Below, in pieces: positions 1 through 64,000 of a DNA stretch of 64,000 bases. Every line of letters begins with the position of its first letter. Position 1 is the stretch's first letter. The stretch lies in assembly GCF_003430825.1 (NCBI RefSeq), contig NZ_CP024047.1, forward strand, positions 186,001-250,000, in the 5' to 3' direction. Under the pieces are notes generated by a model. That model did not search any database and had not been told where the DNA came from. It saw nothing but the letters and a program-made list of their open reading frames with translations. The position numbers and the translations under genes were made by a program. The DNA is from Natrarchaeobaculum sulfurireducens (lineage in GTDB: Archaea; Halobacteriota; Halobacteria; Halobacteriales; Natrialbaceae).

Positions 1-877
1 GGTCGACGCGATTCTCGTCGCAGCGGGGCTGGGCGGCGGCACTGGCAGCGGTGCTGGCCCGGTTGTCATCGACGAACTACAGAAGATGTACGACGAGCCG
101 GTTTACGGACTCGGCATCCTCCCTGGCGAGTACGAGGGCGGCCGTCCGGCACTGAACGCTGCCCGCTCGCTGCAGTCGTTCGTCCGCAAGGTGGACAACT
201 TCATCGCCTTCGACAACGACGCCTGGCGCGCCCGCGGCCAGACGATCGAGGAGGGCTACGAGCAAATGAACCGCGAACTCGCGATCCGGATCGTCACGCT
301 ACTCGCTGCGGGCGAGATCGACGAGTCCGAGGTCGCCGAGAACGCGATGGACTCGAGCGACATCATGCGCACCCTCGACACCGACGGCGTCTCCTCGATC
401 GGCTACGCGTCGACGGCCATCCGCGAGGAGGGCGAGGGCCTGCTCGACCGGTTCCGCAACGGCGAGGAACTCGAGGCCGGCGCGACCGACGCTGCGAAAA
501 TCAAGGGGCTGGTTCGCCGGGCGGTCAACTCTCGGCTGACGCTTCCCTGTGAAGTCTCGAGCGCCGACCGTGCACTGGTCGTCCTCTCCGGGCCGCCGGA
601 GCTGATCTCCCGGAAGGGGATCGAGAGCGCCCGACAGTGGATCGAGCAGGAAGCGGACACCGTCGAGGTGATGGCTGGCGACGATCCGCGACCGAACTCG
701 CCGGAGCTTGCGGCAGTCGTCCTCCTCTCGAACGTGACCGAGACGCCGCGGATCAAAGACATTCAGAGCCAGGCCGTCGACGCCCAGGACAAGATCGAAG
801 AGCTCGAGGCCGTCCGCGAAGAGGAGATCAACGACCTGATCACCGACGACGACGACAAACTGGACCCGGTCGTGTGA
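1..877 (+). CDS. cetZ: CetZ-family tubulin-like GTPase (5' end outside window)
   Basis: The reading frame is open from base 2 and lacks its start. The visible part begins inside the GTPase domain with the tubulin/FtsZ signature GGGTGSGAG, followed by a segment typical of archaeal CetZ (VYGLGILP, then LNAARSLQSFV and FDNDAWR). The C-terminal half carries the beta-sheet domain, and the tail is acidic and charged. CetZ proteins are archaeal cytoskeletal GTPases that control cell shape and motility. A second, divergent CetZ gene follows 34 nt downstream with its own Shine-Dalgarno, so the two are probably co-transcribed. The family call is firm; which CetZ subgroup it belongs to cannot be settled without the N-terminus. 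Confidence 0.88.
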   Translation, partial: VDAILVAAGLGGGTGSGAGPVVIDELQKMYDEPVYGLGILPGEYEGGRPALNAARSLQSFVRKVDNFIAFDNDAWRARGQTIEEGYEQMNRELAIRIVTLLAAGEIDESEVAENAMDSSDIMRTLDTDGVSSIGYASTAIREEGEGLLDRFRNGEELEAGATDAAKIKGLVRRAVNSRLTLPCEVSSADRALVVLSGPPELISRKGIESARQWIEQEADTVEVMAGDDPRPNSPELAAVVLLSNVTETPRIKDIQSQAVDAQDKIEELEAVREEEINDLITDDDDKLDPVV

Positions 878-911
878 TCCGGCCGATGACAATCTCCGGA
901 GGACGATACCC

Positions 912-2228
912 ATGAAACTCGCCCTCGTCGGCGTCGGAAGCGCCGGTGGTCGGATCGTCGACCGACTGGTCACTCTCGAGGAGTCGACCGGCCGGAATCT
1001 CTCGAACGGGAACGTATTAGTCTTCGATACGGCCGAGGACGGCTTCGCTGACCTCGAGTTCGTCCCCGAATCTCGCCGTGCCGTCTTCGGCGACACCCAC
1101 CCCGAAATCGGCCCGGACGGGACCGACGGTGACCCAGACCTCGGCGTCGAGGTCGCCAGAGAGGACATCCACGAACTGCGTCGGGCCTTCGACGACCTCG
1201 AGTTCACCGAGGTCGACGGCGCGTTACTGGTCGCGGGACTGGCAGGCGGCACTGGCGGCGGTGCCGGTGCGGTGTTGCTCGAGGAACTCCAGACGGTCTG
1301 TGACGAGCCCGTCTACGCCCTCGGGGTGTTGCCCGCCGCGGACGAGCCGGATCGTAGTGCGTTGAACGCCGCTCGTGCGTTCCCGTCGTTCGTCGATATC
1401 GCCGACAACGTGGTGCTTTTCGACAACGAAAACTGGCGATCGACGCTCGAGTACGTCGAACCCAGTGTGGCTGCAGACGTCGACGCCGCCCGGACTGAGA
1501 GCGAGACCGACACGACAGTCGACGAGAACACAGCCGACGAGGATACCGATAGCGAAGAGACATCCGACGCCGAAGACGGCGAGGAGGCTGCAAGCGTGGT
1601 AAACTACGTCGAACTCAACCGCGCCGTCGCCACGCGGATTCTTTCGCTGTTCGGTGCCGGAGAACTCGAGTCGACGTCGATCGCCGAGAACCGGGCCGAC
1701 GCGAGCGATCTGGCCCGCACGCTCGAGACTGGCGGTGTCTCTACGATCGGCCGGGCGGAACTCGAACTCGATTCGCCCGGAACTCGAGTTCCCTGGTTGC
1801 CGATCCCGTCGTGGCTTCCAGAGCGCCTGCGCTCGTGGCTCGAGGGTGACGCCGCCGAGGGGGGACCGACCGACGCGGCGAAGGTCAAACGCCTCGTCCG
1901 CCGGGCAGCCGACGGCAAACTCACGCTGCCCTGTGAGATCGACAGCGCGGATCGCGCGCTCGTCGTCCTCTCGGGGCCGCCGGATGCCGTCTCGCGCAAG
2001 GGCTTCGAGAGCGCTCGCTACTGGCTCGAGCGAGAGACCGACACCGTCGAAGTGCTCGCTGGCGACGAGCCGCGACCGCGTGCGTCGTCGCTTACGGCGA
2101 CCGTTTTGCTCTCGAACGTGACTGCGGTCCCGCGGATCGACGCGCTCCAGCAGCGGGCCGTCGTGGCCCAGGAGTCACTCGAGGATGGCGACCGGGAGAC
2201 GCTCGAGGACGGCGAGTTCATCTGGTGA
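912..2228 (+). CDS. second CetZ-family protein, divergent paralogue with acidic insertion
   Basis: The 438-residue protein starts with the nucleotide-binding strand MKLALVGVGSAGGRIVD and has the tubulin signature GGTGGGAG at about residues 113-120. It aligns with the preceding CetZ through LNAARAFPSFV, FDNENWR, TLPCEI and LVVLSGPP. Compared with its neighbour it carries an extra stretch at about residues 185-230 very rich in Asp, Glu, Thr and Ser, and another insertion near residues 285-315. A GGAGG Shine-Dalgarno about 9 nt upstream supports the ATG. Tandem CetZ genes suggest a specialised partner or regulator of polymerisation, which is inference. Confidence 0.85.
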   Translation: MKLALVGVGSAGGRIVDRLVTLEESTGRNLSNGNVLVFDTAEDGFADLEFVPESRRAVFGDTHPEIGPDGTDGDPDLGVEVAREDIHELRRAFDDLEFTEVDGALLVAGLAGGTGGGAGAVLLEELQTVCDEPVYALGVLPAADEPDRSALNAARAFPSFVDIADNVVLFDNENWRSTLEYVEPSVAADVDAARTESETDTTVDENTADEDTDSEETSDAEDGEEAASVVNYVELNRAVATRILSLFGAGELESTSIAENRADASDLARTLETGGVSTIGRAELELDSPGTRVPWLPIPSWLPERLRSWLEGDAAEGGPTDAAKVKRLVRRAADGKLTLPCEIDSADRALVVLSGPPDAVSRKGFESARYWLERETDTVEVLAGDEPRPRASSLTATVLLSNVTAVPRIDALQQRAVVAQESLEDGDRETLEDGEFIW

Positions 2229-2315
2229 GGTTCGTCCCGCCGCTGGTCGTTCCCCAGCCTGCGGCGCCCGCCCCGCCGTTTTTTGTCCGCGCTTCGTGTA
2301 GGTAACCGACAGTCC

Positions 2316-3863
2316 ATGGCCGACTTTTCTTCCGACACCGACCTTCCCGGCGAACCGACCTCGCCCTGGCTGGCGAGTACGCCCGCAGCCGACGTCTCGA
2401 GACTCGAGTCCACCGAGTCGGTCGACGTCGCGATCGTCGGTGCCGGCATCGCCGGTCTCTCCACGGCGATCGAACTGCGCGAGCGGGACGTCTCCGTCGC
2501 GGTGCTCGAGCGCGACCGCGTGGCGACCGGCGTCACCGGGAAGACGACGGCCAAACTCACCAGCCAGCACGGCCGAATCTACGATCACCTCCGTCGGGAG
2601 TTCGGCCGCCGGGAGGCGAGCCAGTACGCCACCCTCCAGGAAGACGCCATCGACGCGGTCGAGGACCGTATCGACGAGCTGGGGATCGACTGTGGCTTCG
2701 AGCGCGTCCCCTCGTATCTCTACGGCGACGATCCCGAAGCGATCCAGCGCGAGACCGACGCCGCCCGGGCGGCCGGACTCGAGGCGAGTTACGTCACCTC
2801 GGTGCCACCGTTCGAGCGCGCCCAGGCGGCGGTCCGGTTCGACGACCAGGCCTGGTTTCACCCTCGAGCGTACCTGCTCGCAATCGCCGCGCAACTCCGG
2901 GCCGACGAGGGTGCGTCGCTTTACGAGGGGACGCGCGTTACCGACGTCGAGCCCGGACGCCGGCCCCGAGTGCGGACTCGATCGGGGACGGTGCGGGCGG
3001 ATCAGGTCGTCCTCGCGACCGGGTTTCCGATCCTCGACCGGGCGGGCTACTTCGCGCGGATGCACCCGAAACGATCCTACGTCCTCGGCCTGCGACTCGA
3101 CGGCCGCCACCCCGAGGGGATGTACTACCGCTCGGGAGACTCGTATCGGTCGGTTCGAACCCACCGCGACGACGAGGGTGACCTCCTGCTGGTCGGCGGC
3201 GAGAACCACAAGACGGGACAGGGTGGCTCGACGACCGAGCGCTACCGGCGACTGCTTCGCTGGGCACGCGAGCGATTCCCCATCGAGTCGGTCGACTACC
3301 ACTGGTCGACCCAGGACTACGTTCCGGTCGACAGGGTCCCGTTCGTCGGCCGCCTCGGTGCTGGCGCGGAGTGCGTCTTCGTCGCGACCGGCTTTCGCGG
3401 CTGGGGGATGACCAACGGCGTCGCGGCCGGCGGACTGCTCGCGGAGCTTCTCACCGGCACGGAGCCGCCGGAAGCCGACCTCTTCGATCCGCTCCGATTT
3501 ACGCCGAAGCCCTCCCTCGGGAAGACCCTCTCCGAGAACGCCGACGCCGCGAGCCAGTTCGCGACCAACTGGGCGCGCGCCCTCTTCTCGCCCGACCTCG
3601 CCACCCTCGAGCGCGGCGAGGGAACCGTCGTCCGCCAGGGTGGCCGTCCCGTCGCCTGCGCGCGCGACGCCGACGGCGAGGTGCACGCGGTCTCGGCGGT
3701 CTGTTCGCACATGGCCTGTCTCGTCGAGTGGAACGACGCCGAGTGTAGCTGGGACTGTCCCTGCCACGGCTCGCGATTCGCACCCGACGGCGAGGTGCTC
3801 GAGGGGCCGGCGAACGACGACCTCGCCGAATCCCCGTCCTCATCGCTCGAGGAGTGGGACTGA
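2316..3863 (+). CDS. FAD-dependent oxidoreductase with C-terminal Rieske [2Fe-2S] domain
   Basis: This 515-residue protein has a DadA-type fold. The Rossmann motif VAIVGAGIAGLSTAIEL lies at about residues 38-54, and a second FAD-contact motif (FVATGFRGWGMTNG) sits near residue 355. A Rieske domain occupies the last ~100 residues with CSHMACLVEW and CPCHGSRF, the paired Cys-His motifs that bind a 2Fe-2S cluster. The arrangement matches the YhfW-like family, whose substrate is unknown. The ATG at 2316 is preferred over an upstream TTG because the protein's acidic N-terminus (MADFSSDTD) begins there. It is cytosolic with no membrane segment, and nothing nearby reveals the substrate. Confidence 0.88.
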   Translation: MADFSSDTDLPGEPTSPWLASTPAADVSRLESTESVDVAIVGAGIAGLSTAIELRERDVSVAVLERDRVATGVTGKTTAKLTSQHGRIYDHLRREFGRREASQYATLQEDAIDAVEDRIDELGIDCGFERVPSYLYGDDPEAIQRETDAARAAGLEASYVTSVPPFERAQAAVRFDDQAWFHPRAYLLAIAAQLRADEGASLYEGTRVTDVEPGRRPRVRTRSGTVRADQVVLATGFPILDRAGYFARMHPKRSYVLGLRLDGRHPEGMYYRSGDSYRSVRTHRDDEGDLLLVGGENHKTGQGGSTTERYRRLLRWARERFPIESVDYHWSTQDYVPVDRVPFVGRLGAGAECVFVATGFRGWGMTNGVAAGGLLAELLTGTEPPEADLFDPLRFTPKPSLGKTLSENADAASQFATNWARALFSPDLATLERGEGTVVRQGGRPVACARDADGEVHAVSAVCSHMACLVEWNDAECSWDCPCHGSRFAPDGEVLEGPANDDLAESPSSSLEEWD

Positions 3864-3886
3864 CGGAAGTGGTCGCCGGACCGAGA

Positions 3887-4456
3887 TCAGGGGTCGGTTT
3901 CCGTGTCGGGATCCTCCTCGAACGGCGCGTCAGCCGCCTCGGCTTCGGGGGCGACCTCGACGAACACCGAGAACAGCGCACCCAGCAACAGGCCGTACAC
4001 CAGGTGGCCGAGGAGGCTCTCGAAGGCGGCGACGGGGAAGCTGGGGTCGCCGCCGACTGTGAAGGCGATCGACTGGCCGATCAGGGGGAGGATCGCCCAG
4101 ACGGCGAGCCCGTAGACCATCCCGGCGAGCGCGAGCCGCGTCCCCAGCCCCAGTTCGTCGATGGCGTCCGTCGCGACGCCCGCCGTGATCGTCCCGAAGA
4201 TCACGTCACGGGTGACCAGAACGCCGAAGACGATGCCGAGGACGAGCCCGTGTACGAGGTGAAAGCCCCAGCCGATCGTCCCCGGCTCGAGCCCGTAGAT
4301 CGCCGGAATCGCGTCGGTGACGACGGCGGGATCGACCAGCCACAGGACCAGCCCGAAGAGAGCCGAGCCGACGACACCGCCGACGGCGCCGCCGATCAAC
4401 CAGTTGAGACTGCCACCGAAGCCGTACTCGGTCGGGGTTGCGAGTTCGTTGCTCAT
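3887..4456 (-). CDS. four-helix haloarchaeal membrane protein of unknown function
   Basis: The 189-residue protein has four to five hydrophobic helices, with glycine-rich segments such as LIGGAVGGVVGSALFGLV, and a short acidic C-terminal tail. It is convergent with the FAD-Rieske gene, the two stop codons lying 23 nt apart. The start at 4456 (MSNELATP) is chosen because the upstream extension is poor in acidic residues and lacks a membrane signature. Related haloarchaeal proteins are sometimes labelled histidine kinase, but no kinase motif is visible here. The function is not recognised. Confidence 0.75.
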   Translation of the reverse strand: MSNELATPTEYGFGGSLNWLIGGAVGGVVGSALFGLVLWLVDPAVVTDAIPAIYGLEPGTIGWGFHLVHGLVLGIVFGVLVTRDVIFGTITAGVATDAIDELGLGTRLALAGMVYGLAVWAILPLIGQSIAFTVGGDPSFPVAAFESLLGHLVYGLLLGALFSVFVEVAPEAEAADAPFEEDPDTETDP

Positions 4457-4601
4457 GGTGGCCGTTCGTCGGATGCCCCGGAAAACCTCGGGCTTGCGGT
4501 CGTCGACCCAGGAGCTGCTGGGATCGACTCGGTCGTCGACGGACTTCCCCGTGGCAGTTCCCGGCCGGCAATTGAACCCCTCGCCGGTGATACCGTCGAC
4601 C

Positions 4602-4984
4602 ATGTCAGACCCAACACTCGAGGACGTCGAACGTCGCCTGGACCGTGCGAGTGATCTTGAGCCGAGGAGGCGCTGTCGGCGCTACGGACTGCTCGCGAAG
4701 ACCTTCGTGCGCTCGGAGCCGATTCCGACGTCGACGAACAGCGTCGCCAGAAACTCCCGGATACGGTCGAGCAATGTATCCGTCAGACCGACGAACGCGA
4801 CGCCTACGATAGCGAACTGGGGGCGGCGATGAACCCCGACGACGAGGACGCAGTAGCTGACGAGGTCGCTATTCTGGCCCTCGAGCGGTGGGTCCGACGG
4901 GCAGCCACAGCCCGTGATGGCGGCGTCGAGGGTCGATCGCCGACGGTAATCGATGCCTACAGCGGTGTCAGAACGCGGTACTGA
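4602..4984 (+). pseudogene. frameshifted gene for a small acidic helical protein
   Basis: An ATG at 4602 opens a typical haloarchaeal N-terminus (MSDPTLEDVERRLDRASDL). After about base 4655 that frame turns basic and Arg-rich. A neighbouring frame continues from 4661 to a TGA at 4982-4984 with normal acidic composition (EEALSALRTAREDLRALGAD, then DDEDAVADEVAILALERWVRR). The second frame has no start codon before its first Met far downstream. The simplest reading is one gene of about 126 codons broken by a single-base shift near 4650-4660. It could be a real pseudogene or a sequencing error. I do not recognise the family. Confidence 0.65.
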
Positions 4985-5074
4985 GGTCGTACTGGGAAGC
5001 GTCGTCGTCCAACGATGCCTTGCGTATGCAACCGTCTGCGCGCTTTTTGTCGGAATCATTGAGTACCCTGGGGC

Positions 5075-6397
5075 ATGGACAATCCGACGCGACGCCGGCT
5101 GCTGGAAGGCGTCTCCGTGGCCACCCTCGTCCTTGCGGCCGCCGGCGGGCCGGTTGCCGGTCGCGAGTCGACCGCCGCCGACGGGACAGGGACCATCGAG
5201 GTATCGATCGTCGAGACGGACGCCCCCGTTCCCGCGGGCGAGTTTCTCCGCGTGACGACGGAACTCGAGAATACGGGAGCCGAGGACGTCCGCCTCGGTC
5301 TCGAGTTGCTCGTCGGCGAGGCCGAAGCACGGATCGAACGCCGGGAGCTAACGGTTCCGGCCGGCGAGACGCGGACGGTCCGCCAGGGCTTTTTCACGTA
5401 TCCCGTACCGAGAGACGACGAGTTCCCGGTCCGCGTCGTGACTGACGTCGGGACCGCCGAGATAACGGTGTCCGTCGTGGGTGCTTCGGCGGTGCCCGAC
5501 TCGAGTCCCGACGACGAACTCGCCGTCGAGCCCGGCACCGAGGTCTTCTTCGAAGCCGGCGCGATCGACCCCGACGGCGTCCAGCAGACCATCTGGTGGG
5601 TCGACGGCGAGCAGGAGTCGAGCGGCGTCGGCGGTCCCTGGGAGGCCGCCTACTACGCCGAGGCCGGTGCCGACTACTTCCGCTACACGTTCGACTCGAC
5701 GGGGACGTACGACGTCGCTGCAGCCGTTCTTCCCGACGACGCCGACGAGTCGTTCGTCGCCACCTGGACCGTCGACGTCACTGCCGGGGGGAATACTTCA
5801 CCGACGATCGACGACCGAACGCCTGCTCAGGACGTCCTCGAGATCGCTCGCGGCGAGACGTACACCGTCGAGTTCACTACGACCGACCCCGACGGCGACC
5901 TCGACCGCGTCGTCTGGTGGCTCACCCAGGCCGATACGATCCTCGAGATCACCGACCTCGAGGGTGCCACGGACACCGCGTCGCTTACGACGGACGCGTT
6001 CTGTCACACCTGTAACGTCCAGCCATGGGTGATCGGCTCGGATGGAACGTTCACCGCGGACGAGGGCTGGCAACTGCTGGACGGCGACGACGCCCCCGAC
6101 GCCGGCCTCTCCGTCTCGATCCGCTCGACGAACTCGCCGGTCGACGCCGGCGACGTCCTCGAGGTGATCGTCGACCTCGAGAACGACGGCACGACGTACC
6201 GGGAGGACGAACTCGACCTGATCGTCGGCTACGATCCCGAACGCGTCGACACCCAGCCGGTTTCACTCGACGGCGGCGAAAGCGGGGCTGCAACGCTCGA
6301 GTTCGAGACGGCGGCCGTTAGCCAGGATCAGTCGTTCCCGGTTCGCGTGGTCGGGGCCGATGACGAAGCCGAGGTACCGGTCCAGGTGCTCGCCTGA
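5075..6397 (+). CDS. exported protein with CARDB-like beta-sandwich repeats
   Basis: This 440-residue protein begins with MDNPTRRRLLEG followed by a hydrophobic stretch ending around AAAGGPVAG, a twin-arginine-type signal without a lipobox Cys. Two similar domains, at about residues 40-135 and 345-440, contain the pattern VPAGEFLRV...ELENTG and a closing FPVRVV, as in CARDB/NEW3-type adhesion modules. The middle has two segments with D-P-D-G signatures (AIDPDGVQQTIWWVD and TTDPDGDLDRVVWWL), reminiscent of PKD-like folds. It is likely a surface protein. It stands alone between the frameshifted gene and npdG. Confidence 0.7.
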   Translation: MDNPTRRRLLEGVSVATLVLAAAGGPVAGRESTAADGTGTIEVSIVETDAPVPAGEFLRVTTELENTGAEDVRLGLELLVGEAEARIERRELTVPAGETRTVRQGFFTYPVPRDDEFPVRVVTDVGTAEITVSVVGASAVPDSSPDDELAVEPGTEVFFEAGAIDPDGVQQTIWWVDGEQESSGVGGPWEAAYYAEAGADYFRYTFDSTGTYDVAAAVLPDDADESFVATWTVDVTAGGNTSPTIDDRTPAQDVLEIARGETYTVEFTTTDPDGDLDRVVWWLTQADTILEITDLEGATDTASLTTDAFCHTCNVQPWVIGSDGTFTADEGWQLLDGDDAPDAGLSVSIRSTNSPVDAGDVLEVIVDLENDGTTYREDELDLIVGYDPERVDTQPVSLDGGESGAATLEFETAAVSQDQSFPVRVVGADDEAEVPVQVLA

Positions 6398-6515
6398 GCC
6401 GGAGTCGGCTGAGACGACGGCCGTCGTGGGCCCGGGCTCGGCACCAGCGACGAACTTCCGGCCAGATCGGCCGACCTCCCGTCCCTTTATTCGCGTTCCG
6501 TCCCCAGAACGTCGT

Positions 6516-7184
6516 ATGCGAATCGCACTACTCGGCGGCACCGGCGACATCGGCGAAGGACTGGCACTTCGGTTTGCGCGCGATACGGACCACGAACTCC
6601 TCATCGGCTCGCGCGATCCCGAGAAGGCCCGCGAGGCGGTTTCGGAGTACGAAGCCGACCTCGAGCACCGCGGCGTCGACGCCACCCTCAAGGGTTTCGT
6701 CAACGAGATGGCGGCCGACCGCGCCGACATCGTCGTCCTCTCGGTCCCGCCGTATCACGTCGGTGACACGGTCGAAGCCGTCGCCGACCGCCTCGACGAG
6801 GACACGATCCTCGTCACGCCCGCCGTCGGCATGAAAGGCGACGCGGACGGCCTGCACTATCACCCGCCGGGCGTCGGCAGCGTGAGCGAACTCGTCGCGA
6901 ACCGCGCTCCCGACGGAGTTCCCGTCGTCGGTGCGTACCACAACCTCGCGGCCGGCAAACTCGCCGACCTCGACGTGACGTTCGACCTCGATACGCTCGT
7001 CGTCGGCGACGACGCCGACGCGAAGAAACTCGTTCGGGACCTCTCGAACGAGATCGAGGGGCTGCGCGCGCTCGATGCTGGCCCGCTAGCCAACGCTGCG
7101 GAGGTCGAGAGCGTCACGCCGCTGGTCATCAACATCGCGAAGTACAACGATGACATGCACGACGTCGGCGTGAAGTGGGTGTAA
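6516..7184 (+). CDS. npdG: NADPH-dependent F420 reductase
   Basis: The 222-residue protein has the N-terminal dinucleotide-binding motif MRIALLGGTGDIGEG and the downstream SRDPEKAREAV segment that contacts the NADPH phosphate. It also has the VVLSVPP strand and the AYHNLAAGKL region typical of archaeal NADPH:F420 oxidoreductases. The enzyme moves hydride between NADP and coenzyme F420 in the cytosol. The length matches the family. The ATG at 6516 lies about 27 nt after an AT-rich TTTATTCG box, as expected for a leaderless haloarchaeal transcript. Confidence 0.9.
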   Translation: MRIALLGGTGDIGEGLALRFARDTDHELLIGSRDPEKAREAVSEYEADLEHRGVDATLKGFVNEMAADRADIVVLSVPPYHVGDTVEAVADRLDEDTILVTPAVGMKGDADGLHYHPPGVGSVSELVANRAPDGVPVVGAYHNLAAGKLADLDVTFDLDTLVVGDDADAKKLVRDLSNEIEGLRALDAGPLANAAEVESVTPLVINIAKYNDDMHDVGVKWV

Positions 7185-7322
7185 CGCTCGACTGATGCCA
7201 ACGTCGGGCTCTCGCTCGAGCTCGTCGGTGCCGGTCAGTCGTTCGGAGAGCCGACTCGTTTCGGTGTCGTCACTCTCGAGTGAACTTCGGCGAAAAACCG
7301 ATCGGTCGAAACGTGGTCTGCT

Positions 7323-7592
7323 CTAGGCGCCGGCGGACTCGAGGGCGTCTTCGATGTCCTCACGCTGGGTGACGCCGACGAAGCGCTCGACGATGCCGTC
7401 GTCGTTCTCGATGACGAGCGTCGGCAGCGAGCGTACCTGATACTCGTTGGCTACGTCCTGTTCTTCGTCGACGTTGATCTTCTCGACCTCGAAACGGCCC
7501 TCCCAGTCGTCCTCGACCTCCTCGAGGATGGGGTCCTGGGTCTTGCAGGGGCCACACCAGTCTGCGTAGAAATCCTTCAGTGTGACAGTCAT
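7323..7592 (-). CDS. thioredoxin-like protein
   Basis: The 89-residue protein has the redox motif WCGPC near residue 12, the SLPTLVIE cis-Pro segment and a typical C-terminal helix. It is short because the usual N-terminal beta-alpha unit of thioredoxin is missing; the start MTVTLKDFYADWCGPC is close to the active-site strand, as in many haloarchaeal mini-thioredoxins. It acts in cytosolic disulfide exchange. It is transcribed away from the adjacent stress-protein gene; the two start codons are 142 nt apart. Confidence 0.88.
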   Translation of the reverse strand: MTVTLKDFYADWCGPCKTQDPILEEVEDDWEGRFEVEKINVDEEQDVANEYQVRSLPTLVIENDDGIVERFVGVTQREDIEDALESAGA

Positions 7593-7734
7593 CGGTTCAC
7601 TGCTAGGTTCCGACGCGGCGCGCATAAGGGTTTCCCAGTTGCGTGCGACTCTGCCATCCCGTCGAGTGGCGGTCGTTCTCACCGGCCGACCATTTTCCCC
7701 GTTGTTTTACGTGCTGTCCGTCCAACCGGCGGGT

Positions 7735-8379
7735 ATGTACGACACCGTATTGATTCCGACCGACGGAAGCGAACCTGCCGCCCGCGCGGTCGAACAGGGA
7801 CTCGAGATCGCCGACCGATTCGACGCCACGTTGCACGTGCTGTACGCCGCCGACCTCGACGACCGGACGCCACTCGACATCTCCTCGAGTCAGGCCGCCG
7901 AGTCGATGCGCGAGTACGGCCAGCAGCTTACCGGCGGCGTCGCCGAGCAAGCGCCCGCAGGCCTCGAGGTCGTTCGGGCAGTCGAGGAGGGCGACCCGCG
8001 AGAAGTGATCCTCGAGTACGTCGACGAGCACGACATCGACGTCGTCGTGATGGGGACCCATGGCCGGCGGGGGCTCGACAAACTCCTGTTAGGCAGCGTC
8101 ACCGAACACGTGATGCGAAACGTCACGTGTTCTGTTCTCGTGACACGCGCCGAGCCGGGCGAAGAGCCGGTCGATAACGCCAGCGCCGCCATCGACGCAG
8201 CCAGAACGGCCCTCGAGTCGGCCGATGACGTCGACGCAGACGGCCTCGAACTCGAGGGCCAGCCACACGAGATGGGTGGCTACTGGATCGTCCACGCGGA
8301 GACGCCCGAGCGATCGTTCAACGTCCACATCTCGCGGGCGACCGGCACGGCCCGGATCGCAGACGTCACCGACGAGTGA
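7735..8379 (+). CDS. universal stress protein (UspA) with C-terminal extension
   Basis: The first ~145 of 214 residues form a Usp domain: MYDTVLIPTDGSEPAARA at the start and the ATP-binding signature GTHGRRGLDKLLLGSVTEHV near residues 105-125. A further ~65 residues follow, including EMGGYWIVHAETPERSF, which looks like a small beta domain unlike a second Usp repeat. The ATG at 7735 is chosen because the family always starts at this strand. Nucleotide binding and a stress role are known for the family; the job of the extension is unknown. Confidence 0.88.
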   Translation: MYDTVLIPTDGSEPAARAVEQGLEIADRFDATLHVLYAADLDDRTPLDISSSQAAESMREYGQQLTGGVAEQAPAGLEVVRAVEEGDPREVILEYVDEHDIDVVVMGTHGRRGLDKLLLGSVTEHVMRNVTCSVLVTRAEPGEEPVDNASAAIDAARTALESADDVDADGLELEGQPHEMGGYWIVHAETPERSFNVHISRATGTARIADVTDE

Positions 8380-8601
8380 TACTGCCGGACAGAATTAGTG
8401 TCAGGATTCGCCACCATCGGCCCGCGAATTCTCTTCGGTAACTTCCGTCCGACAATCTGTGGCCCATCCCTCGCCGGGTCAGCGTATTCGGCGACCAGCG
8501 TCGGTTCGCAAGCGCCAGTTCGTCAGCGTCGGTACAGCGTTCCCGGCGCTCGAGCGACGGTGGGTCGAAAGGTTTAGTTCGGTCCTCACGTAAGGTCGGG
8601 T

Positions 8602-8763
8602 ATGGATCGAGGACAGAATACCGGCGGACTCATGTCCAGTGCCGGGCTGGTCCGGTACTTCGACGCAGAGGACTCCAACGCGATTCTCATCAACCCCAAG
8701 ACGGTCATCGCGACCGGTATCATGTTGGGCGTGCTGGTTCAGCTCCTGACGTTCGTCTCGTAA
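8602..8763 (+). CDS. secG: preprotein translocase subunit SecG (Sec61-beta type)
   Basis: A short gene of 53 codons encodes [20 protein letters not shown], then a polar segment, then one C-terminal membrane helix ([19 protein letters not shown]). This is the standard architecture of archaeal Sec61-beta, the small tail-anchored subunit of the SecYE translocon. A TATA-like GGTTTAGTT box lies about 27 nt upstream of the ATG, so the message is probably leaderless and monocistronic. Confidence 0.93.
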
Positions 8764-8852
8764 CCGAACCGCCGCTTTCGACAGGCACACTCCACGACGA
8801 GCGGCCCGCTCGGGTCGACCTTCTGGTACACTCGACAACCGCAGAGCCGTGA

Positions 8853-8908
8853 CGTCGTCGTCGTGACCGGAGCGTGACGCCGTCGCCGTCGTGACCGGAG
8901 CGTGGCGC
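8853..8908. repeat. 28-bp tandem duplication upstream of pdxT
   Basis: Two adjacent 28-base units (8853-8880 and 8881-8908) differ at only two positions. Each contains GTGACCGGAGCGTG. They end just before the T-rich promoter-like stretch GCTCTTTTTGTTTCC that precedes pdxT. This may be a chance duplication or a doubled control site. Confidence 0.8.
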
Positions 8909-8942
8909 GCTCTTTTTGTTTCCTTCCTCCCTAGCCGCGGGC

Positions 8943-9569
8943 ATGACACTCACTGCGGGCGTCGTCGCCGTCCAGGGCGACGTCGAAGAACACGTCGCCG
9001 CCATCGAGCGTGCGGCCGACGAGCGTGGACTCGAGGCCAACGTGTATGAGATCAGTGAGTCGGGGCTCGCTCCCGACTGCGATTTGCTCGCGCTTCCCGG
9101 CGGCGAGTCGACGACCATCTCACGACTACTCCACAGCGAGGGAATCGCCCCCGAAATCCGCGATCACGTCGCCGCGGGCAAACCATTGTTTGCGACCTGT
9201 GCCGGGTTGATCGTCGCCTCGAGCGACGCGGGAGACGACCGGGTTGACGAACTCGGGCTGGTCGACGTGACCGTCCAGCGCAACGCCTTCGGCCGCCAGA
9301 AAGACAGTTTCGAGGCACCGCTGTCAGTCGATGGTCTCGCCGACCCCTTTCCGGCGGTGTTCATCCGTGCGCCGGTCATCGACGAGGTGGGTGACGCTGC
9401 GGTACTCGCGACGTGGGACGGCCGCCCCGTCGCGATTCGCGACGGCCCGGTCGTCGCTACGTCCTTCCATCCCGAACTGACCCTCGACAGCCGCGTCCAC
9501 GGACTGGCCCTCTTCGAGAACGACGACGCAACGCTGCCGGCGCTCGAGTGCGACCGCCCCGATCGGTAA
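8943..9569 (+). CDS. pdxT: pyridoxal 5'-phosphate synthase glutaminase subunit
   Basis: The 208-residue class-I glutamine amidotransferase starts with TAGVVAVQGDVEEH, the PdxT signature. It has the oxyanion motif GGESTT near residues 50-55, the nucleophile Cys in FATCAGLIV and the catalytic His-Glu in SFHPEL. It hydrolyses glutamine and passes ammonia to PdxS for vitamin B6 synthesis; pdxS is not in this window. The ATG at 8943 follows a T-rich promoter-like element by about 27 nt. Confidence 0.93.
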   Translation: MTLTAGVVAVQGDVEEHVAAIERAADERGLEANVYEISESGLAPDCDLLALPGGESTTISRLLHSEGIAPEIRDHVAAGKPLFATCAGLIVASSDAGDDRVDELGLVDVTVQRNAFGRQKDSFEAPLSVDGLADPFPAVFIRAPVIDEVGDAAVLATWDGRPVAIRDGPVVATSFHPELTLDSRVHGLALFENDDATLPALECDRPDR

Positions 9570-9657
9570 CAGGCGTCTCGAATCGGTTTCTCTCGCTCCA
9601 CCGTGCATGCACTCGCGTCCGGCTATGTTTTTCATCCTCGCCCCCGTCGAGTCGGGT

Positions 9658-10125
9658 ATGCAGGCATCTATCGACGCGGTCCGCGTCGCGGGGACGCCCC
9701 AGGGACCGGTCCCGGTGGTCGTCCTGGCGATCGACGGCGAAGACGACGTCGTGCCGATCTTCATCGGCTTCACCGAGGCGACCAGCATCGCCCGCGGTCT
9801 CGAGGCCGAGGACATCGGCCGGCCACTGACCCACGACCTCTTACTCGACGTGATGGAGGAACTGGGTAGTCGGATCGACCGCGTCGTCGTCAGCGAGATC
9901 GAACAGCGCGGAAACGGCCAGGGCGGGACCTACATCGCCGATCTCCACGTCGAGACGCCTCGCGGAGAGACGGTCATCGACGCCCGTCCCAGCGACTCGC
10001 TCGCGCTTGCGGCGCGGACGAACGTCTCGATCGAGGTCACCGAGGACGTCTTCGACGACGGCCGAGACGACAGCGAGAAGTTCAGCCAGTTAGAAGACAT
10101 TCGCAACGTCACCGGTGAAATGTAG
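9658..10125 (+). CDS. bifunctional nuclease (BFN/DUF151) family protein
   Basis: The 155-residue protein has the DUF151 hallmarks VVVLAIDGEDDVVPIFIGFTEA and DARPSDSLALAART. The family is named for plant bifunctional nucleases, but activity in archaea is inferred only. The ATG at 9658 is used because the conserved domain begins right after it (MQASIDAVRVAG); an upstream in-frame ATG would add a stretch lacking similarity. Its stop codon is followed directly by the hisE ATG, so the pair is translationally linked. Confidence 0.85.
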   Translation: MQASIDAVRVAGTPQGPVPVVVLAIDGEDDVVPIFIGFTEATSIARGLEAEDIGRPLTHDLLLDVMEELGSRIDRVVVSEIEQRGNGQGGTYIADLHVETPRGETVIDARPSDSLALAARTNVSIEVTEDVFDDGRDDSEKFSQLEDIRNVTGEM

Positions 10126-10410
10126 ATGGAGGATACGCTCGAAGACCTGTTTGCCGTGATCGAAGACCGCAAGGAAACGCTCCCCGAGGGCTCATACACC
10201 GCCTCGCTGTTCACCCACGAGAAAGGTGAGAACGCAGTGCTCGAGAAACTCGGCGAGGAGACCACCGAACTCGTGCTGGCCGCCAAAGACGACGACCACG
10301 ACGAGATCGCCTACGAGGCCGCCGATATCGTCTACCACCTGCTCGTCTTGTTGTCGATGAAAGAGATGGACCTGGCCGACCTCGAGGCCGAACTCGAGGC
10401 GCGGCGCTGA
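10126..10410 (+). CDS. hisE: phosphoribosyl-ATP pyrophosphatase
   Basis: The 94-residue protein has the all-alpha NTP pyrophosphatase signature: SYTASLF, then EKLGEETTELVLAAK, then EIAYEAADIVYHLLVLL, which supply the Glu/Asp residues for magnesium. It performs the second step of histidine biosynthesis. The size is normal for HisE. Other his genes are not nearby, as is usual in haloarchaea. It starts immediately after the stop of the BFN-family gene. Confidence 0.93.
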   Translation: MEDTLEDLFAVIEDRKETLPEGSYTASLFTHEKGENAVLEKLGEETTELVLAAKDDDHDEIAYEAADIVYHLLVLLSMKEMDLADLEAELEARR

Positions 10411-10495
10411 ACGAGCGGCTATTTTCGATTCGGGCCCTACGCCTTGCAGTCGACCGTGCCAGGTTCAAGACGCTGCCTCACGTCCGTCCATCGTC

Positions 10496-10840
10496 ATGGC
10501 AGTACAACAGATCGAACACGCCGACGACCACATGCAGGAGTGTATCGACAACTGTCTCGAGGCCGCGCAGGTCTGTGAGTGGTGTGCTGACGCCTGTGCC
10601 GACGAGGAGGGGATGGCTCGGTGCATCCGACTCTGTCGGGACGTCGCCGACGTGGCGTCGCTGCACGCCCGCTGGCTGGCTCGCAACTCCGGCTATCACG
10701 AGCAACTGGGCGAACTCTGTGCCGACCTCTATGAGGAGTGTGCCGAGGAGTGCGCCCAGCACGACGACGACCACTGCCAGGCCTGTGCCGAGATCCTGCC
10801 GAACTGTGCCGAGAGCTGTCGCGAGATGGCCTCGACCTAA
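10496..10840 (+). CDS. Cys-rich four-helix-bundle copper-binding-type protein
   Basis: The 114-residue protein contains 15 cysteines, many in CxxxC spacing on helices (CIDNCLEAAQVCEWCADAC, CIRLCRDV, CADLYEECAEEC, CQACAEILPNCAESC). This matches the DUF326/Csp family of four-helix bundles; bacterial Csp proteins store many Cu(I) ions inside the bundle. There is no signal peptide, so it would act in the cytosol. The membrane-protein gene starting 6 nt downstream is probably in the same operon. Copper storage is inferred from the family. Confidence 0.85.
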   Translation: MAVQQIEHADDHMQECIDNCLEAAQVCEWCADACADEEGMARCIRLCRDVADVASLHARWLARNSGYHEQLGELCADLYEECAEECAQHDDDHCQACAEILPNCAESCREMAST

Positions 10841-10845
10841 CTCAC

Positions 10846-11244
10846 GTGGACGCTCCGTTTCTCACCACGGCGGATCGCGTGCCAGCGAGCACCCTCGAAG
10901 ACGTCAACGAACGGATCAGACAGGATATCGGCGACCGGCTGTGGTACTACGCCGACCGGCCCGACGAGATCGACGACCGCCTCGTCGAACTCGAGCGCGA
11001 GTGGGACATCGAACGCACGCTCGAGGCGAACGCCTCGGCTCTCGTGCTGATCGGGCTCGGACTTGGCCTGCGCGTCGATCGCCGCTTTCTCGCGCTCCCG
11101 GCCGTCGTCGCGGCCTTCCTCTTCCAGCACGCGCTCCAGGGCTGGTGTCCGCCGGTGCCCCTGTTTCGCCGACTCGGCGTCCGCACGCGACGCGAGATCG
11201 AAGCCGAGCGATACGCGCTCGAGCCGATTCGGAACGTCAACTGA
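10846..11244 (+). CDS. DUF2892-type membrane protein
   Basis: The 132-residue protein has a charged N-terminal half (LEDVNERIRQDIGDRLWYYAD), two membrane helices (ASALVLIGLGLGLRV and LALPAVVAAFLFQHAL), then GWCPPVPLFRRLGVRT. The Cys-Pro and LG-x-RT ending is typical of the YgaP-like transmembrane domain (DUF2892). A GTG at 10846 is the only sensible start, since the frame upstream is an Arg-rich shadow of the copper-protein gene. It may serve metal or sulfur handling together with its Cys-rich neighbour, which is inference. Confidence 0.78.
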   Translation: MDAPFLTTADRVPASTLEDVNERIRQDIGDRLWYYADRPDEIDDRLVELEREWDIERTLEANASALVLIGLGLGLRVDRRFLALPAVVAAFLFQHALQGWCPPVPLFRRLGVRTRREIEAERYALEPIRNVN

Positions 11245-11334
11245 CAGCTCGGCCGGGTTCGTCGCTACGGACTCGAGGTCGACGGCTCGGACCGTGACGG
11301 TAGCCTTTTGGACGCGAACGCGCCACCCTCGCGT

Positions 11335-11928
11335 ATGGACGAGGACGAACTCGAGCGAGTCGCGACGGCGATCCGGAACGGTGAACTGGTCGTCTACCCG
11401 ACCGAGACGGTCTACGGGCTCGGGGCGGACGCCCTCGACCCCGACGCCGTCGAGCGCGTCTTCGACGCCAAGGGACGGGACCGCGACAAACCGATCTCGT
11501 TCGCTGTCCCGACGTTCGAGACGGCCGTCGAGGCGGGCTACGTGGAGGCCTCCGATCGCGAACGGGCGTTCGCCGACGACTTCCTCCCGGGCCCCGTAAC
11601 GGTGCTCTGTGCGCGCCGCGAGCTGATCCCCGACGTGCTCACCGCCGGTCGCGACCGCGTTGGCGTGCGCGTCCCCGACTGTGAGCCCGCCCTCGAGCTC
11701 TGTACCCGTGCCGGACGGCCGATCACGGCCACCAGCGCGAACGAGAGCGGCCAGCCGAGCGCCCGCCGCGTCGAGGAGGTGAGCGAGCGGGTTCGGGATG
11801 CCGCGGTCGTCCTCGACGGTGGCGAGACGCCCGGCACCGAGAGCACGGTCGTCGACGTCTCGAGCGGGACGATCCACCGACGGGGCGCGCTGGCCGACGA
11901 GATCGAAGCCTGGCTCGAGAGCGAGTAA
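11335..11928 (+). CDS. Sua5/YciO/YrdC-family L-threonylcarbamoyladenylate synthase
   Basis: The 197-residue protein has the YrdC fold signatures VVYPTETVYGLGADA, the substrate-binding KGRDRDKPISF segment and ITATSANESGQPS. It makes threonylcarbamoyl-AMP for the t6A37 modification of tRNAs that read ANN codons. It lacks the extra C-terminal Sua5 domain, so it is the short TsaC/YrdC form. The ATG at 11335 is preferred to an upstream TTG because conserved residues start there. Confidence 0.92.
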   Translation: MDEDELERVATAIRNGELVVYPTETVYGLGADALDPDAVERVFDAKGRDRDKPISFAVPTFETAVEAGYVEASDRERAFADDFLPGPVTVLCARRELIPDVLTAGRDRVGVRVPDCEPALELCTRAGRPITATSANESGQPSARRVEEVSERVRDAAVVLDGGETPGTESTVVDVSSGTIHRRGALADEIEAWLESE

Positions 11929-12072
11929 CTCTCGGTCGGGGCTTTCGACGTCGTCGTCGGCCGTTTCGATCGTCAGGGTATCAGACGGTCTAGCGGTGTT
12001 CGTCCCGGACTCTTCGTCCGAGACACTGTTCTGCGGGATCTAGATGTGCGTCTAAAGGGAACAGCGAGAGTT

Positions 12073-12094
12073 CCACGGGTCACCCGACCCGTGG
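12073..12094. repeat. 8-bp inverted repeat, possible insertion-sequence end or terminator hairpin
   Basis: CCACGGGT and ACCCGTGG are separated by six bases. The hairpin lies in the gap between the Sua5-family gene and the interrupted gene stub next to tnpB. Similar hairpins mark the ends of IS200/IS605-type elements, but it could equally be a terminator. Confidence 0.55.
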
Positions 12095-12118
12095 TTGTTT
12101 AGCACTTCGATCAGTCGG

Positions 12119-12236
12119 TCAGTCGTCCGCCGCGGCCGCCTGGTCGTGCAGATGGGTGCCGATCTGTTCGACCTCGTCGTAGAACACCTCGAGGTCGTAG
12201 TCCTGTGCCTGGATGAGCGCGCTATATCGGGGCGTA
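12119..12236 (-). pseudogene. 3' stub of a gene interrupted near the tnpB element
   Basis: On the minus strand a frame with haloarchaeal composition encodes TPRYSALIQAQDYDLEVFYD, then EVEQIGTHLHDQAAAADD, and a stop at 12119-12121. The frame has no start codon and runs into the right end of the tnpB element. No matching 5' part was found beyond the other end of the element near 13.8 kb, so the rest was lost. The parent family is not recognised. Confidence 0.5.
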
Positions 12237-12247
12237 TGACATCCTCC

Positions 12248-12263
12248 CCGGCGTGAACGCCGG
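12248..12263. repeat. right-end hairpin downstream of tnpB
   Basis: CCGGCG and CGCCGG flank a TGAA loop, 28 nt beyond the tnpB stop codon. In IS200/IS605 elements this zone forms the right-end structure and lies next to the 3' part of the guide-like omega RNA; that role is inferred here. Confidence 0.65.
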
Positions 12264-12291
12264 AGTTTCCTCCGTGGAAGTCTCAGCCGGT

Positions 12292-13701
12292 CTACGATTT
12301 CCCGGAGGCAACATTCCTGTCACAGTGGACGGTACTCGGGTCTGTGCGCTGTCCTTTGGGACGGTGAGAGCGTGGTGACTCCAGCCATTCGTGGCTGTCC
12401 CACTCGAACCGCACGGGCCGTGCCATCGGCCTGACTGCCTTCTCTGTCTGCCGTTGACGAGACACGTCGTGTCTCGTTCGCCAATCAGAACTCTCCGAGT
12501 TCTGATGACGTCTCAGGAACGTTTCTGACGCTGTAAGGTCGGCGTGCCCCTCGAACCCACACGGGCAGGTGAGCGTGTCTTGATGGCGTATCGTTTGGTC
12601 TGTGCCGCCGCACTGCGGACACTCCTGGCTGGTCCATGCCTCGGACCTGACTTCCACCGAGATTCCGTATTCCTCGGCGGTACAGACCAGTCGCTCGGTG
12701 AATTGTTTGAACGCCCAGAAGTTGTGGGTCTTGGCGTTCGTCTCGACCGACCAGTGCGTTTTGAGCACGTCGGTCAGCCCACCGATATACACCGTATCCA
12801 CACCTTCGGCATGCAGACGTTCGAGCAGGTCACGACATAGTGCTTCTTGGGCGTGATCGCGGCGACGAGTCCGTTTCCGGTACAGCCGCCGGATACGCTC
12901 ACTACTGTATCGACCTTCCCGTAACTTGGACTGTAATCGGGAGATTTCTCGCGTCGTCTCGCGGAACCGCTGGAACAACTCCCGGCCCTCGTACAGATAT
13001 TGCTCGCCGGTCGTCGTGGTACAGGCGACGAGATTGTTTGCACCAATGTCCAGAGCAGCCTTGTGGTCGGCCAGTGGAGCGTCCCGTGTCTCCTCAGAAA
13101 CAGTTACGGGTTGCGAAGCTCGGAAGGTGCAATCAGTCTCGTCGTACCACAGTTCTAGTCGGCCTTGGTCTTCGTAGTCGGGCCAGTTCGGGTCGCCAAC
13201 GACTTCTAGCCGGAGACGACTTTTCGGGCTGCTGTGCTTGTCTCGGAGTTCCTTTCCGACGACCATCTCAAGTCGGGAGCGGTCGCCCCATTCGACGGTG
13301 TATGCGTCTTTTCGGACAACGCCTTTGAGAACACGTCCGTCGTCCTCGTTACCACGGAAACCCGGTGGTTCCGGGTATTCCGTGACTGAATTATTCGACT
13401 CGTCGTGAAACTTCTTTTTCAATCGAAAGAACGAGCGCCACGCTTCGGTGTTTGCTCGCCGGACAGTTTGAGCGGTGGACGCACCGAGAACGCCTTTGTA
13501 TTTGCCTTCGAGAGCGCCAGTGTCGGCCTCCCACACGTCGCCGTCGAAGCCGTCCTCGTCGTTGTAGCGCATGAGGCGCTGGTAATTGATTTCGTTCCAG
13601 AGAGCGGCGGAAGCGTCCAACAGGTCCCGTAGCACCTGCTCATCGTCGTCGGTGAGCGGTCGCACGGCGAACGTGTTGGTACGCTTCACGACAACAGACA
13701 T
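12292..13701 (-). CDS. tnpB: RNA-guided endonuclease TnpB family protein, RuvC-II acid missing
   Basis: The 469-residue protein shows the TnpB order: N-terminal helical/OB region, RuvC-I with ALDIGANNL (Asp218), a long helical arm, a zinc ribbon (CPQC at 361-364 and CPC at 379-381), and RuvC-III in [12 protein letters not shown] (Asp388). At the position of the usual RuvC-II Glu (about residue 307) the strand reads [14 protein letters not shown], with Gly in place of Glu. The family cuts DNA guided by an RNA from the element's right end. This copy may be nuclease-dead or use a relocated acid. Start [11 protein letters not shown] at 13701 is favoured over an upstream extension that runs through the inverted repeat. 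Confidence 0.88.
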
Positions 13702-13703
13702 TT

Positions 13704-13740
13704 GTATTTTATGTCTAATTGCCTTTTTGGACATAAATAC
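13704..13740. repeat. inverted repeat between tnpB and a divergent short frame
   Basis: GTATTTTATGTC (13704-13715) pairs with GACATAAATAC (13730-13740) with one unpaired base and a 14-nt loop. It lies directly upstream of the tnpB start and upstream of the rightward short frame at 13779. It could be an operator, the left-end structure of the element, or both. Confidence 0.75.
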
Positions 13741-13778
13741 GACCAAACATCAATACCTCATATACGCTAAACGGACGG

Positions 13779-13880
13779 GTGAAAGATTACGCCGAGGAAC
13801 AGGATCAACCCCTCGAAGAGGCGTATCGAGAGCTTATCGAAGCAGGCCTTGAAGCGTTGGAGACTCAAGACCGGCAGTAA
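13779..13880 (+). CDS. short frame resembling the end of a ribbon-helix-helix regulator
   Basis: A GTG-started frame of 33 codons encodes VKDYAEEQDQPLEEAYRELI, then EAGLEALETQDRQ. The pattern of two amphipathic helices around a short turn is like the C-terminal part of CopG-type ribbon-helix-helix proteins, but the N-terminal DNA-contact strand is missing. The frame is open further upstream to a TAA, without a better start. It is divergent from tnpB across the inverted repeat. It may be a gene remnant displaced by the insertion or a small element-borne protein. Confidence 0.4.
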   Translation: MKDYAEEQDQPLEEAYRELIEAGLEALETQDRQ

Positions 13881-13981
13881 CTCGGTGGTGTCTCACCGGA
13901 GCTAACGCGATTCACCCCCGCCCTGTTCGCTCCGTGCTGTCGACGGGGGTGTTTGATACACTTTGCGCCCGTCCGTGCAGT

Positions 13982-14566
13982 ATGTCCGGGCTCGACAACG
14001 GCAGTGAGCCGACGATCCTCGTCTGTTATGGCTCGAGCGAGGGCCAGACCGCGACGGTCGCCAGACGAATGCGCACCGCACTCGAGAACGAGGGCCATCG
14101 CGTCACGCTGGTCGACGCTGCTGCCCACCCGGCGGACCTCGAAGTAGGATCGTTCGACGGCGTCATCGTCGGCGCATCGATCCACGGTGGAAGCCACCAG
14201 CGGCCGGTCACCGAGTTCGTTCGCACCAACGTCGACGTTCTGAACCGGGCTCCCTCGGCGTTCTTTTCGGTGAGTCTCACCGCGGCACGCGAAACGCCCG
14301 CCCAGCGAGCGCCAGCCAGGGGCTATATCGAGGAGTTCCTCGAGACGACCGGCTGGGATCCGGACGCGACGCTGGTCGTCGCTGGTGCGTTGAAATACAG
14401 CCAGTACGGGCGGCTCAAACGGCTCTTGATGCGCTTTCTCGCCGGCCGGTCGAGCGGCGACACCGACACCTCGCGGGACTACGAGTACACCGACTGGGAG
14501 GACGTAGAGTCGTTTGCACGCGAGTTCGCGACGCTGCTCGAGCCACCGACCGGCTCGACTGGTTGA
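13982..14566 (+). CDS. HemG-like flavodoxin-domain protein (protoporphyrinogen oxidase type)
   Basis: The 194-residue protein starts with a flavodoxin fold: ILVCYGSSEGQTATVARRM binds the FMN phosphate. FDGVIVGASIHGGSHQ and FFSVSLTAARE are typical of menaquinone-dependent protoporphyrinogen oxidase HemG. The C-terminal GALKYSQYGRLKRLLMRFL is also a HemG feature. It would oxidise a porphyrinogen or another partner at the membrane. The ATG at 13982 is chosen because the domain starts there. Assignment to the family is good; the reaction is inferred. Confidence 0.82.
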   Translation: MSGLDNGSEPTILVCYGSSEGQTATVARRMRTALENEGHRVTLVDAAAHPADLEVGSFDGVIVGASIHGGSHQRPVTEFVRTNVDVLNRAPSAFFSVSLTAARETPAQRAPARGYIEEFLETTGWDPDATLVVAGALKYSQYGRLKRLLMRFLAGRSSGDTDTSRDYEYTDWEDVESFAREFATLLEPPTGSTG

Positions 14567-14579
14567 GCCCGCACTCGGC

Positions 14580-14750
14580 TCAGACGAGGCCGACTGCATC
14601 CACGACGACGAGCCCGAACGTGACGACCGCGAGGATTCCTGCCACGGCGAGTGCGGGGTTTTCCATCGCCTTCTCGTGAAGCGCCATCGCGGCGTACTCC
14701 TCGCGGAACGTCTCGCGGTTCTCTTCGTCGTAGAAGGACTTCGTCTTCAA
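14580..14750 (-). CDS. small single-helix membrane protein
   Basis: A frame of about 56 codons encodes KTKSFYDEENRETFREEYAA, then MALHEKAMENPALA and a membrane helix (VAGILAVVTFGLVVVDAVGLV). The frame is open to a stop further upstream and reads TERFALKTKSF without an ATG; the TTG at 14750 is the best available start. A shorter form would begin at the internal ATG of MALHEK. It is convergent with the HemG-like gene. The composition and conserved look suggest a real gene; its function is unknown. Confidence 0.55.
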   Translation of the reverse strand: MKTKSFYDEENRETFREEYAAMALHEKAMENPALAVAGILAVVTFGLVVVDAVGLV

Positions 14751-14880
14751 CGCGAACCGTTCGGTGACTGCACAGCCGTACAGACCGGCTCACCCTCGAG
14801 TCGCTCGAGCGCCGACGACCAACCGACTCGGTCGCCGACAAGAGGCAGGCTTTTCCTCCGCGATGGGCAACCTCCCGGCG

Positions 14881-15579
14881 ATGAGTTCCTTCGAGACCCA
14901 CGAATCCGCACACGAGTCCGGCCTCTCGAGTCGCGAGGTCCGGGTGATCGGCGGCGCGAGTGGGCTGATGGCGGTGACGGTCGCGCTCATGTACGCCTTC
15001 GTCGCGACGCCGCTCGCGACGGTCAACGACTACCTGTTCGGCACCGCGCCGATCCTGGGCGTGCTCGTCTACGGGGCCGCCATCTTCGTCGGCGAACTGA
15101 TCGCCGAACGCGGCGTCAAAGGCGGCGATATGGGCGTCGCGTTCGTCGGGACGGTGCTTCTGGTGTTTGCGTTCGCCATCTTCGGGGCCGGCGTGCTCTC
15201 GTTCGCGCCGCCGGAGACCCACCTGCAGATCCTCGGAGTGACCGTCGTCGTCACCGCCCTCGGGACGGCCGCCATCTCGGGGTACGTCTACGGCCGATCG
15301 ATCACGTTCGAACACTGGGGCCGGTTCGCCAATTTCGCGTTCCTCGGCGGCATCGTCGTCATCGCCGTCGGCTCGTTCGTCCTGCCGGTGTTGTTACTCG
15401 TCGGGTTCGTCCTGATCTTCCTCGGATTCCTCTTGCGACTCGGCTACGAGATCTGGGAGGTCCGGGATCGGCGCAACGCCTCGGTGGCGCTGCAGACGAT
15501 CGGCGTCTATATCGCCGTCGCCGGTGTCTTCGTCCACGTCCTGCAGCTCGTGATGCGATACGTCCTCTCGCAGGACTGA
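14881..15579 (+). CDS. seven-helix membrane protein of unknown function
   Basis: A hydrophilic N-terminus (MSSFETHESAHESG) precedes seven hydrophobic segments, among them LMAVTVALMYAFVATPL, ILGVLVYGAAIFVGELI, FVGTVLLVFAFAIFGAGVL and VGSFVLPVLLLVGFVLIFLG. No transporter or enzyme motif was recognised. The ATG at 14881 is favoured over one at 14863 because it lies about 27 nt from the promoter-like GGCTTTTCC stretch. The gene is divergent from the small membrane-protein gene. Confidence 0.7.
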   Translation: MSSFETHESAHESGLSSREVRVIGGASGLMAVTVALMYAFVATPLATVNDYLFGTAPILGVLVYGAAIFVGELIAERGVKGGDMGVAFVGTVLLVFAFAIFGAGVLSFAPPETHLQILGVTVVVTALGTAAISGYVYGRSITFEHWGRFANFAFLGGIVVIAVGSFVLPVLLLVGFVLIFLGFLLRLGYEIWEVRDRRNASVALQTIGVYIAVAGVFVHVLQLVMRYVLSQD

Positions 15580-15670
15580 GCCGGACTGGCGTCGGCCGAC
15601 CCCGACACAACCGCACTTCCTGTCGTTTCACGGTCTCTCTTCCTCGCTCGTCCGAACCGGCTTCGTCTCC

Positions 15671-16900
15671 TTACGCGTCGGTCGCGTCGTCCTCGAGTTC
15701 CTCGTCGACGACGGCTTCGAACGCGTTCAGGATGGTCCGCTTGGCGACTGCACCACGGGTGACCCAGTGGTTTGCGTAATCGAGCATGTCGTCGTAGATG
15801 TCCGGCTTACAGCCCGCAGCCTTGGGGTGGCCGCCACCGTTGACCTTGCCAGCGACCTCGTGGCAACGCTCGAACTCGTCGGTGCCGCGGATGGACGCCG
15901 AGCCCGCGGGTTTGACGACCACCGACGCGTCGGCCCCTTCCTCGCGCATGGCCTCGGCGACCTCGTTTTGCGAACAGCGCCCGTAGGTGACGCCGACGGT
16001 GTAGCCACCGATTTCGCGGAACTCCGCGCGGGTGACGGCCTGGTCGATCAGCGCCTCCTTCTCGACGCGTCGCTCACGGATGAACTCCTGGACCCACTCG
16101 GGGAGGTCGACGCCGTACTCGCGGACGACCTCGACGTACTCCGCGGGGTCGGTCCAGTAGGCGTAATCCGCCAGGTCGTCGCTTCGGGGGTCCTCGCGCA
16201 GCCAGAGGTCGTGGTCGCGGGTTACCGCGGCCAGTTCGTCGTACATCGCCGAAAACTCGTACTCGAGCGACCGATAGACGACGTCGGCCGAACACTCCTC
16301 CTCGGAGTCGCCGACGACGAGGTCGACACCCGCCTCGCGGACTGCGTCGGCAACCTCGTCGTCCCACTGGTGGTGGTCGTACCACGCGACGTGAGCCGCG
16401 GTCTCGAGTGCGGCCTCGAGTTCGTCTTCGACGTACTCGTAGCGGTCCGGCGCGAGGTCACACACGTAGCAATCGATGCCCTCGTCGCCGTACTCGGCGA
16501 CGCGAGCGAGCGCGTCCTCGACGTTGTGCGGACTCGCCGGGATAAGCGCGACCGCGTGGGGTGTTGGCTCGGCCTCGGAGATCGGCGCGTCGGGTTCGAG
16601 GGCAGCCGCGTCGGCGTCCGTCGCATCCCGGTCGGGTTCGTCGGCTGTGTCCTCGTCGTCTTCGTCCGGCTCCGGAATCTGCTGGACGTCGTCGTAGGCC
16701 TCACGGATCAACGCGACACAGGCCAGACCGTCGGCGTCAGCGTCAGCGACGACCGCCACCTCGGCCCCCTCGAGTGCGGCGGCTACCTGCTCGTCTTCGA
16801 CGTCTTCTTCGAGCGAGTCGGGGAGAAAGAACCCGGTGCCCGGCAGAACCGACTTGCGGGCGAGTGGCAGGTCGCCGCTGTCGATAAGTTCGTCGTACAT
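15671..16900 (-). CDS. DHH-family phosphoesterase
   Basis: This 409-residue protein has the DHH motif I strand VAVVADADADGLACVALI, the catalytic DHH in AWYDHHQWDD, and the C-terminal DHHA1 motif GGGHPKAAGC. A low-complexity acidic linker rich in Asp, Glu and Pro sits near residues 75-110. The family includes oligoribonucleases, RecJ-like nucleases and c-di-AMP phosphodiesterases. No S1 or OB domain is visible, so a GdpP/NrnA-type hydrolase is as likely as an RNA nuclease. Substrate cannot be set from sequence. Confidence 0.85.
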   Translation of the reverse strand: MYDELIDSGDLPLARKSVLPGTGFFLPDSLEEDVEDEQVAAALEGAEVAVVADADADGLACVALIREAYDDVQQIPEPDEDDEDTADEPDRDATDADAAALEPDAPISEAEPTPHAVALIPASPHNVEDALARVAEYGDEGIDCYVCDLAPDRYEYVEDELEAALETAAHVAWYDHHQWDDEVADAVREAGVDLVVGDSEEECSADVVYRSLEYEFSAMYDELAAVTRDHDLWLREDPRSDDLADYAYWTDPAEYVEVVREYGVDLPEWVQEFIRERRVEKEALIDQAVTRAEFREIGGYTVGVTYGRCSQNEVAEAMREEGADASVVVKPAGSASIRGTDEFERCHEVAGKVNGGGHPKAAGCKPDIYDDMLDYANHWVTRGAVAKRTILNAFEAVVDEELEDDATDA

Positions 16901-16961
16901 ACCCGTTTCTGGGCGGCCCCGAGGGAAGTACCCCCCGGTCTCGAACGCACGTCGTCCCGTC

Positions 16962-17411
16962 TCAGGCGTCGACGTTCGCCTCGTCGGCGGGCTCGAGCTG
17001 GCGAACCGTCAACACTGGCACCGGCGACGTGCGGACGACACGTTCGGCGACGCTCCCGAGCAGGAGCCGATTCTCACCGTGGCGGCCGCGCGTTCCGGTC
17101 GCGACCAGATCGGCGTCGACCTCGCGGGCGTACTCACAGATCTCGTTGGCCGGTCGACCCTGACGGACCGCAGTGATGACTTGCTGATCAGTGCGATCTT
17201 CGACGGTTGCGAGTGCCGCGTCGGCGGTGGTCTCGAGGGCGGTTCGTAACTCCTCGCGGAGCTGTTCGGGCGAGGCGTCGACCTCGCTGGCGTCGACGAC
17301 TGAAAGCGCGTGGACCTCGGCACCGAAGCGGCCGGCGAGGTCGAGCGCGACGTCGACGGCCCGTTTGACGCTTTCCGAGCCGTCGGTTGCGACCACGACC
17401 GTATCGAACAT
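16962..17411 (-). CDS. universal stress protein (UspA)
   Basis: A single Usp domain of 149 residues: MFDTVVVATDGSESVKRAVD at the start and the nucleotide-binding signature GTRGRHGENRLLLGSVAERVV near the C-terminus, which predicts ATP binding. It is divergent from the next Usp-like gene at 17571, with a 159-nt shared promoter region. The ATG at 17411 is chosen because the upstream extension is Arg/Pro-rich and atypical. Confidence 0.9.
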   Translation of the reverse strand: MFDTVVVATDGSESVKRAVDVALDLAGRFGAEVHALSVVDASEVDASPEQLREELRTALETTADAALATVEDRTDQQVITAVRQGRPANEICEYAREVDADLVATGTRGRHGENRLLLGSVAERVVRTSPVPVLTVRQLEPADEANVDA

Positions 17412-17570
17412 GGCCGGCGATTGTCCCCGCGGGGGCTTAAACACCTGCGGTGGGTCGTCGGGCCGACGGTCGTGTCGCCTTCGGTGGGCCACCGGACCGA
17501 CGGTCACGCCACTCGAGTCCGCCCGTCTTCGGGGGGAGGCTTTTTTGCATCGGACGACTCACTGGCGCGT

Positions 17571-18029
17571 ATGGACGATAGCGTGCCGTTTACCGTCGAG
17601 ACCGTACTCGCGCCGGTCGACGGCAGCGACGAATCCGTTACCGCCCTCGAGTACGCCGTCGCGGTCGCCGATCGGTACGACGCGTCGGTTCACGCCCTGT
17701 TCGTACTCGGTCGGGGCGTCATCCAGGGTATGAACGCCGGTACGGTCGACGAGGCCGACGTGGCGACGAACACTCGGGAGTTCTTCGACGGCGTCAGACA
17801 GATTGCAGCCGAATCAGACGTTCCGCTGATAACCTCCGTCGACGACGGCTTCTCACAGAGCATCAAGACGCGACATCCGGGGAACGTCGTCCTCGATACG
17901 GCTGATCTCGTCGATGCCGATTTCATCATCCTGCCGCGCGAGTCGGTGACCGACACGTCAGCGGACGTCCTCGAACAAGCCGCCGGATACGTCCTTTCGT
18001 ATGCGAGCCAGCCCGTTCTCTCCGTCTGA
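17571..18029 (+). CDS. UspA-like protein lacking the ATP-binding glycine motif
   Basis: The 152-residue protein begins with TVLAPVDGSDESVTALEYAV and keeps the Usp fold, but the G-x2-G-x9-G-S/T signature is replaced by FIILPRESVTDTSADV. It therefore probably does not bind ATP and falls in the UspFG-unlike, non-nucleotide class. A GAGGCTTTTTTGCAT promoter-like stretch lies about 30 nt upstream of the ATG. It is one of four Usp genes in the first 22 kb. Confidence 0.82.
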   Translation: MDDSVPFTVETVLAPVDGSDESVTALEYAVAVADRYDASVHALFVLGRGVIQGMNAGTVDEADVATNTREFFDGVRQIAAESDVPLITSVDDGFSQSIKTRHPGNVVLDTADLVDADFIILPRESVTDTSADVLEQAAGYVLSYASQPVLSV

Positions 18030-18105
18030 TACCCGTCTGCGCTGAAGCGAGACGGGATACTGATTCCCCGCTTCGCCGACCGTTGTGGACGCCCGTCGTT
18101 CGGCG

Positions 18106-18180
18106 TTACTCGTTGCCGAGCCGGATCGCCATCTCCTGTTCGAAGCTCTCGGTGCCGGTCGCCTCGAAGCCGACCTGCTG
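18106..18180 (-). pseudogene. 3' remnant of a GNAT acetyltransferase gene (copy of 20901-20975)
   Basis: On the minus strand this stretch encodes VGFEATGTESFEQEMAIRLG followed by NE and a stop. It matches the last ~22 residues of the intact acetyltransferase at 20901-21476 (VGFEASGTESFEQEMAIRLG). The DNA match runs over roughly 65-70 bases with about six differences and then breaks off. It is in the same orientation as the intact gene, so the two copies are direct repeats flanking the low-GC island. Confidence 0.75.
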
Positions 18181-18282
18181 AGAGGCCAGGATACCATCAG
18201 TTCAGAAACATCTATGTCTCGAGTTCCCATTCGAAAATCCACTGACGGAAAATATTTATGATTCTAGGGTGGTGAATTTAAT

Positions 18283-18945
18283 ATGAACCGTCGTGTACTA
18301 CTCGGCGCGATTGGTACACTTTCAGTGACTCTCACTGGATGCCTCAGCGAAAGCGGGGGCGAAAGTGGCGATAATAGTTCTCTCGAACAATCCAATACTG
18401 ATAATGACTCCAGTGACAGCGGAGAATTTGCAGACGATTTTAATCCCGGATTCGAGCCAAAAAGCAAACTTGGAGAGGGTGATCTAGCATCGATAGAAGC
18501 CGAACCCGAACGCGAGTACGAGTACATCGAAGAAGAAGATACAGTCTATATCGAGTATGACCGAGCAGGAAGTACTGAGATGTCGTTTGATGAGTGGGGT
18601 ACGCGGAGAGCTGCAGATGCTGGCTCTGGACACGTTCGGGGGGTAATCGAAAACGAGGGACTGGATTCAGAGATTCTCGTAGAAACAGGGGTCGTAGAGT
18701 TAGCCGATATTTCGGATGATGTTGACGAATCAATGTTTATAAGGGAAATTGAATTGGGCGTTATAGTCAATCATGAAACGAGTTATACCGCTGATGGAAC
18801 AAAACTCAGCGAACCTGCAGTGGATTTTGAGGAGGTTGTAGAAATCGTTCCAAGATCCGTTGAAGTGACTATGGCGTTTGAAGAGAGACACTATACGGCT
18901 GTGCTACCCGTATTATGTCGCCGAAACTGGATCCAAGAAGATTAA
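18283..18945 (+). CDS. low-GC Tat/Sec-exported lipoprotein of unknown function
   Basis: The 220-residue protein has an N-terminal MNRRVLLGAIGTLSVTLTGC, a short signal with lipobox LTGC at residues 17-20. A Ser/Asp/Glu-rich linker follows, then a domain with no recognised family. Codon use is markedly more AT-rich than the surrounding genes, which suggests lateral origin. A TATA-like AAATATTTATG lies about 27 nt upstream of the ATG. The last residues (LPVLCRRNWIQED) run close to the left end of the IS5-type element, so the C-terminus may have been altered. Confidence 0.65.
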   Translation: MNRRVLLGAIGTLSVTLTGCLSESGGESGDNSSLEQSNTDNDSSDSGEFADDFNPGFEPKSKLGEGDLASIEAEPEREYEYIEEEDTVYIEYDRAGSTEMSFDEWGTRRAADAGSGHVRGVIENEGLDSEILVETGVVELADISDDVDESMFIREIELGVIVNHETSYTADGTKLSEPAVDFEEVVEIVPRSVEVTMAFEERHYTAVLPVLCRRNWIQED

Positions 18946-18958
18946 ATTCTAAAATTAT

Positions 18959-18974
18959 GGCTCTATTGAAATAC
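18959..18974 (+). repeat. left terminal inverted repeat of the IS5-type element
   Basis: GGCTCTATTGAAATAC lies 52 nt upstream of the transposase start. It pairs with the reverse complement of 20698-20713. Confidence 0.75.
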
Positions 18975-19010
18975 TTGGTGAGTTACAGGTTCAGTCGGTA
19001 GTTTGAGTAG

Positions 19011-19832
19011 ATGCAGACCCTCCCAAAGTCTCGGTTGCTCCGGTTTGTCGAGGAAGCATTTCAGTTAGCGAAACGTGCTGTTGCTCGATATTCCTCGAAA
19101 TTCTCGAAACAACGCTACACGCTCCATCAGCACATCGTTCTCCTCTGTCTCAAGCTTCGGAAGAACACGACCTATCGTACACTCCTCGATGAGCTCATCG
19201 AGATGCCCCGTATCCGGAACGCGATCAATCTCACTGAACTGCCAGCCCCATCAACACTGTGCAAAGCGTTCGATAGACTCGATATGGCAGTCTGGCGAGT
19301 GCTGCTCAATCTCTCTGTTTCACTGCTCCCGACCAACGGCGTTGCGGGGATCGATGCTTCGGGTTTCGACCGCAGTCACGCCTCAAAACACTACACGAAA
19401 CGCGCCGAACTCACGATTCAGCAACTCAAAGTAACACTGCTCGTCGATTCCAAAGTGAACGCAGTTCTTGATTTACACGTGACGACGACACGAAAACACG
19501 ATAGCCAGATCGCTCCGTCGCTGATCAAACGCAACCCCGAGACTATCGACATCCTGCTCGGAGACAAAGGCTACGACGACCAGAAAATCAGGCGGCTTGC
19601 CCGTCAACACGAGATTCGTCCACTAATCAAGCATCGTGAGTTCACACCGCTTCACAAGGCATGGAACGCACGCTTAGACGCCGACCTCTACGGCCAACGG
19701 AGTCAATCAGAGACAGTCAACTCAACGCTCAAGCGGAAGTACGGATCGTTCGTCCGTTCACGACGCTGGTGGAAGCAGGTCCGTGAACTCGCTCTTGCGT
19801 GTATCGTCCACAATCTTGACCAAGCAATCTAA
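19011..19832 (+). CDS. IS5-family transposase
   Basis: The 273-residue protein has an N-terminal helical DNA-binding region (LLRFVEEAFQLAKRAVAR...YTLHQHIVLLCLKLRK). The DDE catalytic core follows with Asp in GIDASGFDRSHASKHYTKR, Asp in LLGDKGYDDQ, and the Y-(2)-R-(3)-E(6)-K signature near QRSQSETVNSTLKRKYG. It appears full length and free of frameshifts, so it may be active. It is transcribed rightwards between two low-GC lipoprotein genes. Confidence 0.9.
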   Translation: MQTLPKSRLLRFVEEAFQLAKRAVARYSSKFSKQRYTLHQHIVLLCLKLRKNTTYRTLLDELIEMPRIRNAINLTELPAPSTLCKAFDRLDMAVWRVLLNLSVSLLPTNGVAGIDASGFDRSHASKHYTKRAELTIQQLKVTLLVDSKVNAVLDLHVTTTRKHDSQIAPSLIKRNPETIDILLGDKGYDDQKIRRLARQHEIRPLIKHREFTPLHKAWNARLDADLYGQRSQSETVNSTLKRKYGSFVRSRRWWKQVRELALACIVHNLDQAI

Positions 19833-19889
19833 CGACCAGTACAGAGTGTGTACTGAACGGACAAGTAAATAATAATTGAACTTCAGGAA

Positions 19890-20570
19890 TTAGTTAGGAA
19901 ACCTTGACCCTGTGACATCCCACGAACATGGTTCAAGGTCAGATTCGGTATGACTCACTCGCACCTCATCCTCAGTTATCGTGACGTACGCGTCTCGGGT
20001 CGAATCACTAATTGAGTATCTGTAATCGTATTCTTCGGCACCGTGGCCGGTAAGTGTTCGAGCGGAGAGATTGTAGGTGCCGAACCTGTCGGTTGCTTCG
20101 AGTTCGGTTTCTTCTCCCGAGTCCAGAGTGATGGTTTCAGCAACGAACGTTTCTCCATTTGTCAATTCTACATGCACCTCGTGTTTGCGGTCGTCGTCGT
20201 TGTGGACGCGAATGTTTCTCGGCTCGGGCGTCCGAATAACGTCAACTTCGTGGAGTTCGAGAGTCTGTGTCTCGTTGGAAGTCTCAACGATCGGTTCGTA
20301 TGGAGTGTCGTTTACTACCAGATATGACTCTTCAGCGTCAACGGCTTCAGCAAACAGTAACGTATCAGTTTCGTAGCTCCCTTCTTCAAGTGCAGTGTCA
20401 ACTTCGTCTTTGATGTCTTGAGGGAACCATTCATATTGTATCTCAATGAGATAACACTCTTCGTATTCCTGTTCTTCGTTCTCACTTCCAGTATTGCTGG
20501 TTTGGAGACAACCAACGAGAGGAGTACTGAGAGATATTCCCATCGTAGCAAGGACGTCACGACGGTTCAT
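19890..20570 (-). CDS. low-GC exported lipoprotein of unknown function
   Basis: The protein has about 226 residues and starts MNRRDVLATMGISLSTPLVG followed by Cys, with Arg-Arg at positions 3-4 and a lipobox ending at Cys21. The mature part contains segments such as PEPRNIRVHNDDDRKHEVHV and LDSGEETELEATDRFGTYNL, which resemble a beta-sandwich that could bind at the cell surface. Its length and low GC resemble the lipoprotein gene on the other side of the transposase, but the sequences are not obvious copies. It lies inside the inverted repeats of the IS5-type element. Confidence 0.7.
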   Translation of the reverse strand: MNRRDVLATMGISLSTPLVGCLQTSNTGSENEEQEYEECYLIEIQYEWFPQDIKDEVDTALEEGSYETDTLLFAEAVDAEESYLVVNDTPYEPIVETSNETQTLELHEVDVIRTPEPRNIRVHNDDDRKHEVHVELTNGETFVAETITLDSGEETELEATDRFGTYNLSARTLTGHGAEEYDYRYSISDSTRDAYVTITEDEVRVSHTESDLEPCSWDVTGSRFPN

Positions 20571-20900
20571 ATCAAATGATTCATAGTAGAGAGGTAAGTG
20601 TCTTCTCAAAGGTCAAACCGTTATTTGTTCTATGCTATTCGGTCAGTTCACTTGTGTAGTGTCCAGTAGATTCACGCGAGTACATATCTAAAGAATAGGG
20701 TTTCAACAGAGCCGATTGGTGAAATCTCGATAGCACCTATCGAGACGACAGAACTGATCCCACTCCCCTTTGCCGTGTCCCCGGGAGTTGGAATGCGAAC
20801 CGTCCAAGATTCGGACAGTGCTTGACGAGGACACGGTCAGGTAGAGGTGGTTGTCCGCGCTTCCGCCACGCCGGCGGCCGTCTTCGAACCGCACCGACCC
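20571..20900. other. gap between the lipoprotein and acetyltransferase genes
   Basis: This 330-base stretch holds the AT-rich promoter of the lipoprotein (about 20590-20630), the right terminal inverted repeat of the IS5-type element (20698-20713), and a GC-rich part from about 20740 to 20900 that resembles surrounding chromosomal DNA. Short frames on the minus strand show no convincing protein. Confidence 0.5.
20698..20713 (-). repeat. right terminal inverted repeat of the IS5-type element
   Basis: GGGTTTCAACAGAGCC is the inverse of 18959-18974 apart from three positions. It sits 866 nt past the transposase stop, unusually far for an IS5 element. Confidence 0.7.
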
Positions 20901-21476
20901 TTACGCCGCGTCGCCGAGCCTGATCGCCATCTCCTGTTCGAAGCTCTCGGTTCCGCTCGCCTCGAAGCCCACCCGCTCGTAGAGGGCAATCGCCGGACTG
21001 TTCCATCGCTCGACGGTGAGCCAGACCCGTTCGACCCCCTGTTCGATGGCACGACCGAGCAGTCCCTCGAGCAACTGGGTGCCGATTCCGGCGCGCTGGT
21101 AGTCCTGCAGGACGAAAATCGCGAGTTCCCACTCGAGGTTGCCGCGGTCGTCGATCGACGATGGATCGTCAGTTTCGGGGACTAACACCGCGTGGCCGAT
21201 GACGTCGCCGTCGTGCCGGGCGACGACGTTGATGCTGGCGCTCCCGATCGCCTCGAGCCAGTCGCGGATGCGATCCTCCCCGGTCGGCGGGATACCCTGG
21301 GCGCGATCTTCGGGAGAGAAGTTGGTGTACATCTCGACGACGGTATCGAACGCCTCGCCATCGAACGACTCGAGACTCACGATCTCGATCGGCCGGCCGT
21401 CTTTGTCATCGAATCGCGTCGGCGGCGACGGGAACGGGCCCGACGCCTCGTCGGGGTACGTTCGCGTTCCGGTCAT
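20901..21476 (-). CDS. GNAT-family N-acetyltransferase
   Basis: The 191-residue protein has the GNAT core: a beta strand ELAIFVLQDYQRAGIGTQLL, whose QRAGIG loop binds the pyrophosphate of acetyl-CoA, then helix LEGLLGRAIEQGVERVWLTV and SPAIALYERVGFEASGTE at the C-terminus. The substrate is unknown. Its 3' end is duplicated at 18106-18180 on the far side of the low-GC island. It starts 2 nt after the stop of the stress-protein gene upstream, so both form an operon. Confidence 0.88.
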   Translation of the reverse strand: MTGTRTYPDEASGPFPSPPTRFDDKDGRPIEIVSLESFDGEAFDTVVEMYTNFSPEDRAQGIPPTGEDRIRDWLEAIGSASINVVARHDGDVIGHAVLVPETDDPSSIDDRGNLEWELAIFVLQDYQRAGIGTQLLEGLLGRAIEQGVERVWLTVERWNSPAIALYERVGFEASGTESFEQEMAIRLGDAA

Positions 21477-21478
21477 CG

Positions 21479-21853
21479 TTATCGCACCAGCTTGACCGTC
21501 GTCGGCGCGTTCAACAGCACGAACTCGGCGATCGGCCCGAGCTGGATCTTGCCCATCGGCGAGAGCGTCCCACCGCCGATGACCAGTTGGTCGAACTCGC
21601 CCTGCTCGGCGTAGTCGACGAGTGCACTACCCGGGTCGCCCTCGAGTGCGACTATTTCGGCGTCAGCGCCAGCTTCCTCGAGCAACCCCGTGGCTTCCTC
21701 GCACATCTCTTCTTGTGACCGTTTCGACTCGGGCTTTTCGACGACGGCGATAGTTAGCTCGTCGCCTGCCTCGGTGCTGCGATCGATCGTCTGGCGAAGC
21801 GTCTTGACCGATTCGTCGCTGCCGCCAAGACCCACTAAGACGTTCATGTCCAT
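21479..21853 (-). CDS. UspA-family protein
   Basis: The 124-residue protein reads MDMNVLVGLGGSDESVKTLR with a single Usp fold and ends in GGGTLSPMGKIQLGPIAEFV followed by LLNAPTTVKLVR. The ATP loop is modified (GGGTLSPMGKIQLGP in place of the G-x2-G-x9-G consensus), though the general position of the glycines is kept. Two ATGs are possible (21853 and 21847). The downstream acetyltransferase starts 2 nt after its stop, an arrangement that suggests the two act together, for example on protein acetylation in stress; that is inference. Confidence 0.8.
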   Translation of the reverse strand: MDMNVLVGLGGSDESVKTLRQTIDRSTEAGDELTIAVVEKPESKRSQEEMCEEATGLLEEAGADAEIVALEGDPGSALVDYAEQGEFDQLVIGGGTLSPMGKIQLGPIAEFVLLNAPTTVKLVR

Positions 21854-22423
21854 GCGTGTGAGCCGACGGACGAAAATCGTTGCGCCGCTGTTGTCTCTTC
21901 GTTGGACCGAACGCCAGCTCCTGGGCCGTAGTCGACGCTGGCCCTTTTCGAGTAAAAAATCGACTTTCACAGCCAAAAACTGCCTGCCACAAGAGCGCAT
22001 CGCGGTATGCACACAGGAATACGGCCACTGTGGGCTGAGGACCCAGGCGGGCCGTCTACTGAATGTCTGATATCGGTCGTGTTCGTTTTCACCACCTCGA
22101 TACTACAACCATTGGAACGTATGCTAATAAGTGTTTTTGACGGTGCAAAATCGACTATGTAGCGAATAAAACCAAACGTATGTTTCTTAATAGGCTCTAA
22201 AAAAAATTTTTGGGCTATTTCTGTCGGGGTTCTTTCGATCTGATTCGTCTCCGTCAACGTTCGGCCGTCATCGCCACTCGAGGGGCGCGGTTGCGAGCCA
22301 GCCAGTCGCCTCGAGTTCCGCTCGCTGGCCGGAAAACCGGAACGTGACCGGCTGTACGTGCCGTCGTCGCATGCGCCGCGGATGACGACGCCGTTAAGAG
22401 CATGTGGTGAGTATGTGGACCGA
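21854..22423. other. 570-base region between divergent genes, AT-rich core
   Basis: No convincing gene was found on either strand. The stretch 22100-22215 is very AT-rich for this genome and includes AAAAAAAATTTTTGGGC (about 22199-22215) and two copies of AACGTATG about 60 bases apart (near 22116 and 22178). These may be promoter and regulatory elements for the stress-protein operon to the left or the AAA+ gene to the right. Confidence 0.5.
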
Positions 22424-23899
22424 ATGAGTGATGCGGCGCTCGACGTCGTCGAATTCATGCTTACGGCGAGCGTGTACTCCGACGACAGGACCCTAGACGA
22501 GAACGACCTGCCGCCGTCGTACCGCCGAGTGTACTGGACTGGCAGTGCCGACGCCGACGGCGAGGATCGTGGCGACGGCGTTTCGACGCCGGCCGGGATC
22601 AGCCGCCCGCTGTCGATGACGGCGACTACAGCACGCGAGGCAACCGACGTCCCCCAGCCGTGGGAGGCCGTCTCCGAACTGATGTTCACCGAACGCGACG
22701 AGTTCTCCGGCACGCTCACCTTCGCAGACCGGGAACTCGCCGAGCAGTGGTTCGCCGACCGCGTCGACGAGGAGCGCTTGCTCGAGAACCCGACGCTCGC
22801 GAAGTACTTCGCCGACCACGACGACTACGCGTTCGACGTCAGCCACGAGGACGCTCGCGACCGAAACCGGCCAATCCAGGCCGACCGGGTCTGGATCGAC
22901 GGCCTGCTCGAGGAGTATTTCGACACCGAAGACGACGAGGAGATGCTGGACCTCGTCGAGGTGCGTGCACCCGAAGAGGTCGAGATGTCCCTCGACGATC
23001 TCGTGTTGACGGCCGATCAGGAGAACGAACTCGATAAGATCGCAAAGGCGATCGAACACCGCGAATATCTCTCCCAGATCGGCCTTCGGGAGATCGGGAA
23101 ACTGCTCTTCGTCGGTCCCCCAGGGACGGGTAAGACCTCGACTGCCCAGGCACTGGCCCAGGACATGGACCTGCCGTTCGTCGAGGTCAAACTCTCGATG
23201 ATCACCTCCCAGTATCTCGGTGAGACGGCGAAAAACGTCGACAAGACGTTCGAAGTCGCCAAACGCCTCTCGCCGTGTATTCTGTTCATCGACGAGTTCG
23301 ACTTCGTCGCGAAGACCCGCCGAAGCGACGAACACGCCGCGCTCAAGCGGGCGGTCAACACGCTGCTTAAGAGCATCGACAACATCTCGCTCATCGAAGA
23401 CGACGTCTTGCTCATCGGCGCGACGAACCATCCCGACCAGCTCGACGAGGCCGCCTGGCGCCGGTTCGACGAGATCATCAACTTCCCCAAGCCCGACTAC
23501 GACATGCGGGCGGACATCCTCCGGGTCATCACCCGACAGATGGACATCGACGAGTTCGACCCCCAGCTAATCGCCGAGGTTACCCAGGGGCTCACCGGCA
23601 GCGACCTTCGGATGGTGCTCCGCGAGGCCGTCCTCGAGGCGCTGACCGAGGATCGAACGCGACTGACCCAGGAGGATCTGCTGAACGCCGTCGAGGAGTT
23701 CGAAGAGCGCGATACGCTGAAGAACATGGACATGATGGGCGGCGACCACGACGCGCTCGTCGCCGGCGGCGACCTCGGAAAGGCGAGCGACGGTGGCCAC
23801 GATCACAGCCACGACCACGGCCACGATCACAGCCACGACCACGACCACAGCCAGGACCACGACCACGATCACAGCCACGACCACGACCACGATCACTGA
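22424..23899 (+). CDS. AAA+ ATPase with His-Asp-rich C-terminal tail
   Basis: The 491-residue protein has an N-terminal alpha-helical region (1-190) and one AAA+ module. Walker A is GPPGTGKTS at 231-239, Walker B LFIDEFD at 287-293, sensor-1 GATNHP at 332-337 and Arg finger WRRFDE at 345-350. The last 34 residues (about 458-491) consist of repeats of His-Asp with Gly, Ser and Gln, encoding 16 His, which should bind metal ions such as Ni, Zn or Cu. Single-AAA proteins of this type in haloarchaea are of unknown function and may act as chaperone-like remodellers. The ATG at 22424 fits the family. Confidence 0.87.
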   Translation: MSDAALDVVEFMLTASVYSDDRTLDENDLPPSYRRVYWTGSADADGEDRGDGVSTPAGISRPLSMTATTAREATDVPQPWEAVSELMFTERDEFSGTLTFADRELAEQWFADRVDEERLLENPTLAKYFADHDDYAFDVSHEDARDRNRPIQADRVWIDGLLEEYFDTEDDEEMLDLVEVRAPEEVEMSLDDLVLTADQENELDKIAKAIEHREYLSQIGLREIGKLLFVGPPGTGKTSTAQALAQDMDLPFVEVKLSMITSQYLGETAKNVDKTFEVAKRLSPCILFIDEFDFVAKTRRSDEHAALKRAVNTLLKSIDNISLIEDDVLLIGATNHPDQLDEAAWRRFDEIINFPKPDYDMRADILRVITRQMDIDEFDPQLIAEVTQGLTGSDLRMVLREAVLEALTEDRTRLTQEDLLNAVEEFEERDTLKNMDMMGGDHDALVAGGDLGKASDGGHDHSHDHGHDHSHDHDHSQDHDHDHSHDHDHDH

Positions 23900-23965
23900 A
23901 CCGGCAGTAGCCGTCGAATCGCCGGTTTCCAACCCTTTTTCGGTCCGTCGCCCGACTCGACGGAC

Positions 23966-24355
23966 GTGCCTTCCGATCGCAACGTCTACGGGGGCGAACT
24001 CGAGCCCTGCAGCACCGATCCGACGACGGGCTTTCTGCGCGACGGTTGCTGTCGTCGCGTCGAGGGCGACCACGGCCGCCACGAGCTCTGTGCGGTGATG
24101 ACCGAGTCGTTCCTCGAGTTCAGCGCCGCCCAGGGAAACGACCTGCTCACGCCACGGCCCGAATTGGACTTTCCCGGCCTCGAGGCGGGCGACCGCTGGT
24201 GTCTCTGTCTCGGCCGCTGGATCGAGGCCCTCGAAGCCGACTGTGCACCCCCGGTCGTCCTCGAGGCGACCCACGAGGCCGTCCTCCGGGACGTAGAGCC
24301 CGATATACTTCGCGAGTACGAGTACGACGGCACGCCGATCGGCGACGGGGAGTGA
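23966..24355 (+). CDS. DUF2237 family protein
   Basis: The 129-residue protein matches the DUF2237 pattern: NVYGGELEPCSTDPTTGFLR, then DGCCRRVEGDHGRHELCAVM, FLEFSAAQGNDL, and the C-terminal GDRWCLCLGRWIEALEADCA, PPVVLEATHEAVL. The conserved Cys and His residues suggest a metal or redox site, but no activity is established. It starts with GTG at 23966, 66 nt after the AAA+ gene, and could be co-transcribed with it. Confidence 0.88.
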   Translation: MPSDRNVYGGELEPCSTDPTTGFLRDGCCRRVEGDHGRHELCAVMTESFLEFSAAQGNDLLTPRPELDFPGLEAGDRWCLCLGRWIEALEADCAPPVVLEATHEAVLRDVEPDILREYEYDGTPIGDGE

Positions 24356-24520
24356 GCGCAGACCGCCCGCGGCGGCGGGGAACATCCTTAAGCACCGCCT
24401 TCGAATGTCGGGCCGACGAACGATGGACGGCTTCGGGACACGCCGACGACCGCACGCCACGGCGTCGACGCGGACGGCGCAGACGCCGCCACGAGCCACG
24501 GCCAGGGAGGTGACCGTCCC

Positions 24521-25345
24521 GTGCGCGTGACGCTTCTGGGCACTGGCGACACCACTGGGACGCCAACCGTCGGTTGTGACTGTGAAACCTGCGAACGTGC
24601 CCGTGAGGAGGGGATCGAGCGCACTCGCTTTTCGGTACACGTCGAGAACGAACGCCTCGACGAGTCGTTACTGATCGACTTCAGCCCCGACTTCCGATAC
24701 CAGTTCTTGCGCGAAGACGTTTCCATCCCCGACGCCGCCGTCGTCACGCACGTCCATTTCGACCACCTCGACGGCCTCGGGAACCTCTTTCGCGTCGTCG
24801 ACTCCCTCGAGGTGTACGCGGCCGACGAGACTGATCCACAGACGGGCCGGAGCGTCGCCGAAACGGTCGCCGAGGACTACCACTACCTTCACGTGATCGA
24901 CGTCTGTCCGACGACGCCGCTCGAGCCGATCCACGTCTGTGGCTTCAATGTGACGCTGGTTCCGGTCGAGCACCCGCCGCTGGTCTGTTATGGCGTCGCG
25001 ATCGAGGACCCGATAACGGGGGCAAAACTCTCGATCTCCGGTGATACGAGCTACAACGTCCCGGAGCGATCGCGGGCAGCGCTTGCCGAGCCGGACCTCT
25101 TGCTCGCCGACGCAATCGTCCCGGCCCACCTCTGTGACTATCATCCCGCCGGTGGCCGCCACGAGGACGAAAACGGTGTTCCACGCACCTTCGGGACGAA
25201 ACACATGACTCGAGAGGGTGCGCTTGCGCTCGCCGAGGACCTGAATGCCGACCGAACGCGACTGGTCCACGTTGCCCACTACTATCCGCCCGATGAAGCC
25301 TTCGAGGAGCCACTGGCCGTCGACGGCGAGCAGTACACGATCTGA
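24521..25345 (+). CDS. PhnP-like metallo-beta-lactamase-fold phosphodiesterase
   Basis: The 274-residue protein begins MRVTLLGTGDTTGTPTVGCD, then CETC; the CDCETC cluster near residues 19-24 matches the structural zinc site of PhnP. The catalytic motif is THVHFDHLDGLG near residues 77-88, with further ligands at VEHPP, SGDTS and the C-terminal HVAHYY. PhnP hydrolyses a cyclic ribose phosphate in C-P lyase degradation, but the wider family also acts on other cyclic phosphodiesters, and no C-P lyase genes are in the window. The start is GTG. Confidence 0.85.
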   Translation: MRVTLLGTGDTTGTPTVGCDCETCERAREEGIERTRFSVHVENERLDESLLIDFSPDFRYQFLREDVSIPDAAVVTHVHFDHLDGLGNLFRVVDSLEVYAADETDPQTGRSVAETVAEDYHYLHVIDVCPTTPLEPIHVCGFNVTLVPVEHPPLVCYGVAIEDPITGAKLSISGDTSYNVPERSRAALAEPDLLLADAIVPAHLCDYHPAGGRHEDENGVPRTFGTKHMTREGALALAEDLNADRTRLVHVAHYYPPDEAFEEPLAVDGEQYTI

Positions 25346-25439
25346 TACTGGCCACAGCCGTCGGTTTGTGTAGTCGGCGACGACGCCCCGCTCGCGCCTC
25401 TCGTCGGCGTCGGCTCGAGATGGCCCCGACTCGAGGCCG

Positions 25440-26420
25440 TCAGCCGAACCGGTCGAGGCCGGACTGTCGCCGTTGCTTGCCGACTGGGTCGGCGATCCAG
25501 GGACTCAGGCGGTCCCGTTCGGCTTCGAGGTCGACTGCTGGGCGCTCCACCGGTTCGTAGCCTGGACACGACGGGCCACACTCCGATTCCACGTCGACGA
25601 CGCGACCCGCCCACGCACAGTAGGGGAGCGTCGCGCCGCTCGAGGAGACGGGATCGCCGTTCGCACAGCCGGGGAAACCGTAGGTGCGCCAGCCCTTGCC
25701 GTAGGCCCGCTCGGCGATCCGTCGTCGTCGTCGGGCTTTCGCCTCGGCGTCGACCACGGCGACGTCGGTCCGGCCGGGTTCGTAGGCGAGCGGTTCGATC
25801 CCCGGCCGTTCGACGGGAAGTGAGACCGGTTCGCGGACGACCTCGAGTTCGCACACGTCGCCCGTCTCGTCGCGATGGACTCGCCAGACGCCCACTTCCT
25901 CGGGGATGCGGTTCAAATGCGCTCGCGTCACGTAGCTCTCAGTCGCGAGGACGGCCGCATCGACCAGCGCGAGGCTGACGTCAGTACGCAACTGCGCCTC
26001 GAGGTCACCTGGGCGACCGAGGTCGGGTTTGTTCTCGATGCCGACGATGCGGCCGTACCAGTCGGGGTAGCGAGCGACCTGTCGGACGTACTCGCGGCCC
26101 TTGAGGCGGTGGGACTCGAAGAAGCCGATCTCGAGCGCCCGCTCGGTCGCCCGGCGGGCACGGTCGGGGTGGCAGTCGAAGGCGTCTTTCCAGTAGCGGG
26201 CGCGGCCGGGCCCGACGGCAGACTCGATCGCGGCGTCGGGGATCGACTCGCTCGTGATGGCCGTCCGGTCGTCGAACCCGGGGCCAGGCTCGACACAGAC
26301 GACATCGAGAATGCGGCCTCCAGGATCGGCGACGCTGGCGCCGAGCTGGCGGGCGATGATCTCCTCACGAGCGCCCTCGAGGTGGGCACACAGCGCGAGT
26401 TCGAACGCGAACTCCGACAC
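25440..26420 (-). CDS. DUF5787 family protein, likely nuclease-like
   Basis: The 326-residue protein starts MSEFAFELALCAHLEG (GTG at 26420) and contains RYWKDAFDCHPDRARRATER, IVGIENKPDLGRPGDLEAQL, RTDVSLALVDAAVLATESYV and a Cys-rich C-terminal part (YGFPGCANGD...LPYCAWAGRVVDVESECGPSC). The IENKPDL and following acidic residues have the look of a PD-(D/E)XK core, which is inference. This family is widespread and single-copy in haloarchaea with unknown role. An upstream extension of the frame is basic and was rejected. Confidence 0.85.
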   Translation of the reverse strand: MSEFAFELALCAHLEGAREEIIARQLGASVADPGGRILDVVCVEPGPGFDDRTAITSESIPDAAIESAVGPGRARYWKDAFDCHPDRARRATERALEIGFFESHRLKGREYVRQVARYPDWYGRIVGIENKPDLGRPGDLEAQLRTDVSLALVDAAVLATESYVTRAHLNRIPEEVGVWRVHRDETGDVCELEVVREPVSLPVERPGIEPLAYEPGRTDVAVVDAEAKARRRRRIAERAYGKGWRTYGFPGCANGDPVSSSGATLPYCAWAGRVVDVESECGPSCPGYEPVERPAVDLEAERDRLSPWIADPVGKQRRQSGLDRFG

Positions 26421-26566
26421 GGTCTGATGGAGGGGAGATGGCGAAAAAAGCCGTCCGGTTACGGTGATTCGAGGCGAACACTTCGCCTTCAGTGTGGGGA
26501 GGGTGTCACCGCCTCGAGTGGCTCGCCTCGACGGAACGTCGTGTGTCGACTCCCTCGTTCGATCGG

Positions 26567-27262
26567 TCAGGAACGGAGCTGTTCGGTGAGCGATTCGAGA
26601 CGAGCTCGGAGCGGCCGACTCGCCCGAAATCGATCGCTTCCCCAGAGGACCGTTCCGGTGGTGTCGAGGGCGAGATACGGGTCGTCGTTGCGTCGAATCC
26701 CGACGTAGAGGTACTCGCCGTCGCCGTGAAATCCGAGCACTCGCGGTGTTCGGCGGGGAACCGTCTGCGCGGCTACTGCCCTGTTTGCCCCGACGTCGAA
26801 CAGGGTTACAGTCGACGCCGGCGGCCGTGTCGAGACGGCGACGAACGATCCGTCGGCACGGATCGCCGGGAGCCCAGTGGTCGCGTTGAACTGCCGCTCG
26901 AGGTGGATCTCTTCCCCGTCGAAGACCTCGAGGGAGCCACCGACGTCGGACGGTCCGGTCCCGGAGACGAGCGCTACGGTCCCATCGTTTGCGATCGCAC
27001 CATGAGTGGGTCGTGACACTGACCGCCAGTCGACGACTCGATCGTTTCGTATTCGGAACGCCCGGGATGTAGCTCGGTCTGCTCGTTGCCCAAACGCCAG
27101 TGTCCACTCTCCATCGGGCGAGGTGACCGTTCGACAGTGAAACTCGTCTCCGTCGATGGTCAGCGTCCGATCGGTCGGTTGTCCGGGAATCGTAGCCGGG
27201 TCGAACCCGGGCGGCTCGGTCGGACCGCGCCGGAGGAGTCGCTTCCGTAACACGGTCGACAC
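26567..27262 (-). CDS. cytosolic protein with beta-propeller-like repeats, unknown function
   Basis: The 231-residue protein shows repeating short strands such as TVTSPDGEWTLAFGQR, GAIANDGTVALVSGT, PAIRADGSFVAVSTR and VLGFHGDGEYLYVGIR. The DG turns at intervals of ~45-50 residues resemble WD40/YVTN-type propeller blades. It has no signal peptide. It is divergent from the phn operon, sharing a 216-base gap. The family is not recognised. Confidence 0.65.
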   Translation of the reverse strand: MSTVLRKRLLRRGPTEPPGFDPATIPGQPTDRTLTIDGDEFHCRTVTSPDGEWTLAFGQRADRATSRAFRIRNDRVVDWRSVSRPTHGAIANDGTVALVSGTGPSDVGGSLEVFDGEEIHLERQFNATTGLPAIRADGSFVAVSTRPPASTVTLFDVGANRAVAAQTVPRRTPRVLGFHGDGEYLYVGIRRNDDPYLALDTTGTVLWGSDRFRASRPLRARLESLTEQLRS

Positions 27263-27430
27263 TCATTTTCTGTGGATTTGAATACTGGGGTTTCAGTCGC
27301 TTTAGAGTCAATATTCCGCATAATTGGGACAGTGGCATACGATCAACTACGTTCTGGACAGTTCGGCTATGTGCATACCGTAGACACGGTAGCGTCACGA
27401 GTACGGTACGTGCGCTTAACTCTACAAACA

Positions 27431-27455
27431 TATAAGAAATATAATAGGTATTTAG
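27431..27455 (+). promoter_or_regulatory. promoter of the phn operon with AT-rich shared element
   Basis: CATATAAGAAATATAATAGG followed by TATTTAG ends 23 nt before the phnD ATG. The TATTTAG is in TATA-box position for a leaderless transcript. The same arrangement (CATATA, AAATATAA, GTATTTAG) occurs before ugpB at exactly the same distance, so a common regulator responding to phosphate is likely. Confidence 0.6.
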
Positions 27456-27478
27456 GGAGGCGTACGGACCAACTGGTG

Positions 27479-28676
27479 ATGACGAAACGACAGTCAGGCT
27501 TCAGTGGACGACCCTCGAGACGCGAATTCGTACTGGCAGGCGGTGCATTCGGGACGGCAGCCCTGGCAGGGTGTCTGAGTGACGAGGACGACGGGGGCCA
27601 GGCCGGAGCTGGCCTCGGTGGCGACAGCGGCGGTAGCAACGGCAACAACGGCGCCGAACCCGAAGACCCGATGCTCTCGTCGGATTTCGACCCAGAGAAT
27701 CCCGACTGGGAGAACACCAACTACCTCGGTGGGCTCATCTACGAGAACGACTACGTACGTGGGAGCGACTTCGACCTCGAGAACATGGGCGACCGCGGCA
27801 ATACCGAGGCCGTCTATGGCACCGAACCACCCGAGCGGCCGGATGACTCTTCGGAGTGGATTGATCCCGACCCAATCGTCTACGCGGAGCTCCCCCGCGA
27901 AGACAGCGAGTCGGCGTACCGCGATATTTTGGAGCCGATGATCGAAACGCTCGAGGAAGAAACCGGTCGAGACGTCGAGTTCCAGACGATCGACAGCTAC
28001 GCGGCGGTCGTCGAAGGGATGCGCTCCGAGCGAATTCACATCGCCAACTTCGCGACGGGTAACACCCCCCTTCGGCGTCAACATGGCCGGTATGGTTCCG
28101 ATGGCGATGGGCCTCGAAGCTGACGGGCAGTTCGGCTACCGCCTGATCGCGATCACTCGCGCCGACATGGACGAGATACAGAGCGTCGATGACTTCAACG
28201 ACTTCCGAGCGGCGCACACCGAGGAGTCCTCGAACTCCGGCCACCAGGCACCGGCAGCGCTGTTCGACGAACACTTCGGGCTCACCGTCGGTGAGAACTA
28301 CGATCCGGAGATGTCCGGCGGCCACGAACAGTCCGGTCGCGGGATCGCTTACGGCGACTACGACTGCGGCCCGATCTGCAGCACCTGTGTCGATCAGACC
28401 ATCGACGCGGTCGACGACATCAGCTGGGACTCTTTCAAGGTCGTCTGGGCAGCGGACCCGTTCCCGCCGGGACCGATCGGCTACCGGTACAACCTCCACG
28501 AGGAGATCATCGAGGGCGCTCGAGAGACCTGGCTCAACACCGACTGGTCGGGAACCTCTTACGGTGAAGAAGCGGGCTATCCGCAGTACGTCGAGGTCGA
28601 CTACGTAAACCACTGGCAGGACGTGATGATCAACCAGGAGTTCAACGAAGTCGAGTACGACGAAGAAAACCTGTAG
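27479..28676 (+). pseudogene. phnD: phosphate/phosphonate ABC transporter substrate-binding protein, frameshifted
   Basis: The gene starts with a Tat lipoprotein signal (RREFVLAGGAFGTAALAGC) and a Gly/Ser/Asn linker. It then encodes the PhnD fold: YAELPREDSESAYRDILEPM, FQTIDSYAAVVEGMRSERIH, FATGNTP. After a run of six C (28065-28070) the frame is lost and stops at 28123. The correct continuation (FGVNMAGMVPMAMGLEADGQ, then QAPAALFDEHFGLTVGENY) is in another frame to 28676. One C fewer restores a protein of about 398 residues. The intact downstream operon suggests a recent mutation, phase variation or a sequencing error. Confidence 0.8.
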
Positions 28677-28712
28677 CGCAGCCTGACAGCCGATTTAGCT
28701 ATTCCACCACCA

Positions 28713-29543
28713 ATGCTCGAAGTCACTGACCTACGGAAAGTGTACGCGACGGGAGACGAGGCGCTGCACGGCGTCTCGACGACCGTTGACGGAAACGAGA
28801 TCGTCGCCATGATCGGTCCAAGTGGGGCCGGGAAGTCGACGTTCATCCGCTGTATCAATCGGTTGACCGAACCAACCGAGGGCGAGATCAGACTCGACGG
28901 CACCGAACTGACCGCCCTCGACGCGGGAGAAATGAAAGCGGCGCGTCGAAACATCGGGATGGTGTTCCAAGAATACAACCTCGTCGAACGGCTCACCGTA
29001 ATGGAGAACGTCCTCTCGGGGCGGCTGGGCTACGTCTCGAACTGGGCCGCTTTGCGTCGAACGTTCCCTCAGAAGGACGTCGAAATGGCCTACGACGTCC
29101 TCGAGACGGTTGGGCTCGGCGGGATGGAGAACAAGCGGGCGGACGAACTTTCCGGCGGCCAGCGCCAGCGTGTCGGCATCGCCCGCGCCGTCGTTCAAGA
29201 GCCGACGATCTTACTCGCCGACGAACCGACCAGCAGTCTCGACCCGGAAACCTCCCACGCTGTGATGGAACTGCTCACGGAGATCGCAGCCAAACGTGAC
29301 ATTCCGATTCTGATCAACATCCACGAGGTCCACCTGGCCGTCGAATACGCCGATCGAATCCTCGGCCTACACGACGGTTCGCTCGTCTTCGACGGCCCGA
29401 CGACCGATCTCGACGACAACGCCAAAGACGTCATCTATCGCGGTGAAACAATTGCCGGTGACTCATCGCTCAGCGTCGTCTCCGAATCCGATACGGTGAC
29501 CGACGAGAGCGACCGCGAACAGTCAGCGGTTACGGGTGACTGA
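28713..29543 (+). CDS. phnC: phosphonate/phosphate ABC transporter ATP-binding protein
   Basis: The 276-residue ATPase has Walker [10 protein letters not shown] near residues 35-43, the signature [14 protein letters not shown], Walker [16 protein letters not shown] and the H-loop INIHEVHLA. The closest family is PhnC, which energises import of phosphonates or phosphite, often phosphate as well in archaea. The stop overlaps the region where phnE begins, so the four genes form one operon downstream of phnD. Confidence 0.92.
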
Positions 29544-29544
29544 G

Positions 29545-30375
29545 ATGGCGACCGGAGAGGGACACTCGGAGCTTCCGTCGGATCGAACCTGGCAGCGACC
29601 GACCGCGTTCGGGAGCCACCGGATGAAGTGGGCGGTCTACGTCGGCGCGACGCTGTTCGTCCTGTGGTCACTCGTCTCCCTGCTATCGGGCGTTACCCTC
29701 GAGCGGGTGAGTATCGGCATGAACAACGGCGTCTTGCTCCTCGAGGCGATGGTGCCGCCGAACACCGCGAGCGAGAACGTCGATCGGGTCGTCGGCTATA
29801 TGGGAGAGACGATCGCGATGGCGTTCGTCGCGACGTTCACCGGCGTGTTGATCTCGCTGCCGATCGCGTTCGGCGCCGCAGAGAACATCGCGCCCCGACC
29901 GATTTATTACCTCAACCGGGGGATCATCAGCATCACGCGGGCGATCGACGAACTCATCATCGCCATCATCGCCGTCAAAGCTGTCGGCGTCGGCCCGTTA
30001 GCAGGCATTATTGCGATCAGCTATCTGACCATCGGCTTCTTCTCGAAGCTGTTCGCCGAAGACATCGAGGACATCGACATGGGGGCGAAAGAGGCCATCG
30101 ACGCCGCTGGCGCCTCGCGCTTCCAGACGCTCGTCTACGCCGTCGTCCCGCAGGTTGCCCCACGGTTCATCGGCCTCACAGTGTACCGCTGGGATATCAA
30201 CATCCGTTCGTCGACGATCATCGGAATCGTCGGCGCCGGCGGAATCGGGACCTTGCTGTTGCGGTCGTTCGAACGCTACGAGTACGATTTCGCCGCGCTG
30301 ATCTTGCTTTCGATCATCGCCGTCGTCCTCGCCGGCGAACTCTTCAGCGCCTACGTCCGACGGAGGGTCCAGTGA
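29545..30375 (+). CDS. phnE: phosphonate/phosphate ABC transporter permease
   Basis: The 276-residue protein has about six membrane helices, including MGETIAMAFVATFTGVLISL. The cytoplasmic coupling loop EAIDAAGASRFQTLVYAVVP is the EAA motif that contacts PhnC. The C-terminal RWDINIRSSTIIGIVGAGGI is characteristic of PhnE. The ATG at 29545 lies 1 nt past the phnC stop; a GTG 9 nt earlier is a possible alternative. It overlaps the next permease by one base (TGATG). Confidence 0.92.
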   Translation: MATGEGHSELPSDRTWQRPTAFGSHRMKWAVYVGATLFVLWSLVSLLSGVTLERVSIGMNNGVLLLEAMVPPNTASENVDRVVGYMGETIAMAFVATFTGVLISLPIAFGAAENIAPRPIYYLNRGIISITRAIDELIIAIIAVKAVGVGPLAGIIAISYLTIGFFSKLFAEDIEDIDMGAKEAIDAAGASRFQTLVYAVVPQVAPRFIGLTVYRWDINIRSSTIIGIVGAGGIGTLLLRSFERYEYDFAALILLSIIAVVLAGELFSAYVRRRVQ

Positions 30376-31172
30376 TGGCCGCAGAACCCGGTCGTCACTG
30401 GCAACGTTTCGAACCGCGACAGCGCGTCAAACGGATCGCTGTCTTTCTCGTCGCGTTGGGGACGGTCGCCGTCTCGTGGCTCTACATGGGGCTCGACTTG
30501 CAGTACGTCTGGACGGCGCCGCAGGAACTGCTGGACCTCGCGGTCCGGATGTTTCCGCCTAATTGGGCGTATACGACCGAGATCGTGCTACCACTGATCG
30601 AGACGGTCCACATCGCTGTCGTTGGCACGATACTTGCTGTCGGCGCGTCGCTGCCGGTGGCCTTCCTCGCCGCCGAGAACACGACGCCGAACCGGGTGAC
30701 GTACGCGATCGGGAAACTGATTGTCACCGTCACACGGTCTGTCCACGTCATTATCTGGGCGCTCGTTTTCGTCGTCATGCTTGGCCCCGGTGCGTTTGCT
30801 GGCATGGTCGCGATCGCCGTCCGATCGATCGGCTTCGTCGCCAAATTGCTCGGCGAAGAGATCGAGGAGATCGAGTTCGATCAGGTCGAGGCGATCCGTG
30901 CGACCGGGGCCTCCTCGTTCCAGGTCCTGCTCTACAGCGTCATCCCTCAGATCAAGCCTGCACTGGTCGGCATCGGCGTCTATCGGTGGGACATCAACGT
31001 CCGCAGTGCGACGATTCTCGGCGCAGTTGGGGCCGGTGGGATCGGTGTCCAGCTGTTCAATGCCGTCGATGCCTTCCAGTGGTCGTCCGTCCTGATGATT
31101 CTCATCGCCATCCTCGGCATCGTCCTCCTGAGCGAAACGATCTCCGCGCGGGCTCGAGCGGTGGTTCGCTGA
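30375..31172 (+). CDS. phnE: second phosphonate/phosphate ABC transporter permease
   Basis: The 265-residue protein is a paralogue of the preceding PhnE: IETVHIAVVGTILAVGASLP, the EAA loop EAIRATGASSFQVLLYSVIP, and RWDINVRSATILGAVGAGGI. Two permeases in tandem indicate a heterodimeric channel, common in PhnCDEE systems. Start and stop overlap the previous gene as ATGA. It ends the importer part of the operon. Confidence 0.92.
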   Translation: MAAEPGRHWQRFEPRQRVKRIAVFLVALGTVAVSWLYMGLDLQYVWTAPQELLDLAVRMFPPNWAYTTEIVLPLIETVHIAVVGTILAVGASLPVAFLAAENTTPNRVTYAIGKLIVTVTRSVHVIIWALVFVVMLGPGAFAGMVAIAVRSIGFVAKLLGEEIEEIEFDQVEAIRATGASSFQVLLYSVIPQIKPALVGIGVYRWDINVRSATILGAVGAGGIGVQLFNAVDAFQWSSVLMILIAILGIVLLSETISARARAVVR

Positions 31173-31173
31173 C

Positions 31174-31534
31174 ATGAACTCCACCGACCGTCGACGGTCC
31201 CAACAGACGATCTATGTAGCACTCGGCTCCCTGCTCACGGTCGGCCTCGCCGGGTCGGTCTGTGGCGGCTCGAGCGATCGGACGAGACCGCTGGTCGCGG
31301 GCACCGATCCCGACGCAGATCCGCTCGAAACGGGCGGCGTCTACGACAAATTCTTGTTAGATGATGACCCATCCGTCCAGCAGGATTCACACGAACGGGA
31401 TGGCGCGGATACAGCGATTAGCCGGCTATCAGACAGCAACGACAACGAACTTACCAGCACCTCGAGCGCGACGAAATCGGAGTGTACGGCTGTCCGAACT
31501 GAACTACGAATTCGAACACCTGAGACTGAAACCT
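31174..31534 (+). other. possible small exported protein or decayed gene between phnE and the HAD gene
   Basis: Directly after the second phnE stop, an ATG opens a frame with MNSTDRRRSQQTIYVALGSL, a hydrophobic segment (LLTVGLAGSVCG) and an acidic stretch (TDPDADPLETGGVYDKFLLD). The frame has no stop before the downstream gene and turns Arg-rich inside it. A frameshifted relic or a short protein with a mis-called end are both possible. No family is recognised. Confidence 0.3.
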
Positions 31535-32239
31535 ATGACTACGAGACCAACTACGACGACCGAATCGATCATCGACGTTGCCGGAGACCACGCAGTGCTG
31601 TTCGACATGGATGGCGTCATCCTCCGGGGTTACGGTACCGATCCAGAGGTTCACAGCCGCGCACTTCACGACGCGGTCGTCGACCTCGAACTCGACGTCG
31701 AGTACGAAGCGTTGGCCGCACTCGAGACCTACGAGTACACCGACGAGTTCGCCGAGACGTGCATTCGACTCGGCATCGACCCGTCCGAATTCTACGCACT
31801 CCGCGAGCACTACAGCGCCCAGCGTTCGATCGAGCGCATTCAGGCCGGAAAACGCGAGCTATACCCTGACGTCACTGCTCTCGACACGCTCGTCGAGCAG
31901 TGTCCGACCGCGCTGGTGAGCAACAACTACGATCCGACGGTGTCGTTCGTCGTCGACCACTTCGACCTCCGGACGTTCTCGTACGTTCGCGGTCGCGACC
32001 TCGGGGTCGAAGGCTTCTGTCGGCGCAAACCCGACCCGTACTACCTGGAAGAGGCCATCGATACACTCGAAATCGACGGCGGCCTCTACGTTGGTGACCG
32101 CGAAACTGACCTCATTGCGGCCGAAAACGCCGGTTTACTTCCCGTCTTGCTCCGTCGTTCCCACAACGAAACACTCGAGCCACAGTTCGAGTCGTATCTG
32201 GAGATCGAATCGCTCCAGGAACTGCTCGAGTACGTCTGA
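31535..32239 (+). CDS. HAD-superfamily phosphatase linked to the phn importer
   Basis: The 234-residue protein has HAD motif I AVLFDMDGVILRG near residues 16-28, motif II LVSNNY, motif III Lys in GFCRRKPDPYYLEEAI, and motif IV YVGDRETDLIAAENAG. It belongs to the phosphoglycolate-phosphatase-like subgroup with a helical cap. Following the phn importer, it probably releases phosphate from an imported or derived organophosphate; the exact substrate is open. The start MTTRPTTTTESIID at 31535 is chosen on the beginning of conserved sequence. Confidence 0.85.
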   Translation: MTTRPTTTTESIIDVAGDHAVLFDMDGVILRGYGTDPEVHSRALHDAVVDLELDVEYEALAALETYEYTDEFAETCIRLGIDPSEFYALREHYSAQRSIERIQAGKRELYPDVTALDTLVEQCPTALVSNNYDPTVSFVVDHFDLRTFSYVRGRDLGVEGFCRRKPDPYYLEEAIDTLEIDGGLYVGDRETDLIAAENAGLLPVLLRRSHNETLEPQFESYLEIESLQELLEYV

Positions 32240-32384
32240 AAAGCCAGAACACCCCGTTTTCGATCCACAAACCCGACTTCGCTTTTGCCACTAGTCGCCG
32301 CTGTATCCCGCTCTGCGGTCAGTTCTGATGCGACACTACTGTCACAGCAGCTCTGCCAGGAACAACCAGCGGATGCAGTGACCG

Positions 32385-32528
32385 GTGATGAATCGAACGA
32401 ACTCCGACAACGTCCGTTCGCAGCGGACCTTCCTAACATCCACGTCGGTCGTTGTCCGGTACGAGAACCGTACCGACCGCTGTACCATCACTCCCAAATC
32501 CTGCATAGCCGGTGACCGATCGACGACC
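32385..32528 (+). pseudogene. truncated DUF7511-like gene
   Basis: From the ATG at 32385 the frame contains VVVRYENRTDRCTITPKSCI, then AGDRSTTY, which aligns with IVVRYQDGPDRCTITPKDCS and DAERLTTW of the intact DUF7511 gene at 39807-40031. Similarity ends at about 32528, exactly where the palindromic repeat begins, and the frame runs on into the repeat without related sequence. The relic has lost the C-terminal third. Confidence 0.6.
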
Positions 32529-32606
32529 TATAGTAACACCTGCACCGATGTGCACACCGATCGCCGATCCGTCTGGCGAGCAGGTGCGCACTGACGTGCA
32601 GTGGCT
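32527..32606. repeat. palindromic repeat element, copy 1 (inverted relative to copy 2)
   Basis: This stretch of 78-80 bases is about 91% identical to the reverse complement of 40129-40206 (seven differences in 78 positions). It is itself an imperfect palindrome: ACACCTGCACCGATGTGCAC at the left resembles the inverse of the right part GAGCAGGTGCGCACTGACGT. It begins where a DUF7511-like gene is broken off, suggesting insertion of a small non-coding mobile element. Confidence 0.8.
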
Positions 32607-32895
32607 ACGATATTCGTTCCAACCGGCGATCCTTGGGTCCGTTTTTGACCGATCGAGTGTTCACCGACCCCATCCTACAGAACGGATCATTCGTCGGCTC
32701 GTGCCGGCACCTGTCGTGGCTGATTCGGCCATCGAAGCTACGAGGGTGGTCGGTTGATTGGGAGCAGTACGGAGTCAACCAGTAACGTACATCGGCCACA
32801 TATACACGCAGTTTACCGGTGGCGGGAGACGGCCGGTATGCAACAACGCGTGCCGACCGACGATCGAACCACGCAGCGACCTGACGGGGGCACCT

Positions 32896-34029
32896 GTGTT
32901 TGAGGACCTCCTCGAGGCGCTGGTTCAGATCGATATGCTTCTCGCGTCGTTCGCCGGTGGCGCCTTCGGCGCGTCGATCGGTGCGCTGGCGGCGTTCGTC
33001 TTCACCGGACTGCTCGTGATCGCGGGTGAGGTCGCCGCGATCGTCCACCCGGACGCGGCGGTGATAACCGACGAGGTTGCGTTCGGACCGCCGTTTTCGC
33101 CGGCGATCAGCTTCGGGGGTGGCGCAGCGGCTGTGGCCTACGCTGTGCGCCGAGGGTACGTCGAGACGTCGTTCGACTACCACGCGGCCAAGGACGTCAC
33201 GTACGCGCTCGGGACGAAACCGGACGTCCTCGCCGTCGGCGGCGCGTTCGGAGTGCTCGGCTTCTGGCTCACGGAACTCTCCGTCACCGCTGGGATGCCG
33301 TACGACCCCATCGCGATGGGAGTCGTCGTCTCGGCGTTATTTCACCGGCTGGTCCTCGGCTACAGCGTGATCGGAACGGTCCGCGGCCGGGTTCTCGACA
33401 TGGGCCCCTACGATCGAGGGGAGCGCAGGGACTCGAGCAGACGAACGACCGACGGCGGACTGTCTCGGGTCGAATCTGCCGCGGATCGGAGCCGGTCCGA
33501 TTCGAGCCCGGCTGCAGACTCGAGCCGGTTCGTCGTCGAGCCGTGGCTTCCCCACCAGTATCGGTGGGGCCACGTCGGGGCGATCGGAGTCGTCGGCGGA
33601 CTGTTGGGGGCGTACATCGGTGTTGTCTCGGGTAGCGCGTTCCTCGCGTTCGGTATCAGCGCGGCGACGCTGGTCTTCGCCTGTTGTGGTGTCGAGCGTA
33701 TTCCGGTCACCCACCACATCACGTTTCCCGCGAGCACAGCCGCACTGGCTGCGGTGCTTGGACCGAACGCCGTCGCTGGCCCACCGGTTCCCTACAACGA
33801 GACGGCGCTACTGGCTGGCAGCCACTCACTCGAGGTCGCCCTGGTCGTCGGACTCGCGGTCGGCGTCGCCTGCGCTCTGTTCGGCGAACTCTTTCAGCGC
33901 GTGTTCTACGCACACGGAGACACCCACGTCGATCCGCCGGCAGCCGCCATCGTCTTCGGGACCCTGCTGATCGCCGTCGGGTACGCACTCGGCGTGTTCC
34001 CAACGACGGTCTGGATTCCGTTCTTCTAG
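32896..34029 (+). CDS. polytopic membrane protein of unknown function
   Basis: The protein of about 377 residues starts at a GTG (VFEDLLEALVQIDMLLASFA); the frame upstream lacks membrane character. It has two halves, each with glycine-rich hydrophobic helices (ASFAGGAFGASIGALAAFVF; GAIGVVGGLLGAYIGVVSGS), joined by a Ser/Arg/Asp-rich linker of about 35 residues. The repeated layout suggests internal duplication. Its location between the phn and ugp operons raises the possibility of a role in phosphate or metal transport, but no transporter signature was recognised. Confidence 0.65.
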   Translation: MFEDLLEALVQIDMLLASFAGGAFGASIGALAAFVFTGLLVIAGEVAAIVHPDAAVITDEVAFGPPFSPAISFGGGAAAVAYAVRRGYVETSFDYHAAKDVTYALGTKPDVLAVGGAFGVLGFWLTELSVTAGMPYDPIAMGVVVSALFHRLVLGYSVIGTVRGRVLDMGPYDRGERRDSSRRTTDGGLSRVESAADRSRSDSSPAADSSRFVVEPWLPHQYRWGHVGAIGVVGGLLGAYIGVVSGSAFLAFGISAATLVFACCGVERIPVTHHITFPASTAALAAVLGPNAVAGPPVPYNETALLAGSHSLEVALVVGLAVGVACALFGELFQRVFYAHGDTHVDPPAAAIVFGTLLIAVGYALGVFPTTVWIPFF

Positions 34030-34168
34030 GGTCTCGAGACAAGCTCTGCCCCTCGTTCGGGTCTGTCGAACGCTGGAGCCTAGATCGGATGTTTGGCCGC
34101 GTCCTGAATCGTGAGAAACGGTATCGAACTGAGACGAACGTAGCGGTCCGATCGTATTTTTGGCGGCA

Positions 34169-34195
34169 TATATCAAAAATATAAGTCGTATTTAG
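34169..34195 (+). promoter_or_regulatory. promoter of the ugp operon with AT-rich shared element
   Basis: CATATATCAAAAATATAAGT followed by CGTATTTAG ends 23 nt before the ugpB ATG. GTATTTAG occupies the TATA-box position. The layout copies that of the phn promoter (27431-27455) including the distance to the start codon. Confidence 0.6.
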
Positions 34196-34218
34196 TCTAG
34201 ACCGAGCCGTCTCATTCG

Positions 34219-35649
34219 ATGACTGGAAATCAGTCGAAAACAGGTGGGCATTACACGAGACGTAACTTCGTGCTTGCGGGGACAGCGGCTGGTACTGCAG
34301 CGTTGGCAGGGTGTTTTGGCGATGACGATGGAACGCAAGGTGGCAGTGGCGGCGGTGACGACGCTGAAGGCGACACTGAAGTCGACGACGACGTCATCAA
34401 CGTCTGGCACGCGATGGGCGGCGCCAGCGGAGACCTGCTCGACGAGATGGTCGAGCGGTACGACGGCGCGGAGACCCAGTCGGAGTACCAGGGGAGCTAC
34501 GAGGACATCCTGAACAGTCTCTTCGCCTCCATTGAGGCCGGCCAGTCCCCGGACGTCGTAATGATCGACAGCCTGCACAACCAGCAGGTGCTCGACGCTG
34601 GAGCCTCTCAGTCGGCTGAGGCGTTGCTTCCCGGCGATTACCCGATCGACAACCTCGTTCCCGCCGTTCAGGACTTCTTCCGGGTCGACGGTGAACTTCA
34701 CTCGATGCCGTTCAACAACTCCAATGCGATCCTCTACTACAACAAGAGCGCGTACGAGGAGGCGGGGCTCGATCCCGAGTCGCCGCCGGAGACGATCCAG
34801 GAGGTCCGCGAACACTGTGAGGCGCTGGTCGACTCGGGGGCGACCAACTACGGGATCTCCTGGCCAAACCACGTCTGGTTCATCGAGACCTTCTACTCGC
34901 TTGCGAACGAACTCATCCTCGATAACGAGAACGGCCACGATGGCGCGCCGACGACGATGTACGCCGAGACCGCGTTCGCCGAGGACCTCTGGACCTGGTG
35001 GCGCGACCTTTATCAGGACGACCTCTACCTCAATCCGGGGATCGAGGCCTGGGACGAAAGCCGAAATGCCTTCTTGACGGAGCAAGTCGGGATCATGCTC
35101 GACTCAACCGCAGCAGTGGAGTCGACCGCCAGTGGCGCGGAAGGCGACGTTGACGCCGATGACATCGACGAGGATGACGTCGACGGCTTCGAACTCGGCA
35201 CCGGTTTCTACCCGTCACCGACCGACGACTGGACTGGGGTCGTCATCGGCGGTGCGTCGCTGTGGGTCAGCTCCGAGGTGAGCAGCGAACACGAAGAACA
35301 CGTCGGCCAGTTACTCGCCGATCTCGGCTCCGTCGAGAGCCAGATCGAGTGGCATCAGGGTAGCGGCTACTACCCAATCCGTGAGGAGGCTATCGACCAG
35401 CTTGAGGAGGAGGGCTGGTTCGACGAACAACCCCACTACGCGACGGCGTTCGATCAGCTACTCGCAACCGAAACGACTCCGGCGACCCGCCGGATGCTCG
35501 TCGGCCCCGCCCGCGAGGTCCAGCTGACGATCCAGGAAACCTCTCAGGACATCTTCTCGGGTAGCGTCAGCGTCGACGAGGGACTGGCGAACATGAAAGA
35601 ATCCGTCGAAGAGGAGCTCGAGCGATACGCTCGGGTCGCCGACAACTAA
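34219..35649 (+). CDS. ugpB: ABC transporter extracellular substrate-binding lipoprotein, UgpB-type
   Basis: The 476-residue protein has a Tat signal with TRRNFVLAGTAAGTAALAGC, lipobox Cys at residue 32, then a Gly/Asp linker. The binding domain starts INVWHAMGGASGDLLDEMVE and contains MPFNNSNAILYYNKSAYEEA and GGASLWVSSE, as in family-1 extracellular solute-binding proteins of the UgpB group. UgpB binds glycerol-3-phosphate and glycerophosphodiesters. The location among phosphate genes supports that substrate over a plain sugar. The operon continues with two permeases and an ATPase. Confidence 0.82.
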   Translation: MTGNQSKTGGHYTRRNFVLAGTAAGTAALAGCFGDDDGTQGGSGGGDDAEGDTEVDDDVINVWHAMGGASGDLLDEMVERYDGAETQSEYQGSYEDILNSLFASIEAGQSPDVVMIDSLHNQQVLDAGASQSAEALLPGDYPIDNLVPAVQDFFRVDGELHSMPFNNSNAILYYNKSAYEEAGLDPESPPETIQEVREHCEALVDSGATNYGISWPNHVWFIETFYSLANELILDNENGHDGAPTTMYAETAFAEDLWTWWRDLYQDDLYLNPGIEAWDESRNAFLTEQVGIMLDSTAAVESTASGAEGDVDADDIDEDDVDGFELGTGFYPSPTDDWTGVVIGGASLWVSSEVSSEHEEHVGQLLADLGSVESQIEWHQGSGYYPIREEAIDQLEEEGWFDEQPHYATAFDQLLATETTPATRRMLVGPAREVQLTIQETSQDIFSGSVSVDEGLANMKESVEEELERYARVADN

Positions 35650-35689
35650 GCGCCGACTCGCCGATTGATTTCGATACCAACATTCATCA

Positions 35690-36574
35690 ATGACTCGAGA
35701 AATATACGACCGATCGTGGCTCGCCTACCTCCTGTTGGTGCCGACGCTCGTCGTCTCGGCCGTCTTCCTCTACTATCCGGCCTTTCAGGCCGTTCACTTG
35801 AGCCTCTACGAGACGCTCCAGTTTGGCACCCAGCGGCTCTGGACCGGTCTCGGTAACTACAGTTATCTGCTCACCTCGAGTGACTTTCACGCGAGCATCG
35901 GCGTGACGATCGCCTTCTCGGCGATCGTGATCGTCGGCGTGATGGCCATCTCGCTTCTGATTTCGTATCTGATCTACGAGGTGAGTGTCGGACAGTCGTC
36001 ATATCTGATCGCGGCGATCTGGCCGTACGCGTTGCCACCGGCAGTCGCGGGAATCGTCTTCTTCTATATCATTCACCCGAGCCTCGGCGTGCTCACCCAG
36101 CCGATTCAGGCCGTTTTCGGCGTCAACGTCGACTGGTTCACCCGGGGTGGCCAGGCGTTCGTCGTCGTCGTCACTGCCGTCATCTGGAAACAGATCGGCT
36201 ACAACGTCATCTTCATGATCGCCGCGTTGAACAACGTGCCTGACGCCCTCGGCGAGGTCGCCGACCTCGACGGCGTTGGGCCGCTCGAGCGGCTTCGGCG
36301 GATCTACGTCCCGCTGATCTCGCCAACCTTGCTCTTTCTGGTCGTGATGAACACGATCTACGCGTTCTTCCACACGTTCGCGTTCATCGACATCCTCACC
36401 CAGGGCGGTCCCGGTGGTGCGACTAATATTCTGATTTACGACCTGTATCGCAACGCATTCGAGTTCAACAACCACGGACTGGCGTCGGCACAGTCGGTCA
36501 TCCTGTTCCTGATCGTCGGCGGGCTGATGTACGCCCAGCTTCGGCTCTCCGATCGGTACACGCACTATGGGTGA
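35690..36574 (+). CDS. ugpA: ABC transporter permease, UgpA-type
   Basis: The 294-residue protein has six membrane helices. The first follows WLAYLLLVPTLVVSAVFLYY, and the EAA loop is EVADLDGVGPLERLRRIYVP near residues 185-205, followed by LISPTLLFLVVMNTIYAFF and DILTQGGPGGATNIL, all typical of MalF/UgpA permeases. It begins 40 nt after ugpB and ends 6 nt before the next permease. Confidence 0.87.
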   Translation: MTREIYDRSWLAYLLLVPTLVVSAVFLYYPAFQAVHLSLYETLQFGTQRLWTGLGNYSYLLTSSDFHASIGVTIAFSAIVIVGVMAISLLISYLIYEVSVGQSSYLIAAIWPYALPPAVAGIVFFYIIHPSLGVLTQPIQAVFGVNVDWFTRGGQAFVVVVTAVIWKQIGYNVIFMIAALNNVPDALGEVADLDGVGPLERLRRIYVPLISPTLLFLVVMNTIYAFFHTFAFIDILTQGGPGGATNILIYDLYRNAFEFNNHGLASAQSVILFLIVGGLMYAQLRLSDRYTHYG

Positions 36575-36580
36575 GCACAC

Positions 36581-37456
36581 GTGAGTATAGACACCCCATC
36601 CACGATCGACCGAGTTACCGAATCGCTCGAGCAGCCGACGACGGATCGGACCCAGCTGCTAGCTCACGCGACGCTCGTGGTGTCGGTGGTATTGATGGCG
36701 CTTCCGATTCTGATCGCTGCGCTCGTCAGCACGCAACAGCAGGGTCTGATCGGAGGATTCAGCGATCTCGCCCCCGGCGGCCACGCGATCGAAAACTATC
36801 GAACGGTGATGACCGACTACAACTTTGGCGTCTACCTGCTGAACTCGTTTATCATGTCGATCGTCATTGTCGTTGGGAAACTGGTAATCTCGCTTCTGGC
36901 GGCGCTGGCGATCGTCTACTACCGCTTCCCGTTCAAGAACCTGATGTTCATGCTGATCCTCTTTACGCTGATGCTGCCGGTGCCGGTCCGGTTCGTGCCG
37001 CTTTTCAACATCGTCACGGACCTGGGCTGGTACAACAGCATGCTTGCGCTCACGATTCCATATCTCGCGAGCGCAACCACCGTCTTCTTGCTCCGACAGC
37101 ATTTCCTCTCGATCCCCGAATCGATCGTCGACCAGGCGAAACTCGACGGCATCGGGCCGCTAAAATTCCTCGTCTACGTGCTGATCCCGATGTCGAAAGG
37201 GATGCTTGCCGGTGTCTCGGTCATCATGTTCATCTACGCCTGGAACCAGTACCTCTGGCCGTTGATCATCGTCGACTCGCAGGCTCAGCAAGTCACCCAG
37301 GTCGGGATCACCCTCCTGCAAGGTGACGTTCAGGGCGGCGAACTGCAGTGGTCGATCGTGATGGCCGGAGCGATTCTCACGCTGGTCCCCCCGCTGCTCG
37401 CGCTACTCGCGTTCCGAAAACCGCTCCTCGAGACGTTCGCCGTCCAACAGAAGTGA
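36581..37456 (+). CDS. ugpE: ABC transporter permease, UgpE-type
   Basis: The 291-residue protein has six helices. Its MalG/UgpE features are NSFIMSIVIVVGKLVISLLA, the EAA loop DQAKLDGIGPLKFLVYVLIP, and a C-terminal YAWNQYLWPLIIVDSQAQQV (the W-x-L/W-P-L signature of this group). The start is a GTG at 36581. A QLQW/VMAGA-type segment near the C-terminus completes the fold. It pairs with UgpA. Confidence 0.87.
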   Translation: MSIDTPSTIDRVTESLEQPTTDRTQLLAHATLVVSVVLMALPILIAALVSTQQQGLIGGFSDLAPGGHAIENYRTVMTDYNFGVYLLNSFIMSIVIVVGKLVISLLAALAIVYYRFPFKNLMFMLILFTLMLPVPVRFVPLFNIVTDLGWYNSMLALTIPYLASATTVFLLRQHFLSIPESIVDQAKLDGIGPLKFLVYVLIPMSKGMLAGVSVIMFIYAWNQYLWPLIIVDSQAQQVTQVGITLLQGDVQGGELQWSIVMAGAILTLVPPLLALLAFRKPLLETFAVQQK

Positions 37457-37461
37457 AACCT

Positions 37462-38607
37462 ATGACAGAACTCACACTCGACACCGTCACGAAACGATTC
37501 GACGACGTAACGGCAGTGAACGAGATCGACCTGGCCGTCGAAGACGGCGAGTTTCTCGTCCTGGTCGGCCCCTCCGGCTGTGGGAAGTCGACGACGCTCC
37601 GAATGCTCGCCGGCCTCGAGAGTGTCACCGACGGTCGGATTCTGGTCGGTGACGACGACGTCACCCACGCGGAGCCGAAAGACCGCAACGTCGCGATGGT
37701 GTTCCAGAACTACGCGCTCTACCCACACATGTCTGCAAAACGGAACATGACGTTCGGCATGAAATCGGCGGGTGAGTACACCGACGACGAGATCGAAGAC
37801 CGTGTCGCCGAAGCCGCTGCCATACTCGACATTGAGGACCTCCTCGAGCGTAAACCGAAGGCACTCTCAGGCGGGGAGCGCCAGCGCGTAGCCATCGGCC
37901 GTGCGCTCGTTCGCGACCCCGACTATCTGTTGATGGACGAACCGTTATCGAACCTAGATGCAAAGTTACGGATCCAGATGCGGGCCGAACTTGCACAGCT
38001 CCACGAGGAACTCGAGACGACGACGGTCTACGTCACGCACGACCAGACCGAAGCGATGACGTTAGGTGACCGTGTCGCCGTCATGAACGACGGCCAGATC
38101 CAGCAGATCGCCGAGCCACAGCGACTGTACGACTATCCCACGAACCGGTTCGTCGCCGAATTCATCGGTTCCCCAGCGATGAATACCCTCGAGCTCTCTT
38201 TCGATCGTTCGGGATCACACTCCCATATTACTGGCCAAGACGTTGCACTGGCGCTTGAGGACGATGCTAAACTGGACGGCTACGACGACGGCACCGTCGT
38301 CCTCGGAGTCCGTCCGGAAGACCTCGTGCCCTGTCCCAACGGCGAAGCGAGCGATACTGACCTCACGGCTACCGTCGTGACCACCGAGTCCCTCGGCAGC
38401 AGCACGATCGTTCACGCGACTGTCGCCGGACAGCCGCTGGTAATCGAGGCGCCGGCTCGCGCCGAGTACCGACCTGGTGACCGCGTCGACGTCACCTGTG
38501 AGGAGGACCGGCTCCACCTATTCGATCCAGATGGCGGAGACAGCATCTACAATTCGGATCGCTCCGATGCGGACGAATACGCTCGTGTGTCGACGAACGC
38601 GGACTAA
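37462..38607 (+). CDS. ugpC: ABC transporter ATP-binding protein, UgpC/MalK-type
   Basis: The 381-residue ATPase has Walker [10 protein letters not shown] at about residues 36-44, signature LSGGERQRVAIGRALV, Walker B LLMDEPLSNLDAKLR and H-loop VTHDQTEAMTLGD. The C-terminal ~130 residues form the MalK-type regulatory OB domain with GVRPEDL. It energises import through UgpAE. In enteric bacteria UgpC transport is inhibited by internal phosphate; this could apply here but is inference. Confidence 0.9.
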   Translation: MTELTLDTVTKRFDDVTAVNEIDLAVEDGEFLVLVGPSGCGKSTTLRMLAGLESVTDGRILVGDDDVTHAEPKDRNVAMVFQNYALYPHMSAKRNMTFGMKSAGEYTDDEIEDRVAEAAAILDIEDLLERKPKALSGGERQRVAIGRALVRDPDYLLMDEPLSNLDAKLRIQMRAELAQLHEELETTTVYVTHDQTEAMTLGDRVAVMNDGQIQQIAEPQRLYDYPTNRFVAEFIGSPAMNTLELSFDRSGSHSHITGQDVALALEDDAKLDGYDDGTVVLGVRPEDLVPCPNGEASDTDLTATVVTTESLGSSTIVHATVAGQPLVIEAPARAEYRPGDRVDVTCEEDRLHLFDPDGGDSIYNSDRSDADEYARVSTNAD

Positions 38608-38735
38608 TACAGAAACTGGGTTCCTGTCGAACCTGTCGACTGGATTTCTGGTGTGGGGAAACTAGATTCACGCTCCCATGGGATAGCAGAAGTTCCATCG
38701 CATGAGTCGAACAACAGGGAATCGCTGGTGGCTGC

Positions 38736-39551
38736 CTACCGAACACTCGCTAGCGAGCGCTCGAGCGCCCGACGTTCGCGGTCGATTCGCTCGCCGAGGT
38801 CGGCGACGGCCGAAAGCACCGGGTAGGTGTGCGCGCAGTCGTCGTAGAGGTACTGCTCGAAGGCGCCGATACCGGCCATCGTCAGGTCGCGCCGACCGCT
38901 GATCTGTGGCTGACGGACGGCGACGAGCTCATCACAGGCGGCCTCGAGTTCGAGGAGCCTGGCCCGCGACAGGCGCAACGCGTTGAACTCCAGCTGCTCG
39001 AGCGGTTGTGCGAGAATCGACTCGACCGCCGTGTGGATCGACTTCAGGTCTCGGCGCGCGGTCTCGACCAGTTCGGCCTCGCGTTCGACGGAGCCGAGGA
39101 TCCGTCGTCTCGAGGCGATCGACTGGTCGGTCGCCTCGAGCAACGCCTGTTTCACCTCCGGCGAGAGCGTCGTCTGGTGTTCGAGGGCGGCCGCGAGGTC
39201 CTGATTGAACTCACCTCGCAGGTGTTCGGTCCAGTGTTCGCCGTAGACGTCGTCGTAGTGAGGCGTGGCCATGACGGTCTCGGCGAAGAGCGACCGAACT
39301 TTGGCGACCGAGCCCGTGATCCCGACGGTGGCGTGCGCCGGTCCGACCGATTGTACACTGGTGGCGTGTGCACCGGCTGGTTGCGCTCCGGCAGTCCCTC
39401 CACCGACTGCCCGGACGTCGCTTGCCTCGACCGTTCGGAGGTCGCAAGCAAACCGTCCGAACGCGTTGATCTCAGCCTGCAGAATCTCGCGTTCGCGCTC
39501 GATCGCTCGCCGGGCGTCGTCGATCCTCCGCAGTGGTGACGGCTCGTCCAT
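38736..39551 (-). CDS. DUF7260-like haloarchaeal coiled-coil protein
   Basis: The 271-residue protein is mostly helical and charged, starting MDEPSPLRRIDDARRAIERE, with long heptad-like stretches (EREAELVETARRDLKSIHTA and the final DLGERIDRERRALERSLASV). A Gly/Ala-rich linker spans about residues 45-75. Conserved features include PHYDDVYGEHWTEHLRGEFN and LSRARLLELEAACDELVAVR. The family occurs only in haloarchaea and has no known function. It stands opposite the ugp operon. Confidence 0.65.
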   Translation of the reverse strand: MDEPSPLRRIDDARRAIEREREILQAEINAFGRFACDLRTVEASDVRAVGGGTAGAQPAGAHATSVQSVGPAHATVGITGSVAKVRSLFAETVMATPHYDDVYGEHWTEHLRGEFNQDLAAALEHQTTLSPEVKQALLEATDQSIASRRRILGSVEREAELVETARRDLKSIHTAVESILAQPLEQLEFNALRLSRARLLELEAACDELVAVRQPQISGRRDLTMAGIGAFEQYLYDDCAHTYPVLSAVADLGERIDRERRALERSLASVR

Positions 39552-39806
39552 GGCTACTGGCGTGTGGACGTTTTATCCTTCTAAACGTAACTAGTAGCAA
39601 CAATGGGCGCTACGTAAGCCAACAAATGCCACAGTGGTAAACGAGTTCGTCCGGGAGTCGACTCGACTCCGCATCCGTCGGCGCGCCCTGAGTTCTCCGG
39701 AGCAATCCGTTCGGATGGGAGCGCTCCCGATCTCTCAATACCGAAACTAGTAGCGGTTTTGTATCTCTCCTGTGTGTGACCTTTTGTCGAAGAGATCCCA
39801 GAATCC

Positions 39807-40031
39807 ATGACCGGAGCAACCAGAGAATACGACGACCGATCGCTCGCCAGTACGCTAGACGTCGATGACCCCTCGTCGCCAGGTCAGCCGCTCGAGGCGA
39901 TCGTCGTTCGGTATCAGGACGGTCCGGACCGCTGTACGATCACGCCTAAAGACTGCTCCGACGCCGAGCGGTTGACCACCTGGCTCTCTGCGGATCTAGA
40001 TCTGCTCGTCGACGTGACCGACGCCCGGTAG
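39807..40031 (+). CDS. DUF7511-like small protein
   Basis: The 74-residue protein contains EAIVVRYQDGPDRCTITPKD, then CSDAERLTTWLSADLDLLVD near its C-terminus, the pattern of a small haloarchaeal family (VRY..GPDRCT..P....E.MTTW). Function is unknown. A truncated relative lies at 32385-32528. Downstream, separated by about 97 bases, is the second copy of the palindromic repeat. Confidence 0.72.
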   Translation: MTGATREYDDRSLASTLDVDDPSSPGQPLEAIVVRYQDGPDRCTITPKDCSDAERLTTWLSADLDLLVDVTDAR

Positions 40032-40342
40032 CTGTCGGATGATCCGACCCGGGGAATGCCGCGGACGATTCCCGCGGCCGACGCTGCTCGAGTTCGTCCT
40101 CGGTGTGATTGGCTCCGCTGTGGTATGGTGGTCACTGCACGTCAGTGTGCACCTGTTCGCCAGACGGACCGGTGATCAGTGTGCACATCGGTGCAGGTGT
40201 TACTATCGCTGTAGCTCACCCGTTGGGGTAGTATTCGGACAGCCCTCGAAACGGGATTCTGGCGGTGTTGTCCAGCGTCGTTCCATCGACGTGCTGAAAC
40301 GACGGGCCGACGATCGACTCCTCACGAACGTGCCCGATCGAG
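40032..40342. other. 311-base gap holding the second palindromic repeat
   Basis: The central part is the repeat 40129-40206. A rightward frame from 40039 has one hydrophobic segment but becomes Arg-rich and overlaps the repeat and the phoU-like gene, so it was not called. No other gene is seen. Confidence 0.5.
40129..40206. repeat. palindromic repeat element, copy 2
   Basis: This 78-base stretch matches the reverse complement of 32527-32606 at 71 of 78 positions. It contains GTGCAC boxes and is an imperfect palindrome. It sits in the intergenic gap behind the intact DUF7511-like gene. Confidence 0.8.
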
Positions 40343-41338
40343 CTACGGACTCGGTGCAGCCTTCTGCAATGCGGTTTCCGCGACGTTCCCGCCGTAGTCG
40401 GCGCTGCGGGTGAGCGAGTCGAGGATCACCCCGAGCGACTGTGCCTGGACCGAATCGAGTTCCCGCAGCAGATCGTCGATCCGACGCGCGTGATCGTCGA
40501 TCTCGAGCACTGACTCGAGGGCGTCGTGTCCGAGTTCGGCGGCACCGGTGCTGTCTTCGGCGAACAGCGCGTCCATCGATTTCTCAACGACGTCTTCGGC
40601 GTCCGCGTGGAGGTCACGGAGGGCCTCGGCCACGTCGTCCGGGACGTCCCCCAGTTTCAGCGCGAGTCGGCTGATCTTGACCGCGTGGTCGCCGATGCGT
40701 TCGAGCTGTCGGGCACTCGAGTGGTAGTCGAAACAGTCCTCCCGTGAGACGCCGAGCGCTTCAGCGGCCCGGGGTGATCGAAGCGTCGCCCGAAAGATTC
40801 GGGAGACGACGAGCCAGAGCCGATCGACGTCGTCGTCGCGCTCGATGACGTCGTGGGCGATGTCGTCGTCGTTCTCGACGAGAGCTGTCACCGAATCCTC
40901 GAGCATCGCCGTCGTGATGAGGCGCATCCGTGTGACTGCGTTGACGATCGAGAGCTCCGAGGAGTCGAGTAGGTCCTGAACGACGACGGAGTCCGACTGT
41001 TCTTCGACGACTTCGACGCCGATTAGCCCTTTGACCGCGTTCCTGATCGCTCGACGTTGGTCGGTCGTGATCCGGCCTGCCTCGAGATGGATGACGTCGA
41101 ACCCACTGACGTACATGGTCAGGACGGCTCGAATCAACTCGGTGCCGTCGAGCGACGAGATCTCGAGTGTCCCCTCCTGTCGATCCTCGTCGCTTTTCGG
41201 CGTCACTAGGAGCGTATCGTCCTCGGCGTACAACTCGACAGTATCGCCGTTACTGACGTCGTTCTCCGTAGCCCACGTCTTCGGAAGCGAGACGGTGTAC
41301 GTCGAGCCACCGGTCACCTGGACTTTCCGCGTTTCCAT
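40343..41338 (-). CDS. AbrB-PhoU domain fusion, phosphate regulator
   Basis: This 331-residue protein has an N-terminal SpoVT/AbrB-like DNA-binding domain (METRKVQVTGGSTYTVSLPK, then TWATENDVSNGDTVELYAED). Two PhoU-like three-helix segments follow (DVIERDDDVDRLWLVVSRIF, then ARQLERIGDHAVKISRLALK and MDALFAEDSTGAAELGHDAL) with the E-R-I-G-D-H metal-binding pattern. It is probably a transcription regulator sensing phosphate status. It is divergent from the region upstream of the pst operon. A TATA-like TTTTATATA lies 27 nt upstream of the ATG. Confidence 0.87.
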   Translation of the reverse strand: METRKVQVTGGSTYTVSLPKTWATENDVSNGDTVELYAEDDTLLVTPKSDEDRQEGTLEISSLDGTELIRAVLTMYVSGFDVIHLEAGRITTDQRRAIRNAVKGLIGVEVVEEQSDSVVVQDLLDSSELSIVNAVTRMRLITTAMLEDSVTALVENDDDIAHDVIERDDDVDRLWLVVSRIFRATLRSPRAAEALGVSREDCFDYHSSARQLERIGDHAVKISRLALKLGDVPDDVAEALRDLHADAEDVVEKSMDALFAEDSTGAAELGHDALESVLEIDDHARRIDDLLRELDSVQAQSLGVILDSLTRSADYGGNVAETALQKAAPSP

Positions 41339-41360
41339 GAGTCACGTTTCCCATTACCGA

Positions 41361-41389
41361 TATATAAAACCTCTTTTGTCTATAGAGGT
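41361..41389 (-). promoter_or_regulatory. promoter of the AbrB-PhoU gene with inverted repeat
   Basis: On the minus strand TTTTATATA (41361-41369) is in TATA position for the ATG at 41338. Directly upstream, ACCTCT (41369-41374) and AGAGGT (41384-41389) form a six-base inverted repeat with a 9-nt spacer that could bind a regulator, possibly the gene's own product. Confidence 0.45.
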
Positions 41390-41490
41390 GGTGGGGAACG
41401 AGGAGTGAAAAACGAGTCGCGAATGGCTGGTTAAAGTCGGCTTATACGTTCAAATTCGTACTATTAGGTACTGGTATATGGCTGTATTTA

Positions 41491-41504
41491 TCTATATATA
41501 GATG
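41491..41504. promoter_or_regulatory. perfect 14-bp AT-rich palindrome
   Basis: ATCTATATATAGAT lies between the AbrB-PhoU gene and the small membrane-protein gene. It resembles the CTATATA half-sites of the palindrome before pstS and may be an operator or simply a TATA region. Confidence 0.4.
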
Positions 41505-41562
41505 GGTGTGTGGCCCGATGGCGAGGGGAACCGTTTAGTCCTCCTCGGTCCGATTCCTCATC

Positions 41563-41910
41563 ATGACTGCGGAATCGAGCGGCGGCGTCGTGCGCCTTCG
41601 GAAGTCAGGTGTGGGCGTCATTTTGGGCGGAATCTCGTTAGCCATCGCTGCTACGGTGCTTTCGGCCGCTGGCGCTGCAGGCGTCGTCGCCGTAATCGGT
41701 GTCCTCGGTCTCGTTTTCGGCGACAGCACCGACGCGGTCCAGGGGTCGGTCGGAATTCTTGCCGTCGGCGGGATCGGACTCATAGAGGCCGTTCCGAGCG
41801 TTGGACTGGGCCTCGAGCCGTACGCGCTCGCCGGGCTCGCCGTGGTCTTCGGCGTCTTCGACGTCCTCGCGAGTCTCACCCTGCGTCGGCTCTCGGGAAC
41901 GAGCCGGTGA
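41563..41910 (+). CDS. small four-helix membrane protein
   Basis: The 115-residue protein has hydrophobic segments GVILGGISLAIAATVLSAAG, AAGVVAVIGVLGLVFG, SVGILAVGGIGLIEAVP and YALAGLAVVFGVFDVLASLT with few charges. It lies between the AbrB-PhoU regulator and pstS, in the same direction as pst, with its own promoter-like region. No family is recognised. A link to phosphate transport is possible only from position. Confidence 0.65.
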   Translation: MTAESSGGVVRLRKSGVGVILGGISLAIAATVLSAAGAAGVVAVIGVLGLVFGDSTDAVQGSVGILAVGGIGLIEAVPSVGLGLEPYALAGLAVVFGVFDVLASLTLRRLSGTSR

Positions 41911-42074
41911 TCGTCGGACTCCCCCGTCGTCTCCACGTCAACGGCCGTCTGACCAGCCGTGATTCCGGCTCCGGTGGGCTCTACGCCCGCTCGAGCCCCG
42001 ATCTGCGGTCTCCATGCGGAATCTACATTGTGTTACTGTGACGTAGAGACCGGTCCGTTCCGCTACGGCGGTTT

Positions 42075-42102
42075 CTATATACTAACGAGGTTAGATATAT
42101 AG
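42075..42102 (+). promoter_or_regulatory. palindromic operator-like site before pstS
   Basis: CTATATACTAAC and GTTAGATATATAG are inverted repeats around a GAG spacer, with one extra base on the right arm. The site lies just upstream of the TATA-like GTTTTTATAT (about 42114-42123) that is 27 nt before the pstS start at 42146. The sequence then reads AGATATATAGGTATTAG, similar to the shared element before phnD and ugpB. Confidence 0.6.
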
Positions 42103-42145
42103 GTATTAGCACCGTTTTTATATGTGCTACCGGAACGACGAGGTG

Positions 42146-43177
42146 ATGGCACCCAGCCACAACAAGCGGGGAAGCGGGATCACCCGACGAACAGCGATCG
42201 CGACTATCGGGGGCGTCGGTGCACTGAGTCTGGCGGGCTGTACGGGCGGTGGCGATGAAGACGGGCTCTCGGGGACGATCCCGGCCTCGGGATCGAACAC
42301 CGTCGCACCGATCACGCAGGTCGCGGCGGAAGACTTCGAGGCGGAGTACCCGAACGCACAGGTGAACGTCGAGCCCGAGGGGACCGGGGCTGGCTTCCAG
42401 GAGTTTTGCCAGGCGAACTCCGCGTTCCAGAGCGCGAGCCGTGAGATCACCGACGAAGAGATCGACCTCTGTGGCGAGAACAACGTCGAGTACACTCACT
42501 ACACCGTCGGTCAGGACACCCTCGCCGTGGGCGTCCACGAGGACAACGACTGGTGTGACGAAATCACGCTCGATGAACTCAACCAGATCTGGGAGTTCGA
42601 ATCCGACGTCGAGCAGTGGAGCGACGTCCGCGACGAGTGGCCGGACGAGGACATCGCGCTGCACGCACGAGACTCCGCCTCGGGGACGTTCGATTACTTC
42701 ACCGAAAACATCAACGGCGAGATGGGCAACATCCGCGACGACTACTCCGCGACGAGCCAGACCGACGAGATCTGGGACGCCGTCGAGGACAACGAGTACG
42801 CGATGGGCTGGGGTGGCGTTGGCCACCTCCGCAGCCTCCAGGAGCAGGGTGGCACGCTTCAGACGGTCAACGTCGAGAGCGACATGGACGGCGACTTCTA
42901 CCCGCCAGAAGAGCAGTACATCGAGGGTGGGGAGTACTCCCCGCTCGCCCGGCCGCTCTTTTTCTACTTCAACCACGCCGAACTCGAGGAGAACCCCGAC
43001 CTGATCGCCTCGTTCGCGCGCTTCTACATCAACAACCAACACGAGTTCGCCCAGGAGGTCGACTTCTACATGGCAACCGACGAAGACCTCGTCGCCAATC
43101 ACGACCAGCTCGACAGCGTACTCGAGGAGATCGGCGAGAATCCCGACGACGTCACGGTCGAACGACAGGACCCCTAG
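42146..43177 (+). CDS. pstS: phosphate ABC transporter substrate-binding lipoprotein
   Basis: The 343-residue protein has a Tat signal (GITRRTAIATIGGVGALSLA) with lipobox LAGC and then GTIPASGSNTVAPITQVAAE, the start of the PstS fold. Phosphate-binding loops include FQSASREITDEEI, HARDSASGTFDYF and GWGGVGHL. It captures phosphate outside the cell for PstCAB. The ATG at 42146 is preferred over one at 42122 because a TATA-like box lies about 27 nt upstream of it and 42122 lies inside that box. Confidence 0.92.
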   Translation: MAPSHNKRGSGITRRTAIATIGGVGALSLAGCTGGGDEDGLSGTIPASGSNTVAPITQVAAEDFEAEYPNAQVNVEPEGTGAGFQEFCQANSAFQSASREITDEEIDLCGENNVEYTHYTVGQDTLAVGVHEDNDWCDEITLDELNQIWEFESDVEQWSDVRDEWPDEDIALHARDSASGTFDYFTENINGEMGNIRDDYSATSQTDEIWDAVEDNEYAMGWGGVGHLRSLQEQGGTLQTVNVESDMDGDFYPPEEQYIEGGEYSPLARPLFFYFNHAELEENPDLIASFARFYINNQHEFAQEVDFYMATDEDLVANHDQLDSVLEEIGENPDDVTVERQDP

Positions 43178-43210
43178 AGCGCCCGACGAACGCCTTCTTT
43201 GAGTACACTC

Positions 43211-44287
43211 ATGAGTACAGAGACACAATCGGGACCGGAAATTTCCGGCGACGACAGCCTCGAGGCCGCCCACGAGAAGAACCGACGCGTCAGACGGGCG
43301 CTGTTCGGCTGTGCGGCGATCACCGTCGTGACGACGCTCGCCATCTTCCTGGTCCTGTTCGACAACGCCGCCAGTTACTTCTTCGGCGCACGGATCAGCG
43401 AGGTACTGTTCGACGGCGACTCGTTCGCCCGGACGATCACATTCACCGAGTTCTTCACCGGCACCCGGTGGGCGCCCGATCACTCGACGCCCGCCCACGG
43501 CGTCCTCCCGATCGTCTGGGGGACGCTCGCGATCACGATCGGTGCCGCGTTCGTCTCGATCCCGATCGGGACCGCGACGGCGCTGTATCTCTCGGAGTAC
43601 GCGTCGACGGCGACCCGAAACAGGCTCAAACCGGTGCTCGAGGTGCTCGCTGGCATCCCGACCATCGTCTACGGCTACTTCGCCGTCTCCTTTCTCACCC
43701 CGGTCATCGTGGGTGGGATCGCCTCGAACGTCGTCAATCCGGCCGGCGCGTGGCTCGACTCGATCGCGTTCCTCGCGCCGGGGCTCCTCGAGCCGGCGGC
43801 GGACGCGATGATGAGCGTTAGCGTCGGGCGCTACAGCCTGCTCGCTGGCGTACTCGTCGTCGGCACGATGACGATCCCGATGGTTTCCTCGATCAGCGAG
43901 GACGCGATGCAGGCGGTGCCAGACGACCTCCGTAACGGGGCCTACGCCCTCGGCGCGACGAAGTATCAGGTCTCACTTCGGATCGTCCTGCCGGCTGCGG
44001 TGTCGGGCATCTTTGCCTCCTACATCCTCGCGGTCTCGCGGGCGATCGGCGAGACGATGGCCGTCACCCTCGCCGCGGGGTTCAACGCCAACCTCACCGC
44101 GAACCCGTTCGCCGAGATCATGACGATGACCGCCTACCTGGTCTCGATGGCTCGTGGCACCTCTGCGGTGGGAACCGTCGAGTACCAGAGCCTGTTCGCG
44201 GTCGGCCTGCTGTTGTTCCTGATGACGCTCTCGATGAACCTGCTGAACGACTGGATGAAACGCCGATTCCAGGAGGAGTACCGATGA
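43211..44287 (+). CDS. pstC: phosphate ABC transporter permease
   Basis: The 358-residue protein has six main helices and the PstC features GVLPIVWGTLAITIGAAFVS, LKPVLEVLAGIPTIVYGYFA, and the coupling loop NGAYALGATKYQVSLRIVLP followed by AAVSGIFASYILAVSRAIGE. It pairs with PstA to form the membrane channel. Its end overlaps pstA by four bases (ATGA). A longer start from a TTG at 43199 is less likely. Confidence 0.93.
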   Translation: MSTETQSGPEISGDDSLEAAHEKNRRVRRALFGCAAITVVTTLAIFLVLFDNAASYFFGARISEVLFDGDSFARTITFTEFFTGTRWAPDHSTPAHGVLPIVWGTLAITIGAAFVSIPIGTATALYLSEYASTATRNRLKPVLEVLAGIPTIVYGYFAVSFLTPVIVGGIASNVVNPAGAWLDSIAFLAPGLLEPAADAMMSVSVGRYSLLAGVLVVGTMTIPMVSSISEDAMQAVPDDLRNGAYALGATKYQVSLRIVLPAAVSGIFASYILAVSRAIGETMAVTLAAGFNANLTANPFAEIMTMTAYLVSMARGTSAVGTVEYQSLFAVGLLLFLMTLSMNLLNDWMKRRFQEEYR

Positions 44288-45204
44288 GCACGAAACGCGA
44301 GACGGAGTTCCTCGCCGACGTCGACCTCAGCCGGGAGAAGCTGATCAACCGGCTCTTCTACGGCCTGCTCGTGATCGCGTCGCTGTTCGGGCTGGTCATG
44401 CTGGTGTTACTGATCGCCGACGTCATCTGGGAGTCCGTTCAGGCGTTGACGAACTTCGACATCGACATCGGACACTTCCTGACCGGCACGTCGTCGTCAC
44501 GGGCCGAACAGGCCGGCTTCGGTGCATCGATCGTCGCCTCGATCTGGCTGATGGCGCTGACGGCCGTCCTCGCGTTCGTCATCGCCGTCGGCTGTGCGCT
44601 CTACCTCGTCGAGTACGCTCCAGAAAACCGGACGACTCGGTTGATCGAGGCCAACCTCGCGAACCTCGCGGGCGTCCCCTCGATCGTCTACGGGCTGCTC
44701 GTCCTCGCGCTGATCGTCAACGATGCCGGTCTGGGGTCGGTCATCCTCGCCGGCGCGATCGCGCTCGCCTTGCTCGTCGTGCCGATCATCATCGTTGCCT
44801 CGATCGAGGCGATTCGGGCGGTCCCCTCGAGCGTCCGCGACGGCTCGTACGCCATGGGCGCGACGAAGTGGCAGACCGTCCGCCGGGTCGTCCTCCCGCA
44901 GGCGATGCCCGGCATCCTGACCGGGACGATCCTCGCGCTCGCCCGAGCGATCGGCGAGACGGCACCGCTGATCATGGTCGGAACGATGCTGCACGCCACC
45001 CGGTATCCGGACGGGCCGTTCGCGTCGTTCAGCGCGATGCCGACACAGATCTACAGCTGGACCTACCAGGCGGATCGGATGTTCAACGGGCTGGCGGCGC
45101 TGGGTATCGTCGTCTTGCTCACCTTCCTGGTGGCGATGTACCTGCTCGCGGGCTACCTGCGGAAACGATACGAAGCGGACGGAGGATCGATCACCAATGT
45201 CTAG
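44284..45204 (+). CDS. pstA: phosphate ABC transporter permease
   Basis: The 306-residue protein contains [40 protein letters not shown] and [17 protein letters not shown]. The coupling loop is [20 protein letters not shown] followed by [20 protein letters not shown], the PstA signature. It starts inside the end of pstC and overlaps pstB by eight bases, so the genes are translationally coupled. Confidence 0.93.
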
Positions 45205-46081
45205 TCACTCCTCGAGTACACCGACGACGGACGAATCGACCGACAGAACGACCGGGGCGTCGGACGACGCGATCATCCAGACCGAGATCGACGTCGATGA
45301 CAACTCGCGACCGACCGACGACGCGGAGACGATCGTTCGCGCAGAGCGGCTGAATGTCTACTACAACGACGACCGGGCGCTCGACGACGTTACGATCGAG
45401 ATCCCCGAGAACCGCGTCACCGCGATGATCGGTCCCTCGGGCTGTGGGAAATCGACGTTCCTGCGCTCGATCAACCGCATGAACGACCGGATTCCGGCCG
45501 CGAGCGTCGACGGCGAGCTCTACTTCCGCGAGAAGAACGTCTACGACGAGGACGTCGATCCCGTCGCTCTGCGTCGGAAGATCGGCCAGGTGTTCCAGTC
45601 GCCAAACCCGTTCCCGAAGTCGATCTACGACAACGTCGCCTACGGCCTGCGCGTCCAGGGCAAAGCCGACGAGGTGGACCTCGATGCGGCTGTCGAACGC
45701 GCACTTCGCGGTGCGGCCCTCTGGGACGAAGTGAAAGACCAGCTCGACGAGTCGGGGCTCGACCTCTCGGGTGGCCAGCAACAGCGCCTCTGCATTGCGC
45801 GGGCGATCGCGCCCGACCCGGAAGTGATCCTGATGGACGAACCGACCTCGGCGCTCGACCCAGTCGCCGCCTCGAAGATCGAGGATCTGATCGACGAACT
45901 TGTCGAGGAGTATACGGTCATCATCGTCACCCACAATATGCAGCAGGCCGCCCGTATCTCCGATCGGACGGCGGTCTTTCTCACCGGCGGCGAACTCGTC
46001 GAGTTCGACGAGACCGCGACCATCTTCGAGAACCCCGCCGACGACCGCGTCGAGGACTACATCACCGGAAAGTTCGGGTAA
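45197..46081 (+). CDS. pstB: phosphate ABC transporter ATP-binding protein
   Basis: The 294-residue ATPase has an acidic N-terminal leader of about 45 residues, then [20 protein letters not shown], Walker [23 protein letters not shown], the PstB-specific [20 protein letters not shown], signature [16 protein letters not shown] and Walker [14 protein letters not shown]. It powers phosphate import. phoU begins 2 nt beyond its stop. Confidence 0.95.
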
Positions 46082-46083
46082 TC

Positions 46084-46761
46084 ATGCCACGCAACGAATA
46101 TCAGGAGCAGCTGTATCGATTGCGCGAGGATATCCTCGAGATGAGCGACGTCGTCTGCCAGCGCCTGCGACGCGCGCTCGAGGCGTACGAAACCGGCGAC
46201 GAGGCGACCGCCGAACGGATCGTCGCGGGCGACCATGAGATCAACGAACGCTATCTCGAACTCGAGGGCGACTGTATCGGGCTGTTCGCCCTCCAGCAGC
46301 CGGTAGCGGGCGACCTGCGATTTATCGCGTCGTCGTTCAAGATCATCACCGATCTCGAGCGGATCGGCGACCTCGCCGTGAACCTGGCCCAGTACGCGAT
46401 CGACGCGGCCGAGTCTGCGGTCGAGCGGGACCGCTACCCTGACGTCGACGTCACGGCACTCGGGAAGCGGACGATTCGGCTCGTCGAAGACGCGATGAAC
46501 GCATACGCGACTGACGATATGACGGCCACCCACGAAATCGCCGCCAGAGACGACGAGATCGACGAGCAGTGTGCACGAGCTAGCCGGTCCGTCGTCCGGG
46601 ATCTCGTCGCCAGCGACGGCGAAGCCGACGACGCCGCCCTCGAGGCGGTCTCGCGAACTCTGCTGACGATCCGGGACTTAGAACGCGTCGGCGATCACGC
46701 AGTCAACGTCGCGGCGCGTACGCTGTATATGATCGACAACGACGACGAGTTGATCTACTGA
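46084..46761 (+). CDS. phoU: phosphate signalling complex protein PhoU
   Basis: The 225-residue protein is the classical two-repeat PhoU: EQLYRLREDILEMSDVVCQR and LQQPVAGDLRFIASSFKIIT with DLERIGDLAVNLAQYAID, then the second repeat ending in RDLERVGDHAVNVAARTLYM. The ERIGD and ERVGDHA motifs bind metal clusters. In bacteria PhoU restrains PstSCAB and the Pho response; haloarchaea lack PhoR/PhoB, so it probably controls transport or a different regulator. It overlaps the next gene by one base. Confidence 0.93.
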   Translation: MPRNEYQEQLYRLREDILEMSDVVCQRLRRALEAYETGDEATAERIVAGDHEINERYLELEGDCIGLFALQQPVAGDLRFIASSFKIITDLERIGDLAVNLAQYAIDAAESAVERDRYPDVDVTALGKRTIRLVEDAMNAYATDDMTATHEIAARDDEIDEQCARASRSVVRDLVASDGEADDAALEAVSRTLLTIRDLERVGDHAVNVAARTLYMIDNDDELIY

Positions 46762-47798
46762 TGCACTCGGACGCAACGACCGACGGGACCGGCGACCCCG
46801 TCGAACGGACGGTCCAGATCGCGGGCAACTCGACGTTTGTCGTCTCGCTTCCGAAAGCGTGGGCCGTCGAGCAGGGCCTCGAGTCCGGCTCCTCGATGAC
46901 ACTCTACCCACAGGACGATCGGTTGGTCGTCGCGACGGAGGCGGTGTCGACGCCCGAACCGGCGGTGACGATCGACGCGAGCGTCGCACCTGAGGCGGTG
47001 ACGATCCGGCGTGTCGAACGAGCCTATCTGATCGGCTGTGACCGGATCACCGTCACGGGGCTCGAGACGGCACCCGGCGTTCGTCGAACGGTCGAACGGA
47101 TCGCGAATCGGCTCGTCGGGGTCACCATCCAGGACGACGGCGCGGACCGGCTGACGATCGCGAACGTCCTTGACGTCAGTGAGGTGTCGCTCCCCCAGAC
47201 CGTCGCACAGATCCAGCGACTCGTCCTCGAGATGCACGTCGACGCCTGTACCGCCGTCGTGGCCGGTGACGAACTCCTCGCACGCCGGGTGATCGACCGC
47301 GACGACGACGTCGATCGCCTCTTCGCGTTCGTCAGCCGCGGCGTTCACCGTGGGTTCACCGACGTCCACGAACTCGACCGACTGGAGACGACCCGCGCTG
47401 AGGCCTTTCGCGAGTATCGGGTCGCCCGATCACTCGAGCGCGTCGCCGATCACGCGACTGAAATCGCTCACGTCGCGATCGGGCGAACCGATCCGCCGGC
47501 CGATGCAATCGCCGACCGGTTCGACGATGTCGGGGCCGACGCCAGGGCCGTCCTCGAACTCGCGCTCGCGGGCGATATTGGTCGGACGATCGAGTCGGCT
47601 GCCGACCTCTCGGCTCCGCTTGAGGACCTCGAGCGGCGCTGTTCGGAGGGTTCCGACTCGGACGCCGGCGTGGCTGTGGCCGTCCGCCGACTGCGACGGA
47701 CGGTCGCGGCCGGACGTGAGATCGCCGACGTCCGGATCGAGTCGACGCTCACGGACGACGACACCCCTCGAGACCAACCGAGTGCCGATGGGGACTGA
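46761..47798 (+). CDS. AbrB-PhoU-like fusion protein, last gene of the pst operon
   Basis: The 345-residue protein opens with an AbrB-like domain (ERTVQIAGNSTFVVSLPKAW, then AVEQGLESGSSMTLYPQDDR). A middle region of about 100 residues follows, then PhoU-like helices with VIDRDDDVDRLFAFVSRGVH and RSLERVADHATEIAHVAIG. It is a paralogue of the divergent gene at 40343-41338. The metal motif is altered to ERVADHA. It is a good candidate for the DNA-binding output of the phosphate sensor formed with PhoU, which is inference. Confidence 0.85.
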   Translation: MHSDATTDGTGDPVERTVQIAGNSTFVVSLPKAWAVEQGLESGSSMTLYPQDDRLVVATEAVSTPEPAVTIDASVAPEAVTIRRVERAYLIGCDRITVTGLETAPGVRRTVERIANRLVGVTIQDDGADRLTIANVLDVSEVSLPQTVAQIQRLVLEMHVDACTAVVAGDELLARRVIDRDDDVDRLFAFVSRGVHRGFTDVHELDRLETTRAEAFREYRVARSLERVADHATEIAHVAIGRTDPPADAIADRFDDVGADARAVLELALAGDIGRTIESAADLSAPLEDLERRCSEGSDSDAGVAVAVRRLRRTVAAGREIADVRIESTLTDDDTPRDQPSADGD

Positions 47799-47879
47799 CG
47801 CTCAAACCGTCCCAACGATGATCCGAATCCACAGCACGAACCGGCTTGTCGTACCGATAGCAACCAAGGAGGCAACTGC

Positions 47880-48323
47880 GTGAAGAGCACGACTACGATC
47901 GCGTTCGTCTGCGTACAGAACGCCGGCCGAAGTCAGATGGCAACCGCTTTCGCCGAACGCGCTCGTCGAGAACGCGGCCTCGAGACCGTCGAACTCCGGA
48001 GCGGCGGCACCGACCCCGCTGACGAGGTTCACGAGGTCGTCGTCGCTGTCATGCAGGAGGTCGATATCGATCTCTCGAATCGAGAGCCCAGCGAAATTAC
48101 CCAGGACGAGATCGCTGACTGCGATATGGTCGTCACCATGGGCTGTTCGGCCGACGGGATCTGCCCGGCCACCTGGCGTGGCGACGCTCGCGACTGGTCA
48201 CTCGAAGATCCACACGGTCGACCGCTCGAGGAGGTCCGTGAGATTCGCGAGGAGATCCGCCGACGAGTCGACGCCCTGCTCGACGAACTCGAGGCCGATC
48301 CGTCGGCGCGCGGCGGAGCCTGA
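47880..48323 (+). CDS. low-molecular-weight phosphatase/arsenate reductase (ArsC) family protein
   Basis: The 147-residue protein has the P-loop FVCVQNAGRSQMATAFAER (C-x5-R-S) near residues 9-27 and the distal acid in DWSLEDPHGRPLEEVREIRE (DP motif). This fold covers protein-tyrosine phosphatases and thioredoxin-linked arsenate reductases. Next to a phosphate importer that also admits arsenate, an arsenate role is plausible. A strong Shine-Dalgarno AAGGAGG 7 nt before the GTG at 47880 fixes the start. A Cys for the second redox step in GCSADGICPATW supports the reductase reading. Confidence 0.82.
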   Translation: MKSTTTIAFVCVQNAGRSQMATAFAERARRERGLETVELRSGGTDPADEVHEVVVAVMQEVDIDLSNREPSEITQDEIADCDMVVTMGCSADGICPATWRGDARDWSLEDPHGRPLEEVREIREEIRRRVDALLDELEADPSARGGA

Positions 48324-48446
48324 GAGCAGGTCGGTCGTTGGCCGGGAGTCAGACCGGCCCCTATCGCCGACAATCACAGCGTTGACTGTGGTAAGGATCT
48401 CGAATACTGACGAACCATTATACCCGACAATCCCCTGGTTCGACGT

Positions 48447-48914
48447 ATGGTGACGCGACGGACGTTCCTCGGAGCCGCGTGTTCGGCGACCGTCCTCTCG
48501 GGGTGTCTGGGCGACGAGACGGACAGCGACGAGCAGGCGAAATCCGAGGGCGACGACTCCGAAGCCGACGACGGGCCGGGGTACGAGACGCACCTCGACG
48601 ACCTCGAGTCGTACGACCCCGTCGATCGCACTGGCGAGTCCGAGGTCGAGATCGTCGTCGCGCCCGGCGGCGACCACCGGTTCGATCCCGACCCGGTGAT
48701 GGTCGAGGAGCTGGCGACCGTTACCTGGAATTGGCCCGAGTCGGGCTACGAGATCTACCCGCTCGAGTCGCCCGATCCCTGCGGCTGGGTGGGTGACGAC
48801 CACGGCACGGGCCACTCCTGGGAGTTCCCGTTCGTCGGCAAGTACGAGATCGGTTGTACGACGTCCGATGGCGAGGAGTTCAGTGGCGTCATGTTCGTCG
48901 TCGACGCCGACTGA
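48447..48914 (+). CDS. halocyanin/cupredoxin-like lipoprotein with incomplete copper site
   Basis: The 155-residue protein has a Tat signal RRTFLGAACSATVLSGC, a Ser/Asp/Glu linker, and a cupredoxin domain: VEIVVAPGGDHRFDPDPVMV, VEELATVTWNWPESGYEIYP, then FPFVGKYEIGCTTSDGEEFS. Halocyanins bind copper with His, Cys, His and Met. Here only the Cys is clear: the first His after the W-x-W strand is replaced by YEIYP and the His after Cys is absent. It may be a structural relative that does not carry type-1 copper. Confidence 0.72.
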   Translation: MVTRRTFLGAACSATVLSGCLGDETDSDEQAKSEGDDSEADDGPGYETHLDDLESYDPVDRTGESEVEIVVAPGGDHRFDPDPVMVEELATVTWNWPESGYEIYPLESPDPCGWVGDDHGTGHSWEFPFVGKYEIGCTTSDGEEFSGVMFVVDAD

Positions 48915-49259
48915 TACGGACGACTGTCAGTCATTTCCGGCGCAACCACGATCTGTTTGGCGGTCGTCGGTAAATCGTTACAGAACCGTACGAGACGAAC
49001 CGCTGTTCCTGTTTTCTGGCGATCCTGGGCCGGTCACGGGCACGTCCGAAACGACGTCCGGCAGTTGCTCTGACTCTCGAAATGTGGGCTGTAACTGTCC
49101 GACCGGGAGCGTCGGGTTTCGAGTCGGAGACGCTTCCCCCGAGAGCCGCATCCGGAGTCGTGACAGTCACGGTGCCGTGACCGCCTGAGAACCCGGCTTC
49201 AGAACAGTAGGTTTTTAAAGCGCACGGCGGAACCACTACCTAAGATTACTCATCGTCTT
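48915..49259. other. 345-base gap upstream of the aIF2-gamma gene
   Basis: No gene was found. Just before the next gene lies a promoter-like AGGTTTTTAAAGCGC (about 49209-49223), some 40 nt before its ATG. The rest is undistinguished. Confidence 0.55.
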
Positions 49260-50489
49260 ATGGCAGGAAATCGACAACCGGAGGTAAACATCGGGCTCGT
49301 CGGCCACGTCGACCACGGCAAGACAACGCTCGTTCAAGCGTTGAGTGGCTCGTGGACGGACCAGCACTCAGAGGAGATGAAACGCGGTATCTCGATCAGG
49401 CTGGGCTATGCGGACGCGACGTTCCGTGAGTGTCCCGAGCTGGACGAACCCGAGAAGTATACCGTCGAGGAGGAGTGTTCGGATGGCTCCGAAAGCGAGC
49501 CACTGCGGACCGTTTCGTTCGTCGACGCCCCTGGTCACGAGACCCTGATGGCGACGATGCTCTCTGGCGCATCACTGATGGACGGTGCCGTATTGGTCGT
49601 CAGTGCCAACGCACCCGTCCCACAGCCCCAGACCGAAGAGCACCTGATGGCGCTCGACATCATCGGTATCGACAACATCGTCATCGCCCAGAACAAGGTC
49701 GACCTCGTCAGTGCCGACCAGGCCCGACAGAACTACGAAGAGATCCAGGAGTTCGTCGCCGGCACCGTCGCCGAAGACGCGCCGGTGGTTCCGGTCTCTG
49801 CGGGCCAGGAGGTCAACCTCGACTTGCTAATCGCGGCGATCGAAGAAGAGATCCCGACGCCCGAACGCGACCCCGACGCTGATCCCCGAATGCACGTCGC
49901 GCGCAGTTTCGACATCAACAAGCCTGGTACGACTGCCGCGGACCTCACAGGTGGCGTCCTCGGCGGTAGCCTCGTCGCAGGCGAACTCGAGGTCGGTGAC
50001 GAGATCGAGATCCGCCCCGGCCGCGAGGTCGAAGAGGGCGGCCAGACGGAGTACGTCCCGATTCAGACGACGATCCGGTCGCTGCAAGCCGGCGGCGAAA
50101 ACGCTGACACCGTCACGCCAGGCGGACTGCTGGGTGTCGGCACCGCTCTCGACCCCTCGCTGACCAAAGGCGACGCCCTCGCCGGCCGCATCGCCGGCCC
50201 GCCAGGTAGTCTGCCCCCTACCTGGCAGTCGTTCACGATGGACGTCGACCTGCTCGAGCGCGTCGTCGGCGACGAAGGCGGCGAGATCGACGAGATCAGC
50301 ACCGGGGAGCCGCTGATGATGACTGTCGGAACGGCGACGACCGTCGGCGCAGTCACCAGTGCTCGGGAAGGCGAGTGCGAAGTCTCGCTCAAACGCCCCG
50401 TCTCGGCCGAACCGGGTGCGAAGATCGCGATCAACCGTCGCATCGGCGCTCGCTGGCGGCTGATCGGACTGGGAACGCTGCAAGACTAG
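49260..50489 (+). CDS. eif2g: translation initiation factor aIF2 subunit gamma
   Basis: The 409-residue GTPase has G1 [10 protein letters not shown] at residues 15-24, a switch-1 segment with [21 protein letters not shown]3 [10 protein letters not shown]4 NKVDLVS and EF-Tu-like domains 2 and 3. Two Cys in [16 protein letters not shown] mark a reduced zinc knuckle. It delivers Met-tRNAi to the ribosome. It heads a cluster with a PIN protein, RpoE, Spt4 and dephospho-CoA kinase, conserved in haloarchaea. Confidence 0.96.
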
Positions 50490-50507
50490 GGAGGGCAACG
50501 GACGAGA

Positions 50508-50936
50508 ATGAGTACCCGGATCGCCCTCGATACGAGCGCGCTGATGATGCCGGTCGAACTCGACGTCAGACTGTTCGACGAACTCGACCGGCTGCTGGGC
50601 GGTGTGTCACACACGCCGAACTCCGACCAGCCGCAAGCCGACGCGCTCGAGCTGGTGGCGCCGCAGGCCGTTATCGAGGAACTCAGGCGGCTGTCTGAAA
50701 AAGGCGGCACCGAGGGGACGGCGGCGAACGTCGGTCACGATCTGGCGACCGAACGTTGTCTCGTCGTCGACACCGAAGCGTCCTACGCGGACGACGCGCT
50801 CGTCGAACTCGTCCAGGACAGTGCCGTCGACTACGTCGTCACCAACGACCGGCCGCTTTGCGACCGGGTGCTCGAGGAGAATAGACCGGTAATTGCATTA
50901 CGCGGGAGAAACAAGTTAGCGATCACTCAACCATAG
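50508..50936 (+). CDS. PIN-domain protein, FCF1/VapC9-like
   Basis: The 142-residue protein has the PIN acids in RIALDTSALMMPVELDVRLF, QAVIEELRRLSEKGG, SYADDALVELV and YVVTNDRPLCDRVLEENRPV, followed by IALRGRNKLAI. The archaeal members next to aIF2-gamma resemble eukaryotic Fcf1/Utp24, the rRNA-processing endonuclease; toxins of the VapC type are the other possibility. No antitoxin gene is adjacent, and the neighbours favour a housekeeping role. It is 18 nt from the aIF2-gamma stop and abuts rpoE. Confidence 0.85.
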   Translation: MSTRIALDTSALMMPVELDVRLFDELDRLLGGVSHTPNSDQPQADALELVAPQAVIEELRRLSEKGGTEGTAANVGHDLATERCLVVDTEASYADDALVELVQDSAVDYVVTNDRPLCDRVLEENRPVIALRGRNKLAITQP

Positions 50937-51506
50937 ATGTACAAACGGGTCAGACTAAAAGACACAGTAAGGGTACCGCCGGAGGAGCTCGGCGAGGTTT
51001 CGCCGGAGCTCGTCAAGAAACTGCTCCAGGACAAACTCGAGGGGCGCATGGACGAGGAGGTCGGCAGCGTCGTCTCCGTCACGAACGTCCACGACATCGG
51101 CGAGGGGACGGTCCTGCCGAACCGACCGGGCGTCTACTACGAAGCCGACTTCGACGCCGTCACGTTCGACCCGCAGATGCAGGAGGTCGTCGACGGCACC
51201 GTCGTCGAGGTCGTCGAGTTCGGTGCGTTCGTCGGCATCGGTCCGGTCGACGGACTGTTGCACGTCTCGCAGATCTCGGACGAGTATCTCGCCTACGACG
51301 GCGAGAATCAGCAGCTCTCGTCGAACGAGTCCGCCCGCGCCCTCGGCGTCGAAGACGCCGTTCGAGCGCGTATCGTCACCAAAAGCATCGACGAGCGCAA
51401 CCCGCGTGACTCGAAGATCGGTCTCACGGCGAAACAGCCGGGAATCGGCAAACACGGCTGGCTCAAAGACGACCACGAGACACAAGAAGCGACGCCGGGT
51501 GAGTAA
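50937..51506 (+). CDS. rpoE1: DNA-directed RNA polymerase subunit E'
   Basis: The 189-residue protein starts MYKRVRLKDTVRVPPEELGE, the archaeal Rpo7 (RpoE') pattern. After the tip domain an S1/OB domain follows (QEVVDGTVVEVVEFGAFVGI, GPVDGLLHVSQISDEYL). It forms the stalk of RNA polymerase with RpoF and contacts emerging RNA. Its ATG follows directly on the PIN gene's stop, and spt4 starts 2 nt after its own stop. Confidence 0.95.
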   Translation: MYKRVRLKDTVRVPPEELGEVSPELVKKLLQDKLEGRMDEEVGSVVSVTNVHDIGEGTVLPNRPGVYYEADFDAVTFDPQMQEVVDGTVVEVVEFGAFVGIGPVDGLLHVSQISDEYLAYDGENQQLSSNESARALGVEDAVRARIVTKSIDERNPRDSKIGLTAKQPGIGKHGWLKDDHETQEATPGE

Positions 51507-51508
51507 CG

Positions 51509-51706
51509 ATGGCATCCAATCGTCTCGTCTGCCGGGAGTGCCACCGCGTCAACGACGCCGACAACGAAACCTGCGATGCGTGCAACTCCTCGTCGCTGAC
51601 TGAAGACTGGGCTGGCTACGTCGTCATCGCCCATCCCGAAGAAAGCGAGATCGCAAAGGAGATGCAGGTCACCGAGTCCGGTGCGTACGCGCTCAAAGTC
51701 CGGTAG
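51509..51706 (+). CDS. spt4: transcription elongation factor Spt4 (RpoE'')
   Basis: The 65-residue zinc-ribbon protein has CRECHRVNDADNETCDAC (two CxxC knuckles) and the conserved SSLTEDWAGYVVIAHPEESE, then IAKEM. With Spt5 it clamps RNA polymerase for processive elongation. It overlaps no neighbour but is only 2 nt from each. Confidence 0.94.
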   Translation: MASNRLVCRECHRVNDADNETCDACNSSSLTEDWAGYVVIAHPEESEIAKEMQVTESGAYALKVR

Positions 51707-51708
51707 CC

Positions 51709-52287
51709 GTGAGCCCCGACGATCCCGATCGTCCGGACGACGGTGCGTACGAGCGGTTGCTCGTTCTCCCGGACGACTTGCGAAGCGAACTCAAAACCCC
51801 GCTCGGCCCGATCGAAACCGACGCCGAGGTCTTACTCGAGGAGATCGACGGCCCGTTGATCACCGTCGGCGACGTCGTCACCTATCACTTTCTGGAGGCC
51901 GACTACACGCCGCACGTCGCGCTCGTCGACGAACGAACCAAACGCCAGCAGGTCGACGAGGAGATCCGTGACACCGTCGTCGCCGAGACGGACCTCGAGG
52001 CCGTAAACCCGCCCGCAGAGCTCTCAACAGACGTTATCGATGTCCTTCTCGAGGGGCTCGATGCCGATGGGTCCACGACGATTCTCGTCGAGGGTGAAGA
52101 AGACCTCGTCGCGCTCCCTGCGATCGTCGCCGCCCCAGATGGGGCGAGCGTCGTCTACGGCCAGCCAGATGAGGGAATGGTCCACGTCGTCGTTACCGAC
52201 GACGTCAGAGCCGAGGTTCGCGACCTGCTCGAGCGGTTCGAAGGCGACGTCGAGCGGCTGTGGGCGATGCTGGACGGCACACACTGA
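51709..52287 (+). CDS. GTP-dependent dephospho-CoA kinase (DUF359)
   Basis: The 192-residue protein has the DUF359 pattern: RLLVLPDDLRSELKTPLGPI, ITVGDVVTYHFLEADYTPHV with VDERTKRQ, and the nucleotide site TILVEGEEDLVALPAIVAAP followed by GASVVYGQPDEGMVHV. The archaeal enzyme carries out the last step of coenzyme A synthesis using GTP. The start is GTG, 2 nt after the spt4 stop. Confidence 0.92.
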   Translation: MSPDDPDRPDDGAYERLLVLPDDLRSELKTPLGPIETDAEVLLEEIDGPLITVGDVVTYHFLEADYTPHVALVDERTKRQQVDEEIRDTVVAETDLEAVNPPAELSTDVIDVLLEGLDADGSTTILVEGEEDLVALPAIVAAPDGASVVYGQPDEGMVHVVVTDDVRAEVRDLLERFEGDVERLWAMLDGTH

Positions 52288-52432
52288 TCCCGTCTGGCCG
52301 ACTCTATTCCCGCCTCCCGTTTCGGTCGACGACGACGTTTACCGAGGCGGGGGGCCATCCGGCCGTTGGTATCGATCGCGGCCTGCGAGACGCTCGAGAA
52401 ACTATTTATTCTGCGACAGACACGTGACGGAC

Positions 52433-53524
52433 ATGTACGACCTGGTCGTGGTGGGCGTCGGCCCGACCGGCGCGCGCGTCTCCCGACGCGTCGCCGAGCA
52501 GGGATTCGACGTACTCGCCCTCGAGAAGGGGGAGATCGGACGGCCGCTTGCCTGTTCGGGCCACGTCAGCACCGACGTGTGGGCGTTCACTGGTTCGGAG
52601 GCCCGCGAGGACCTGTTTCAAAACGAGATCTACGGCGCACGATTTCACGTCGGCGGGCCACACAGCCGTGCGTATCCGTTCTACAAGCGCGAGGTCGCCT
52701 CGAACGTCATCGACCGAGTCGGTCTCGATCGACACCTCGCAGACCTCGCACGCGAAGCCGGTGTAGACGTCCGCGAGGGCCACACCGTCACGTCGGTTCG
52801 GGAGTACCACGATCGCGTCGAAATCGTCGCGAACGGCCCCGACGGCTCGGAGACGTTCGAGGCGAAACTGGTCGCCGGCTGTGACGGCCCTCGTTCTCGA
52901 GTGCGGGACGAACTCGACCTTCCACAGCCCGACGAACTGCTTCACGGCGTACTCGCGTTCTCCGACGAGGAAGACCACCAGGACTTCGTCGACGTTCACC
53001 TCACCGCACCGACGTTTTTCGCCTGGCGCATCCCGCGTGGTGATGCGGGCGTCGAGTACGGTCTCGCGGCTCCGCCGGGCGTTCAGGTGACCAGACACTT
53101 CGAGGAGTTGATCGACGGCTACGAAATCGACGTCGCCCACCGCTGCTCCGGGGCGATCCCGATCGGCCCGCCCGAGCGCGTGACGTCGCGTCGGGTCTTT
53201 CTCGTCGGCGACGCGGCGGCCCAGACCAAACCCTTCACCGGCGGCGGCATCTGTTATGGGATGACGGCCGCAGATCACGCGGCCCGCGAGATCGACCCGG
53301 ACCGACCGTCGACGCTTGCCGCCTACGAGCGTGCCTGGCGTGCCGATCTGGAACGCGAGCAACACCTCGGCCACTTGCTCCGGCGGGCGTACTCGCTCCC
53401 AGAACCGGTCCAGCGAATCGGGCTCCGCGCGCTCTCGGGCGAGATCGGCGTCCACATGGACCGACCGACCTCGCTCGTCTCGCCGACTCACCTCCGCGCG
53501 ATGCTCTCGAGGCTCCGGCCGTAG
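52433..53524 (+). CDS. geranylgeranyl reductase family FAD protein
   Basis: The 363-residue flavoprotein has MYDLVVVGVGPTGARVSRRV, the family-specific GEIGRPLACSGHVS, and a second FAD motif FLVGDAAAQTKPFTGGGICY. These proteins reduce isoprenoid double bonds in archaeal membrane lipids or related compounds; the true digeranylgeranylglycerophospholipid reductase and several paralogues share these motifs. A TATA-like ACTATTTATT lies 22-31 nt upstream of the ATG, indicating its own leaderless promoter. Confidence 0.88.
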   Translation: MYDLVVVGVGPTGARVSRRVAEQGFDVLALEKGEIGRPLACSGHVSTDVWAFTGSEAREDLFQNEIYGARFHVGGPHSRAYPFYKREVASNVIDRVGLDRHLADLAREAGVDVREGHTVTSVREYHDRVEIVANGPDGSETFEAKLVAGCDGPRSRVRDELDLPQPDELLHGVLAFSDEEDHQDFVDVHLTAPTFFAWRIPRGDAGVEYGLAAPPGVQVTRHFEELIDGYEIDVAHRCSGAIPIGPPERVTSRRVFLVGDAAAQTKPFTGGGICYGMTAADHAAREIDPDRPSTLAAYERAWRADLEREQHLGHLLRRAYSLPEPVQRIGLRALSGEIGVHMDRPTSLVSPTHLRAMLSRLRP

Positions 53525-53593
53525 TGCCCGCCGTGTGACCGTCCCAGGCCGCAGTCGACAGACCGAAGACGCCGCCGCCGCAACCATCGGGAG

Positions 53594-55060
53594 ATGACTG
53601 GTCGGCAATCGCCCCTTCTCGAGTCCGTCGCGAGTGGGCTCGAGCGGCTCAGGATTATCGACGCTGAGCGATTTCGACCGACAGCCGACCTGGCGTGGCC
53701 CCGGATCGTTACCGGGCTCGCCATCATGTCGAAACAGACGGCCGACCTGGCGATGGTCGGCATCGCCGTCGGCACGGCGGGAACCGCCGGGCTGGCGTTT
53801 GCGCTCGCATACTGGGAGATCGTCCTCATGATCGGTCTCGGCCTCTCCGGGGGCACCGTCTCGCTGGTCTCACAGAACTACGGCGGTGACGAACCCGAGC
53901 GGGCCTCCGTCGTCGTCACGCAGAGCGTCTTTCTCGCGATTGCGATTGCTCTCCCCCTCGCGGCTGCGTTCGTTCTGTTCGCCGAGTCGTTGATCGGGCT
54001 CTTCGCGACGGGACCCGGCGGACTCGAGACCGACGGCGTCGGTGAGGAGTCACTCGCACACGGGGTTACCTATCTCGTCCTCGTCGCGCCGGCCGTGTTG
54101 TTCGAACTCCTGAACCTGATCGCCAGTCGCACCTACACGGGCGTCGGCGATACGTTCACCGAGATGGTCGTCCGCGCAGGTGGCGCCCTGTTGAATATCG
54201 CACTCAGCGCGCTGTTGATCTTCGGTGTCGGTATGGGCGTCGCCGGTGCGGCGATCGGCACGAGCGTTTCGACCGGCGCTGTGACGGTCGTTCTCGCGTG
54301 GGGGATGGTCGGTCGCTCCTACGGCAGCCTCGGCATGGAGCCCAGCCCGGTGCCGATCTCGCGTTCGAGTCTGCGGCTCGAGCCCGCGTTGTTGGGGCAA
54401 CTGATCGAGATCTCCGCACCCGAAATCGGCCGACGGATCGCCGAGGGGTTCGTCGTCTTCCCGTTGCTGTGGATCGCGGCGACGTTCGGCCCCGTAATCG
54501 TGACCGCACTCGAGGTCGGTCGGCGGGTGCGAAGCCTGATCAACAGCGTCAACTGGGGGCTGGGACTCGCGGCGAGTTCGCTCGTCGGCCAGCACCTCGG
54601 GGCCGACGAGGAAGACGAGGCGGGGGCGTATGGAGCGGCTATTCTCCGACTCGCAACGGTCGTCTACGTCGGTCTGGCAGCGGCGATCGTCATCTTTGCC
54701 GAACCAATCTCGGGGCTGTTCGTCAGCGAGCCCGATAGCGTCGCCGCGACAGCAACGTTCGTCGCCGTCGCCGCGATCAGTGCGATCGGGCTGGGGATCG
54801 ACGGTGTCGCGTCGGGGGCGCTCCTCGGTGCTGGCGACACCCGACTCCCGTTTCTGGCCTCGCTCGTCGGTCGGTACGTCTTCGCTGTCCCGGCGGCCGC
54901 CCTCGCCCTTCTCACACCGCTTGGGGTCGTTGCACTCTATCTCGCGCTTTTGCTCGAGACGTACGTCCCCGGCGGCATCAACTGCTGGTTGTTCAACCGT
55001 GGCCGCTGGAAGGCCGTGAGTCGGCGGTATCGACCCTCAGCCGAGGTCGAATCCGGCTGA
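53594..55060 (+). CDS. MATE-family efflux transporter
   Basis: The 488-residue protein has about 12 membrane helices in two repeats. MATE features include RIVTGLAIMSKQTADLAMVG, LSGGTVSLVSQNYGGDEPER, GVGDTFTEMVVRAGGALLNI and the second-half LGAGDTRLPFLASLVGRYVF with VPGGINCWLF. It would export drugs or metabolites in exchange for Na+ or H+. It follows the geranylgeranyl-reductase-like gene by about 70 bases. Confidence 0.92.
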   Translation: MTGRQSPLLESVASGLERLRIIDAERFRPTADLAWPRIVTGLAIMSKQTADLAMVGIAVGTAGTAGLAFALAYWEIVLMIGLGLSGGTVSLVSQNYGGDEPERASVVVTQSVFLAIAIALPLAAAFVLFAESLIGLFATGPGGLETDGVGEESLAHGVTYLVLVAPAVLFELLNLIASRTYTGVGDTFTEMVVRAGGALLNIALSALLIFGVGMGVAGAAIGTSVSTGAVTVVLAWGMVGRSYGSLGMEPSPVPISRSSLRLEPALLGQLIEISAPEIGRRIAEGFVVFPLLWIAATFGPVIVTALEVGRRVRSLINSVNWGLGLAASSLVGQHLGADEEDEAGAYGAAILRLATVVYVGLAAAIVIFAEPISGLFVSEPDSVAATATFVAVAAISAIGLGIDGVASGALLGAGDTRLPFLASLVGRYVFAVPAAALALLTPLGVVALYLALLLETYVPGGINCWLFNRGRWKAVSRRYRPSAEVESG

Positions 55061-55137
55061 AATCGGCTCGTTGCTCGGTCGGTCACACAGCTTCCGGGGG
55101 TTCGCTGGGCCACTGTCGGTGCTGTCGTGACCCCCGT

Positions 55138-56664
55138 CTAGAGGAACGGCCGCCAGTAGTACGGGCTAATGAAGCCCTCGACGAAGCCAGCGACCGCGAG
55201 TAAGATGCCGATGCCGACGAGGACCCAGAACGCTCGCTCGAGCGCGTCGGCGAACGCCTGCCGGTCGATTCGGCCCTTGTGTGCACGCCAGCCGACGAGG
55301 CCGAGCCAGATGCCGAGCGCGCTCGCGACGAAGATCGCTGGGATCTCGAAGATACCGTGAGGGATCACGAACGCCAGCAACTCGAGCGGCTCGGCCTCGA
55401 GGCGGGCAGTGATGCCGATGAAGACGCCGTTGAACAGCAGCGACGCGATCGCTGGGATCACCAGTGCGACGCCAGCGTAGGCGGTCGTGATTGCGACGAG
55501 CCAGTTGTTCCCGAAGAACTCGAGGGCTGCGGTGGGGGGAATGTGCCCCTCGAGTCGAGCCGAAATCGCCGCTGCCGGGAGGACGTCGGTGTAGGGGTCG
55601 ACGAGGAGCCAGCCGCCGACGAACGAGCCGACCCCGAGGACGACCACGAGCGCGTGGAGACCGATCGTCTCGCGGACGAACACGCTCATATCCTTCCAGC
55701 CGCGTCGAACCCCGGCCCGGAACTGGGTTCGTAGCGATCGGTCCGCCATTGCTGGGGGGTGGAGTCGACCGCGGTAGCGATCGTAGAGTGCTGTCTTCAG
55801 CAGATCGAGCGCTGGCAACACGACGAAGACGGAGACGAGTGAGACGACCATCGCGACCTCGAACAGCACCAGAACGCTCGAGACGACTGACATCGCGAGC
55901 AACAGACCGACCGAGAGGGCATAATAAAACGTGGCGTCGACCGGACGCGCCCGGACGAAGCCTCCGGCCCGCGGGAGCGAACCGAAGACGCCGACGTCGT
56001 CGACGACGACCGCCACCGGCGCGAACGCGAACAGCGCCCTGATCACGGCGATCACAGCGACGAACGCCAGGACGCCCAGCAGGACGATGGGGATCGCAAG
56101 CAGCGGTGTTGCGAGTCCGACCGTCCCCGCAAGCAGGATCGTCGGCAGGCCGATCAGGAGCCCGACCACGAGCCACAGGAGCAACTCGAGGACGTACAGG
56201 CCGAAAAACGTCGAGCCGTAGCGTTTTACGCCCCCTATTCCGGTGACGAGCCCGCGTTCGGACCGTAGCCGGGCGTCACAGGCCGTGAGCTGTCCGGCCG
56301 AGACGTATGCGGTGAGGGCGACGAACGCGAAGAGACTCACGAAAACCGTCACGATCACGAGCAGGGCAAGCGGGAGCGTCGCTAGCGGCTCGAGGGCCGA
56401 ACCGACGTCGAGCAGCCACGCCTCGAACGCCTCGGGCTCGCCTTCCGGGTCGGGGACGTCCGTCTCGAGGTCGGCGAACGCCGTCTCTGCGGCTTCGAGC
56501 CGACCGGTCGTCTCGAGGTAGACGAAACCGATGATCGCCGCGAGAAAGGGGAGGACGCGGACGATGGCGGGGACAGCCGCGCCGAGTAAGTACAGCGGGA
56601 GCAAGTCGGCTGGTCGTCGTCGAAAGACGGCAACGACGGCTGCCACCGAATCAGAGAGACTCAT
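55138..56664 (-). CDS. stage II sporulation protein M (SpoIIM)-like membrane protein fused to an N-terminal membrane domain
   Basis: The 508-residue protein has an N-terminal ~290-residue region with six helices. A C-terminal SpoIIM domain follows: HALVVVLGVGSFVGGWLLVD, then ALEFFGNNWLVAITTAYAGV and LLAFVIPHGIFEIPAIFVAS. The F-x-N-N and H-G-x-x-E-I-P motifs are characteristic. In bacilli SpoIIM recruits peptidoglycan hydrolases; in archaea its role is unknown. It is convergent with the MATE gene. Confidence 0.85.
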   Translation of the reverse strand: MSLSDSVAAVVAVFRRRPADLLPLYLLGAAVPAIVRVLPFLAAIIGFVYLETTGRLEAAETAFADLETDVPDPEGEPEAFEAWLLDVGSALEPLATLPLALLVIVTVFVSLFAFVALTAYVSAGQLTACDARLRSERGLVTGIGGVKRYGSTFFGLYVLELLLWLVVGLLIGLPTILLAGTVGLATPLLAIPIVLLGVLAFVAVIAVIRALFAFAPVAVVVDDVGVFGSLPRAGGFVRARPVDATFYYALSVGLLLAMSVVSSVLVLFEVAMVVSLVSVFVVLPALDLLKTALYDRYRGRLHPPAMADRSLRTQFRAGVRRGWKDMSVFVRETIGLHALVVVLGVGSFVGGWLLVDPYTDVLPAAAISARLEGHIPPTAALEFFGNNWLVAITTAYAGVALVIPAIASLLFNGVFIGITARLEAEPLELLAFVIPHGIFEIPAIFVASALGIWLGLVGWRAHKGRIDRQAFADALERAFWVLVGIGILLAVAGFVEGFISPYYWRPFL

Positions 56665-56732
56665 ATAGGGTGTTCATCATCACGTTAGTTAACCTGTTTG
56701 ATCTATCATAGTTCGTGATACGATCGACGGCC

Positions 56733-57008
56733 TCAGTTGTACGTCCGATCGTCGAAGCCGTCGCTCGAGTCGTCGTCGCGGCCGCCGGAGAGCCGCGGGG
56801 TAAACCCGCCGGTGAGGATGACGGCGACGACGATAAGCGAGGCGGCGAGAACGACGTAGTCGGCACTGGGTTCGTAGCCAGCGAGGCCGGCACCCGTGGA
56901 GACGACGAAGATGGTGACGGTGAAGACGATCGTCGCGAGCAGTCCGATGACGACGATGCCGATGACGCTCGCGAGAAGCCCTCTCAGGATACGGGTGATC
57001 GATGACAT
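56733..57008 (-). CDS. two-helix small membrane protein
   Basis: The 91-residue protein has two hydrophobic helices (LLASVIGIVVIGLLATIVFT and DYVVLAASLIVVAVILTGGF) and an acidic C-terminal tail (RDDDSSDGFDD). It starts at MSSITRILRG (57008). It is transcribed in the same direction as the SpoIIM-like gene, 68 bases before it. No family is recognised. Confidence 0.65.
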   Translation of the reverse strand: MSSITRILRGLLASVIGIVVIGLLATIVFTVTIFVVSTGAGLAGYEPSADYVVLAASLIVVAVILTGGFTPRLSGGRDDDSSDGFDDRTYN

Positions 57009-57102
57009 CGCTCTCCTCGTTGGCACCCGGGGCACGTAGTGATTCGCATCCAAACCGGTGAGAAAGACAGAAATCGATGACCCGCGTCGAAGTCGCTCTC
57101 GA

Positions 57103-57245
57103 TTAGCCGAGGGCATACCTGAGCTTGGGGTAGCGCTCGATCAGCGTCTCGCCGCCGACGCGCCACTGCTCGATGGAGCGTAGGTTCCTTGCTAGCAGGT
57201 CATCAGACGGCGACGCCAGGTCACACTTACAGTTCGTGGCGTCCT
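57103..57245 (-). pseudogene. probable gene remnant
   Basis: The minus strand encodes NCKCDLASPSDDLLARNLRS, then IEQWRVGGETLIERYPKLRY and ALG before a stop at 57103-57105. Composition is protein-like, but an in-frame TAG lies immediately upstream and there is no start codon. It may be the 3' end of a lost gene or a very short protein using an unusual start. Confidence 0.35.
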
Positions 57246-57254
57246 ATTCCCGGT

Positions 57255-58397
57255 ATGGTCACCACACTTACGGCCGATCGACTCGCGGAACTCGTCGACG
57301 GCGACGAACCGTTCGCACTCGTCGACACTCGGCCGGCGGATAGCTTCGAGTCCTGGCACATTCCCGGTGCGATTCACTTTCCGTTCGGCCCAGAAGAGGA
57401 ACTCGACGGTCGACTCGAGGAGTTTCGCGAGACCGTCGGCGAGACCGAGCGGGTCGTCACGATCTGTGCGAAAGGCATCTCGTCGGGTACCCTCGCGACG
57501 CAACTCGCCTCGGCTACCGACGAGTACGAGATCCAGGCCGTCGACGGTGGCATGAAAGCCTGGAGCGGTGTCTACGAGGCCGCCGAAATCGACCTCGGTG
57601 ACGGCCTCGTCGTCGTCCAGGTTCAGCGCCGGGCGAAGGGCTGTCTCGGCTACGTCGTCGGCTGTGAGGCGACTGGCGAGGCCGTCGTCGTCGATGCCAC
57701 GGCGGACATCGAAGCGTTCGAGGTCGCAGCCGAGGAGGCAGGCCTCACCATCACCGCCGTGATCGATACCCACGTCCACGCCGACCACGTCTCCGGCGGG
57801 CGCGAACTCGCCGACACCCTCGGGATTCCCTACTATCTCGGCGAGCATGCGGCCGACCGCGACGTACAGGTCGAGTTTACCCCGCTGGCGCGAAACGAGG
57901 TGCTCGAGATCGGTGAGTGCGAACTGAAGGCGCTCTATACGCCCGGCCACACGAGCGACATGCTCTCGGTGTTCGTCGACGGCCGGGCGTTGCTCACCGC
58001 CGATACGCTTCACGCCGGCTCGACCGGGCGTACGGAACTCGAGTTCAGCGACGACGAAGGCGAGACTGGCGCACGGCTGCTTTACGAGACACTCCACCGG
58101 ACGATCCTGTCGATGCCCGACGACGTCGTCGTCCTGCCGGGACACGTCGCGGTTACCGCCGACGGCGAGTTCGAACACGGCGCTCCCGGCGAACCGATCA
58201 CGACGACGATCCGCGCGGCTCGAACCGAAATGGACGCCCTGCAACTCGAGGAGGAGGCGTTCGTCGACCGGCTCGCCGAGGCCGGCGAGAAGCCGGCGAA
58301 CTACGAGGAAATCATCGATCTGAACCGCGGCGTTACGTCGAAATCGCCCGACGACCGCGTCGAACTCGAGTTAGGACCGAACAACTGTTCGGCGTAG
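57255..58397 (+). CDS. rhodanese plus metallo-beta-lactamase fusion, persulfide-type hydrolase
   Basis: The 380-residue protein has an N-terminal rhodanese-like domain (FALVDTRPADSFESWHIPGA; the usual active-site Cys is in VVTICAKGISSGTLA) and a C-terminal metallo-beta-lactamase domain (THVHADHVSGGRELADTLG, ALYTPGHTSDMLSVFVDGRA, LLTADTLHAG). The order rhodanese first, MBL second, differs from the common MBL-rhodanese order of CstB. Such fusions act as persulfide dioxygenase/sulfurtransferases in sulfide detoxification. The ATG at 57255 follows a short promoter-like region. Confidence 0.87.
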   Translation: MVTTLTADRLAELVDGDEPFALVDTRPADSFESWHIPGAIHFPFGPEEELDGRLEEFRETVGETERVVTICAKGISSGTLATQLASATDEYEIQAVDGGMKAWSGVYEAAEIDLGDGLVVVQVQRRAKGCLGYVVGCEATGEAVVVDATADIEAFEVAAEEAGLTITAVIDTHVHADHVSGGRELADTLGIPYYLGEHAADRDVQVEFTPLARNEVLEIGECELKALYTPGHTSDMLSVFVDGRALLTADTLHAGSTGRTELEFSDDEGETGARLLYETLHRTILSMPDDVVVLPGHVAVTADGEFEHGAPGEPITTTIRAARTEMDALQLEEEAFVDRLAEAGEKPANYEEIIDLNRGVTSKSPDDRVELELGPNNCSA

Positions 58398-58552
58398 GCG
58401 GGAACGACGCACTCGACAGCGGTGAAAATCGACGTCTGGGTCGGTAGGCACCGGTCGAACGGCGACAGTGACGCCAGCGAGACTGTTCGGCCCGTCGTTC
58501 GGTCAGATCCCGTGAGAAGGGGTTTTCCAATACCGTGTCGTGTGTTACCGCG

Positions 58553-58738
58553 GTGATCCGCGTGCAACTACAAGCCAGCCGTGACGTCGCGTGTCCACAC
58601 TGTGCCGAACGAACGACCGTCCCGATTTCGGACGAGGACGTCGAGGTAACCATCAGCCCGTACGTCGCCGCATTCGGCGACCATACGACGGTGACGTGCT
58701 CGAGTGAGCACACGTACTGGGTGTACTTCTGCCCGTAG
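58553..58738 (+). CDS. small zinc-finger-like protein
   Basis: The protein of about 61 residues reads IRVQLQASRDVACPHCAERT, then TVPISDEDVEVTISPYVAAF and CSSEHTYWVYFCP. The CPHC knuckle and a late Cys-x3-His...Cys suggest a zinc ribbon. Three in-frame GTG codons (58535, 58553, 58562) are possible starts; the middle one is used because the strand IRVQLQ looks like the first element. Small zinc-finger proteins are common and poorly known in haloarchaea. Confidence 0.6.
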   Translation: MIRVQLQASRDVACPHCAERTTVPISDEDVEVTISPYVAAFGDHTTVTCSSEHTYWVYFCP

Positions 58739-58748
58739 GCAGTCCGGC

Positions 58749-59072
58749 TCACCGCGCGTACGTCTCGAGCCGGACGATCAGGCCGTCCTCGAGGGTGAAG
58801 AAGTCGGCGAAGGCGAACAGTTCGGTCTCCGACTCGAGCACCCGGCCGCGCGCGGCGACGCGGTCGCCCTCGGCGACAACCGCCTCGAGTTCGTGAGTCG
58901 TGTCGGGGTTCGGTCGCCCGTCGCGCATGAACGCGACGAACGCCGTGCGGTCCTCGAACGTGCGGTCCGGACGGCGCTGGACGAACTCGGGAGCGAGTAG
59001 CGACTCGAGCGTCCCGTAGTCGTGGTCGTCGAGCGCCTCGTAGTACCGTCGAACGGTGGCGGCCGCCTCCAT
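58749..59072 (-). CDS. SnoaL-like/NTF2-fold protein
   Basis: The 107-residue protein has the NTF2-like alpha+beta pattern: [60 protein letters not shown] and a final [20 protein letters not shown]. This fold serves as polyketide cyclase, ketosteroid isomerase or a simple ligand pocket; catalytic acids cannot be assigned. The start at 59072 is set by the first helix. It is divergent from tsr3, whose start is 82 nt away. Confidence 0.8.
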
Positions 59073-59153
59073 GGCTCGAGGTTTCGACGCCAGCGGGAAA
59101 AGCGTGGCAGTCGATTCCGCGAGTTTTTGCCCGGACGGTTCGTACTCTCCCGC

Positions 59154-59654
59154 GTGGAGTGTCACGTCTACTACGAGGGCGACGACGACCCCGACAAGTG
59201 CACCGCTCGTCGGCTCGAGAAGTTCGACAAGGCAACCCTCTACCGGTCGATGTCGCAGGTCCCCTACGGGGTCGTGCTCAATCCGCACGCCGAGCAGGCG
59301 CTCTCGCCGGCCGACGCCGCTGAGGGCCTCGAAACGCTGGTCGCTCTCGACTGTTCGTGGGAGTCAGCCGAAGCCGCCTCGTTCCGAATGCGCGGCGTCC
59401 ATCGGGCGCTGCCGTTTCTGGTCGCCGCCAACCCGGTCAACTATGGCCGACCGTTCCAGCTGACGACCGTCGAGGCGCTGGCGGGTGCCTGTCGAATCTT
59501 CGGCGAGGACGACCTGGCTGTGGACCTCCTGGAACCGTTTCGCTGGGGTGAGACCTTCCTGACGCTCAACGAGGAGCCACTGCGCCGCTACAGCGAGTGT
59601 GCGGACTCGAGTGAGGTCGTCGCCGTCCAGGAAGACTATCTCGCCGACGAGTGA
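59154..59654 (+). CDS. tsr3: Tsr3-type rRNA aminocarboxypropyltransferase (DUF367)
   Basis: The 166-residue protein has the DUF367 pattern: [66 protein letters not shown] and [20 protein letters not shown]. Tsr3 adds the acp group to the hypermodified base of small-subunit rRNA (helix 31). The start is GTG at 59154. The L40e gene downstream fits a ribosome-linked neighbourhood. Confidence 0.92.
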
Positions 59655-59724
59655 CCAGTACCGTCGATCGCAAGCGCGACTCCCGATCACAGCGGTTATA
59701 TGTCCCACGGGCTAACGGAGCGAC

Positions 59725-59874
59725 ATGCCAAGCTTCGACGCCGCCGAAAAACGCACCCTCGAGAAGATGATCTGCATGCGCTGTAACGCCCGCAACTCCA
59801 AAGACGCCAAGAGCTGCCGCAAGTGCGGCTACAAGAACCTCCGACCCAAGGCCAAAGAGAAACGCGCGGCCTGA
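59725..59874 (+). CDS. rpl40e: 50S ribosomal protein L40e
   Basis: The 49-residue protein reads [49 protein letters not shown]. The CxxC...CxxC zinc ribbon and basic tail are diagnostic of L40e. It lies 70 nt after tsr3. Confidence 0.95.
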
Positions 59875-60027
59875 TCGACGGACCTGCTTTACCATCGATC
59901 CGTTTTCTCCGTCTATTCCCCCAGCGACTGCTCTTCGGTCGCGACCTCTTATCGGCGAATAGTAAGTAGTTATTACACCGGAAACGACAAGTAAAAACTA
60001 TATTGTATCCGGCTGAACCGTTCAATT

Positions 60028-60768
60028 ATGCAACCATTGCTCGCCAATGCAATCAGAACGACGCTCGAAGGCCACATCGTCGACTTCGTCGACCTCGTCC
60101 CGACGTTGATCGCCGCCGCTATCATCGTCTACGTCGGCGTCGTCGCCGGTCGAAAACTTCAGCCAGTTATTTCAGACCTCGGTCGCCGCGTGGAACTCGA
60201 CGAGACGGTTCGGGAGACGCCGTTCGGTGCCTTCTTCCCCAGCGGCTCTGGGGCAGTCTCGAGGTCGTTCGGTGTGCTGTTGAACTACTACGTCGTGGCG
60301 GTCGCCGTCTTCGCCGCCGTGGAGTGGGTTGCGATGCGAACGGGAACGACGACGACCTGGTTCGTCTCGACCTGGGCCCACGATCTCCTCTCGTACGTCC
60401 CACCGATCCTCCTCGGCATCTTCGTCCTGTTTGTCGGCTTCTTCCTGGCAAACTGGGCAACTGAGCAAGTCAGCAAGTCACCAGTGGCCGAGCGATTGGG
60501 TTCTCCATCGCTCCTGGCTGGTGCAACCAAAGCGTCCCTGTATTTTGTCGTGCTCGTTATCGGCCTCGACACGATGGGCGTCGACGTTACCATCCTCCAT
60601 ACGTTCGCACAGGCGTTCGCCTACGCTGTTGGTCTCGCAGTCGCACTCGCCGTCGGAATCGCCTTCGGCTGGGGCGGCAAGGACTACGTCGCTGAGAACA
60701 TCGACGGCTGGCTCGACCGCTCGCGCACCGTCGCCAGCGACTCTGCAGCGATCACGGGCGACGATTGA
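60028..60768 (+). CDS. membrane protein with conserved TM-helix repeats (mechanosensitive-channel-like)
   Basis: The 246-residue protein has at least five helices. The segment LVPTLIAAAIIVYVGVVAGR with KLQPVISDLGRRVELDETVR and the repeat YVPPILLGIFVLFVGFFLAN, then FAYAVGLAVALAVGIAFGWG with GKDYVAENIDGWL, match the pfam05552-type TM helix found next to small mechanosensitive channels. The soluble MscS beta domain is absent. Preceded by an AT-rich promoter region from about 59950. Confidence 0.8.
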   Translation: MQPLLANAIRTTLEGHIVDFVDLVPTLIAAAIIVYVGVVAGRKLQPVISDLGRRVELDETVRETPFGAFFPSGSGAVSRSFGVLLNYYVVAVAVFAAVEWVAMRTGTTTTWFVSTWAHDLLSYVPPILLGIFVLFVGFFLANWATEQVSKSPVAERLGSPSLLAGATKASLYFVVLVIGLDTMGVDVTILHTFAQAFAYAVGLAVALAVGIAFGWGGKDYVAENIDGWLDRSRTVASDSAAITGDD

Positions 60769-60898
60769 GGCCGTCGGACAGAACGAGCATACGCGGCCGC
60801 CACTTTCGTCCCCCGAATTCGCTCCAGTGACCGCTGGCCGATAGTCTACGTCTCCGGATCGAAGAGTCGTCCACTCGCGTCGTTCGTTCGCGGTCTCC

Positions 60899-61510
60899 CT
60901 ACTCGTCCGGATACTTCGGTTCGCGGTTTTCCGCACGCTCGAGCGCCGTCTCGACGACGTCACGGACGTCACCGTCGAAGACGTCGCCGTGGCCTGCGTA
61001 CAGGTGTTCGACTCCGTCTGGCATGCGCGCTAGAAGCTCCTCGATACTCTCGATGAGGCGCGCTCTGGACTGGCCGGCCATGTCGGTGCGACCGAAGCTG
61101 CCGTAGTCGAACGCGCCGTCGTCGTGGACGACCACGTCGCCCGAAAAGAGCGTCGTCTCGGAGACGAACGAGACGTGATCGTCGGCGTGACCTGGGGTGT
61201 AGACCACGTCGAAGGTCTCGTCCCCGATCTGAACAGTGTCGCCGTCCTCGATCGCGTGGGTGCGCCTCGGATGGTCGGCGTAGGCGTAGACGTCGGGATC
61301 GAAGGCGTCGACGACGGCCTCGAGCTGGGCGACGTGATCTCCGTGTTGGTGGGTCAACACGACTGCGTCGACGTCATCCGTGTACTCGCGAACCGCGTCG
61401 ATGACGCCGTCCCATCCGCCCGCGTCGACGAGCGTCGTCTCCTCTCCGACCGCGAGATAGGCGTTGCAAGTGAACGTCTCTGCGTCCTCGGTGACGTGAT
61501 GGATGTCCAT
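60899..61510 (-). CDS. metallo-beta-lactamase-fold hydrolase
   Basis: The 203-residue protein has the glyoxalase-II-like motif VVLTHQHGDHVAQLEAVVDA near residues 50-70, DVVYTPGHADDHVSFVSETT with the next metal His, and LFSGDVVVH supplying the bridging Asp. Final His lies in YAGHGDVFDG. It lacks the extra domain of true glyoxalase II, so the substrate is open. The start MDIHHVTEDAETF at 61510 is used because the frame upstream is Arg-rich. Confidence 0.88.
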   Translation of the reverse strand: MDIHHVTEDAETFTCNAYLAVGEETTLVDAGGWDGVIDAVREYTDDVDAVVLTHQHGDHVAQLEAVVDAFDPDVYAYADHPRRTHAIEDGDTVQIGDETFDVVYTPGHADDHVSFVSETTLFSGDVVVHDDGAFDYGSFGRTDMAGQSRARLIESIEELLARMPDGVEHLYAGHGDVFDGDVRDVVETALERAENREPKYPDE

Positions 61511-61705
61511 ACGCCGACACTCGCGGCCCGCGACAAAAACGGTGGCGCCCGTCCAGAGAGCCAGGTAGCGGCGACCCCTCGTCTCGGTGCCCTGGGTGTA
61601 TCGGTATCCCGTCGATGTCATCGCTCGAGTGACTGTGTCGTGTGGATTGGCACCAGCACTCACAACCGCGAAATTTTTTACTCGGTGTCTCGTACGTTCA
61701 CGTGC

Positions 61706-61879
61706 ATGGGATTCGGGAGCTACGACGAATCCGAGCGACAAGACGTCGACGCTGATTTTGACGAGGAAGACGGGGTACAATCCAGCGAGAACGCCCACGA
61801 CGGCACGATCGAGTTCGAAAACGGGGCCTCGAGCGACGAACTCCTCGACCGGCTCAAGGAGATCAAAGACGACCCCTGA
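61706..61879 (+). CDS. DUF5786 family small acidic protein
   Basis: The 57-residue protein reads MGFGSYDESERQDVDADFDE, then EDGVQSSENAHDGTIEFENG and ends SSDELLDRLKEIKDDP. This extremely acidic family is widespread in haloarchaea and usually sits before a DUF99 gene, as here: stop and start overlap by one base. It may be a stable helical adaptor; no function is known. Confidence 0.85.
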   Translation: MGFGSYDESERQDVDADFDEEDGVQSSENAHDGTIEFENGASSDELLDRLKEIKDDP

Positions 61880-62457
61880 TGAAGCCGGGGGTACGGGCGC
61901 TCGGAATCGCCGAGTCGTACAGTGATAGCTCCGACCGAAGTACGCTCGCAGGAGCCGTCGTCCGCGCCGACGGCGTCCTCGATGGGCTCGCCTACGACTC
62001 GTGTACCGTCGGCGGCACCGACGCGACCGACGCCGTCGGTTCGCTCGCCGGCGAACTCGCCCGGCCCGACGTCCAGTACGTCCTGGTTGGCACCGTTGCA
62101 CCCGCCTGGTACAACCTGCTCGCACTCGCGCGCGTCCACGCGGTCGTCGACCGACCGGTGCTCGCAGTCACATTCGAGGCGAGTCCCGGCCTCGAGCCTG
62201 CCCTGCGTGAAGCGTTTTCGGGTGACGCCCTCGAGCGACGTCTCGAGACCTACCACGCGTTACCCCCACGGCGCGAACTGTCGGTCAACGACGAGACGGT
62301 CTACGTCAGACACCTCGGTTGCGACGCCGCAGCGGCTGCCGACGTCGTCCGAGCGTTCACCCCCGCGGGCGGCCGTCCGGAACCCGTCCGAGCGGCCCGC
62401 GTGGCGGCTCGAGCCGGCGATTCGTACGCACGAGCGCTCGATGAAAGGCCCGGTTGA
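61879..62457 (+). CDS. DUF99 family protein, endonuclease V-like fold
   Basis: The 192-residue protein has KPGVRALGIAESYSDSSDRS, TLAGAVVRADGVLDGLAYDS and RPDVQYVLVGTVAPAWYNLL, ALARVHAVVDRPVLAVTFEA, typical of DUF99. The fold is related to endonuclease V, but the catalytic Asp/Glu set is only partly kept, so enzymatic activity is doubtful. It is translationally coupled to the DUF5786 gene. Confidence 0.87.
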   Translation: MKPGVRALGIAESYSDSSDRSTLAGAVVRADGVLDGLAYDSCTVGGTDATDAVGSLAGELARPDVQYVLVGTVAPAWYNLLALARVHAVVDRPVLAVTFEASPGLEPALREAFSGDALERRLETYHALPPRRELSVNDETVYVRHLGCDAAAAADVVRAFTPAGGRPEPVRAARVAARAGDSYARALDERPG

Positions 62458-62607
62458 CAGTCTCTGTTAGTGACCTGTCGCGTCGCGGTGCGGTGTCTGA
62501 TACTCGCCCTCGGCTTTCGACGCTTGACGCGGGCGTGGCGTCGCCGGAACACGCCCGTTCGGACGTCGACCCGAAAGAGCTAGTACCGTCCCACCTGACC
62601 CACGGGT

Positions 62608-63204
62608 ATGAGCGAGATGGAGGACCTCTGTGTAACGGCGTGTACGCGTTGTCCGGCGCTGGTCGACTCCCGGAGCCGGATCGTCAACGGAACGGGTCCC
62701 GAGGACGCCGACCTGCTGTTCGTCGGCGAGGGTCCCGGTGCGAACGAGGACGCCGAAGGTGAGCCGTTCGTCGGCCGCAGCGGTACCGTTCTCGACGACG
62801 GGCTTCGGGACGTCGGCCTCGCCCGCGCGGACGTCCGGATCACCAACTGCGTCCGCTGTCGCCCACCCGAGAACCGCGACCCCACCGGTGAGGAACTCGA
62901 ACACTGCCGGGGCTATCTCGAGACCGAAATCGACCGGCTGGATCCCGAGGTGATCGTCACGCTCGGGAAAGTCCCAAGCGAACACCTCCTCGAGCGATCG
63001 GTCGCGGTAACGAACGAAGCCGGAACGCTCGAGGACGTCCGCATCGGCGGGGAACCCCGGCGACTGTTGATCTGTGTCCACCCCGCGGCGACGCTGTACG
63101 ACCGCAGCCAAAAGGAGACGTTCACGGCGGCGCTCGAGCGGGCCGCGGAACTGGCCGGCGTTGGTGAGGGCGGGAGCGGACAGACGCGACTGGACGGCTT
63201 CTGA
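62608..63204 (+). CDS. uracil-DNA glycosylase family protein (type 4/5-like)
   Basis: The 198-residue protein has an Fe-S type N-terminus CVTACTRCPALVDSRSRIV, motif A LLFVGEGPGANEDAEGEPFV followed by GRSG, a second Cys pair in ITNCVRCRPPENRDPTGEEL with EHCRGYL, and motif B CVHPAAT. It removes uracil from DNA at the start of base-excision repair. An alternative start is the ATG nine bases downstream. Confidence 0.9.
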   Translation: MSEMEDLCVTACTRCPALVDSRSRIVNGTGPEDADLLFVGEGPGANEDAEGEPFVGRSGTVLDDGLRDVGLARADVRITNCVRCRPPENRDPTGEELEHCRGYLETEIDRLDPEVIVTLGKVPSEHLLERSVAVTNEAGTLEDVRIGGEPRRLLICVHPAATLYDRSQKETFTAALERAAELAGVGEGGSGQTRLDGF

Positions 63205-63367
63205 GGCTACCGTCCAGCAGTTTGGCGTTCTAGCTCCCAGTTACTCGCGGATCGGTGCCGACAGTGCCAGCCGGTTTCGTCGGCTGCTACCGCTGGGTGT
63301 CTCTTCCTCGCCGCACGGAATCGGACTGTGTCCGAGATGGCCAACCGAGAGTGCCCAGTCTACACCG

Positions 63368-63600
63368 ATGCCTACTCGGACGGAGTCCGATGTCTTTCGC
63401 ATCGGAGCCGCGGCGGACATGCTTCAGCTCTTCGCCGACGCCCACGAGACGGCGGTTACCATCCCGGACCTCGTCGACGCGACAGGGGTCGCTCGCTTGC
63501 CGGATTGGCCGACCATCGACCCCTTCGACAGTATTGGTGCCGTCCGGGTTCGAGAGCCGTCACAACGACACTCCGTCTCGATCGCCCAGGATGTCTGTGT
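63368..63600 (+). pseudogene. 5' fragment of an HTH-nucleotidyltransferase gene
   Basis: The frame from an ATG at 63368 begins SDVFRIGAAADMLQLFADAH, ETAVTIPDLVDATGV, a winged-helix start seen in haloarchaeal HTH-MNT nucleotidyltransferase proteins. The recognition part then degenerates (ARLPDWPTIDPFDSIGAVRV, REPSQRHSVSIAQD) and the catalytic GS-x9-D-x-D domain is absent. The continuing frame becomes basic and atypical. It seems to be a truncated, decayed copy. Confidence 0.5.
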
Positions 63601-63848
63601 GCTGAAACGGAGCGATAGCTGGTGTCTTCGGACTCTCCGCCCTCGTTCGCGGCTCGAGCGTCGACCCGAACGAGTCAGTATCCTAACGTTCTTTACGATT
63701 GGTTGGGTACCAAACAGACGCGCACGAAAGTGCGCAGCGAGCCGGAGTCCACGGCACCAACCAAGCACTCCGGCTCACAAACGGCCCCCGCATCGCGGGA
63801 GCACGTCATGCTTTCAGTCGGTGAAATAAAGACCTGCCGACGTATTGC

Positions 63849-63869
63849 CGAACCAGTGTCACTGGTTCG
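63849..63869. repeat. perfect 10-bp inverted repeat
   Basis: CGAACCAGTG and CACTGGTTCG flank a single T. It lies 51 nt before the ATG of the last gene and may be an operator for it, or a terminator of the broken gene upstream. Confidence 0.6.
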
Positions 63870-63919
63870 CTAGCTGGGCTGCTCGCCGCGACGCCGGGGT
63901 CGACTATCGAAGTTCCACT

Positions 63920-64000
63920 ATGGTTTCGAAAGTCACCCTTCGCTGCGACTGTGGCACCGACATCTGCACGGACCCACCCGATGGCACGGTCACGTGTCCG
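63920..64000 (+). CDS. Cys-rich protein, 3' end outside window
   Basis: Only the first 27 codons are present: MVSKVTLRCDCGTDICTDPP, DGTVTCP. The CDC...C...C spacing suggests a zinc ribbon or similar metal site. An inverted repeat at 63849-63869 precedes it. Family unknown. Confidence 0.45.
   Translation, partial: MVSKVTLRCDCGTDICTDPPDGTVTCP

Follow-up and report, generated by a model that had tools for sequence, protein, structure and literature searches.

The closest precedent for the element described here is RUP of Streptococcus pneumoniae, a repeat of about 100 bp that is present in about 100 copies, carries terminal inverted repeats resembling those of IS630-Spn1, inserts at TA and has been found inside or next to other insertion sequences (PMC2229807). 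The ERIC and Correia/NEMIS repeats of bacteria are also short, dispersed and hairpin-forming, with TA termini and a target duplication (PMC2229807). The duplication of a TA is the hallmark of the IS630/Tc1 elements, and transposition into TA with its duplication has been established in vitro for ISY100 (PMC2170065). Among the haloarchaea, the SMR-A and SMR-B repeats of Haloquadratum walsbyi were defined by the lack of a target duplication and by ends unlike those of any transposon (PMC3119063), and Halobacterium and Haloquadratum are mentioned in a review from 2024 on MITEs in prokaryotes (PMC10969869). The paper on the N. magadii genome lists the IS elements and uses neither the word MITE nor the word palindrome (PMC3403918). 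We found no earlier description of the present element in the open-access papers searched.

We have analysed a stretch of 64,000 nucleotides of the Natrarchaeobaculum sulfurireducens genome (the window) in which two inverted repeats enclose a ugp region. Judged from sequence comparison, these repeats are very probably copies of an 80-bp non-autonomous MITE of the IS630/Tc1-mariner type: Its two ends, TAGTAAC... and TAGTAGC..., would be recognised in trans by an IS630-family DDE transposase that may cut the element out, and the excised element would be pasted at a TA, preferably inside CTAG, with duplication of the TA. Like RUP, the element is short, has inverted repeats resembling IS630, uses a TA target and would work alike. 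Unlike RUP, it folds into a hairpin over nearly its full length, shows paired changes, occurs in many genera and has only the outer 9-10 bases (at the right end up to 23 of 30) in common with its IS630. To our knowledge, the sequences of the element and of RUP are unrelated. The resemblance to ERIC and Correia/NEMIS, which are bacterial, extends to the same traits and is one of description only. A boundary, a target and a candidate transposase family can be defined for an archaeal TA/CTAG-targeting MITE that is comparable to RUP.

The inverted pair in the window

The first-pass annotation of this DNA had pointed out two near-identical palindromes in opposite orientation, and this holds over the full unit: 76 of 86 positions of copy 1 are identical to the reverse complement of copy 2 (Table 1). 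Without gaps, positions 32530-32612 and the reverse complement of 40124-40206 agree at 74 of 83 positions, including an exact run of 28 bp at one end; if bases are taken as independent, about 2e-23 inverted matches of this quality would arise by chance in 64 kb. Each copy is an imperfect palindrome. A scan of the window with the covariance model R1, which was built from relatives, returned exactly two copies, and copy 1 is the best match of the search in its own genome. The size of 78-80 bp originally assigned to the repeats was slightly short, since the conserved unit of 86 bp consists of the 80-bp element plus TA and one base on each side. The GTGCAC boxes noted before are present, but they belong to the inner stem (consensus TTACACAC / GTGTGC) and do not form motifs of their own.

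Table 1. Features at the two copies in the window (R1, covariance model).
Feature	Position in window	Strand	Remarks
Copy 1, unit of 86 bp (80-bp hairpin with TA and one flanking base on either side)	32528..32613	+	R1 full length, 91.4 bits, E 1.4e-23
Copy 1, element proper, 80 bp bounded by TA on both sides	32531..32610	+	Boundaries inferred by comparison with relatives that have empty sites
Copy 2, unit of 86 bp, in opposite orientation to copy 1	40123..40208	-	R1, 72.5 bits, E 4.1e-18
Copy 2, element proper, 80 bp	40126..40205	-	Boundaries carried over as for copy 1
Truncated DUF7511 reading frame, 3' end cut by copy 1	32445..32528	+	PF24351 E 5.5e-8, profile positions 4-31 of 47

The enclosed genes are those previously described, with the Pfam domains SBP_bac_8, BPD_transp_1, ABC_tran with TOBE_2, DUF7260 and DUF7511; the reading frame 32758-34029 gave no match in the Pfam search. 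Both copies lie near members of the same gene family: The truncated DUF7511 frame adjoins copy 1 and runs into it beyond profile position 31 of PF24351, and the intergenic copy 2 is located about 90 bp downstream of an intact DUF7511 paralogue (39807-40031). No empty site was found for copy 1 itself, and its boundaries are carried over from relatives. Both copies have worn ends, those of copy 2 being CGATAG / ATAC. Elsewhere in this genome, a second ugp-like region (G000:C3:330815-334643) is 83% identical to positions 34353-38189 of the window and lies in the opposite orientation.

It had also been suggested that the pair might allow inversion of the 7.5-kb segment between the copies. The opposite orientation of two repeats that share 74 of 83 positions, with the 28-bp exact run at one end, speaks for an inversion switch for the ugp segment; however, no recombinase is linked to the copies, and the pair represents just two of dozens of dispersed copies. 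Moreover, copy 2 is missing from the collinear locus of the sister genome G002 (95% identity on one side), which is collinear with the window between 37.1 and 41.9 kb, a stretch that spans the site of copy 2. There, the flanks of copy 2 are nearly joined, with small indels, so that the junction is not base-exact. This collinearity covers the boundary at copy 2; the copy-1 site is absent from the G002 contigs. The stretch from 32.7 to 37.1 kb of the window is collinear with another G002 contig. An inversion switch thus finds no support in these comparisons, and we regard it as extremely unlikely. To the right of copy 1, the synteny with G002 breaks at a distance of about 90 bp (32613-32706 in the window), which may be a coincidence.

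Spread and insertion sites

Had the palindromes been confined to this locus, the idea of a mobile element would have lost its ground, but dozens of copies are present in the same genome and the element recurs in many relatives. In its own genome, at least 40 copies, all with E < 2e-20, were scored among 73 candidates. The spread in relatives is wide, patchy and multi-copy: With the covariance model, the 86-bp unit was detected in 100 of the 121 sampled genomes of the Natrialbaceae and in 92 of 242 Halobacteria, several other families included, and the hosts include Natrialba, Natronorubrum, Natronococcus, Natrinema, Natrarchaeobius, Natronobiforma, Salinadaptatus, Haloarcula and Halomicrobium. 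When up to one mismatch was allowed, 96 forward and 90 reverse ends were counted in the genome taken as that of N. magadii (G028), as compared to 0 and 1 matches of the reversed control pattern. Since the element is so abundant in its own genome and in relatives, two copies per 64 kb are an ordinary density. A single covariance model recognises the element in a large part of the class Halobacteria, where a genome may contain up to about 90 copies. No match to the element was found in the phage records searched. In virus contigs, four left-end matches had no element body attached and are due to chance, and 105 matches to the short right-end pattern were judged to be mostly chance and were not used. 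Some draft assemblies show what look like tandem copies with N between them; these probably arose during assembly.

Three observations define the target of the element as TA, preferably inside CTAG. (i) Two empty sites are base-exact, and both imply the duplication of TA and an 80-bp element. For the copy on the plasmid pHH400 of Haloarcula hispanica, the empty site of H. amylolytica reads ...GCTGCCCGAG-CTAG-GGACACGG. In Natronococcus pandeyae, a copy interrupts a gene whose homologue in Natrialba sp. SSL1 is uninterrupted, and removal of the element together with one TA restores the reading frame. (ii) Of 91 copies with intact ends, 73 have a G at position 86 of the unit, and of the 41 that were not selected for the base at position 1, 33 have a C there (80% in either case); the neighbouring bases are close to background. 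(iii) Duplications of 2-9 bp outside TA/CTAG were sought in the flanks of the copies, and none stands out. The word CTAG is about six-fold depleted in the window. Other comparisons were less precise: The copies are common to pHH400 and the plasmid of CBA1115, and no empty sites were found there; orthologous intergenic regions without elements do exist between G000 and G003, the former being the genome of the window, but these are too diverged for base-exact junctions. The positions of the copies are lineage-specific.

In the genome of the window, the family looks inactive, and the two copies are probably relics: No IS of the TATAGTA-ended IS630 subfamily was detected at the DNA level, both copies have worn ends, and the copies of this genome are about 10% diverged from their consensus as compared to 2.5-5.6% in the sets from Haloarcula and Natrialba. 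As the value of 10% was obtained with the best-scoring copies, the true figure is higher.

A hairpin under constraint

The element is an 80-bp hairpin, TAGTAAC...GGCTACTA, with the TA duplicated on both sides. The unit measures exactly 86 bp (CTATAGTAACAACTGCAA...TTGCAGTGGCTACTATAG) in 138 distinct copies, which had been gathered by this length, and has the terminal inverted repeats CTATAGTAACAACTGCAA / CTATAGTAGCCACTGCAA. Variants of other lengths are readily counted: Those of 126, 158, 246 and 408 bp have additional hairpin-forming sequence in the apical loop, and one derivative of 40 bp has lost the middle. Most of the body forms one long hairpin in which a bulge and an internal loop are conserved, and the apical loop tolerates inserts. 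In the two longest variants, L381 (G028:C1:3153000-3154700, 408 bp) and L382 (G028:C1:1272700-1273800, 246 bp), the apical loop is full of repeated units, e.g. GCGGTTCTCACTCACTTCGTTCGCTCGCGGGTCACGTTGTTCCCCGCTCG, which gives the impression of a second repeat expanding within the loop. In two genera, elements are fused head to tail with an exact offset of 80 bp and one common CTATAG (L233:6705-6870 and L235:4492 onward); insertion into TA would give 82 bp, and slippage between the terminal CTATAG words fits better.

As drawn, the hairpin has 31 pairs, and 93% of the cells are paired versus at most 40% if the partners are slid. Paired changes occur at 13-74, 16-71, 18-69, 25-60, 31-55, 38-48 and 39-47, and the arms differ between genera in a concerted manner: ACTGCAA/TTGCAGT is typical of Natrialba, ATTGAAA/TTTCAAT of Haloarcula, ACTGAAA/TTTCAGT of Natronorubrum and Natronococcus, and ACTGGAA/TTCCAGT of Natrarchaeobius. 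At the same time, four irregularities are retained: the internal loop 19-23/62-68, the bulge at 29 and the mismatches 9/78 and 11/76. The paired changes in the arms and the inner stem show that the hairpin has been maintained. Template switching within the palindrome would be expected to perfect the arms and would therefore not be the whole explanation of the pairing. One may go a step further and propose that the hairpin itself, and not the ends alone, is selected, given that arms and inner stem covary between genera while the bulge, the internal loop and the near-terminal mismatches are fixed; the structure would then be the working substrate, either as structured RNA or as an extruded cruciform, and would decide on mobility or act on host transcripts across haloarchaea. 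We regard this extension as rather unlikely.

The same features could suggest that the repeat is a conserved regulatory element of RNA or DNA, e.g. a hairpin for mRNA stability or termination, that is mobile in appearance only, and the first-pass annotation had offered a structured regulatory repeat as one of two possible identities. The strong paired changes, the fixed bulge and internal loop, and the fact that most plasmid copies have no annotated gene beneath are in line with such a function. It is difficult to reconcile, however, with the lineage-specific positions, the exact TA/CTAG target, the copy that interrupts a coding gene and the one that ends the DUF7511 frame. Moreover, a search of five loci with copies against Rfam 15 yielded nothing at the gathering score, the chance matches to microRNAs being far below the threshold. 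A regulatory repeat as the primary nature of the element is thus highly improbable, even if the hairpin is constrained, and the MITE reading accounts for a large set of mostly intergenic hairpins that are otherwise open to misreading as regulatory RNA.

A long hairpin might also be moved in single-stranded form by an HUH transposase (IS200/IS605 or RAYT), as would be the case for an SMR or a PATE/REPIN-like element. Indeed, the element resembles the SMRs in its size (80-110 bp for the SMRs, one family having 80 bp; PMC3119063), its inverted terminal repeats, its non-coding and multi-copy nature in haloarchaea and its frequent position beside mobile elements, and it is hairpin throughout; in addition, one solo end is located inside a tnpB gene. 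Yet IS605-type elements and SMRs make no duplication (PMC3119063), and the element has both a TA duplication and terminal inverted repeats related to those of a DDE transposon. It is these two properties, i. e. the description of the SMRs rather than sequence, that set it apart from them, and PATEs lack terminal inverted repeats and PATE/REPIN elements a target duplication. We therefore consider movement by an HUH transposase highly improbable. The solo end, a right end on N. magadii pNMAG02 (L120:7172, minus strand, ~172 kb), provides the last codons of a TnpB-like gene (WP_237076856); a composite element at this place was discarded as no left end was found.

The IS630 subfamily as a candidate partner

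The idea of a small non-autonomous mobile element, the other identity proposed at the outset, is supported by the dispersed copies, the empty sites, the TA duplication and the outer termini in common with an IS630 subfamily. The element has what defines a MITE: It is too short for a transposase gene, is bounded by terminal inverted repeats and a target-site duplication, is dispersed in many copies, and has ends related to those of an autonomous transposon, with a differing inner motif. Its insertion at TA, preferably in CTAG, is that of an IS630-mobilised element. A preference of IS630 for CTAG is named in the title of a paper by Tenzen and Ohtsubo from 1991 (listed in PMC2170065).

The related IS is a haloarchaeal, TATAGTA-ended subfamily of the IS630 family (Tc1/mariner superfamily). 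It measures about 1061 bp, encodes HTH (PF13592) and DDE_3 (PF13358) in overlapping frames and has the termini CTATAGTAACCGTTAGAA / CTATAGTAGACGTTAGAA. The arrangement of HTH and DDE_3 in two overlapping frames, as in L332:941-1977, is found in many intact copies of the subfamily and suggests programmed frameshifting. At both ends, the first 9-10 bases are common to the element and the IS, the A/G difference between the two ends is the same, and at the right end up to 23 of 30 bases are identical. This comparison rests on consensus sequences; a contrast in which the IS ends had been chosen with a motif overlapping the bases under comparison is biased and was not relied on. The ends of other IS630 subfamilies, including those of the genome of the window, are unrelated to the element. 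In two genera, IS630 copies are inserted into the element at the internal CTAG of AACTAGTT (L307 in N. magadii, L326 in the other), and thus the IS targets the same word as the element. Unlike the IS, the element has no coding capacity, and the inner terminal motifs of the two differ, with ACTGNAA or ATTGAAA in the element and GTTAGAA in the IS.

This difference bears on the source of the transposase. The TATAGTA-ended subfamily may supply it, and the IS is present in 59 of 100 genomes with the element versus 5 of 21 without it (Fisher p 0.004, with no correction for phylogeny). Alternatively, the same class of MITE could be moved by another IS630-type transposase whose IS has TAGTARCMACTGNAA ends and is absent from most sampled genomes, the TATAGTA-ended subfamily then being a cousin rather than the partner. 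In favour of this, the inner motif varies by clade in the element and stays GTTAGAA in the IS, even at 50% transposase identity, and genomes such as G083 and G133 are rich in high-scoring copies and have no match to the IS. Against it, an IS carrying the inner terminal motif of the element was sought and none found, and no facing ends with this motif at kb spacing were seen among the places listed in N. magadii. We regard this alternative as a serious possibility, if less likely than not. Because the inner motif differs, no closer IS was found and the co-occurrence is partial, the TATAGTA-ended subfamily is put forward as a candidate source only; the IS630-type mechanism itself appears well supported. 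With these predictions, mobilisation by an archaeal IS630 becomes testable in tractable hosts. Another repeat, about 300 bp long, was met in the flank of L253 (query positions 3-304); it recurs at several places in the Natrialba genomes G028, G096 and G120.
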